Shown here piece after piece: positions 1-34,558 of a stretch of DNA of 34,558 nt. The notes below the pieces were generated by a model. It was not told the origin of the DNA, made no database searches, and saw only the letters and a list, made by a program, of their open reading frames with translations. The position numbers were made by a program, and so were the translations under genes. The DNA is from a virus: the IMG/VR virus record IMGVR_UViG_3300027779_000086, positions 1 to 34,558 of that record; one strand, written 5' to 3'. How positions within the stretch are numbered: position 1 is the first letter of the stretch; each line of letters opens with the position of its first letter.

Positions 1-1
1 A

Positions 2-91
2 GATGTGGAAGATAAAAACATGAATCAAGAAAAACATTCAATAACTGATAAATGGTTTAAAACTCCATCATGGAAAAGAGTTTATGATTGA
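2..91 (+). CDS. C-terminal end of an upstream gene (partial)
   Basis: An open frame enters from the left edge and ends at a TGA at 89-91. The visible 29 residues are polar and charged and include the segment ITDKWFKTPSWKRVYD. No family can be recognised from so short a tail, and it carries no copy of the FDxAW tag. The stop overlaps the end of the minus-strand membrane ORF by 10 bases, so the two would be convergent. It may be the last exposed piece of a real gene or a chance open frame. Confidence 0.35.
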   Translation, partial: DVEDKNMNQEKHSITDKWFKTPSWKRVYD

Positions 92-285
92 ACATCAATA
101 TGCGTTTCATACCATTGATAGCAAGGGATAAGCCAAATTATTGAGCAGAACGCGAGAGGAAGTGCGATACCTTGATAGTAATACAAAGGGTCATCCGTGA
201 AGAGGTAAAGAAAACTCAAGACTAATGGTTGATTAACTAGCCATCCGAAAAATGGCCGCAGGGCTACCTTGAAAGTGAGTAGCAT
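82..285 (-). CDS. small putative two-helix membrane protein
   Basis: This 67-residue minus-strand frame starts at an ATG (complement of 283-285). It encodes a strongly hydrophobic protein with two likely membrane segments, around residues 14-29 (WLVNQPLVLSFLYLF) and 40-56 (IALPLAFCSIIWLIPC), joined by an acidic/tyrosine turn (DDPLYYY). The composition, with many aromatics and few charges, looks like a real small membrane protein. No coding frame on the + strand competes between 92 and 351. It would be the only minus-strand gene in the window and divergent from the tagged array that starts at 352. The ribosome site is poor: a GC-rich stretch lies upstream with AGG too close to the ATG. A holin-like or superinfection-exclusion role is possible but not shown. 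Confidence 0.45.
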   Translation of the reverse strand: MLLTFKVALRPFFGWLVNQPLVLSFLYLFTDDPLYYYQGIALPLAFCSIIWLIPCYQWYETHIDVQS

Positions 286-351
286 ACCTGCCCGCCGCCC
301 CTTTGTAATACTTAAGAAACTTTCTTTAAGGAATGTACGTTAGGACTTTAC
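286..351. promoter_or_regulatory. putative divergent intergenic region before the tagged-gene array
   Basis: This gap separates the minus-strand membrane ORF from the first + strand tagged gene. It holds a GC-rich run (CCTGCCCGCCGCCCC, 287-301) followed by an AT-rich stretch and the sequence TTAGGACTTTACATG reaching into the start of the gene at 352. Nearly the same sequence (TTAGGGACTTACATG) precedes the methyltransferase at 7286. Neither has a clear Shine-Dalgarno site, so this may be a promoter/leader element. I see no confident TATA box. Confidence 0.25.
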
Positions 352-801
352 ATGCCCGATTCATTTGACATAGCATGGAATATTGTAAAATACGGAGATG
401 AAGATCTTGATCCCGGCCAACTTGATGCTTATAATTCATATCAAAGAAGGCGAAACAACCCTGATGGAGAAGGCGGTAATAGACAAGATGGAGATGTAGA
501 CTTAACTTCTGACCAAGTTAGAGGCTCATCAACAATGCATCCTGATTTTAAGAACTTTGCAGAGACTATGTATGGAAATTCTGATGATCCATATGAAAAC
601 GCCACAGATGATGATTTCAAAGGTTTTAATGATGAAATGAGAAACCGAAAAGGGATGAGAGCAGTAGATGCAGGTTCAGATGATTGGACACCCGCACAAC
701 TCAGAGGTTCATCAACAGAAGGCCCGAATTTCTCAAGATATATGAATCGAAAGAAATTAGCGAGTGGTAATTCTCCAAATATGCGCGGTTTTATGACTTA
801 A
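352..801 (+). CDS. tagged hypothetical protein with an internal RGSST repeat
   Basis: This 149-residue acidic, Asn/Asp/Gly-rich protein is of no family I recognise. Residues 1-13 are a copy of the recurrent tag (SFDIAWNIVK), of the subtype followed by acidic residues. Behind it lie two related blocks with the pattern T-x-x-Q-[VL]-RGSST-x-x-x-[DN]-F (around residues 52-69 and 113-128), so the body is an internal duplication of a short module. No enzyme motif, cysteine cluster or membrane segment is visible. It is the first gene of the array, is followed by 51 non-coding bases, and has no clear Shine-Dalgarno site. I infer a tagged virion or effector protein; the function is unknown. Confidence 0.75.
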   Translation: MPDSFDIAWNIVKYGDEDLDPGQLDAYNSYQRRRNNPDGEGGNRQDGDVDLTSDQVRGSSTMHPDFKNFAETMYGNSDDPYENATDDDFKGFNDEMRNRKGMRAVDAGSDDWTPAQLRGSSTEGPNFSRYMNRKKLASGNSPNMRGFMT

Positions 802-852
802 TCTCCTTTTTAAAACCCAAATTTCTTTAACGATTGATTCTTAGGTAGTTGT

Positions 853-1254
853 ATGAGCGATGCTTTTGGTTATGCATGGCGGATTACAAAAGAATATGAT
901 TTAGATGATATTCCAGAGGAAAACAAAAATGGCAATTGTTATCAATGCGCCGCAAATCACGTTATGGGCAATTCTAAAACTCATACTCTTGCACATACGA
1001 TGGTTTCTGGACAGGGAGCCATAAGAGGGAAGAGATATGGTCATGCATTTACATTATACAATCATCCTGAAACAGGAGATGAAATGGTACACGATCCCAA
1101 TCCCAAGTTAAACAATGGTAAAGGAATAGATATGGATGCAAGAGCGTATTTTGCTTTAGGAAATATTAATCCTGATGAGGTAAAGCGATATACTTATGAG
1201 GAAATGGGTAGAAAATTAATTGATACTGAACAATGGGGGCCATGGGATGAATAA
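853..1254 (+). CDS. tagged protein, possible papain-like cysteine hydrolase
   Basis: This 133-residue protein begins with the tag (AFGYAWRITK, residues 4-13). The body has a Cys-x-x-Cys-Ala-Ala stretch (NCYQCAANH, about 28-36), a histidine in KRYGHAFTLYN (about 61-71), then MVHDPNPKL (about 78-86). The order Cys, then Gly-His-[Ala/hydrophobic], then an Asp/Asn after a strand matches what small papain-like or transglutaminase-like phage proteins show. I infer a cysteine hydrolase or amidotransferase fold; the family assignment is tentative. The alternative is a zinc-binding protein using the two cysteines and histidines. The start is an ATG preceded by TTAGGTAGTTGT, without a strong ribosome site. 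Its stop overlaps a small zinc-finger frame at 1247. Confidence 0.7.
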   Translation: MSDAFGYAWRITKEYDLDDIPEENKNGNCYQCAANHVMGNSKTHTLAHTMVSGQGAIRGKRYGHAFTLYNHPETGDEMVHDPNPKLNNGKGIDMDARAYFALGNINPDEVKRYTYEEMGRKLIDTEQWGPWDE

Positions 1255-1354
1255 TTATTCATATTGCCCTAGTTGTGGTAATGCTTTAGGTAATTTAAAA
1301 GTCATAGATGGTTCATGTTGTAGGATAATAGGTGATTTGGATGACCGCATTTGA
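1247..1354 (+). CDS. 35-residue zinc-knuckle microprotein
   Basis: A short frame starts at an ATG overlapping the end of the preceding gene and runs into the start of the next one. It has a zinc-ribbon-like pair: CPSCG near residue 7 and SCC near residue 24. Without it, 1255-1340 would be non-coding, and such gaps are rare here. It has no tag copy. It may be a real small zinc protein or a decayed fragment of a zinc-ribbon cassette like those at 5690, 9707 and 9982. Confidence is limited by its length and by the 14-base overlap with the strongly supported start at 1341. Confidence 0.35.
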   Translation: MNNYSYCPSCGNALGNLKVIDGSCCRIIGDLDDRI

Positions 1355-1673
1355 CCGAGCATGGGATTTGCTCAAGAGGAAACTGCCCGACCCCCCCGCA
1401 GAAAAGCCCCCGCCATGCCCTTATTGTGGGAATACAGAAACACAATGGAGAATGGATCAATTATCATCTCTCAGTTGGCGATTGAATATGACCGATACCG
1501 TCCCCTATTACAGCGTTTGGTGTAAGAATTGGTTTGCAGACCCCGAAAAAGGAGAAGATAGTGGCTGTGAGTTGCTTTCACACGCTGATGAGTATGCTGA
1601 AATGCAAATTAAAGATACATGGATGAACGCATTTGATCCTAATCGAGAGATACGAGGGGATGAAGGAGTATGA
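1341..1673 (+). CDS. tagged zinc-ribbon protein
   Basis: The protein has 110 residues. The start is the ATG at 1341, because AGGTGA lies 5 bases upstream and because the tag (TAFDRAWDLLK) then falls at residues 2-12, as in its neighbours; a GTG nine bases earlier is less likely. After the tag comes a proline-rich linker (residues 15-27), then CPYCG (28-32). Later residues include VWCKNW and GCELL, whose cysteines could complete a zinc site. The catalytic function is unknown. The stretch is visibly GC-richer, with C-runs, than the AT-rich genes downstream. Its stop overlaps the next start (ATGA). Confidence 0.8.
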   Translation: MTAFDRAWDLLKRKLPDPPAEKPPPCPYCGNTETQWRMDQLSSLSWRLNMTDTVPYYSVWCKNWFADPEKGEDSGCELLSHADEYAEMQIKDTWMNAFDPNREIRGDEGV

Positions 1674-2230
1674 CATCATTTGACCGAGCATGGGATTTGG
1701 CGAAGATGCCCATTTACGATACTGATTATCCCGGCATTCGTTTTGTGTCTTATGTGGGTAATGAAACAGATGACGAAGGACACACAAGACATTCATACGG
1801 GTCTTCTAAGAAGTTTGGAGATGCGGTGACTGAAAGTAGGCCCGGTTATGGCATTGAAATGATGCGGCCATCTGAGTATTTGAGGGCGGTTGGTTGGCCG
1901 GGTGGCAAATTCACAAGACGTAGTGGTGAAGGCGGGCCGTTGCGAACACCAAGAGAAGCGGGTGATTTTCACTATCGTGATTTAATGGATAGGGCGCAAG
2001 CCGGAGAGGACATTGTTTTCGGTATGCCCTACATCAATTTCCTGATAGATGGAACAGCCCGTAGGGGTACGCAAGACGGCAGACATAGAATGTCTGAGTT
2101 ATTGGCACGAGGGGATAGAAAAGTCCCTGTTGTGGCCGAGAGGGACGCGAATCTGCCACATTATTGCCCTGAAAATTGCCCTTGTGGCAAACCGGGTCGT
2201 GGTGTGCATAACCAATCACCGGAGTGGTAA
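1670..2230 (+). CDS. tagged ParB/sulfiredoxin-like domain protein
   Basis: This 186-residue protein has the tag TSFDRAWDLAK at residues 2-12 followed by MP, the linker also used at 2233, 3383 and 5075. The C-terminal half contains MRPSEYL (about 64-70) and later QDGRHRMSELLARG (about 138-151). The DGRHR signature followed by a helix matches the ParB/Srx-like nuclease fold, in which this loop binds nucleotide. An N-terminal partner-loop motif is less clear. The end has cysteines (CPENCPCGKPG) that may bind zinc. A GGAG site precedes the ATG, which overlaps the previous stop. I infer a nucleotide-binding or nuclease-like effector; the exact activity is unknown. Confidence 0.75.
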   Translation: MTSFDRAWDLAKMPIYDTDYPGIRFVSYVGNETDDEGHTRHSYGSSKKFGDAVTESRPGYGIEMMRPSEYLRAVGWPGGKFTRRSGEGGPLRTPREAGDFHYRDLMDRAQAGEDIVFGMPYINFLIDGTARRGTQDGRHRMSELLARGDRKVPVVAERDANLPHYCPENCPCGKPGRGVHNQSPEW

Positions 2231-2232
2231 TT

Positions 2233-2769
2233 ATGACAGCATTTGACCGAGCGTGGGATTTAGTGAAGATGCCTCTATGGACTGAATCAGGAACTACTGC
2301 TGACTATGAGCCTGAAGATTATACAGATGATGAACGAGGATTAACACATACGCCGGGTTCGATACACCAAAGATTTAGTCTTGTGCCGAAAATTGAAATG
2401 ATTGAATCTCCTCTTCCTCATCGTTATTGGGAGTCAAAAGACAAGGATGCTAGAGGGTACGCGGTTTTACAAGAAGGCGATGCTCCCAATGACCCGATAG
2501 AACCTTATCACCAAATTTCTAATTTTGAATTAGGAGAGGACATACGAGGAACAGGTCAAGCACGAAATAGACTTTTAGAGATGATTGCAGAGTTGAGAGA
2601 ACATGATTCCAAAGCAACCAGTTCCCATGTAACTCATAGTGAGAGGAACACGGCTGACTTTTGGGATAAATTAGTAGATGAGGGGTTAATAGATAGTGCA
2701 TCTACCAAGCCATACGTTACAAGAACTCCTGATGGCAAAATCATACCATACATCAATAGGAGAGATTAG
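2233..2769 (+). CDS. tagged GNAT-like acetyltransferase candidate
   Basis: The protein has 178 residues. The ATG at 2233 is chosen because the tag (TAFDRAWDLVK, then MP) then starts at residue 2; a GTG nine bases earlier is an alternative. A conserved-looking block near residues 96-150 reads as a strand (ISNFELGE), a basic Gly-rich loop (RGTGQARNRLL) and a long helix, then HSERNTADFWDKLVDEGLI. This order matches GNAT N-acetyltransferases, where the Q/R-x-x-G-x-G/A loop binds acetyl-CoA and an N-x-x-A-x-x-F/Y-W-x-K-L helix follows. The first beta strands are not clear, so the assignment is moderate. It is followed after 1 base by the next gene. Confidence 0.72.
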   Translation: MTAFDRAWDLVKMPLWTESGTTADYEPEDYTDDERGLTHTPGSIHQRFSLVPKIEMIESPLPHRYWESKDKDARGYAVLQEGDAPNDPIEPYHQISNFELGEDIRGTGQARNRLLEMIAELREHDSKATSSHVTHSERNTADFWDKLVDEGLIDSASTKPYVTRTPDGKIIPYINRRD

Positions 2770-2770
2770 A

Positions 2771-3895
2771 ATGACCGCCTTTGAAAAAGCGTGGGGTTTG
2801 CTCAAGGGTACTCGACAAATTGAGTATGATGCATTTTTCAATCCAGCGAATGTATCTGAAGATGTAATGGGGTTGAGTGCTAATATGACAAGAGAACAAA
2901 TTATTAAACCCGGCCCTATGCCCGGTTTTGTGTTTTTTTACGATATCCAAACAGGTGATGAAAAATTAATGTCCGAATCTGAAGCAGAAAAAATATGGCC
3001 TAGTCATATAGATAGTAAAAGTTACTTAGGCCCTACTAAAAATGGATTAAGTACGTTTGCTGATGATGCTTTGTCTGAAAAAGACCCCCATTTTGATGAA
3101 CAAAAAACAATAGATAGATTTACAAGAAAACGTATAGCACCATTAATGGCTCACGAAATAGGTCATACATTAGATAGTCAATTTGGGGAAGGCTCTGAGG
3201 CACAACAAGAAATGCCAGCACATATTTTAGAGCAAGCAACAAGAGATGTTCTCAATGATGCACCCTTTCGACCAATCATACCGATAGCGAATCGACATAC
3301 TTCTAACAGAAATCTTACTGGTGACTACAACCCGAATTATGAATACAAGCCTACTGATGATACTATAATTTCAGGCGAACCAATGGCCTTCGACCAAGCG
3401 TGGGATTTGGCGAAGATGCCGTTTCATGGTACAAGCGATAAGGATTGGGATAAAATTGTTGAGAGTGGCGGGATGAGGCCGAACACCTTCGCCGCAGGTT
3501 ACAAAGGAGAATACCCATTTGATGAAGATATTAAGACAACTGAAGAAGAGGCTATGGAAGATGCGTGGAAATATGCTATTGGCAATGTCCTAGAATCCGG
3601 CAAGGGTACACCTCACCTTCTTTACATAAATCCCAATCATCGTGATGTGTATTTAGAACCGGATGAAAGAGAGGGACATGCATTTAAGCCATTACCGGGC
3701 GACCCTCCATCTCCAAACCATTATTCATCTAAATTAAATAATTTAGGAGAAATAGGACATGTAATTTCACCATTTTCTATACCACTTGAGGCAATTGAAC
3801 CTGTTCTTGAAGGCGACCCTTATGATGAAAATGATGATTGGGAAGATGAGTGGTATGAAAGGCAAATTGATATGTTAAGGGAGGTATTGTATTGA
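2771..3895 (+). CDS. two-tag fusion: HExxH metallopeptidase plus ADP-ribosyltransferase-like domain
   Basis: The protein has 374 residues from the ATG at 2771, which has AGGAGAG 6 bases upstream; earlier in-frame codons would displace the tag from the N-terminus. Residues 2-12 are the tag (TAFEKAWGLLK). A zinc-metallopeptidase motif HEIGH lies at 128-132 inside MAHEIGHTLDSQFGEG, typical of zincins. A second complete tag with its own methionine begins at residue 205 (MAFDQAWDLAKMP). It is followed by FHGTSDKDW, a helix, LLYINPN and VISPFSIPLEAIEPV, the H-x-x-E-like order of KptA/PARP-type ADP-ribosyltransferases. It reads as two tagged cassettes joined in one frame. Cleavage between them is conceivable but unproven. 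Confidence 0.85.
   Translation: MTAFEKAWGLLKGTRQIEYDAFFNPANVSEDVMGLSANMTREQIIKPGPMPGFVFFYDIQTGDEKLMSESEAEKIWPSHIDSKSYLGPTKNGLSTFADDALSEKDPHFDEQKTIDRFTRKRIAPLMAHEIGHTLDSQFGEGSEAQQEMPAHILEQATRDVLNDAPFRPIIPIANRHTSNRNLTGDYNPNYEYKPTDDTIISGEPMAFDQAWDLAKMPFHGTSDKDWDKIVESGGMRPNTFAAGYKGEYPFDEDIKTTEEEAMEDAWKYAIGNVLESGKGTPHLLYINPNHRDVYLEPDEREGHAFKPLPGDPPSPNHYSSKLNNLGEIGHVISPFSIPLEAIEPVLEGDPYDENDDWEDEWYERQIDMLREVLY
3383..3421 (+). other. internal copy of the FDxAW tag (zincin/ART junction)
   Basis: The thirteen codons ATG GCC TTC ... AAG ATG CCG encode a full tag plus the MP linker. They lie at residues 205-217 of the fusion protein, exactly between the metallopeptidase and ADP-ribosyltransferase-like parts. 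At DNA level it is close to the N-terminal tags at 1670 and 2233, including a shared TGGGATTTGGCGAAGATGCC. It marks the joint of two formerly separate cassettes. Confidence 0.85.
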
Positions 3896-4344
3896 CCGCA
3901 TTTGAACAAGCGTGGGAATTGGTGAAGGCAGATGATCCTCTTGTTTATCGAGGCGAGGGACATAGTTTTGTTAGGCAAGATAGTGATTTCCGAAAATGGC
4001 TTAGAGGAAACAATTGGCCCGTTGATGATGATTTTGCACAAGTACCATTTAGTGAGCAATTGAAAATACTTTCAATATACAGAAATCTACAACGGAATGA
4101 CCCTGATTCTGAAATGAATGATGATGAGTTTGTTGATAATGACTCATTTAACTCACCTGTTGTTGATAATATCGAATCTATCCTTGGGATGGTTGGTTTG
4201 GATGGTAAGATAGATCAATGCTATGGGTGTGGTTTAGAGGGCGATTTGAGAACATTTACTCAAAGAAGTTCAACAGGTAGGCTTGAACGTAGATGTCCAT
4301 CTTGCGGTTCGTATGAAGTTCATGGTAAGGAGGCATACAAATGA
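3892..4344 (+). CDS. tagged protein with C-terminal zinc ribbon
   Basis: This 150-residue protein uses a TTG start at 3892 that overlaps the previous TGA. GGGAGGT about 6 bases upstream and the immediate tag (TAFEQAWELVK) support this unusual start. The middle is acidic and helical without a recognised domain. The C-terminus (about 107-143) has a four-cysteine zinc ribbon, CYGCG and later CPSCGSYE. A LVYRGEG segment after the tag resembles the opening strand of some ADP-ribosyltransferases, but no second or third motif follows, so I do not assign that. The stop overlaps the next ATG. Confidence 0.78.
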   Translation: MTAFEQAWELVKADDPLVYRGEGHSFVRQDSDFRKWLRGNNWPVDDDFAQVPFSEQLKILSIYRNLQRNDPDSEMNDDEFVDNDSFNSPVVDNIESILGMVGLDGKIDQCYGCGLEGDLRTFTQRSSTGRLERRCPSCGSYEVHGKEAYK

Positions 4345-5078
4345 CCGCATTTGACCGAGCATGGTTGGTGGTCAAAGCCCCCATTGATGTTTATTCAGAT
4401 CGTGGACGGGTGAGAGAAATTACCGATGATGAAATGTTGTATAGTGGTGGTGATTTTAGAGATGAATCACGCTATTATTCAGACGATTTGGATATTGCTT
4501 TGCATTATGCTTTGTATGGTTCAGCCGTTCCTTATTCCGATAGGGGCGGGCGAAGAAATACCGAAGGAAAACCAATACCATCAATGCGAAGAACAATACC
4601 AAGCATTAGTGTGATTGACCCAAGAGATTACCCAGAAGATGATAGAGGTATAATGCAAGAAGATCCTTTCAGCCCCGGAATAGGGGTGATGGATGATGAA
4701 TATAGCGGGAATAAATTATCGCATGATAAAGTCATTGAATTATTACAAGAACACATCAATGAAGGCAGATACAAAAATATTTTGGGTGGAACAACAGGAG
4801 AGTTATTCAATGATGAAGAAAGAGGGAAACACGCAAATGACGCTTTAAGCCGTTTGATTGCATATAATAAGAATGAATCACTTGAAAGGTGGAATCCGAA
4901 TCCACCGAGTTATGAAATGGGTGATGATGTATTTAGAACCGCCGACTATGACGATTTCATAGAAACACTTGGGCATGATGATTCAATGCCGGATATACTC
5001 GGAGAGTGGAATGATTTAGAAGATTGGCAACGAAAAGCGGCGATTGAGGCGGGATATAGCGAGGATGATTGGATATGA
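4341..5078 (+). CDS. tagged protein, weak ADP-ribosyltransferase-like N-terminal half
   Basis: The protein has 245 residues. Tag TAFDRAWLVVK at 2-12, then AP. AAGGAGG lies upstream of the ATG, which overlaps the previous stop. The region from residue 30 contains MLYSGGDF, then RYYSDDLDIALHYALYGSA, then ISVIDPRDY. The order (Y-S-G strand, aromatic-Ser-x-x-x-x-A-x-x-YA helix, short strand) resembles the core of phage and toxin ADP-ribosyltransferases, where the second block binds NAD. A clear catalytic Glu motif is not seen, so this is a weak call. The C-terminal half is acidic and Trp-rich (WNDLEDWQRKAAIEAGYSE) and unrecognised. Confidence 0.75.
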   Translation: MTAFDRAWLVVKAPIDVYSDRGRVREITDDEMLYSGGDFRDESRYYSDDLDIALHYALYGSAVPYSDRGGRRNTEGKPIPSMRRTIPSISVIDPRDYPEDDRGIMQEDPFSPGIGVMDDEYSGNKLSHDKVIELLQEHINEGRYKNILGGTTGELFNDEERGKHANDALSRLIAYNKNESLERWNPNPPSYEMGDDVFRTADYDDFIETLGHDDSMPDILGEWNDLEDWQRKAAIEAGYSEDDWI

Positions 5079-5620
5079 CCGCTTTTGACCAAGCGTGGGC
5101 GGTAGTGAAGATGCCTATATATCATGGAACATCAACAAAACATTTGCCGGGTATATTGCGAGAAGGTTTGAAACCAACTTCAACCATGCCTGATCCTCAT
5201 GTCCGACAATTGATAGACGATCAAGGTTATGATGAAAATGATGATGAATTATGGAATAGACTTTATGTTTATGGAGTAGGAGATAAGTTGATGACTCCTG
5301 CTAAATATTCGGTAATGGCTTCTTCAAGTGGGGATAAATTATATGGGGAGTATGGAGATAAAAAGGAACAAGATAGAACATTTGATCCAAAAAATCTTCC
5401 TTTGATTCTTGAGATGCCTTATGATAGTGCAGATTGGTATGATGATGAAATTGGTCAAAGTGGGTTTGGCGATGGTAATTGGATGATGTCTGAAACAGGC
5501 GTTTCTCCTAAAAACTTGAAAGTTTTTGCTCAGGCAAAACCTGATATGACCGTTGGGCAATATTTAGAAATGATTCGTAATAAAAGTAAAAAAATGAAAT
5601 ATGATGAAGATGAGTTCTGA
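5075..5620 (+). CDS. tagged ADP-ribosyltransferase-like protein (KptA/PARP type)
   Basis: The protein has 181 residues. The ATG at 5075 (ATGA overlap) puts the tag TAFDQAWAVVK at 2-12; a TTG six bases earlier is less likely. Directly after the MP linker comes IYHGTSTKHLPGILREGLKP (15-34), the opening strand and helix of H-Y-E type ADP-ribosyltransferases with the NAD-binding histidine. A second block, ASSSGDKLYGEYG (about 86-98), could supply the middle motif. LILEMPYD (about 110-117) is a core strand, and MSETGVSPKNLKVF (about 139-152) matches the catalytic Glu followed by the usual V-x-P-x-x-I ending. Known relatives modify proteins, RNA or DNA; the target here is unknown. Confidence 0.82.
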   Translation: MTAFDQAWAVVKMPIYHGTSTKHLPGILREGLKPTSTMPDPHVRQLIDDQGYDENDDELWNRLYVYGVGDKLMTPAKYSVMASSSGDKLYGEYGDKKEQDRTFDPKNLPLILEMPYDSADWYDDEIGQSGFGDGNWMMSETGVSPKNLKVFAQAKPDMTVGQYLEMIRNKSKKMKYDEDEF

Positions 5621-5723
5621 TTCTTTTAATCAAGCGTGGGAATTAAATTGCCCAAATACTAAAATACAAAAGAACGGAGAGTATTTGCAATGGAGGCGTT
5701 CAGCAAGGCTTGGGATTTTATAA
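5610..5723 (+). CDS. 37-residue tagged microprotein overlapping the next gene
   Basis: This short frame starts at an ATG overlapping the end of the ADP-ribosyltransferase-like gene. It encodes the tag at once (SDSFNQAWELN), then CPNTKIQKNGEYLQW, ending at 5723 inside the next gene. Two successive frames (here and at 5690) thus each encode a tag copy with a 34-base overlap. It looks like a remnant in which a tag and its zinc module were separated by a frameshift. Alternatively it is a genuine minimal tag peptide. It is too short for a function call. Confidence 0.45.
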   Translation: MSSDSFNQAWELNCPNTKIQKNGEYLQWRRSARLGIL

Positions 5724-5878
5724 AATACTCAAAACTACCTCACTGTCCTCATTGTAAAGGTAATTTAGCATTAGCAAGAGGTGAAAAATCTAAATATTGT
5801 ACTTCTAAGTCATGCCAAGATAAAAATCCCGTAAATCCATATTATAAATATCCCGGTAATTCTGATAGGAGGTTTTGA
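5690..5878 (+). CDS. small tagged zinc-ribbon protein
   Basis: The protein has 62 residues. Tag EAFSKAWDFIK at 2-12, then a compact four-cysteine zinc ribbon: CPHC (about 19-22), YCTSKSCQ (about 36-43). Almost the entire protein is tag plus zinc module, as in the 50-residue protein at 9982, so the zinc module itself seems to be the cargo. No enzyme motif is present. ACGGAGAG lies upstream of the ATG. It overlaps the preceding microprotein and is followed directly by the next tagged gene. Confidence 0.72.
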   Translation: MEAFSKAWDFIKYSKLPHCPHCKGNLALARGEKSKYCTSKSCQDKNPVNPYYKYPGNSDRRF

Positions 5879-5883
5879 TTAAG

Positions 5884-6909
5884 ATGAATTCTTTTAATCA
5901 TATTTGGAACATAACTAAAGAGTTTGAACGGAACGAACCCAAATTTTACGAATACTGGCCTTCAGATATGTCGGAAAAGAATCCACAAAATACACAAGAG
6001 CAGGTTCCCGATGAGTATCTAGGTGATGATTTAGGGCTAAACACCGGAGGTAATAGTGGAGATTGTTGTGAAAAATTAAAGAGAGGTTTTGCTGATTTAA
6101 TGTCTGAATATCTAAACCCAGAGGCTATGGAAGGGTTTATTGCGACTGATTGTGAAGATATAATTGAATCTTATAATAAAAATTTGAAACCCAATTTAGA
6201 AATGGGATCAGCACATAAACACATACAACTCCTTCTTGAAAACATGGATGAATTAATTGAAGAATACAATTCATGTTTACGAGGTAATTTTGATAATGTT
6301 GAATTCGATGATAACTTTTTAGCATCGGAGGATTCCTTTGAAGATGCTTGGAATTTAACTAAACAAAGCCAATCAGACTGTACTATTTGTGGTAAATCAC
6401 TTACATTCCCTGACCCTCATGATAAATCCAATGTACTATCTGGTTCAGATAAACATCTTGGATGCGTTCAACATGCAAGAAATAAATTAAAAAAAGAAGA
6501 TCCATGTTGGGATGGATATAAACAAATAGGTATGAAAAAAAAGAACGGCAAAAAAGTTCCTAACTGTGTACCTTCAGTAAAAAAATCTGCTTGTGAATGT
6601 GATACATGTAATACATTGGTAAAGGCATTACTTTCTAAAAAGAGTGACAAGCCTTTTCATGGCTATAATCCTAACAAACACAGTCGTGAAGGAGGATTGA
6701 ATGCTAAAGGTAGAGCAAAAGCAAAAAGGGAAACAGGGGCTAATCTAAAACCTCCTGTAACTGAAAAGCCATCTTCTTTGAAGCCGGGAAGTAAAAAGGC
6801 AAACCGCAGGAAGTCATTTTGTGCCAGAATGGGAGGAGTAAAAGGGCCAACAAGCAAAGAAGGCAAATTAACTCCCAAGGGCGCATCATTAAAAAGATGG
6901 AATTGCTAA
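5884..6909 (+). CDS. two-tag protein with basic Cys-containing C-terminal domain
   Basis: The protein has 341 residues from the ATG at 5884 (AGGAGG 11 bases upstream; a TTG nine bases earlier is possible). Residues 2-11 are a tag variant (NSFNHIWNITK); an acidic helical domain follows to about 145. A second tag (DSFEDAWNLTK) sits at 150-160. Behind it come CTICGKSL and further cysteines, a segment DPCWDGYKQIGMKKKNGKK, and a Lys/Arg-rich tail whose end (RRKSFCARMGG ... LKRWNC) matches a short basic domain I recall in many marine T4-like phage proteins of unknown function. The tail probably binds nucleic acid. This is a second case of two tagged modules in one frame. Confidence 0.8.
   Translation: MNSFNHIWNITKEFERNEPKFYEYWPSDMSEKNPQNTQEQVPDEYLGDDLGLNTGGNSGDCCEKLKRGFADLMSEYLNPEAMEGFIATDCEDIIESYNKNLKPNLEMGSAHKHIQLLLENMDELIEEYNSCLRGNFDNVEFDDNFLASEDSFEDAWNLTKQSQSDCTICGKSLTFPDPHDKSNVLSGSDKHLGCVQHARNKLKKEDPCWDGYKQIGMKKKNGKKVPNCVPSVKKSACECDTCNTLVKALLSKKSDKPFHGYNPNKHSREGGLNAKGRAKAKRETGANLKPPVTEKPSSLKPGSKKANRRKSFCARMGGVKGPTSKEGKLTPKGASLKRWNC
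6331..6363 (+). other. internal copy of the FDxAW tag
   Basis: The codons encode DSFEDAWNLTK, residues 150-160 of the preceding gene's product. They separate an acidic helical part from a zinc/basic part. It has no methionine of its own nearby, so it is translated only as part of the longer protein. Confidence 0.75.
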
Positions 6910-6978
6910 AAAAACGGTGCTTTTTCCACACCACTTAATAACAATTGTCTGAAATAAGGTAATTAGCGGGGAATTTTA

Positions 6979-7065
6979 ATGGAAGAAGATAGAGTATATC
7001 ATAATAGTAATTCTAGTTGGATAAAAAAAATTATGGAAGAAGCGTTTGGAGGTTGGGATGAATGA
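6979..7065 (+). CDS. 28-residue micro-ORF
   Basis: An ATG follows GCGGGGAATTTTA, a weak ribosome site. The product is polar with a C-terminal helix ending MEEAFGGWDE, which vaguely recalls the F-x-x-x-W spacing of the tag but lacks its other residues. It overlaps the next frame by ATGA, the same coupling used by the real genes here. Its reality is uncertain. Confidence 0.3.
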   Translation: MEEDRVYHNSNSSWIKKIMEEAFGGWDE

Positions 7066-7133
7066 GGGTAGATTCAGATGGCTATAACCGATTTTGGTTT
7101 TGGTTGGCTAAAAAGATAGGGTTAATAATATGA
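7062..7133 (+). CDS. 23-residue aromatic micro-ORF
   Basis: It starts within the previous stop (ATGA) and encodes RVDSDGYNRFWFWLAKKIG and a few more residues, an aromatic amphipathic helix. The micro-ORF at 7182 is similar (VDK...F...FLFWLALR). The pair may be a diverged duplication. It is short and low confidence. Confidence 0.28.
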   Translation: MRVDSDGYNRFWFWLAKKIGLII

Positions 7134-7195
7134 TGGATTGGGATTATTGGGATGCAATCCTAGAAGCAATGGGTGAAAGAATTGAACAAGGTTGA
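7133..7195 (+). CDS. 20-residue micro-ORF
   Basis: Tandem ATG codons at 7130 and 7133 overlap the preceding stop. The product is MDWDYWDAILEAMGERIEQG, acidic, helical and Trp-rich. It could belong to a coupled chain of micro-proteins or be chance; only its position supports it. Confidence 0.25.
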   Translation: MDWDYWDAILEAMGERIEQG

Positions 7196-7250
7196 TAAAT
7201 CTTTTTGGAGAATTTCTAATCAATTTTTATTCTGGTTAGCATTACGATAG
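7182..7250 (+). CDS. 22-residue aromatic micro-ORF
   Basis: It would need the TTG at 7182, overlapping the previous frame. The product (NKVDKSFWRISNQFLFWLAL plus Arg) resembles that of 7062-7133 in its V-D...F-W-L-A-[KR] pattern. It is either a degenerate duplicate or a small membrane-active peptide. Low confidence. Confidence 0.25.
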   Translation: MNKVDKSFWRISNQFLFWLALR

Positions 7251-7285
7251 ATAATCAGATAAACAAAGGTAGTTTAGGGACTTAC

Positions 7286-8380
7286 ATGGCAGTACCTAAT
7301 ACATTGCAAGATGCAATTGCCATAAGTAGAGATTTAACTGGTAAAAGAAATATTCCTAGTTACATGAAATGGTCAGGAAATAAGAATCATCCTGAATATT
7401 TGAGAGGTTATCGAACAGCGTTTAGAAATGCAGGAGGTAATAGACGATATGTTGATCCATTTGCCGGAAGTGCTAGTTTGCCGTTCAATGTTGTTCCGGG
7501 CAAAAAAGCGTTGTTAGGTGATTTTGATGAGATGAATATTGGTTTTCATAATGCAGTTAAAGATGGTACAATAGGTAATGAATTAGATTTTTCAAATTTT
7601 ATGCAAGATGGTGTTATAAATCGAAAAGACTTTTTTGAAAGATTAAGGGGTGGAACGCCAAGCGGGAGGATTTACCCCCCAACTGGAAAAAGACCATATT
7701 CTTTAGATGGTAGTTGGCCTCCTAAAAAAAACTCATTGAATTACATAGTAAACGAATTAAATCAGAAAAATATCACTCCTGAATCTAATCTTGGTGCAAT
7801 AAAAGCATGGGCTAAGATGCAAAATGCAGGGTTTAGAGGAGATGCAAGGTTTAACAAAAAACCCCATAAAGCAAAAGGTGTTAAAAGATGGTATAATATA
7901 TCTGCCAATGAAGAAAATTATAAGCCCGTCAAAAGAAACTATCAGTCATATCAGCCTTTAATGGAAAACTTTGATTTTATTAATAGGGATGCTTTTGACT
8001 TTTTGAATAATGAAGAATTGAATGACAATAAAGATTTTCTAGTGGCTGATTCTCCTTATTGGAAAGAATCAGGTAATTATGATCATGGCTTTGACCATAA
8101 AAAGTTAGCAAGAACTTTAGGTTCAATGAAAGATGATGGTATGCCGATAGTAGCAACTAATTCCGCACTTGCAATGCCTTTGTATCAAGATGAAGGTTTT
8201 GATACATTTTTGATGAATAGAAGAAACAATTCAGGGGCAAAAAGCACATCGAGAGGAGTCAAACCAGAAATGGTTGCAGTTACGCCCGGTTTAATCTCCG
8301 AGCGTGAATGGAAAGGGTCATTAAAAAAATCTATTCAAATGTCTATTTTTGAGCAAGCATGGAATACAATTTTGATATAG
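7286..8380 (+). CDS. D12-class DNA adenine methyltransferase with C-terminal tag
   Basis: The protein has 364 residues. Motif I/X features are MKWSGNK (27-33) and YVDPFAGSAS (55-64), the SAM-binding loop. The catalytic motif is VADSPYW with DSPY at 255-258, a variant of the usual DPPY; a late strand is MPIVATNSA. This order matches Dam-like N6-adenine methyltransferases. Ser for the first Pro occurs in functional relatives, so activity is plausible. Unlike its neighbours it has no N-terminal tag. The last 13 residues (from Met352, SIFEQAWNTILI) are the tag, lacking the final Lys. The likely role is protection of viral DNA or, if packaged, modification at entry. No restriction partner is visible. 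Confidence 0.85.
   Translation: MAVPNTLQDAIAISRDLTGKRNIPSYMKWSGNKNHPEYLRGYRTAFRNAGGNRRYVDPFAGSASLPFNVVPGKKALLGDFDEMNIGFHNAVKDGTIGNELDFSNFMQDGVINRKDFFERLRGGTPSGRIYPPTGKRPYSLDGSWPPKKNSLNYIVNELNQKNITPESNLGAIKAWAKMQNAGFRGDARFNKKPHKAKGVKRWYNISANEENYKPVKRNYQSYQPLMENFDFINRDAFDFLNNEELNDNKDFLVADSPYWKESGNYDHGFDHKKLARTLGSMKDDGMPIVATNSALAMPLYQDEGFDTFLMNRRNNSGAKSTSRGVKPEMVAVTPGLISEREWKGSLKKSIQMSIFEQAWNTILI
8339..8380 (+). other. C-terminal copy of the FDxAW tag on a methyltransferase
   Basis: Codons for SIFEQAWNTILI precede the stop. The copy begins with a methionine (residue 352), as if an N-terminal tag of a former downstream gene had fused to the methyltransferase end. The alternative is deliberate placement at the C-terminus because the N-terminus forms the SAM site. 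Confidence 0.75.
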
Positions 8381-8414
8381 AGAATTTATAAAGAATAGGG
8401 ATGTAGCCTTTTAC

Positions 8415-9656
8415 GTGCCTGACCCATTCATAAATGCTTGGGAAATAGCCAAACATTATTCTGGCCATGTATCGAAAGGTATCGTATTTGGCGGTAAACA
8501 AACAAATGATATTAATGAAGTAGATGAGATGATAAGGAATGTAATGATTACAAATCCTAAACATAAACCTCCTTTACCGTGGAAAACTTCGGGTAAAAGA
8601 AGAGGTATGCCGTGGAAAAAAATGTATGAAGCAAGAATGGCAGGTAAAGACCCAAGTATCCCCTTTATAGAACAAACTAAAGGATTTAGAGGATCTAATG
8701 AAATGCTTCCAACTGTATTAAATTGGCAAGGTGGGAAAACACAGATACAACCCCAAATGAGAGCATTGGCTGAAAAGTTAGGTGTAAGTCATTTAAGACC
8801 TGCTGAAGTATTTGGTGGTAGCGGTTCTTTTGTCTTGGGTCAAAACAGGAATAAAGGATTCTTCAATGATTTGAATCCTGATTTGGTAACAACAATGATG
8901 CATTTGAAAGATGGCATGAAAGTAAGTAAAATACCTCAAAATCAAGAAGAATTGGAACGTGCAGTTGATACGTTAAATGAATTAAGGTACAGAAGAGATG
9001 TTCTTGGTGAAGATTTAGATTATGGTGAGGAACGACAATTAGTTGAATTACTTGTTGGTTCTAATATGCAACATTTTGAAGGTATGTTTAAATACAAAGA
9101 TTGGGATAAAGAATATCCTAACGCAGTACCAAAAGGATATACTGAAGGATTCATTAAAAGGCCATCTTTTAGAAAACCGGGCAAAGATGTAAAACCGGGC
9201 GATAAAAACTTTAGAAGGTTTCCTTTTGATGCAGGTTCAATAGACTTAACAAGATATGCAGATCGTATGAAAAACTATGAAATACATCAAGGTGATTTCA
9301 AAGATGCCGCTAATTTACTAGGGAGAGATGATTTATTGTATTTAGACCCGCCATATATTAGTAGAAATATAGATTACGGCGGAACAAAAGAACAGAAAGC
9401 AGGAAAAGATTTCGACCAACTTCAAAGAGATGTAATTAGAGTAGGGGAGCAACATGAAGGCCCTTCTATAATATCTAATTATATGTATGGAAAAGATAGT
9501 GGGGAGCCGCTTTATGAATATGTTGATTCTTTATTAGATGCAGGTTATGATATACATCCGTGGCTTAGAAAACCAAAGGCAAATAATAAGGCACAAGCCG
9601 AATTATTAGCATTAAGGGGTTTCCCTAAACAAGAAAATCTAAATAAATATTCTTAA
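8415..9656 (+). CDS. tagged D12-class DNA adenine methyltransferase
   Basis: This 413-residue protein starts at a GTG (8415) and opens with a tag (DPFINAWEIAK, 3-13). Methyltransferase motifs follow: LNWQGGKTQIQPQM (about 107-120), VFGGSGSFVLG (132-142, SAM loop) and YLDPPYISRNIDY with DPPY at 311-314, the N6-adenine catalytic motif. Length and order fit the Dam/D12 family with an extended N-terminal region of about 100 residues. It lies 34 bases after the other methyltransferase but is not a close copy (DPPY against DSPY, and a different target-recognition region), so the two probably have different specificities. Packaging into the virion would parallel phage P1 DarB; that is inference. Confidence 0.87.
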   Translation: MPDPFINAWEIAKHYSGHVSKGIVFGGKQTNDINEVDEMIRNVMITNPKHKPPLPWKTSGKRRGMPWKKMYEARMAGKDPSIPFIEQTKGFRGSNEMLPTVLNWQGGKTQIQPQMRALAEKLGVSHLRPAEVFGGSGSFVLGQNRNKGFFNDLNPDLVTTMMHLKDGMKVSKIPQNQEELERAVDTLNELRYRRDVLGEDLDYGEERQLVELLVGSNMQHFEGMFKYKDWDKEYPNAVPKGYTEGFIKRPSFRKPGKDVKPGDKNFRRFPFDAGSIDLTRYADRMKNYEIHQGDFKDAANLLGRDDLLYLDPPYISRNIDYGGTKEQKAGKDFDQLQRDVIRVGEQHEGPSIISNYMYGKDSGEPLYEYVDSLLDAGYDIHPWLRKPKANNKAQAELLALRGFPKQENLNKYS

Positions 9657-9706
9657 TTTAAGAAAGTGTTATAATTCATTGAATATTAGCAAGTGGCGAG
9701 AGTAAC

Positions 9707-9979
9707 ATGACTATCGAGAAAGAAAGAGAGTTAGGTACTTGCACCTCTTGTAAAGCGAGAGGTAGAATTTGGTCATCAAAAACTGCTGATGCATATCCAT
9801 ACGATACTGAAAAATTGTGCAAAAAATGTTCTCAACCTAAAATTTTAACTAAGGCTTTTGATATGGCTTGGGATGTTGTTAAGGCAAAGGCGAAATGTCC
9901 TGAATGTAAGCGGGTTTTCGATTTAATGAATGAAAAAGATGCCCAAGAGTGGTATCATGGGCATGATTGTGAGGCATGA
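9707..9979 (+). CDS. zinc-module protein with a central tag
   Basis: The protein has 90 residues. An N-terminal zinc ribbon (CTSC at 12-15, CKKC near 38-41) is followed by the tag (KAFDMAWDVVK, 49-59) in the middle of the chain, then a second zinc-type motif CPECKRVFD ... HGHDCE (about 64-89). The tag therefore sits as a linker between two small metal-binding domains. The downstream neighbour is another tag-plus-zinc protein. No catalytic residues are recognised; roles in nucleic-acid or protein binding are equally possible. Confidence 0.78.
   Translation: MTIEKERELGTCTSCKARGRIWSSKTADAYPYDTEKLCKKCSQPKILTKAFDMAWDVVKAKAKCPECKRVFDLMNEKDAQEWYHGHDCEA
9851..9883 (+). other. internal copy of the FDxAW tag between two zinc modules
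   Basis: The codons encode KAFDMAWDVVK at residues 49-59 of the 90-residue zinc protein. This is one of the clearest cases of a tag that is neither N- nor C-terminal. Confidence 0.8.
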
Positions 9980-9981
9980 TT

Positions 9982-10134
9982 ATGACCGCATTCGACAAGG
10001 CTTGGGGTATTGTAAAGGCTACACCATGCAGAAAATGTGGCAAACCTTGTGACTTTGGAATGCGAGGAGATGGCCCTGCAAAACAAGTAGATGAAGGCGA
10101 TGAATTAGTCCCTTACTGCGGAAATTGTGATTAA
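9982..10134 (+). CDS. 50-residue tagged zinc-ribbon protein
   Basis: A short gene lies two bases after the preceding stop. Residues 2-12 are the tag (TAFDKAWGIVK); the rest holds CRKCGKPC (16-23) and YCGNC (45-49), a probable zinc ribbon. It is essentially tag plus zinc knuckle, like the product of 5690-5878. The tag and the tight spacing make this gene convincing despite its size. The next gene overlaps it or starts two bases after it, depending on the start chosen. Confidence 0.7.
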   Translation: MTAFDKAWGIVKATPCRKCGKPCDFGMRGDGPAKQVDEGDELVPYCGNCD

Positions 10135-10135
10135 G

Positions 10136-10570
10136 ATGGGTGATAACACACATGAATGCACCGTAGGTGGAAATGCTTACGCAGTTATGTGGGAAGGAAA
10201 AGACGATGACAATGGTGGTTTAATCTATGGAATCGAATACATGGATGGTGAGGAAGTTTCCGATGTTGAGTGGTTTAAGACGAGTGATGAAAGAGATGCT
10301 GAACTTAAACAATACATATCCGATGCAGGGTGCGAAGGAATAATGAAACCAATTGATTTCAGTAAATCTGATGACCGATTATTCAACAAGGCTTGGAGTG
10401 TCGTGAAAGGCGATGATTTTGAGCGAAAGCAGTTTGATGCCAAGATGCATAAAGGTGGCAAGAAACATTCTTGCCCCACCTGCAAACAACCCAAGCGACT
10501 GTCAGACGAACAGAAAAAGCGTAGATACCAATGCGATGAATGTGCAGACAAAGAAGAGGGAGCGTATTAG
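10136..10570 (+). CDS. two-domain protein with internal tag and C-terminal zinc ribbon
   Basis: The protein has 144 residues from the ATG at 10136, which follows GTGATTAAG, a Shine-Dalgarno-like leader seen before several genes here (5884, 18028, 29277); a GTG nine bases earlier is possible. Residues 1-75 form a beta-rich acidic domain (AYAVMWEGKD, IYGIEYMDG) of no known family. The tag (LFNKAWSVVK) lies at 82-91. The C-terminus has CPTCKQP and CDECAD, a four-cysteine ribbon within a basic context. Module order (domain, tag, zinc) matches 9707-9979. Confidence 0.75.
   Translation: MGDNTHECTVGGNAYAVMWEGKDDDNGGLIYGIEYMDGEEVSDVEWFKTSDERDAELKQYISDAGCEGIMKPIDFSKSDDRLFNKAWSVVKGDDFERKQFDAKMHKGGKKHSCPTCKQPKRLSDEQKKRRYQCDECADKEEGAY
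10373..10408 (+). other. internal copy of the FDxAW tag
   Basis: The codons encode DRLFNKAWSVVK at residues 80-91. At DNA level the AAGGCTTGGAGTGT core is shared with the N-terminal tags at 10573 and 10963, so this cluster of tags arose by local duplication. Confidence 0.78.
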
Positions 10571-10572
10571 TA

Positions 10573-10959
10573 ATGTCAGCATTCGACAAGGCTTGGAGTG
10601 TTGTAAAAAGTAATTCGTGGGAAAATCGTTTGCGTGAATTCGCATCAAAAAATATAAATCAAGAATGGTATGATTCTGAATATGAATTAGGTTCAGAAGA
10701 AAAACCTATTATTGGTTACAATTTTGATGATTGGTCTTATGAAATAAGAAATGCAATAGGTATGGCTATGGTTCAGGCATTAGGTGGAGATGAAGAAGAT
10801 TGGGAAGAATATTCAGAAGAACTTGGAGAAACACTTGAAGAAGAATCATGGAATAGAGCCACAAATGATACGACTAATCCAATAGAAGGTATGGAATATG
10901 CCATAAAAATAATTAACCAATTTGTTTCAGATCTTAAATATGAAGGCATGGGGGTATAA
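10573..10959 (+). CDS. tagged acidic helical protein
   Basis: The protein has 128 residues. The ATG at 10573 is chosen because the tag (SAFDKAWSVVK) then begins at residue 2; in-frame extension upstream would read into the preceding gene. The body is acidic and Trp/Glu-rich (EEDWEEYSEELGETLEEESW, about 75-94) with predicted helices and no cysteines. No family is recognised. Acidic small proteins of this kind in phages can be DNA mimics; that is only a possibility here. It is followed after 3 bases by the next tagged gene. Confidence 0.75.
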   Translation: MSAFDKAWSVVKSNSWENRLREFASKNINQEWYDSEYELGSEEKPIIGYNFDDWSYEIRNAIGMAMVQALGGDEEDWEEYSEELGETLEEESWNRATNDTTNPIEGMEYAIKIINQFVSDLKYEGMGV

Positions 10960-10962
10960 ACA

Positions 10963-11937
10963 ATGACAGTATTTGACAAGGCTTGGAGTGTTGTAAAAAC
11001 CGAAGAAGATAATCAATGTGATGGCACAGAAAAGCCGGAGGGATGTGCAGGTGATGGTCAATTAAGTGAAGGAGGAGCATGGGAATGTAGTTCATGTAGC
11101 GAATCTTTTTGTTCAGATTGCATAAATCAAGGTCATGTTCCTAAAGAGGATTGGGATTTAGCAGATATGGCACAAGATCATGCAAACCAACCCGGAAGTA
11201 TGTATGATAATATGTGTAGTGATTGTGAACTTACATTAGCAGAGGAATACATACCTGAGTTTAAGGATCACATGGAAGGAGTTGAAGCGGAACTCCGTGA
11301 AGAAGAAATGGAAGGAAAAACAGCACGAGAGGATTTTGATAGAAAGGTAAGTGAGCAACCATTTTTTGGAGATAATAGAGGTAAAAGTTTGTATGCAGAT
11401 GAAACTCCTCATTTTCATTCTAAGTTTAATCCAGATTGGCAAGATACAATGAAAAGTGAGCCTAAATGCGGCATGTGCGGGTCTAAGGATATGAGCAATT
11501 GGACACCTCGCCATACGAGAAGTTGCACTTCTTGTGGGCATGACCCCGGCAATGATAGATGCACTTGTGGTTGTGGTGGTACGGCACCAGATTCAAAAAA
11601 GGCATCCAATGACCGAACATTCGATATGGTTTGGGGTATCGTGAAAGAAGCACCTACTGAAGAGTGCAAGGGATGTGGATTAGCACACGGTACACCTAAC
11701 AGTGAATATTGTTCCGAAATATGTGAAAAACAGAATATGAAGAAATCAGATGACCCATTAGGAGATGCATTGGAAAATGCCAGAAATACTCCTAGAAAAG
11801 ATTTAAAATTAACAAAACTTCCAAAAGATGTTGCAATAAAATTGAATAGAAGGGTGAAAGATCCTAGCAAAGACCCATTAGTTCAAAGAGCAAAAAAGAA
11901 TCTTGATGAAGAAAAGGAAGAAAGGAATAAAAGGTAG
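10963..11937 (+). CDS. two-tag cysteine-rich multi-zinc protein
   Basis: The protein has 324 residues. Tag 1 (TVFDKAWSVVK) is at 2-12. A Cys-rich region follows with WECSSCSESFCSDC (about 40-53), like a cross-brace zinc finger. Then come CSDC (about 86-89), CGMCGS (about 169-174), SCTSCGHD and CTCGCGG. Tag 2 (TFDMVWGIVKE) lies at 219-229, followed by CKGCGLAHGTPNSEYCSEIC, a compact zinc knuckle, and a basic Lys-rich tail. At least four zinc sites are likely. RING/PHD-like folds are suggested by spacing only. It is the last gene before the hairpin-containing gap. Confidence 0.8.
   Translation: MTVFDKAWSVVKTEEDNQCDGTEKPEGCAGDGQLSEGGAWECSSCSESFCSDCINQGHVPKEDWDLADMAQDHANQPGSMYDNMCSDCELTLAEEYIPEFKDHMEGVEAELREEEMEGKTAREDFDRKVSEQPFFGDNRGKSLYADETPHFHSKFNPDWQDTMKSEPKCGMCGSKDMSNWTPRHTRSCTSCGHDPGNDRCTCGCGGTAPDSKKASNDRTFDMVWGIVKEAPTEECKGCGLAHGTPNSEYCSEICEKQNMKKSDDPLGDALENARNTPRKDLKLTKLPKDVAIKLNRRVKDPSKDPLVQRAKKNLDEEKEERNKR
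11611..11646 (+). other. internal copy of the FDxAW tag
   Basis: The codons encode DRTFDMVWGIVK at residues 217-228 of the cysteine-rich protein, immediately before another zinc knuckle. The module looks like a second tagged zinc protein fused in frame. Confidence 0.78.
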
Positions 11938-11969
11938 CATTCATTAACAATTGAATAACTACTTTATAT

Positions 11970-12035
11970 TGCAGGGAGCATTTATTGTTTTATCGCCTCA
12001 TCTCTATAATACATCCCCAACGCCTCCCTGCACCA
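11970..12035 (+). other. 9-bp inverted repeat ending in ACCA (tRNA-like acceptor stem)
   Basis: TGCAGGGAG (11970-11978) is perfectly complementary to CTCCCTGCA (12024-12032), with a 45-base loop. The last seven pairs plus A and the following CCA (12033-12035) look like a tRNA acceptor stem with discriminator and CCA tail. The 65-base span is too short, however, and contains no T-loop (GGTTCGA) or D-arm. An AT-rich CTTTATATT lies just upstream. It could be a degenerate tRNA, a tRNA-like element, an operator or an attachment site. It lies in the 133-base gap between two tagged genes. Confidence 0.45.
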
Positions 12036-12070
12036 AAATTGTTTAGAACTATGGTTTTCATAGAGTAAAC

Positions 12071-13348
12071 ATGAGTAGTCACGCTTTCCAACGAGCGTGG
12101 GATATTGTTAAAGAATTTAACCGAGACACTATTGAAGAAGAATTAAGAAATTTTAGTGAACAACATAATCCTTTTGAATTTGGATTTTGGGATAAAGAAA
12201 TACATGGAAAGGAACAAGCAAATAAAAATATTTTAAATGTTGCTAGAACATATGGTTTCAATCCTTCCAAAACCGTGGGCAGAGGTAATGTTGTAGATGC
12301 ATGGGTAAAAGGGCCGGGTTCAAAAAAAGTCCAAAATCATTTAAAAAATGAAATTAGGCCGGGTATTGCTAAGTTTGGTACAAAGATTAGGCCAATAGTT
12401 GATTGGCAATTCTTGATGGAAAAAAAGGGCATACCTCGGACGCTATGGAATCAGTATGCACATGAAACAATGGGAGGAATGGGTAATACTTCAAAAACAG
12501 GTTCTTCAACGGGATTACCCACATCTGCTTGTCGGATTGGAGATAAAAAGCATTGTGGGACTTGTTATGCGGCTATGGCAGAACATAAAGACAATGTATC
12601 AATAAGTAATTGGAGACATATTAGTAAATTAGGAGAAGATCCTATGTTACATGCATCTGCTCAGGCGTTTTTAATGAGAGGGCATTCACCGGAATTTAGA
12701 GGGAATTGGTCAGGAGACTATCAAAATGTAGAACATGTTGCTCAAGCGTTATCAATAGCACAATCCACTCCGAATGTTCATCATTGGTTACACACAAAAG
12801 AAGTTCCTGATTTAATGAAATACTTAGGGCAGTTTGAAGAGTATTCTGAAGAATGGTATAATGCGATACCTCAAAATGTTACAATGGTATTTTCCCAACC
12901 TTATGCTCGTATGGTTGCTAGAGAAGAAGATTCCGGTGGTGGTTTAAGAAGTGATGAAGTATCATCTAAGAATAGTTCATGGATTAAAGCCAACAATTAT
13001 GCTAATGAAAATAATCCTAACAGGCATCCAAATTTGAAATCTTCAGAAGTCGGAACTGCACCAAGGGAAGGTGCAACTTTATGTCCTACATCATTAAGAG
13101 TTAAAGATCCAGAAACTGGTAAAAATATGGGTAACTGTGGAGATTTTAATTGTAGTGCTTGTAGGAATAACGATGGTAAAATAGTACAATATGGGGGCCA
13201 TCATGGTGGTTTCCCTAATATTAATATGCCAAATAAAGATGGAGTCAGAGAAAGAGCAATGGATTCAAATCAATTAGCACAAGAACAAAAAAAGGCTTTA
13301 GCACAAGCAATGCTTTTTAGAGAAAAATCTAAAAATTGGAAATTATAG
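12071..13348 (+). CDS. tagged gp88-like protein
   Basis: The protein has 425 residues. Tag HAFQRAWDIVKEF is at 4-16. The core has SACRIGDKKHCGTCYAAMA (about 152-170), then a long region with HHWLHTKEVPDL (about 238-249) and VTMVFSQPYARMV, and a late cysteine set (ATLCPTSL, GNCGDFNCSACRN, about 335-365). The CxxxxxxxCxxCYA block followed by N-x-x-R and a late zinc-type cluster resembles the phage gene 88 (gp88) family, whose biochemistry is not known to me. The similarity is recalled, not searched. It has no strong Shine-Dalgarno site and probably its own promoter in the preceding gap. Confidence 0.75.
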   Translation: MSSHAFQRAWDIVKEFNRDTIEEELRNFSEQHNPFEFGFWDKEIHGKEQANKNILNVARTYGFNPSKTVGRGNVVDAWVKGPGSKKVQNHLKNEIRPGIAKFGTKIRPIVDWQFLMEKKGIPRTLWNQYAHETMGGMGNTSKTGSSTGLPTSACRIGDKKHCGTCYAAMAEHKDNVSISNWRHISKLGEDPMLHASAQAFLMRGHSPEFRGNWSGDYQNVEHVAQALSIAQSTPNVHHWLHTKEVPDLMKYLGQFEEYSEEWYNAIPQNVTMVFSQPYARMVAREEDSGGGLRSDEVSSKNSSWIKANNYANENNPNRHPNLKSSEVGTAPREGATLCPTSLRVKDPETGKNMGNCGDFNCSACRNNDGKIVQYGGHHGGFPNINMPNKDGVRERAMDSNQLAQEQKKALAQAMLFREKSKNWKL

Positions 13349-13405
13349 ATTTGCTCTGAAAATAATGCCAACACTCATAACCCTATCAACTCTCACAATA
13401 TATTA

Positions 13406-13537
13406 ATGGGAAAGCACGTTTCGATTATATTGCGTGATGATTTATGGCATATTATGGAAGAAAGAAGGGGTAGAGAATCTAAATCTTCTTTTCTTAACCA
13501 TGCTATTGAAACGTATTTCCGTTCCTTAGAGGAGTGA
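13406..13537 (+). CDS. 43-residue ribbon-helix-helix regulator
   Basis: A short frame between 13406 and the TGA at 13535-13537. Residues 3-9 (KHVSIIL) form the DNA-contacting strand, followed by two helices (RDDLWHIMEERR and SKSSFLNHAIETYFRSL) separated by GRESK. This is the classic Arc/CopG/MetJ pattern at minimal size. It ends 6 bases before the next gene, with GGAGTGAT between serving as that gene's ribosome site. It probably regulates the structural operon or its own promoter. It carries no tag. Confidence 0.7.
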   Translation: MGKHVSIILRDDLWHIMEERRGRESKSSFLNHAIETYFRSLEE

Positions 13538-13543
13538 TAAAAA

Positions 13544-14011
13544 ATGAGAGGACAGCAAAACCCACAACAAATGCCACCGGGGGGCGCAATGCCGCCATGG
13601 GCAAATGATAGCCAAAGGATAGATGTAAATTTGATAGCAATGTTATTGTGGCAAGCATTACTAACAGGTAGTGCAGTTACTATATCGCACATGGGATGGT
13701 ATCTTCCAGACGCAAATTCAGGAGAAATGGGTTTGCAATATGGATTAATTACTTTTGGATTTTTATGTATTGCTATGGTGTTATTCCAAGTAGGAGGAGT
13801 AAGAGACAGTTTAGCAATGAGGGCAGAATTTGCTTCAGATGCTAGATATAACAAATGGTTTAGGAATCAAATGCAATTACAAACCCGTAGGCATCAACAA
13901 CAACAGCAATACACTGAATATGAAAATCAATATAGTTCTTCAACAGGGCAACAACTTTTTGGCGTACCTAATGATGGAATTACTTCTGAAAATAATGAAC
14001 GAAATAGTTAG
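13544..14011 (+). CDS. membrane protein with two transmembrane segments and Gln-rich tail
   Basis: The protein has 155 residues. A Pro/Gln/Met-rich N-terminus (about 25 residues) is followed by hydrophobic segments at about 30-49 (NLIAMLLWQALLTGSAVTIS) and about 66-85 (LQYGLITFGFLCIAMVLFQV). After them lies a polar, Gln/Tyr/Asn-rich C-terminal tail with a poly-Gln tract near 120-130. It starts 6 bases after the regulator. Together with the next two genes it forms a tight group of membrane proteins plus GTPase. No family is recognised; a virion membrane or host envelope role is inferred only. Confidence 0.75.
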   Translation: MRGQQNPQQMPPGGAMPPWANDSQRIDVNLIAMLLWQALLTGSAVTISHMGWYLPDANSGEMGLQYGLITFGFLCIAMVLFQVGGVRDSLAMRAEFASDARYNKWFRNQMQLQTRRHQQQQQYTEYENQYSSSTGQQLFGVPNDGITSENNERNS

Positions 14012-14025
14012 GAGAATTAAGTCTC

Positions 14026-14247
14026 ATGTGGCCATTTAGTACCAAGCAAGAAAGGCAAGCAGAGGCTATGTCTCAGATTCTTGCGGAAAATGCCTATGAA
14101 CGTAGGATGGAACGGCTTGCCGGATGGGTTCGTACTGCGGTGGCTTTAGTGGGAGGAATTCTTTTGACTTTTCTATCATTATTCCTACTAGACAATATAG
14201 GGGATGTAAGTCCCACTCAAGTGTGGGAGTTTATATCCAACAGGTAA
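14026..14247 (+). CDS. small single-pass membrane protein
   Basis: The protein has 73 residues. A charged amphipathic N-terminal helix (STKQERQAEAMSQILAENAY, about 5-24) precedes one transmembrane segment (about 36-55, VRTAVALVGGILLTFLSLFL) and a short acidic end. GGAG lies about 11 bases upstream of the ATG. Its stop is one base before the GTG start of the GTPase gene, so the two are translationally coupled. Such a topology could anchor a cytosolic partner, and the GTPase is the obvious candidate. Confidence 0.72.
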   Translation: MWPFSTKQERQAEAMSQILAENAYERRMERLAGWVRTAVALVGGILLTFLSLFLLDNIGDVSPTQVWEFISNR

Positions 14248-14248
14248 T

Positions 14249-14989
14249 GTGGGATATATGAGTTCCACAGTTCTTGCAGGACATATATTACTTGCTTCAG
14301 TTAATGCAATTAAAACTGTATATAGAAATTTAAAGCCATTTAAAATTGGAGTTTATGGCCCAAGTATGACAGGTAAGACTACATTAGATCAGTATCTTAC
14401 TGTACCGGGTGATATTGAGCCTATTCCCTTAAATTTTAGAACCACACATCCGACAATCAATGGTGTTACTCAATTACCTAAAGCACATCGTAAGCAAATA
14501 AAATGGAAAAAAGAAAGAATCCCAGTTTCTAGTGCTGACATAGCAGGACAGTCACAATTCAAGAATCTTTGGATTGAAGATATGTATGGTAGAAAAGTTA
14601 ATATTGTATTTTTTATGGTAGATGAAAGAGTCTTAACGAATCCACAATTCAAATTAGAAGCAGTTGCATCTTTGAAGTATATTGTAGATAATATCACTAG
14701 ACACGATGTTACTAAGACTTTAAGCCGGAAATCAAAAAAACATTTGAAGAAAGGTTTCAAACCAGATCTTTTTTGTTTCTTAATTAACAAAATGGATGTA
14801 TGGTGGACTCCTCAAGCGGCTTTTCTTTGGGAACGAGGATTACAACGGGAACATCCTATTGTTGCACCTTTTAGACATGAACTAAGAAGGTTGAGAACAG
14901 CAGGAATACGGGCCGAAGTAGAGGCTATTTCTGCTCAACACGGAGTCAATGTAGAGAAAGTTATGATTAAAATGATTGAAACTATTTAG
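14249..14989 (+). CDS. small Arf/SRbeta-like GTPase
   Basis: The protein has 246 residues from a GTG at 14249 (an ATG at 14258 is an alternative). GTPase signatures are complete: Walker A GPSMTGKT (37-44), switch II DIAGQ (97-101), and NKMD (180-183) preceded by the hydrophobic strand LFCFLI. A late EAISAQHG may be the G5-like region. The D-x-x-G-Q form groups it with Arf/Rab/SRbeta-type P-loop GTPases rather than translation factors. The N-terminal 28 residues are hydrophobic/amphipathic, suggesting membrane association. It directly follows two small membrane-protein genes. Small Ras-fold GTPases are rare in tailed viruses; the role is unknown. Confidence 0.82.
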   Translation: MGYMSSTVLAGHILLASVNAIKTVYRNLKPFKIGVYGPSMTGKTTLDQYLTVPGDIEPIPLNFRTTHPTINGVTQLPKAHRKQIKWKKERIPVSSADIAGQSQFKNLWIEDMYGRKVNIVFFMVDERVLTNPQFKLEAVASLKYIVDNITRHDVTKTLSRKSKKHLKKGFKPDLFCFLINKMDVWWTPQAAFLWERGLQREHPIVAPFRHELRRLRTAGIRAEVEAISAQHGVNVEKVMIKMIETI

Positions 14990-15029
14990 CCTATGATACA
15001 TTAAAGAGGCTCTTAGTTATGTCAAGGGT

Positions 15030-15959
15030 ATGAACATGTTACCAAGTATGCCTCAAATGTGGGGTGGTGGCATAGTGTTATCAGGTTTAAATGATGCTCA
15101 ATTATTACAATTATCAAAAGAAACAGGAGTTTCATTTCAACTTTTAAAGTCACAACAAATGGCAGAAATGGCAAGTTCAGGGTCACAAGGAGCATCCGGT
15201 GAAAAAACCGAATCATTTGTACCTACTGTTGAAATTAAATTAAAAACAAATCCAAAGAATCCTCGTAAGGCCAGAAAGCAAAATATAAAAATGCTTAGAA
15301 AATCATTAAGGCCGCCCAGATATAATTTTGGTTTGTTTAGAGTTTACAGATACAACGCGGCCCATGAGTGTGCGTGTTGTGGAGTGGACATTCGTAGGTT
15401 TATCGAAGGAGATAATGCTTACGCTCACATTGTTGATGATGACACTAATATGTCTCTATCTGACATATATTGGTTCGATGAAGATACAGGTAATGCAAAG
15501 AAGCCACATGCACGTAGTCATGGAGACATTGGAGATGAATTAAACAGTACACTATGTCCTGCTCACCTACATATATATCATACTCTAAAAAAGATATTAA
15601 TGGAAGAACAATTAGAAAATGAGGGAATTACTAGGCCAGTTAGTAGAGGGACTAAATTCTTACGAGTAGCAGGGTTGTCTCCATCTAAAGTAAAAAACCG
15701 TTCCACTAATGAATCATTAATAAAATACGAGCCATTCTTTCGTATGGTACAACAAGATGTTCAACATCAAAAAGGAATATCTATGAATCAACATCCCAAT
15801 CCAATAACAGGAGTTGCAGATCTTGTGACTATTACTTTTGATTTAAGGGCATTACAAATTCAAGAATCTATGAAACAGAATGGAATGATAGGAATACCGC
15901 CACAGCAACAAGCAATGACATCTCCCGCACCTAATGTAATGGGTGGCGGAAATCAATAA
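15030..15959 (+). CDS. zinc-binding HNH/treble-clef-like protein
   Basis: The protein has 309 residues (ATG 15030; the ATG at 15036 has better spacing from AAGGGT and may be the true start). After a Met/Gly/Ser-rich N-terminus comes a basic stretch (70-98). HECACCGVD (112-120), AHIVDDD (132-138) and STLCPAHLHIYH (173-184) follow. A Cys pair, a central His-x-x-x-D and a C-terminal Cys-x-x-His have the order of HNH endonucleases, but the classic first His-Asn pair is not evident, so it may be a non-catalytic treble clef. A later part (VTITFDLRALQI) is beta-rich and the tail Gln/Pro/Gly-rich. A structural or packaging role is possible. Confidence 0.72.
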   Translation: MNMLPSMPQMWGGGIVLSGLNDAQLLQLSKETGVSFQLLKSQQMAEMASSGSQGASGEKTESFVPTVEIKLKTNPKNPRKARKQNIKMLRKSLRPPRYNFGLFRVYRYNAAHECACCGVDIRRFIEGDNAYAHIVDDDTNMSLSDIYWFDEDTGNAKKPHARSHGDIGDELNSTLCPAHLHIYHTLKKILMEEQLENEGITRPVSRGTKFLRVAGLSPSKVKNRSTNESLIKYEPFFRMVQQDVQHQKGISMNQHPNPITGVADLVTITFDLRALQIQESMKQNGMIGIPPQQQAMTSPAPNVMGGGNQ

Positions 15960-15971
15960 TGAGGAATAATA

Positions 15972-16622
15972 ATGGGCTGGTTTAGTAAAAATAATGAAGC
16001 ACCTACACAACAATTTGGCGCACCTACAAGTTTCGGGGCATCATCTATGGGTGGGTATGGAATGAATAATGGAATGATGAATAACGGAATGATGAATAAT
16101 GGAATGATGAATAATGGAATGGATCCCATGATGATGCAACAAATGGCACAAAATCCTATGATGCAACAAATGGCTAATGACCCTGTTCAAGCAACAGCAC
16201 GATTATTACAGTATAATGATCCAGTTGCTTCATTCATACAAACTAATAGTATGGGGATGATGATGGATTTATTTGGTGAAATGATGACCCTTGCATTAAA
16301 GGATTTTTTCACAAACATATCATTCTTAACAGATGAAACTGGGAAAATTACTTTAGATACTACTTCATTACCTACTAATTTGATATCACTATCACAAGAA
16401 AATATTAGACTAACTATGCAAAGTTTACAATCTGCTTGTATGCAACAAACTCAAATGAACCAACAACAAATAAATATGTTACTTCAGGCACATAATCCAA
16501 TGATGAATAATATGCAACAACCGGGTTTCTTTGGTAGTATGCTTGGCGGTTTACTTGGGAATCAAATGCAACAACATGGTGGCATGGGCGCACTAGGAAC
16601 AGCAGGAATGGCGGTGCTTTGA
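15972..16622 (+). CDS. Met/Asn/Gln-rich low-complexity protein
   Basis: The protein has 216 residues, with GAGG 9 bases upstream of the ATG. The N-terminal quarter contains four NNGMM-type repeats (about residues 31-50) encoded by 15-base DNA repeats. It is followed by MMQQMAQNPMMQQMA, and a central folded-looking helical domain (about 80-170, VASFIQTNSMGMMMDLFGEM, LALKDFFTNISFL). The C-terminus is again Gln/Met/Gly-rich (GFFGSMLGGLLGNQMQQ). Low-complexity ends around a helical core suggest a virion or assembly protein. No homologous family is recognised. Its stop overlaps the next ATG. Confidence 0.72.
   Translation: MGWFSKNNEAPTQQFGAPTSFGASSMGGYGMNNGMMNNGMMNNGMMNNGMDPMMMQQMAQNPMMQQMANDPVQATARLLQYNDPVASFIQTNSMGMMMDLFGEMMTLALKDFFTNISFLTDETGKITLDTTSLPTNLISLSQENIRLTMQSLQSACMQQTQMNQQQINMLLQAHNPMMNNMQQPGFFGSMLGGLLGNQMQQHGGMGALGTAGMAVL
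16062..16122 (+). repeat. 15-base tandem repeat encoding NNGMM
   Basis: About four copies of a 15-base unit (AATGGAATGATGAAT and one-base variants) lie inside the preceding CDS. The unit length keeps the reading frame, so copy number can vary without disrupting the protein. Confidence 0.85.
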
Positions 16623-16873
16623 TGAGAAGAGATGAATACAAAGAAGAAGATTCAGGAATCAATCCTATGCAGATGGGGGTTGCAATGTTTAGCCCTAATA
16701 AAATATTAGTTGAAAGCGCGACTATGATTTTTATTATATCATTCATGTTACTCAATATTGTAGTATTAATTTACAAAGGCCCAGAACTGGGATCTACTGA
16801 ATCTATGATAGGCGTAATGGCTTTGTTTGTTACCTTCTTGATTGCAGGTAGACAATACGCTTCCTTTCGCTAA
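16622..16873 (+). CDS. small two-helix membrane protein
   Basis: The protein has 83 residues from the ATG at 16622, which overlaps the previous stop (TGATG); a TTG three bases earlier is less likely. Two hydrophobic segments, about residues 30-49 (LVESATMIFIISFMLLNIVV) and 62-77 (MIGVMALFVTFLIAG), follow a charged N-terminus. It resembles the membrane proteins at 13544 and 14026 in size and context. Holin-like topology is possible but there is no specific motif. The next gene's frame overlaps its end. Confidence 0.72.
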   Translation: MRRDEYKEEDSGINPMQMGVAMFSPNKILVESATMIFIISFMLLNIVVLIYKGPELGSTESMIGVMALFVTFLIAGRQYASFR

Positions 16874-17288
16874 TGGCCCTTCGTTTCCGAGGGCCGGAGG
16901 ATATACCTCTCAATATCAACAACCAAGAAAACAATATAGTCCACTTGATATTAATCAGGATGGCAAAGTAAATTTTCAAGATGCAAAAATAGCAATGTCA
17001 AACATCAAAAATAAGATGGATGTAGATGGAGATGGCAAAGTAAATTTAAAGGATTTAAAGAAGGTAATTAAAAAAAGCAATAAAGTTTGCGTAGAATGTA
17101 ATAAACCTTTAACTAAAAAATCAAAATACGGTACGGGAGTTTGCGTAGAATGTTACAGAAACCCCCCAGAACACCTAATTTGTAAAGCAACGGTTGCTTC
17201 AGGAAATAGATGTAAACGTAGAATTTCTACTAAATCTAAAGAAGGATATTGCGGAATTCATTTACCTAAGAATGAAAAGACCCAATAA
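16842..17288 (+). CDS. EF-hand and zinc-ribbon protein with an unclear start
   Basis: The frame could start at a TTG at 16842, overlapping the preceding gene by 32 bases; no ATG or GTG fits before the conserved part, and GGAGG at 16897 has no in-frame start just after it. Two calcium-binding loops of EF-hand/dockerin type are clear: DINQDGKVNFQD (about 36-47) and DVDGDGKVNLKD (about 60-71). Then follow a zinc ribbon (CVECNKPL ... CVECYR, about 82-107) and a second cysteine group (CKATVASGNRCKRR ... YCGIH). The start problem could mean a frameshift from the upstream gene or a non-standard start codon. Calcium-dependent structural or adhesion roles are inferred. Confidence 0.68.
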   Translation: MQVDNTLPFANGPSFPRAGGYTSQYQQPRKQYSPLDINQDGKVNFQDAKIAMSNIKNKMDVDGDGKVNLKDLKKVIKKSNKVCVECNKPLTKKSKYGTGVCVECYRNPPEHLICKATVASGNRCKRRISTKSKEGYCGIHLPKNEKTQ

Positions 17289-17311
17289 TGATGGGACACA
17301 GTTGATTTCTT

Positions 17312-18022
17312 ATGGCAGGTCGTAGGACTCGTAATAATTGTCCTTTTTGCCAACATTCAGATAGAGATGATATCGAACATCAAATTCGTGTAGGTACTTT
17401 GAAACCTGAAGATATGGATAAGGAAGAAAATTGGGCTAGTGGTACTTCTCATCGTCATATGAGGAGACATTCTGGTGAATACCATAATAATAGTAATGAA
17501 GAATGCCCAATTTGCACACATCCTGAAAGAAGCGTTATTGAATCATCTTTGATTGATGGCTTATCTTCAATAGAAGATTTTGCATATGAATTGGAAGTTT
17601 CAGAAGAAGTTATATCTATGCATCTTGAAAAACATATCAGACCATTGATTAAAGAAGCCGCTACTTTGGAGATGGTTCCTACTGCTTTAGCAAGTACAAA
17701 AGATTCCTTGTTAAGAATTGAAAAGAATATGAATAGATTAGATACTATATTTTCTATGCAATTAGATAGGATTGAATCTCAATTTATTGATGCCCCAGAT
17801 ATGGTATCTCCAAAGGACATAGAATTGGCAGTAAGACTACATCGTGAAGTCAGAGAAACGCTAAGTGAATTAGCAGTATGGATGGACAAAATGGAGGTCA
17901 TAGATAACAGTCAAACCGTGAATGTTATTACTGTGATACAAGCACATTTTGCTGAGAAGTCACCGGACGAGTGGAGAGTTTTAAGAAATGCATTGGCAAA
18001 AGCGGGAGTTCTTGAAGGATGA
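17312..18022 (+). CDS. duplicated zinc/HTH DNA-binding protein; small-terminase candidate
   Basis: The protein has 236 residues. Two similar modules of the type C-x-x-C-x-H ... I-E ... H-x-x-x-H occur: residues 10-55 (CPFCQHSDRDDIEHQIRVG ... HRHMRRH) and 65-109 (CPICTHPERSVIESSLIDGL ... SEEVISMHLEKH). The second follows the phage pattern of CPxCxHP-x-R followed by a helix-turn-helix and His-x-x-x-His. A long helical, coiled-coil-like region (about 120-200) follows. Zinc-HTH plus an oligomerisation helix, located upstream of the large terminase, makes it a reasonable small-terminase candidate, but a transcription factor is equally possible. Confidence 0.72.
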   Translation: MAGRRTRNNCPFCQHSDRDDIEHQIRVGTLKPEDMDKEENWASGTSHRHMRRHSGEYHNNSNEECPICTHPERSVIESSLIDGLSSIEDFAYELEVSEEVISMHLEKHIRPLIKEAATLEMVPTALASTKDSLLRIEKNMNRLDTIFSMQLDRIESQFIDAPDMVSPKDIELAVRLHREVRETLSELAVWMDKMEVIDNSQTVNVITVIQAHFAEKSPDEWRVLRNALAKAGVLEG

Positions 18023-18027
18023 TTAAG

Positions 18028-18225
18028 ATGGATTCTAAATGTTGCTGTGGCGCAGACAAGAGTAATCCTTGTGAATGCATGAAGCAAGAGATAACAGATA
18101 GTTGTTCAAGTAAAGAGCCGCAATGTCCTTGTTTTTCATTACTTTCTAAACAAAAATCTACCAAAGTAGAGAAATCAAGTGGGCGTAACACTTCTTTTGA
18201 CAGGGTATGGAGAATGATAGTATGA
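18028..18225 (+). CDS. cysteine-rich small protein with C-terminal tag
   Basis: The protein has 65 residues from the ATG at 18028 (an ATG nine bases earlier overlaps the previous stop). Clusters CCCGADKSNPCECMK (residues 5-19) and CSSKEPQCPC (about 26-35) indicate one or two metal sites. The last eleven residues are the tag (TSFDRVWRMIV) ending directly at the stop, without the usual Lys. This and the methyltransferase at 7286 are the two C-terminal examples. It lies in the structural region, away from the main array. Its end overlaps the next gene. Confidence 0.68.
   Translation: MDSKCCCGADKSNPCECMKQEITDSCSSKEPQCPCFSLLSKQKSTKVEKSSGRNTSFDRVWRMIV
18190..18222 (+). other. C-terminal copy of the FDxAW tag on a Cys-rich protein
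   Basis: The codons encode TSFDRVWRMIV at the very end of the small cysteine-rich protein. It shows that the motif can be used at the C-terminus of an otherwise untagged zinc protein. Confidence 0.75.
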
Positions 18226-18686
18226 AATCCATGGCAGAACTTATGTTAAAAGATACTCCTTATGAACGTATTTTACATGGTAATTTTCCAAAGTCTGAAA
18301 CGGAATTAATTAAATTATTAGATGGTTTAGATTTTGTTGTAGAAGAATGGCAAGAAGCAATGCTTGAACATAATGTTCCAGATATTGAAATGGTTGCTTC
18401 AGAAATACTATGTGGAATTATAGGGTGCAGGTATGCCGTATTAGATTATTGGAGAGGGAGGCATGAAGGATCTCGCAACATTGGATATTTAGAAGCCGTG
18501 AAATCTATTCAAGAGTTAAAAAGTACATTTATTAAATTAGCAAAACCATATCTACATACTCCATTTATTTCAAATTGGTATTTGGATTTACCAATAAAAG
18601 TTGAAATTTCTTTTAAACACATACAAAGAAGGATGATGGATGAGGGATTAGAAGGAGGTGGAAATAATGGTAATTTACACAAGTGA
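18222..18686 (+). CDS. helical hypothetical protein
   Basis: The protein has 154 residues from the ATG at 18222, which overlaps the preceding stop (ATGA) with GGAGA about 8 bases upstream; an ATG at 18207 would overlap more and has no ribosome site. The protein is mostly helical with a leucine/aromatic core (LLDGLDFVVEEWQEAMLEHN, VLDYWRGRHEG) and no metal or nucleotide motif. No family is recognised. From its place between the zinc/HTH protein and the large structural genes it may act in head or neck assembly. Confidence 0.68.
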   Translation: MKSMAELMLKDTPYERILHGNFPKSETELIKLLDGLDFVVEEWQEAMLEHNVPDIEMVASEILCGIIGCRYAVLDYWRGRHEGSRNIGYLEAVKSIQELKSTFIKLAKPYLHTPFISNWYLDLPIKVEISFKHIQRRMMDEGLEGGGNNGNLHK

Positions 18687-19941
18687 TATAATAAAGACAA
18701 GTTCTACTCCTAATGATATAGGTAATTTGTATAGGCCGCGAACACAAGAATTTACCGGAGGCCATAACCCTAGAGAAATGGGTAATATGGGCGACTTAGA
18801 TGTTAATCCTAATGAAAGTGCAGAAGGACTATCACATCATCAAAGGGGAACTCCTGAAGATAATGAGAGCCTAAAACAAAGAGATGCTAAAGAACGTAGA
18901 GAAAAAGCAATGAGAGAATTAATACCCGGATTAAAACATATTTCTTTATCTCCTGAAGATATGGAAAATGGAGCATTAAATAGTTCTCCTAGAATGGAAG
19001 ATGAAAATAGATTATTAGAAACCGGATTAGGAGTAGATAGAGGTGCTAGTGGTATAGCATTATCTATGGGCGCAAGCGGAGGGCCAGTAAGAAGCGATAC
19101 GGCGAACATTAGATTCGGAGTACAAGGTGCAGGTTCAGTAAGAACAAGTTCTGAAGTAGTTTATTCTGATTTATTAAAAGGCAAAAAAAGATATAAAGGC
19201 CGTAAATATGATGAAGATGAAGAAACCAAAGAAGAGGAAGAATCTGGGCGCAAAAAACGTAGAAGAAAGCGTAAAAGCGAAAGTGGAAAAAGACCTCAAA
19301 AAGCAGGTGGAAAAATAAAAGGAGGAAGAGGAAGAGATGTTAAAGGCCGTTCTAAAAGAAGGGCAGGTCAAGTTAGAAGGCACATGATTCTTGATAGGCA
19401 AGCATTTGCCCCTAACATCCGTAGTCATGCCGCAAAGCAAATAGGTTCTACCTCTGCTACTCCTTTAAGATTAAGAGATCCTGTTGCATGGGAAAGAAAG
19501 AAAGCAAAGGCAAGAATGAATCGTATGGTAGGAAGCATACCTACACAACATACACATCATCAATCATCTGGAACTACTGGACTGTCATCTCATCATGGAA
19601 ATAAACTTATTAGTCCAATTACATTACCTTCATCTCCTAAATTAGGTACTAAATTAAATTTAACAGGGCAAGACCCATTAGGAACTGCCGACCCATTGAA
19701 AATGGAAAAAGCATCTAAGACACTTTCTCGTGCAGAATTAGTTCACCTTAAAGCACAAGTAGAAAGATTAATGCGTAGATTAGAAAAATTAACAAAGGCA
19801 TCTCCTGTACTTGATGAACATTCAAAAAAAGGTGCATGTGCAAATGAAGCATCTTCGGAACCAACAGGGGGAACAACTGCTCCATCTGCCGCATGGATAT
19901 TTGAAGATACAACTGCTCAAAACATGACTAGCAAAAGGTGA
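18667..19941 (+). CDS. Lys/Arg-rich low-complexity protein, possibly nucleic-acid binding
   Basis: The protein has 424 residues from the ATG at 18667, which has GGAGGTG 5 bases upstream; a GTG at 18658 is inside the ribosome site. The N-terminal third is polar and Gly/Asn-rich. The centre has an acidic patch (YDEDEETKEEEESG, about 178-191) directly followed by a very basic stretch (RKKRRRKRKSESGKRPQK and more, about 192-245), histone-tail-like. A short C-terminal coiled coil (LSRAELVHLKAQVERLMRRL, about 356-375) precedes a Cys/Ala/Thr tail. Tracts of this kind bind DNA in virion core proteins. No family is recognised. Confidence 0.7.
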   Translation: MVIYTSDIIKTSSTPNDIGNLYRPRTQEFTGGHNPREMGNMGDLDVNPNESAEGLSHHQRGTPEDNESLKQRDAKERREKAMRELIPGLKHISLSPEDMENGALNSSPRMEDENRLLETGLGVDRGASGIALSMGASGGPVRSDTANIRFGVQGAGSVRTSSEVVYSDLLKGKKRYKGRKYDEDEETKEEEESGRKKRRRKRKSESGKRPQKAGGKIKGGRGRDVKGRSKRRAGQVRRHMILDRQAFAPNIRSHAAKQIGSTSATPLRLRDPVAWERKKAKARMNRMVGSIPTQHTHHQSSGTTGLSSHHGNKLISPITLPSSPKLGTKLNLTGQDPLGTADPLKMEKASKTLSRAELVHLKAQVERLMRRLEKLTKASPVLDEHSKKGACANEASSEPTGGTTAPSAAWIFEDTTAQNMTSKR

Positions 19942-19946
19942 GTAAT

Positions 19947-21941
19947 ATGGCATATTATAATCCTGATGATTTTCGTATATCGAAAAGTTTTGTCACTATG
20001 GATATAGATAACTTCATTCAAAGTGCAATGGGTATGCCAGACGCAGAACCCTTACAGACAATGATGACTCATTTTGTAAATAAGAATCATAATTTTAATG
20101 ATTTTGAAGGCCAACAATCAAATCCATATGAAGAAGAAGCAGTAGAGATGGCAATAAGAAAAGGAGTTATTGATGAGGCAACAGGGAGAATAATACATGC
20201 GGGGCCAAATGCGCCGGGTTATGAAAATGCTCGCAAAGAAGCATTGCGTAAAGGAAAGCCTTTGGTAAATCAAGCGGCCAGAAATCAAAATGAATTAAAT
20301 AAAGGAATTTGGCCTGAAGTGCCTCTTCCATTTATGGAAAATGGTCAAGACGCAAGTAGTTGGCCGTTACATCAAGCATATAGTGATGGTGAATCAGCAA
20401 CTTTGAAAGAACAGACTAGAGATTTTGAGGGTAGACCAAGAAAGGGGCCAACTGCATTTAATCCATGGAAAAATGGCAAAATTGTAACTAATTTAATGTC
20501 CTCTTCAAATACAGATAGGAAGGGAGAAGGCACTTTTCAAGAAGGATGGGCAAGATGGTATCAACATGGAGCAATTAAAGATAATTTAATAGAACAAAGA
20601 CATTCAAAGGCAGGGAAAGTTATTAATTCCGCAACTTATAGAATCCCTGCTCATTACGTTCATAAAAATGTAATGCACCTCAATGATAGAAACCATACGC
20701 AACAGGCTGTAAATTATGTTAAACAATTACAAGAAACATATCCAAATATGTCTCATGATGAAATAAAAAAATCATTATTAAATCAAAACTTTATGTTTGC
20801 AAATTCTCATCATTCATTTCATAATTATGATTCAGTACATGGAAGAATTGATAGAAAACTAAGTGATAACAAAGAAATCCGAGATGGAAATGCTCAACCT
20901 AATGATGATGATTTAGAGACAGGAAGAGATGCAGAGCCACTTAATAGTATTAGTGCAGACAATTCGATCTTTCATCCCGAATCTAGGATAGGTGAGTTGA
21001 TAGGAAGAGGAAGGGGAGTATTACCTTTAAGTACCGATAAAATAGATAAGACTTTTAATAGACATATGAAAAAGTATTATGATATGGATGATGAACAAGT
21101 TTATCAAATGATAACAGATGTTCTTGCAGGTAGAAAATCAAATGGACATAAATATCGAGGTAGTACCGCAAAAGAACGATTGGCTAATGCGTTATATGAA
21201 CATGAAATGGATAGGCATGGAGGGAATCTACCTCCTGACCATCATTATACTGGCCCTACAATCCCAGTTGAAGGTAGAGGTTTTACACCTCCTCCAATAG
21301 AAAACACAGGAGGTACAGGGACGGCCCCTCCCGACACAAGAGGCAACCCATTGGGAATTCCCGGTAATTTACCTACAATTGATACAGAACATCCTGAATT
21401 ACCCCGCGTTACGGGAGGTTATGTGCCTCCGGCTACCCTCCCTGTTGCTCGACCTAATATACCCAATATTCATACAGACCCCAATGTTGTTAATGCCCTT
21501 CGTAATAAAAATGCAAATATACCATTGAATGTTCGGAGTAATGTTATGGGGCCAAGCGGAGACACTAATTCCTCTAACAGGTCATCCTCTTTTGCGGCTT
21601 TGCTTGCAAATCATAGAAGGAATATTTTTCCTAATGCAGGTGTAGGAGATAGTTTCTTAGATAACGAAAATAATTCTAGCACTTTAAAATCTGAGATAGA
21701 AGATTATATTGAAGATGTGCAATTGCAATTAGCAAAGACTGTAATAGATGATTTACACAATATAAGGAAGATGGATTTAGATTCTAATTATGATATAACT
21801 ATATTGGCAAGTCAAATTCAAAGACCTACTAATGATATAATTTCGATATACCATACAAGAGGAGATTGGAGAAATATCGCAAAGTCATTTGGCATTGAAC
21901 ATCGTCATGTGCAATTAATTAAGGTGGCTTTACATGAATAA
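19947..21941 (+). CDS. large structural-type protein with C-terminal HTH-like end
   Basis: The protein has 664 residues from the ATG at 19947 (GGTGA 5 bases upstream; a GTG at 19938 is an alternative). His/Asn-rich N-terminal two-thirds include many aromatic and His residues (YRIPAHYVHKNVMHLNDRNH, about 229-248). A Pro/Gly-rich flexible linker follows (about 430-540), then a helical C-terminus ending IYHTRGDWRNIAKSFGIEHR ..., which has helix-turn-helix-like spacing. No enzyme motif is seen. It shares composition with the 1112-residue protein at 30669, as if both were part of one virion substructure. The start of the next gene overlaps its end by 8 bases. Confidence 0.7.
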   Translation: MAYYNPDDFRISKSFVTMDIDNFIQSAMGMPDAEPLQTMMTHFVNKNHNFNDFEGQQSNPYEEEAVEMAIRKGVIDEATGRIIHAGPNAPGYENARKEALRKGKPLVNQAARNQNELNKGIWPEVPLPFMENGQDASSWPLHQAYSDGESATLKEQTRDFEGRPRKGPTAFNPWKNGKIVTNLMSSSNTDRKGEGTFQEGWARWYQHGAIKDNLIEQRHSKAGKVINSATYRIPAHYVHKNVMHLNDRNHTQQAVNYVKQLQETYPNMSHDEIKKSLLNQNFMFANSHHSFHNYDSVHGRIDRKLSDNKEIRDGNAQPNDDDLETGRDAEPLNSISADNSIFHPESRIGELIGRGRGVLPLSTDKIDKTFNRHMKKYYDMDDEQVYQMITDVLAGRKSNGHKYRGSTAKERLANALYEHEMDRHGGNLPPDHHYTGPTIPVEGRGFTPPPIENTGGTGTAPPDTRGNPLGIPGNLPTIDTEHPELPRVTGGYVPPATLPVARPNIPNIHTDPNVVNALRNKNANIPLNVRSNVMGPSGDTNSSNRSSSFAALLANHRRNIFPNAGVGDSFLDNENNSSTLKSEIEDYIEDVQLQLAKTVIDDLHNIRKMDLDSNYDITILASQIQRPTNDIISIYHTRGDWRNIAKSFGIEHRHVQLIKVALHE

Positions 21942-24369
21942 TAATGTCGTATATGATGATATTTTTGCTAAGGCATGGGATATGGCTATCAACAAGGCTA
22001 TGACTACTCCTGAAGCGGCACGTAGACAAGCAGGAACTAATAGATTTGGGCGGAAAGGTTTAGATTTAGATAGGAAAAAAGGGGTAGATTCAGTTGGAGA
22101 AGCCGCTAAATTTGCAGATCGCCTTCCAGATCCTAGTGCTAGTGCTAGTGCCGACCCTCCTGTTGACCCTAATACTAATGCTCAAACCGGGCCTTACAAT
22201 GATGGGTCTGCATCTAGCCGACTCAAAAATTTAAAAACGACTGGCGGAGAAACTGACGCTGATCCAAGATTAGGGGCGCGAGTTTCAGCAGGAATGCAAA
22301 ATGCGGCAGGGAAAATAACAGACGTAGTAAACAATGTGTCTGCTAAAGGACAGCAATATGTGCAAGGTGCCAAAGATATGGCTACTGATGCATGGAAAGG
22401 AAATCAACTTGATAGTTCAGGAGAAGTTCGTGGGCCGGGACTGAGGGATGCAAAAGATGCAGGTATAGATTATGCCGCATCAAAATTACCGGGTATGAAA
22501 GAGGCCGCAAAAACCGGACTCCAAGGTGCAGGAAATTTAGCAAGTGCGGGAGTTAAAGGAGGAGCGCAATTAGGTATGGCCGGAGTTAAAGGAGGAGCGC
22601 AATTAGGTATGGCCGGAGTTAAAGGAGGAGCGCAATTAGGTTTCGCCGGAGTTAAAGGAGGAATCAATGCGGCCAAAGGCTTGGCAAACATGACATCTAA
22701 TACAATAGGCAGTTCACAAGGAGGCTCTCATGTATCAGGTCAGGGCATGATGAATAATGTTAAAAATTTAGCAACGGGACTTATGGAAACAAAAGGCAGA
22801 GGAGGAATTGTTAATTCTGCAATAAGAGGTCAAAATAAAAGAGGTGGCATAAAAGATGAAGTTTCAGATGAAATGGCATCAACTCAAAGAGATAACAGGC
22901 AAGGCAGAGTTACCGCAGATATGTTCAAAAGGCCGGGAAATCAATCTGTTTCTTTGGAAAATAACCGTGGCGATGCTAATAATCCTGTTGACTCTCTTGA
23001 AAATCCCGCTACTACTGCTGTTGACCCTAATGCTATTGCCGTTCCTGCTAATGCCCCTCCTGCTAATACCCCTCCTGCTAATGCCCCTCCTGCTAATGCT
23101 ACTACTAATGCTCCTGCTAATTCTACTGCCACAGGAGGTGCAGGTTTCGGTGGCGGAGGTGCAGGTTTCGGAAATAGCGCAACTACTCTTCAAGCAGGTA
23201 ATGCTCCTGCTAATACCCCTCCTGCTGACCCTAATGCGGCAAGAGATCCTGCACGAGATAAAGCAAGAATGCTTCAAGTAGATAATGCCAATGCAAAAGC
23301 AAACACGAAAGGAGGGATAGGTACAGGATTATTATCTAACGTGGCGACAATGGGAATGTCAGGCATAGCAAGAGGTGCGTATAATGCAAGTCAAAGAAGT
23401 AAAGGAAGGGATGAATTATCAACATTGGCAAAACATGCAGAATTTGTATCTATACGAAGTTCATTACTAAAAAATCAATATGCTAGGCAAGTTACTCCCG
23501 GCGATAGAGATGGAAATGGAATATTGGATTCGGAAGAACAGAAAACCACAGTAAAATTAAATCCTGACGGAACGGTTGCATCCAAAGAAACGAAAATTAC
23601 TCAAAAAACACCATCCAAAGAAGAACCTAAAAAACCACAAGGCGACCCTAATGACATGAGAATGGATGCGGATAAAAATGATGGAAATTTAAATAAAGGT
23701 TTTAAAGATGTATTAGGCAAATACAGACAAAAGAGAGCAGAAAAAGAATTGAACAGATTACATGACAGAAGAAAACAAACTCAAAGAGGTTTTGACTTTT
23801 TATCTCCTGACCGAATACAATTAACTCCTAAAGAAAAAGAAAGTAACGACTTAGATTTTATAGATAAAAATAGAAAGACATACAATACTGCCGAAGAGGG
23901 ATTTACTAGGAATTTGGAAAATGAGTTGGGGTCGTCAGTAATAGATAAATTGAAATTAAATCCGCCAAAGATGCACCCTAGACCCTCTCCCGATTCGACT
24001 CCTTATTCTGCTGATCATTACATTAATGCACAGAGAAATGTTGGGAGAAGAGGTGTTGATGGTTTTAATCCAGATGATGCTATTCAAAACTCAGAGCCTT
24101 GGAATGTAGTAGAAAATCCATTTGCCAATCCGTTTTATAATACAAATGCTTTTTCACTTACAAAGGAACCTAATCACGGAATAAATGAATCTCACACTTT
24201 AGTAGATGAGTTCTTGAAGGCAGACATATCTGAACCCGAAGTAAAATTATCCGGTTTTGATACTAATAAGGGCGATGACCTTTCTTTATTGCCCGCATCG
24301 GTGTTTGCAAACAATGACGCACCTGTTGCTGATAACATGAGTTTATTGCCAACAGGGTGGAAGCAATGA
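21934..24369 (+). CDS. 811-residue tagged, Ala/Gly/Pro-rich virion-type protein
   Basis: Tag copy IFAKAWDMAINKAM lies at residues 10-23, after a short acidic lead. The body is modular: an Ala/Gly-rich region with an 11-residue repeat (GVKGGAQLGMA, about 206-247), a Pro/Ala/Asn repeat (NAPPANTPPANA, about 370-400), Gly-rich stretches, and an EF-hand-like loop DRDGNGILDSEE (about 528-539). Basic helical segments (about 590-650) and a Pro/Asp-rich C-terminus follow. No enzymatic domain is recognised. Its size, tag and position just before the terminase suggest an internal head or scaffold-like protein that could serve as the docking partner or largest cargo. DNA repeats (22549-22674, 23044-23100) lie inside it. 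Confidence 0.75.
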   Translation: MNNNVVYDDIFAKAWDMAINKAMTTPEAARRQAGTNRFGRKGLDLDRKKGVDSVGEAAKFADRLPDPSASASADPPVDPNTNAQTGPYNDGSASSRLKNLKTTGGETDADPRLGARVSAGMQNAAGKITDVVNNVSAKGQQYVQGAKDMATDAWKGNQLDSSGEVRGPGLRDAKDAGIDYAASKLPGMKEAAKTGLQGAGNLASAGVKGGAQLGMAGVKGGAQLGMAGVKGGAQLGFAGVKGGINAAKGLANMTSNTIGSSQGGSHVSGQGMMNNVKNLATGLMETKGRGGIVNSAIRGQNKRGGIKDEVSDEMASTQRDNRQGRVTADMFKRPGNQSVSLENNRGDANNPVDSLENPATTAVDPNAIAVPANAPPANTPPANAPPANATTNAPANSTATGGAGFGGGGAGFGNSATTLQAGNAPANTPPADPNAARDPARDKARMLQVDNANAKANTKGGIGTGLLSNVATMGMSGIARGAYNASQRSKGRDELSTLAKHAEFVSIRSSLLKNQYARQVTPGDRDGNGILDSEEQKTTVKLNPDGTVASKETKITQKTPSKEEPKKPQGDPNDMRMDADKNDGNLNKGFKDVLGKYRQKRAEKELNRLHDRRKQTQRGFDFLSPDRIQLTPKEKESNDLDFIDKNRKTYNTAEEGFTRNLENELGSSVIDKLKLNPPKMHPRPSPDSTPYSADHYINAQRNVGRRGVDGFNPDDAIQNSEPWNVVENPFANPFYNTNAFSLTKEPNHGINESHTLVDEFLKADISEPEVKLSGFDTNKGDDLSLLPASVFANNDAPVADNMSLLPTGWKQ
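22549..22674 (+). repeat. 33-base tandem repeat (three full copies plus a partial)
   Basis: Units start at 22549, 22582, 22615 and 22648. The first two are identical, the third differs near its end (TTTCGCC), and the fourth diverges after 15 bases. They encode GVKGGAQLGMA. Near-identity at DNA level indicates recent expansion. Confidence 0.9.
23044..23100 (+). repeat. 15-base Pro/Ala-coding tandem repeat
   Basis: About four copies of CCTGCTAATGCCCCT-type units, with further degenerate copies to about 23235, encode ANAPP/ANTPP. It is in frame and probably a flexible linker. Confidence 0.85.
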
Positions 24370-25793
24370 CTCTTTCCGCTAATAATAAAATGATAGAACT
24401 CACATCCCAAGTAGATTGGGAAATGGGTAAGCGTGACTTTAAATTCTTTTTTGAAGATATATGTGGTTTCCAATTAGCAAACTTCCATAAAGAATGGTAT
24501 GAAAATGCTCAAAATAACAATAAGGTATGCGTCATAGCAAGTCGTGACCATGGTAAATCTGTATTCTTCCGAGTATATCTGTTATGGAAAATGGCATATA
24601 ATCCTAATACAGAAGTATTGTTTTTCAGCCATAGTCAGCATCAGTCAATAGATCATATGGGTAAAATGAATGAATTGATTGAAACAACTCCTGCATTACA
24701 ACACCTAAAACCTGCAAGAGGTTGGGCAAAGCAATTATTCCGTATGACTAACAAATCTTCTATTCGTGCTATGTCTATTGGCAAAGCGGTGAGGGGCGCG
24801 CATCCTGATATAGTGGTACTAGATGATATTCTATCTAGTGAAGCAGATACGCAATTAAAAGCAATATCTACATGGTTTTATACTGCTTTACTTCCGGTTC
24901 TTCATCACACAGCGCAAATGTGTGTCGTAGGTACGCCGTTTTCTTTTACCGATTTATATTCAGAATTAAAAAGTCTTGACGGTTATTGCGTAAGAGAATA
25001 TCCTGCAATTGATGAAGCCACAGGTGAACCTCTTTGGCCTGAACGATGGAATTTAGAAGCACTGAACACAAGAAGAGGTGAAATGACATCTATTGCATTC
25101 ACTCGTGAATATCTTTGTAAACCAATAGCAAGTGATTCTAGTTTATTTCCTGAAGAGATGCTTGAAAGAGTAAAGGATGAGACATTGGCTTTGACATATT
25201 ATCCAGAACCGGATGAAGCATTGAATTATTATATTGGTTGGGATCCTGCAATAAGTGCAGATAGAAGGGCAGATTATACTTGCATGATAGTAATAGGCAT
25301 GAATGAGAATAGACACAAGAGAGTAGTGCATGTTCATCATGAAAAGAATATGGATTTCGGGCAACAGATAGATAAGATAGTAGAATTAAATGCAAGATTT
25401 AATCCTGTTATTATAGAACTTGAAACAAACAATTTCGCTATGGCATTTAATCAGGTATTGAAAGAAATAGGAGACTTACCTGTAAAACCATTCAATATGA
25501 GTCGCATGAAAAAGGAAGCATTAATTCATACATTGCAATTACATTTTGAAAGGCAACATCTGATGATTCCATACAAAGATGAAGGTGCAACAAGAAGGCA
25601 CATGAATGCTTTATTAAATGAATTATCTATGTTCACTATGCTAGATAATGGTAAGATGGAAAGCCTTGGTGCCCATGATGACATGGTGATAGCCCTAGCA
25701 TTATCAGTACAAGCAACTAAAGAATATAGGGAAAATATAATTATCCTAGATGCTCAGACATGGCAAAAGAGGTTGGGGTGGATAGATGGATAA
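24366..25793 (+). CDS. terL: terminase large subunit
   Basis: The protein has 475 residues from the ATG at 24366 (ATGA overlap with the previous gene; a GTG at 24357 is an alternative). The ATPase domain shows Walker A ASRDHGKS (58-65) and Walker B DIVVLDD (148-154). The RNase H-like nuclease domain shows WDPAIS with Asp293 and RRADYTCMIVIG, a central VIIELETNNFAM strand, and the final acidic pair in GAHDDMVIALAL (Asp438, Asp439). The length is normal for the family. It cuts and pumps viral DNA into the prohead through the portal, encoded two genes on. This is the firmest functional call in the window. Confidence 0.96.
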   Translation: MTLSANNKMIELTSQVDWEMGKRDFKFFFEDICGFQLANFHKEWYENAQNNNKVCVIASRDHGKSVFFRVYLLWKMAYNPNTEVLFFSHSQHQSIDHMGKMNELIETTPALQHLKPARGWAKQLFRMTNKSSIRAMSIGKAVRGAHPDIVVLDDILSSEADTQLKAISTWFYTALLPVLHHTAQMCVVGTPFSFTDLYSELKSLDGYCVREYPAIDEATGEPLWPERWNLEALNTRRGEMTSIAFTREYLCKPIASDSSLFPEEMLERVKDETLALTYYPEPDEALNYYIGWDPAISADRRADYTCMIVIGMNENRHKRVVHVHHEKNMDFGQQIDKIVELNARFNPVIIELETNNFAMAFNQVLKEIGDLPVKPFNMSRMKKEALIHTLQLHFERQHLMIPYKDEGATRRHMNALLNELSMFTMLDNGKMESLGAHDDMVIALALSVQATKEYRENIIILDAQTWQKRLGWIDG

Positions 25794-27102
25794 AATATAT
25801 ATTAAGTCAATTATAGGGATAGAAACATTAAGCGATTCGATAAATAAGAATGCGGCTTTGTTAGGTGCGGCAGTTATACCACATGTACTTGAAATGGCTC
25901 AAAATAAATTAAAAGACAGTACAAAAGAAGTAGAAGATGCGGAGAAGAATTTAGCCCAAGAAGAGTTAAATGCTCAACAACCACAAAAACAAACTCAAAC
26001 ACCTAAAACTCCCGATATAAGAGATGGTGCAAGTATTGAAGGTGATACTTCAACTAATAGTGGAACAGAGTTACCTACTGGTGCCCCTCTTCCTCCTACT
26101 GATCCTAATGCAATTACAAATTCAATGGATAGGAAATGGTTTGTAACCAGTTTTGGAATGTCTGGAAGGGAATTAACTGAAATATTAATAAAAGCATCAG
26201 ATATTAAAACATTAGATGCAATACAACCATTACTCAAATTAGAAAAGGAAGCGATATTAAATCATTTTAAAGGAGTAGATTCTTCACTATTAAATCAAAT
26301 ACCTCTTACGGATTTAGATTTTGATTCGTTAAATAAAAATTCAGATAGATTAGATTTACCTTTTAGAAGATTTGTAAAATCATGGACTTCATCAAATGAA
26401 GAAGGAAAGGTCAAAGCGGAATTATTATGGCGCAATACTTTGGATAAGTCAGAAAGACTATCTAATCGTGAGAAAACAATATTGTTAAAGTGTAAAAGTA
26501 CAATTATTGAAAGAGGTGCATTAAATGCGCAAACATTACGAAGTTATGGTATTCAAGCAAGTGCCGCAGAAATATCTTCTCTAATCAAATCTCATGGGTT
26601 TTTGTATGATATCATGTCCGTGGGTCAATTTAGTAAATCAGTAGGTAGAGGTTTATTTTATGATGTTAAAAGAAACGATGTGTTATTGAAAAATGTAGAT
26701 AGTTTCTTAGCAGGGCTAATTGATAATCATAGTGTATTTTCTATTGATGCAAGATATAATCCTCGTATCGAATTAAGTTTTTATGCACCTACTGCGCCTT
26801 GGTATGCTGACGCATTAAAAAAGGAATTAAATGTTGATAATATACATGCTAAAGGAATAGGATTAGAGATATTAGGGGAAGCGGCGGTTTCAAAGGCATT
26901 ACAATTAGCATCACCACTCATAACCAAAAAATCTTCCGAAGCGTTCAAAATGATGAAAGCGTTGCGAGGAGATAAAAACGCATTGATTGTTATGGCATAT
27001 GAAGGAATGAATTCAAAACACCAAATTGCTTTATTAAAGAAATATGATATGTCTGAAGAAGAATTTTTTGAAATTAAAAAGGAGGTTATGATACATGGTT
27101 GA
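25786..27102 (+). CDS. LAGLIDADG-derived protein between terminase and portal
   Basis: The protein has 438 residues, overlapping terL by 8 bases and the portal gene by 8. The N-terminal part is helical, then Pro/Gln/Thr-rich (about 70-105). From about 225 come helices like a DNA-binding domain (SNREKTILLKCKSTIIERGA, RSYGIQASAAEISSLIKSHG). A LAGLIDADG-type block FLAGLIDNHSVFSID (307-321) follows, with the downstream strand/helix RIELSFYAPTAPWYADALKK, typical of homing-endonuclease half-sites. The eighth motif position, normally the catalytic Asp/Glu, is His315, so nuclease activity is doubtful. No intein splice residues are present. A domesticated DNA-binding packaging factor is inferred. Confidence 0.8.
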   Translation: MDKIYIKSIIGIETLSDSINKNAALLGAAVIPHVLEMAQNKLKDSTKEVEDAEKNLAQEELNAQQPQKQTQTPKTPDIRDGASIEGDTSTNSGTELPTGAPLPPTDPNAITNSMDRKWFVTSFGMSGRELTEILIKASDIKTLDAIQPLLKLEKEAILNHFKGVDSSLLNQIPLTDLDFDSLNKNSDRLDLPFRRFVKSWTSSNEEGKVKAELLWRNTLDKSERLSNREKTILLKCKSTIIERGALNAQTLRSYGIQASAAEISSLIKSHGFLYDIMSVGQFSKSVGRGLFYDVKRNDVLLKNVDSFLAGLIDNHSVFSIDARYNPRIELSFYAPTAPWYADALKKELNVDNIHAKGIGLEILGEAAVSKALQLASPLITKKSSEAFKMMKALRGDKNALIVMAYEGMNSKHQIALLKKYDMSEEEFFEIKKEVMIHG

Positions 27103-28603
27103 TGCTAAACGTATGGAGAGATTGTTTACGTCAATAGGCGTAGATATGGAACGCCATACTACTCCTGTACCTTCTATGCCTTTATTTACACAAGGTGTTC
27201 AAGAACCTGCTTTACTTCAAGGTATTACAATTCCCGCATTATATGCGGCGGCGTATGAATGTATGGTTTTGCGTTCTATTTTGCAACATCTTTCTGTTGA
27301 AACATTTAGAAAAGGTTGGGATTGGAAGGCTAAATTCGTAGTTAAATGTACTACTTGCGATACTGAATATCAACAGCAAGTAGATTCCTGTACTGCGTGT
27401 GAAGGAGAAGTAAGAAAAGCGGATAGAGGGCAAATAGAATATGCCGATGTAGTTCTTGATGGTAGAAATCGTATGACTCAGAATTTTATAGATATACTTC
27501 GTGAAGTAGAAATGGATTTGAATATTGTAGATGATGCATATATTATACTTACAAAAGAATACTTTGTAGATCCTGCTACTAAAAAACCTTCATTCTTTAG
27601 AATAAAAGAAATATCAAGAGCAGACCCTATCTTTATGCGAATCTTATCTGATAAAAGAGGCATAAGAGGAGGGACACAATATACAAGTCTTATTGACCGT
27701 TCATATAGGACAAGTGACCCAAAGTCTCTTTGCCCTATATCTGGAATGCCAGTAGTTCCCATTCATTATATGAATCTTGCAGGAGTAGGTAACGGCCAAG
27801 TATATACTGAAGGAGAAGTTATTCATATTAGCAAATGGTCGCCATCTAAATTGTATGGTAGAAGTCCTGTTGCTACTATGTGGAGACAAGTTAATACATT
27901 AATTGCTATGGATAACTATGTTTATTCTGCATATCAGAAAAGAAGAATGCCTAGAGGTATAATGGTCATTAAATCATCTAACATGGAAACAGTAGAAAAA
28001 ACTGCTCGTAACATACAAGAACATCTTGAACGTGACCCCAATTATGTTCCTACCATTGGTGTAGAAACTGAATCAGGCAGGGGAGGAATAGAGTATGTCC
28101 GTATGATGGACACATTAGAAGAATTACAATATATCCCAATAAAGGATGATATACGTCAGCGTATATCTGCATATTATGGAGTATCAAACGTATTTATGAA
28201 TGACGTATCAGGAGGAGGATTGAATAATGAAGGTATGCAAATAGTAGTAAGCAATCGTTCAATATCTTATGCTCAATCAATATACAACAGAGTAGTATTC
28301 CCATTATTGATGGATGCTTTTGATATTACAGAATGGACATTAACATTGACTCCACATGAAGAGGAAGATGAAATCATGCAACTACGCAGAGATGAAATGG
28401 CTATCAGAAACATGATGCAAATGAAGCAATCTGGATATGAAGCGAAACTACGTGACCAAATAGATGACAAGTTCCTAAACTTTGATTTCAGAGAACCTAG
28501 TGAAGAAGAGTTAGCCGCTAAAGCACAGGAAGCACAAGCCGCACAAGGAGGGCAACAGGGCGGCGGGGGTGCGCCTCCTCCCCAAGGCGGTGCGCCTCAA
28601 TGA
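27095..28603 (+). CDS. portal protein with an inserted zinc ribbon
   Basis: The protein has 502 residues, with GGAGGT 8 bases before the ATG. The order of features fits HK97/SPP1-like portals: an N-terminal strand region, a central wing (VIHISKWSPSKLYGRSPVAT, about 245-264) followed by a long helix (MWRQVNTLIAMDNYVYSAYQ), the stem/clip region, the SAYYGVSNVFMND segment, and a Gln/Gly/Pro-rich C-terminus. Location right after terL supports it. A four-cysteine zinc ribbon (Cys85, Cys88, Cys99, Cys102; CTTCDTEYQQQVDSCTAC) is inserted near the N-terminus, which I do not recall in typical portals. The portal forms the dodecameric DNA channel. Confidence 0.9.
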   Translation: MVDAKRMERLFTSIGVDMERHTTPVPSMPLFTQGVQEPALLQGITIPALYAAAYECMVLRSILQHLSVETFRKGWDWKAKFVVKCTTCDTEYQQQVDSCTACEGEVRKADRGQIEYADVVLDGRNRMTQNFIDILREVEMDLNIVDDAYIILTKEYFVDPATKKPSFFRIKEISRADPIFMRILSDKRGIRGGTQYTSLIDRSYRTSDPKSLCPISGMPVVPIHYMNLAGVGNGQVYTEGEVIHISKWSPSKLYGRSPVATMWRQVNTLIAMDNYVYSAYQKRRMPRGIMVIKSSNMETVEKTARNIQEHLERDPNYVPTIGVETESGRGGIEYVRMMDTLEELQYIPIKDDIRQRISAYYGVSNVFMNDVSGGGLNNEGMQIVVSNRSISYAQSIYNRVVFPLLMDAFDITEWTLTLTPHEEEDEIMQLRRDEMAIRNMMQMKQSGYEAKLRDQIDDKFLNFDFREPSEEELAAKAQEAQAAQGGQQGGGGAPPPQGGAPQ

Positions 28604-28872
28604 GTGAAATATTTGAAAAAGCATGGTCTATCACTAAAAATACAAATTATAGCGTCTATAATGCAGATAAAACTACACGAGGAACTGAATTAAAGCCTCT
28701 CAAAAAAGTTCCATTTGGTGAACAAGCAAGAGGTAGTAGATCTCCTACTAATGTAAAGCGTCATGAGGGTGCATCAAATAATGGAAAACTAGGCGATAAA
28801 AGAGATAAGAATATGGGCGGTAAAGCAATCTCAAATGTAGATAAAAAAATAAAGCAACGCGAGAGAGTATGA
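28600..28872 (+). CDS. small tagged basic protein after the portal
   Basis: The protein has 90 residues, with its ATG overlapping the portal stop. The tag (EIFEKAWSITK, 3-13) is followed by a disordered, Lys/Arg/Gly/Asn-rich chain without cysteines or hydrophobic core (KPLKKVPFGEQARGSRS, KLGDKRDKNMGGKAIS). It resembles an internal basic virion peptide. It is one of the tagged genes embedded in the head module rather than the accessory array, which links the tag to virion assembly. Confidence 0.75.
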   Translation: MSEIFEKAWSITKNTNYSVYNADKTTRGTELKPLKKVPFGEQARGSRSPTNVKRHEGASNNGKLGDKRDKNMGGKAISNVDKKIKQRERV

Positions 28873-28905
28873 AAACCCTCAATAAGGATTGCACTTCTTG
28901 ACAGC

Positions 28906-29265
28906 ATGAGCGACATGAGTGAAGGTTACGATTTAATATCAAAGATGGATCCTATGGCACGTAGAGCATTGGCATCAGTTCAAGCAATGCAAAAGGCTAT
29001 TGACCTAAATAATAGAGATGATATAGGTAAGCATTTAGATGATGCAAAGAATGCATTATCAGTATTATCTGGGGATTTAGATTTGCATGATAGATTAAAT
29101 AAAAAATTACCTGATACAAGTAGTCGCACCGATATTCAATTAGGTGCAATTATCAAACATGACAATACAGAAGGTAATTATAACGCAAATGATGGTGCAA
29201 TCGCTCTTGGTGTAGTTCGTGCAGGAAGGACAGATAAAGTATATCGCCCACACATAGTATATTGA
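28906..29265 (+). CDS. small helical head-module protein
   Basis: The protein has 119 residues. Helices rich in Asp, Lys, Ala and Met (about 8-60), then a beta-type C-terminus (IQLGAIIKHDN, ALGVVRAGRT). There are no motifs I recognise. It sits between the portal and protease genes, where small head proteins and scaffolds are common. The stop is 11 bases before the next ATG. Confidence 0.68.
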   Translation: MSDMSEGYDLISKMDPMARRALASVQAMQKAIDLNNRDDIGKHLDDAKNALSVLSGDLDLHDRLNKKLPDTSSRTDIQLGAIIKHDNTEGNYNANDGAIALGVVRAGRTDKVYRPHIVY

Positions 29266-29276
29266 GGTGATTAAGA

Positions 29277-29888
29277 ATGTCATGGAAAAATACTGGTTCA
29301 ATTTCAGACCGCTTACGATCTTTAGAATTACGTTCTCATATAATTGCTAAATCAAATGACCCAATGACGGCATCTTATACAACTCAAATACCAATGAATA
29401 CTCCCGGCCCAAATGGGTTTATAAAAGAAGAAATGGGCATGGCTCCACAACAAGGTGGTGTAGTTCCTGATGAGTTCAAAGGTGCAGGTTTATCTCAAGG
29501 CGCACCTTTATCTATGGCATTAAATGGATTAAAAGAAGCATATAGAATTACTGATGCAAAAGTAATGGAAATAAAATCAATACTTGCACAATATGGTAAT
29601 GAAGGAGTATTATCTACAACCTATCAAGGCTTATTAGATAATATTCATCAATATCATTCTCTAATGGACAAAATGGAACAAGGATTAACTAAACTAATTC
29701 AAGATGCTCCAACACAAGCATTAGTCAATAATGACCCTGCTCAATCTGTTAATCAGCAAGGTAATGCAGATATGGTAGCAATGCAAGGAGGAGAACAAGG
29801 TATGCCACAAGGTATGCCACAAGGTATGTCACCACAAGGTATGCCACCACAAGGTATGCCACCACAAGGTATGGGGGCCATGGGATGA
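29277..29888 (+). CDS. helical protein with Gln/Met/Gly/Pro repeat tail
   Basis: The protein has 203 residues. The start follows GAGGTGATTAAGA, matching GGAGGTGAT. The central part is helical (about 75-145, MALNGLKEAYRITDAKVMEI, LLDNIHQYHSLMDKMEQGL) like a scaffold or chaperone. The last 35 residues are QGMP-type repeats encoded by short DNA repeats. No family is recognised. Its stop overlaps the next start. Confidence 0.7.
   Translation: MSWKNTGSISDRLRSLELRSHIIAKSNDPMTASYTTQIPMNTPGPNGFIKEEMGMAPQQGGVVPDEFKGAGLSQGAPLSMALNGLKEAYRITDAKVMEIKSILAQYGNEGVLSTTYQGLLDNIHQYHSLMDKMEQGLTKLIQDAPTQALVNNDPAQSVNQQGNADMVAMQGGEQGMPQGMPQGMSPQGMPPQGMPPQGMGAMG
29799..29874 (+). repeat. 12/15-base tandem repeats encoding GMPQ/GMPPQ
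   Basis: Two GGTATGCCACAA units are followed by three 15-base units with an extra CCA or TCA. All are in frame with the preceding CDS and differ by whole codons only. Confidence 0.85.
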
Positions 29889-30214
29889 GTAATTCAGATA
29901 CAGAAGATGCTATGACTTTAGCAAAAGAATTACTTGAAGAGGCTAAAATTCTTAAAGAAAGGATTGAAAATTTAGAAAGGGAAAATTCTGATTTAAGAAA
30001 ATCAGGGGAAGATGTTACTTTGTTAATGAAGAAACAAGGATGGCAAACATTTGCAACTCCTCATGCTTCTGAAACATATGATCCTTTAAATCGTGATATA
30101 GAAGATTCATTTGCATCAGTAGGCCCGTTCTCCGGTAGTGGTGATATGATTACAAAATCAAGGCATGACGAAATCATTGAATGGGAAAATGCTGAAAGGG
30201 AGATGAGACAATGA
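29885..30214 (+). CDS. coiled-coil protein of the head module
   Basis: The protein has 109 residues. Residues 8-40 form a clear heptad-type helix (AMTLAKELLEEAKILKERIE, NLERENSDLRKSG). The remainder is polar with a short helical C-terminus (DEIIEWENAEREMRQ). It is coupled to both neighbours by ATGA overlaps. Size, coiled coil and position before the protease would suit a scaffold or neck-type protein; this is inference. Confidence 0.7.
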   Translation: MSNSDTEDAMTLAKELLEEAKILKERIENLERENSDLRKSGEDVTLLMKKQGWQTFATPHASETYDPLNRDIEDSFASVGPFSGSGDMITKSRHDEIIEWENAEREMRQ

Positions 30215-30657
30215 AATATTTTGACCCAATGAAAGAAACACCCGAAGGCGAATTACTAAGTATGCTAAAAAGTATCGAAGAGTCATTAGGAATCAAGAAG
30301 TATCAATTAGAACCATCTGGTAAATCAACAGTACCTTCTTTTATGGAAGTATCAGGTTCAGAAAAAATAAGAGCGCATGGATTCGGAACAAATCAAACAA
30401 TTCCAAATATGACTGATGGTAAATCAAGAAGTCCAATTAGCGAAGTTTACAAGATGCCCGCAGTATCTCAAACAGGATATGATACAAAATCATCTTCATT
30501 ACATATGCACCATAATGATGGTGGAACTGGCGGGTCAATGTATCGAGATAAAATAGAAGAATCAATGATGAGTATCAAAAAAGGCGCATCGGTTGGTCAA
30601 TTAGGAATAATTGATGAAATTGTGGGATTAATTGAGCAAGTCTATACCCACCTATAA
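30211..30657 (+). CDS. small head-module protein of unknown family
   Basis: The protein has 148 residues. Short helical ends (EGELLSMLKSIEESLGIKKY, IDEIVGLIEQVY) flank a polar, Ser/Gly/His-rich middle. No cysteines or membrane segments. Translation is coupled to the preceding gene. A GGGG-rich site follows its stop and serves the next gene. Confidence 0.65.
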   Translation: MKYFDPMKETPEGELLSMLKSIEESLGIKKYQLEPSGKSTVPSFMEVSGSEKIRAHGFGTNQTIPNMTDGKSRSPISEVYKMPAVSQTGYDTKSSSLHMHHNDGGTGGSMYRDKIEESMMSIKKGASVGQLGIIDEIVGLIEQVYTHL

Positions 30658-30668
30658 GGGGGGATAAG

Positions 30669-33600
30669 ATGGCAAGCGAAAAATTAAGATTACGCACAGA
30701 TGTAATTATATCTTGCATCAACGGACGTAATCCTCCTTTACTTGAATTTGTAAAGTCATTAGAAGGTGGAGAAATTGAAGATAAAGATATGATGGCATTA
30801 GCATCTGCTACTGATCCTCCTCAATATGTAATGAGGAATTTGGAAGCCCCTATTCCTCCTAGTGAAATGGTAATACCTAATCATCAATCATACTTAGCAG
30901 GACATACAAAATTATCTGCATCTTACTCAACTGATTGGCCTACTGCTGATTCCGAACAAAATCTTTTTGGTGAACATCACCCTATGGGATTTAAGTCTAA
31001 TTCATTTCCTTTACTTCAAGGGTCTGAATATGGTGAACCTCATTATGTAGATCATCTGTTTGATTTTATTACTCATGTAGGGGAGAGACATGCCGAAAAA
31101 GAGAGGCAAAACAAGTATGGGCACGAGCAAGCAAAGATAATGGGGCAACCCCAAACAAGCATTTTAGAGATGTATAAAAAAGATAAACTCAAATCTATGA
31201 ATGCAGGGGCAGGTATTTCTGAAGAAGAATGGACGGAAACAAAGAGAGATAGATTGACAAAAAGATTCGGTTTATTGCCATATTTGTTTGGTTTAGAATG
31301 GACAAGTGAAGATGAGTCCGAAGAATTTACTAATACATTATCCAAATTAGGAAATACTGAAGATATAGATTCCCCAGATGCAAGAAGATTATTAAATTCA
31401 TTTCAAACAAAATCAGGAATAACATGGGACAGAGCATTAAGAAATTGGAGAGATAGATTTACTCCTTTAAAATCATGGTGGATGAGGTCGAGCGATAGAC
31501 ACGGCCCTACATCATCAGGAGAAGATATGTTCCATTCACCATTTGTTGGAGATGAAGAAGGCCATAATTATCATTGGTGGGAACCATTTCAACATTGGGG
31601 AGGAGTAGGGAGAGATGCAAATACTTTAAAATCAATTTTAAATCAATCATATCCTAAAATATTTAATGATTCATGGCTAGGGGGTTTCTTAACTGAATCA
31701 GTACCAGTCGAAGGTAATCACATGTTAAATGGCTCACATTTCCCTGCATCCTCTAATGCAGTTGCAGGAGATGCAGAATTGTCATCTCATATTACTCCTA
31801 TATCTTCAGATGATTTGAGTTATGACAGAAGAAGAGGAAGTTCTAGTCATGCATTAACAGGAGATCATAGGCATCCTTCAGAAATAGGAGGTAAAGGTAG
31901 CAGAACTATTATTCCTCCTGAAGCATTTTCTACGAGTCGGTTTGGACAATCAATGGTTCAGATAGCAGATACAGGGAAACCAAGAGCAGGGCCGTTTAGA
32001 GAAGAACATCCTAATTCAAACGATAAATATCATTCAATCCATAATAATCATTTCAGAAATTCTGATGATGCTATGACAAGTACAATGAGGGACTTGGCAA
32101 TGAATGTAACATCTACTAATGGTATAGGTTTGTTTAATTCACAAGGTGGGGATAGAAATGCAAATACACTTGCTAGAGGAAATATAGGTCAATTAATGGC
32201 CGCCTCTCATTATAAATTATCAAGAGGAAATGGAGTCTATAATCAAAATATACAAATTCCAGATTATATGGGAGGTATGCCTAATACTGGTCAGGGAGTG
32301 TTCGGGCCAGTTCATCCTAACTCACAAGCAGTAATCCCACCATTAGGCAACCATGGAAATACGGATGCTTGGGGACATGAAATGCCCGCAACATTAGGGT
32401 GGAAGTGGGACAGAGATGCAAATGACATTAAATTTGATGTTAAAGAAAAACCATTTAATATTCTTCAAAGAACTCCTCATGAAGGATTAGTATCGGCAAT
32501 TAACCCTAGTTGGGATAAACAACAGATATCTGGTAAAATAAAAGATATAAATGCTTTTAATACGACTCCACATACAGGATATCCATCCTTACATAGTCTA
32601 CATAAATCAGATGATTATGAGCCAACAGGGATTTTTGAATCATTGATAGAACCTGCACATGTTGTTCATGATTTAGATGATATGGACACACTCAAAGGAT
32701 TTAGTGGCGAATGGATTGTTCAGAAGAAGCCAAAAGGAAAACATGTTTTAGTCAAAAAGAAAGGTAAAAGCATAGAACCAATGAGTTTACCTAGCAAGGT
32801 AAAGAAATCATTGAAGGAAACAATCAAGGGCGATATCATATTTGATGGATATATCAAAGGAGATGTATTGACAGTTGTAGATTTATTATTACATAAAGGA
32901 ACTGATATGCACTTAGAACCCCTATCTGATAGAGTAAATGTTCTAAGAACTTTGTACGCAACCACTGAAAACTTACATTTCCCATCTCCTAATTCATGTG
33001 TTAATACTGACCAAGATGGTTTAATGAAAACAGTTGCATTCTTAGATAAATCTGATTTACTTATCCGTGATGCATATTCTACATTTATGAAAGGGAATGA
33101 AGTTCATCCAAAATGGATTTTATATCCTCAAGATGACATTAGTAAATCTATGCCTTTACCTCCACTACCTGAATTAAGTGTAAAGGGAACTGATATAATA
33201 TTAGAATATCCTTCGATACTAAATCCAGTAATAGTAAAAACAGATAGTGATGAGAATGGAAGGTTTATTTCAAAATACGAAGGTCTACCTCATTTGATTA
33301 AACATGCCAAAACTCAAATTAGTATATGGAGTCCTGTTGTTGCAAATCACCTAAACGAATCAAATAATGCCTTGACTCATATTCCTTCTTATTCTTCTCG
33401 GCCTGTAATTAAAAAGGGATTAGACAAAGCACCAGAAGTAATGACTGAAAGTGAAGAAGATGAAAAAAGTTCTATATCTACGATAATGAGGCACACAAGA
33501 AGGGCAATATCAAGTGAAGAAGTTTCTATGAATGAAAAGAAGTTAATATCTAAGGTAGATGGATTAACATCTAAGTTACTTGAGTTGTATGCAGAAGAAT

Positions 33601-34007
33601 ATGGTATAGAAAGGACAGACGATGGCAAGTGGACTGTTAATGAAGCAATAGATGATGATATTTCTGACCTTGCAAAGTTTGCCTTCCCTCGTATGAATAG
33701 AGCATCATCGGATGGAGGTGCTTGGTCAGGTATGCAAGCAGATATTACTGCACCTACTGGGCCAACTTCAATCAACGAAGAAGAGAATACTACATTTGGT
33801 GAACCGAAACTAAAAGATAACGATGAAGCATTAGATCCTAATCAAAATTTTAAACCATTACAATTAAGAGTACAAGAAGGAGATTTAGAGGCTACTGTTG
33901 AAGTAACTGAAGATAAAGCAGTAATACGATATCCTCGGCATGAAGCAGGTCATGATGAAAAAGAAAGTGAAATATTGCCTGTGACTCGTGATGATGACAT
34001 CGGATAA
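30669..34007 (+). CDS. 1112-residue virion-type protein with a degenerate ligase-like nucleotidyltransferase domain
   Basis: AAGGGGGGATAAG precedes the ATG. Residues 1-620 are His/Asn/Ser/Trp-rich with no known fold. Around 650-790 the order of an ATP-dependent ligase adenylation domain appears: a lead strand EWIVQKKPKGKHVLVKKKGK (681-700) in place of E-x-K-x-D-G, DIIFDGYIKGD (722-732) in place of LDGE, then TVVDLLLHKG and PLSDRVNVLRTLY, matching the motif IIIa region and the helix after it. Lys687 could be the nucleotide-accepting Lys, but Asp is replaced by Lys689 and the DGE Glu by Tyr728, so activity is doubtful. The C-terminus is acidic and polar. It lies 58 bases before the protease. 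Confidence 0.72.
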   Translation: MASEKLRLRTDVIISCINGRNPPLLEFVKSLEGGEIEDKDMMALASATDPPQYVMRNLEAPIPPSEMVIPNHQSYLAGHTKLSASYSTDWPTADSEQNLFGEHHPMGFKSNSFPLLQGSEYGEPHYVDHLFDFITHVGERHAEKERQNKYGHEQAKIMGQPQTSILEMYKKDKLKSMNAGAGISEEEWTETKRDRLTKRFGLLPYLFGLEWTSEDESEEFTNTLSKLGNTEDIDSPDARRLLNSFQTKSGITWDRALRNWRDRFTPLKSWWMRSSDRHGPTSSGEDMFHSPFVGDEEGHNYHWWEPFQHWGGVGRDANTLKSILNQSYPKIFNDSWLGGFLTESVPVEGNHMLNGSHFPASSNAVAGDAELSSHITPISSDDLSYDRRRGSSSHALTGDHRHPSEIGGKGSRTIIPPEAFSTSRFGQSMVQIADTGKPRAGPFREEHPNSNDKYHSIHNNHFRNSDDAMTSTMRDLAMNVTSTNGIGLFNSQGGDRNANTLARGNIGQLMAASHYKLSRGNGVYNQNIQIPDYMGGMPNTGQGVFGPVHPNSQAVIPPLGNHGNTDAWGHEMPATLGWKWDRDANDIKFDVKEKPFNILQRTPHEGLVSAINPSWDKQQISGKIKDINAFNTTPHTGYPSLHSLHKSDDYEPTGIFESLIEPAHVVHDLDDMDTLKGFSGEWIVQKKPKGKHVLVKKKGKSIEPMSLPSKVKKSLKETIKGDIIFDGYIKGDVLTVVDLLLHKGTDMHLEPLSDRVNVLRTLYATTENLHFPSPNSCVNTDQDGLMKTVAFLDKSDLLIRDAYSTFMKGNEVHPKWILYPQDDISKSMPLPPLPELSVKGTDIILEYPSILNPVIVKTDSDENGRFISKYEGLPHLIKHAKTQISIWSPVVANHLNESNNALTHIPSYSSRPVIKKGLDKAPEVMTESEEDEKSSISTIMRHTRRAISSEEVSMNEKKLISKVDGLTSKLLELYAEEYGIERTDDGKWTVNEAIDDDISDLAKFAFPRMNRASSDGGAWSGMQADITAPTGPTSINEEENTTFGEPKLKDNDEALDPNQNFKPLQLRVQEGDLEATVEVTEDKAVIRYPRHEAGHDEKESEILPVTRDDDIG

Positions 34008-34065
34008 TCCTGTCAGTCCTGTCATGATTGTATTGATATACTATTGTTTAGAATAAGAAGAATTA

Positions 34066-34558
34066 ATGGTATCTGCACAGATTCAAGTTCCTTCCATAGG
34101 ATGGTCTGCTTCAGGTGATGATTTTCTCATCAAAGAAGATGCAGGTTCTGATTTATTTGTTGCAGGATATGCAAGTGTAGATATGGTGGATAAGCAAGGA
34201 GATAGAATTCCGGCAGATGCATTAGGAAAGGCTTTTTCAAACTTTATGGATAACAAGGCATACAGGAATGTGCAATTAGCACATAGTGGAATTCAAGTTG
34301 GAGAAGTTGTACCTTCATATACAGATACGCAAGGTCGTGTTTGGAAATCAGAAGTAGATAATCATGGACTATTTGTCGTTTGTAAGATTAGGAGCGACAT
34401 ACAAAAAGCACGAGAAGTGCAAAAGCAAGTACGAGATGGTGATCTTCGTGCTTTTTCAATAGGTGGACAAGCATTGTTCCGTGTATCTAAACATACACCA
34501 GAACATGGTAGCCATCGTGAGATTACGGACTTAGAGTTGCACGAAATTACTTTGTGCA
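34066..34558 (+). CDS. prohead maturation protease (partial, runs off the window)
   Basis: The first 164 codons are visible. The S78/HK97-type prohead protease pattern is recognisable: the early strand FVAGYASVDMVDKQGDRI (about 31-48), the catalytic His in VQLAHSGIQVGEV (about 73-85), a long helix (IQKAREVQKQVRDGDL), the catalytic Ser in RAFSIGG (about 133-139), and the final acidic segment LELHEITL. No tag is present. The enzyme trims head proteins during maturation and would be expected just before the major capsid gene, outside the window. It is the candidate for cleaving the FDxAW tags. Confidence 0.88.
   Translation, partial: MVSAQIQVPSIGWSASGDDFLIKEDAGSDLFVAGYASVDMVDKQGDRIPADALGKAFSNFMDNKAYRNVQLAHSGIQVGEVVPSYTDTQGRVWKSEVDNHGLFVVCKIRSDIQKAREVQKQVRDGDLRAFSIGGQALFRVSKHTPEHGSHREITDLELHEITLC

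Follow-up and report, generated by a model that had tools for sequence, protein, structure and literature searches.

What is the role of a gene that lies between the gene of the terminase large subunit (TerL) and the portal gene of a marine virus, and that encodes a LAGLIDADG-like motif with a histidine at its catalytic position? The question arises from a stretch of 34,558 nt (IMGVR_UViG_3300027779_000086, 1-34,558), which is called the window here; the gene under study is called X. An earlier note on this DNA had interpreted X as a domesticated LAGLIDADG domain, fixed between terminase and portal, that serves packaging by recognising DNA without cutting it. Our analysis partly supports this interpretation. 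The fold, the lost acid, the fixed gene order and the inheritance stood; homologues with an intact motif and a winged-helix domain had to be added. The features of the locus are listed in Table 1.

Table 1. Features of X and its neighbours, with positions in the window
Feature	Position	Strand	Description and evidence
terL, terminase large subunit, 478 aa	24357..25793	+	PF17289 E 1.2e-10; phrog_38 E 7e-76
Gene X, 438 aa	25786..27102	+	ATG start; predicted coil, disordered linker, helical domain, winged helix and degenerate LAGLIDADG domain
terL/X overlap, 8 nt	25786..25793	+	ATGGATAA; start codon of X within the end of terL; read from sequence
N-terminal long helix, residues 32-63	25879..25974	+	AlphaFold2 model
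All-helical domain, residues 113-224	26122..26457	+	model, pLDDT 89
Winged-helix domain, residues 227-298	26464..26679	+	model; pI 9.7; invariant K268, S269, H270, G271, L273
Single LAGLIDADG-fold domain, residues 299-383, C-terminal helices to ~438	26680..27099	+	model, Foldseek, VIA-align, profile-profile comparison
Motif FLAGLIDNHS, residues 307-316	26704..26733	+	H315 replaces the catalytic Asp (I-CreI D20)
AAGGAGG, Shine-Dalgarno-like, for portal	27079..27085	+	within the 3' end of X, 9 nt ahead of the portal start; sequence
X/portal overlap, 8 nt	27095..27102	+	ATGGTTGA; start codon of portal within the end of X; read from sequence
Portal protein, 502 aa	27095..28603	+	PF04860 E 5.9e-11; phrog_18178 E 4e-55; HVTV-1 portal E 3e-48

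Gene order, inheritance and virus group

X is a free-standing open reading frame, and TerL and portal on either side of it are both full length and uninterrupted; therefore X is not in an intein or intron setting, as had been claimed. The overlaps at its two ends likewise fit the suggested coupling of X to both neighbours.

For the count of gene order, loci were grouped by distinct portal. In 122/122 distinct marine loci X was flanked by TerL and portal, and the six loci without X belonged to five haloviruses and one methanogen virus. In scans that set out from X, a portal lay downstream in 81/81 and 74/74 cases, and TerL, where it could be assessed, lay upstream in 81/81 and 71/71, the second figure of each pair referring to the sister clade described below. 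Small ORFs are inserted on one side of X in some loci, but X stays. The order terL-X-portal, which the earlier note had asserted as fixed and proposed to check, was thus present in every marine locus examined. X is a single-copy gene in 9/9 records of 39-107 kb. Two apparent irregularities turned out to be artefacts: a locus seemingly without TerL (L228) does contain it, and a seemingly split X (L073/L219/L194) traced back to one contig with a broken frame.

Pairwise distances of X correlated with those of TerL (r 0.83) and of the portal protein (r 0.91) no less closely than TerL with portal (r 0.81), and the correlation was at most 0.18 in 2000 permutations. The dN/dS of X ranged from 0.05 to 0.19 by region, with 0.07 for the helical domain, 0.05 for the winged helix and 0.08 for the LAGLIDADG domain. 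Judged by these sequence comparisons, X is vertically inherited and under purifying selection. X is encoded beside terL and portal and kept there; neither sporadic presence or movement nor insertion into an intron, an intein or a host gene, as expected of a mobile homing endonuclease gene, was found.

The closest named viruses to the window portal are haloviruses such as HVTV-1 (27% identity). An X homologue (53%) was detected on a 106-kb virus-like contig (L149, CACGHY010000002.1) in the Poseidoniales single-cell genome AG-422-I20. The Poseidoniales homologue and the halovirus kinship are what one would expect of a magrovirus from Marine Group II archaea (PMC10768690, PMC10160649), a group in which the window virus would accordingly be placed. 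A search of 292 genomes of the class of AG-422-I20 with the X-family profile found AG-422-I20 alone, and the sister-family profile found none. The L149 contig may offer a direct host link.

In haloviruses, terL and portal either enclose an HNH gene or have no gene between them. HVTV-1 carries HNH gene 111 there (PF01844 E 4.5e-8), and the slot gene is absent in HCTV-1. A search with the sister-clade profile revealed no copy of X anywhere in HVTV-1 and HCTV-1. In record L271, haloviral HNH relatives of HVTV-1 gene 111 recur around the packaging genes (2355-2864, 4413-4892, 7198-7461, 9961-10245). The haloviral HNH gene thus behaves as a mobile gene: one virus has it repeatedly within its locus, and HCTV-1 lacks it.

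Predicted structure of X and its sister clade

X and its close relatives gave no usable match in direct searches of Pfam, PHROGs, NCBIfam and PDB sequences. No member of the window clade matches the LAGLIDADG models of Pfam, and no X-family sequence scores above the Pfam cut-off; the motif alone is therefore weak evidence, and the family was recognised solely via structure and the sister clade. A tblastn match of X to the portal/head region of a Pseudomonas phage was weak (E 0.3) and was judged to be due to chance. Residues near 118-150 gave a weak profile match to Pex14 (E 0.3).

An AlphaFold2 model of X, built on a 47-sequence alignment, reached a pLDDT of 78. In this model the N-terminal helix is followed by a disordered linker (residues 65-112, pLDDT <50) and an all-helical domain with a conserved WF.DNFGM stretch and invariant E153, P173, D176, D178, K198, W200 and W215. 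No fold match for the helical domain was found in the PDB and among viral models. For residues 227-298, VIA-align gave Z 8-9 to winged helices, among them Zalpha and MarR-like ones. The C-terminal domain shows the order alpha-beta-beta-alpha-beta-beta-alpha over residues 304-378, with the motif helix first, and more helices follow up to residue 436. When the model was compared with the PDB by Foldseek, LAGLIDADG homing endonucleases took all of the first 43 places (E 7.3e-4 and probability 1.00 for the best), and the top matches were all I-CreI-like. VIA-align gave Z 10.0 for I-SceI (84 residues, 2.6 A) and Z 8.9 for I-TnaI.

Viruses of a sister clade surfaced in a portal scan reaching toward the haloviruses. 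Their TerL is ~37-45% identical to that of the window, and between their TerL and portal lies a protein that is X-like in architecture and in most cases 400-490 aa long. A scan with the sister family returned at least 446 relatives, of which 80 were kept, 74 of them distinct. The motif reads AAFIDSDGYI in this clade and AGFLDADGYI in the L304/L307/L313 branch, and position 8 is D in 74/74 sequences. Compared with the PDB, the sister-clade profile detected I-CreI variants at E 6e-7, with its Asp aligned to I-CreI D20; an invariant Lys aligns with I-CreI K98, in a register counted by hand on the alignment. Profile-profile comparison of the window family with the sister family gave E 4.7e-9 and 96% probability over 276 columns, which span the helical domain, the winged helix and the LAGLIDADG domain and set His315 opposite the sister Asp. 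In three sister-clade loci X is fused C-terminally to a Nudix hydrolase domain (L277:241-2484, L279:635-2485, L280:1061-2908), which in L279 matches NCBIfam PRK10546 (E 4.5e-9), and several small ORFs stand between these fused proteins and the portal.

By predicted fold and by profile, X is thus a member of the LAGLIDADG fold superfamily. The model, Foldseek, VIA-align and the profile link to the sister clade all confirm the earlier description of X as LAGLIDADG-like, and the comparison of a predicted structure with homing endonucleases, suggested in the earlier note as a check, recovered the fold. X comprises more than this domain, however, and the earlier note had overlooked the basic winged helix ahead of it. 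With a pI of 9.7, the predicted winged helix is the basic part of X, and DNA is more likely bound here than by the LAGLIDADG domain; the latter, at pI 6.9, is close to neutral and, because it is not basic, may serve protein contacts instead.

A winged helix preceded by a coil also raises the question whether X is the small terminase (TerS), a DNA-recognition subunit with an N-terminal oligomerisation coil to which a LAGLIDADG domain was added. A relative of the haloviral HTH gene that precedes terL was not found in the marine sister-clade loci, which leaves room for a TerS-like role, and the ICTV profile of the Aoguangviridae refers to TerS/TerL when it describes the reference genome (PMC10768690). 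TerS protomers, however, are usually of 15-21 kDa, with an N-terminal HTH and a helical-hairpin oligomerisation core (PMC9611059), whereas X has 438 aa, follows terL and carries its winged helix centrally. No hairpin core was recognised in X, its helical domain has no structural match to TerS, and no small-terminase signature was detectable. We therefore regard a TerS identity as rather unlikely.

State of the catalytic position

The acid at position 8 is the defining residue of LAGLIDADG proteins. It is the metal ligand of known LAGLIDADG enzymes and the single acid conserved among them (see also PMC6950143). In X the stretch FLAGLIDNHSVFSID contains the motif, with His315 (codon 26728-26730) at position 8. 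The earlier claim that His315 occupies the catalytic acidic position is borne out by the sister-clade profile, which sets the catalytic Asp opposite it. X of the window thus lacks the acid that an active LAGLIDADG endonuclease carries at this position, while the sister clade has it.

Across 98 distinct sequences, residue 315 was G in 58, N in 21, S in 7, D in 6, H in 4, Q in 1 and E in 1. As this table includes two sister-type sequences (L307, L313), 96 are of the magrovirus type, and 5/96 of these have an acid at position 8, compared with D in all 74 of the sister type. The Lys equivalent to I-CreI K98, invariant in the sister alignment and present as K382 in the window, is K in 41/98 sequences of the table. 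D or E at position 8 in magrovirus-type X was observed in L161/L104, L057, L319, L328 and L337, three of which also have the Lys. Having retained or regained the acid, these five proteins might still cut, and cleavage may hence not be lost in every magrovirus. Homologues with intact catalytic residues and a mobile distribution had been named in advance as refuting the domesticated reading. Such intact homologues do exist, in the sister clade and in a few magroviruses, but they occupy the same slot and are not mobile.

On a TerL tree whose deep root is unresolved, with branch lengths up to 5, the acid at position 8 needs 5 changes. The tree gives no direction; because the acid is the defining LAGLIDADG residue, we infer that it was lost, not gained, in the magrovirus clade. 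The Foldseek matches of X include 1t9i, a D20N form of I-CreI solved together with DNA, and N is the second commonest residue at position 315. Losing the acid thus need not abolish DNA binding.

X of the window clade could nevertheless cut through a shifted metal site formed by the acid at motif position 6 (D313) and K382. Position 6 is D or E in 97/98 sequences, for which we have no explanation, and K382 is present in the window. The known metal ligand is position 8, however, and K382 is not conserved, so that we consider a shifted site improbable.

Proposed role of X

WhiA (DUF199) of Gram-positive bacteria has a degenerate LAGLIDADG fold whose metal-binding residues are gone, and binds DNA through an HTH domain (PMC3781837). 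A degenerate LAGLIDADG domain joined to an HTH-type domain is common to WhiA and X, which makes WhiA the nearest evolutionary model and would allow X to be a WhiA-like transcription regulator in a structural operon. WhiA, however, is a cellular transcription factor with two N-terminal LAGLIDADG repeats and a C-terminal HTH, whereas X has its winged helix ahead of a single LAGLIDADG domain, an additional helical domain and a place in a viral packaging operon. No WhiA Pfam match was obtained, so the WhiA comparison suggested in the earlier note did not hold in domain order, repeat number or family match. The locked position between TerL and portal suits packaging better than regulation, and there is little chance that X is such a regulator.

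X shares its fold with I-CreI, I-CvuI and I-MsoI, and the sister clade shares also their motif and the catalytic Asp and Lys; X differs from these enzymes in that it is neither mobile nor borne by an intron or intein, has His at position 8 in the window and contains two further domains. That X is an ordinary free-standing homing endonuclease, placed between terL and portal by chance, could appeal to this fold, to the canonical motif of the sister clade and to the mobile look of the HNH genes that haloviruses carry at this place, but is very improbable for a single-copy gene that is never missing and never elsewhere in more than 120 distinct marine loci, overlaps its neighbours, has distances congruent with theirs and stayed under strong purifying selection after the acid was lost. 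HVTV-1 gene 111, in the equivalent slot of a related virus, has an unrelated fold and, unlike X, is of a type that behaves as mobile.

The reading we favour, with fair though not high confidence, is that X is a fixed and vertically inherited accessory of the magrovirus genome-packaging module, which descends from a LAGLIDADG endonuclease, binds DNA and helps to load the motor. The packaging role is deduced here, and gene position alone is no proof of it. X would be made together with TerL and portal, bind DNA mainly via its basic winged helix and pair through the LAGLIDADG helix, while the conserved helical domain would contact TerL and/or portal; in this way it could help to load viral DNA onto the motor. 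Sister-clade X probably also cuts (a concatemer or initiation cut), comparable to the HNH protein gp74 for HK97. In the window clade, X would bind only, and it is probably the TerL nuclease that makes the cut.

HK97 gp74 promotes cos cleavage by terminase (PMC9410871, citing Kala et al. 2014). As a nuclease-fold accessory of a packaging machine it is the nearest working model for X, but its fold is unrelated, X of the window has no catalytic acid, and the role of X is putative. A LAGLIDADG claim has been made for another genome-packaging protein, the HCMV terminase subunit pUL56, for which a LAGLIDADG-like motif was proposed (PMC6950143). This concerns a short motif only, whereas X is supported by the predicted fold as a whole and by a sister family with the canonical motif.

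Domesticated LAGLIDADG proteins are few; examples are WhiA and HO, the mating-type endonuclease of yeast (PMC7282813). Magroviruses and related viruses rank with the most abundant viruses of the ocean (PMC10160649). In the literature searched, which did not extend to the main magrovirus papers, we found no description of an X-type gene and none of a domesticated LAGLIDADG protein that is fixed in the packaging module of a virus. More tentatively, and with somewhat less than even confidence, marine archaeal tailed viruses may have a LAGLIDADG class of packaging proteins. In one very large clade these would be active and cut at directed sequences next to TerL, and in the magroviruses they would be disarmed and serve as loaders that bind DNA. 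To our knowledge, genome recognition and cutting for packaging in archaeal tailed viruses are largely unknown. The packaging machinery seems to have recruited a selfish cutter as one of its parts, and, if this is true, the two clades capture how a homing endonuclease became a component of genome packaging. As disarmed and canonical forms share the slot, binding and cutting could be separated experimentally with natural sequences.

Some further observations concern other proteins of the window. The portal contains four Cys (CxxC...CxxC, residues 85-102) that are invariant between magrovirus-type and HVTV-1 portals and suggest a zinc-ribbon insertion. An 811-aa ORF (21934-24369) precedes terL; related viruses match few of its segments, chiefly the last ~90 residues, and most of the remainder diverges. 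Positions 14249-14989 encode a 246-aa small-GTPase-like protein (PDB 8oun, a GTP-binding protein, E 1e-4; Roc E 6.5e-4, under the Pfam cut-off), which is unusual in a tailed virus. Two adjacent genes (7286-8380 and 8415-9656) encode a pair of D12-class adenine methyltransferases.
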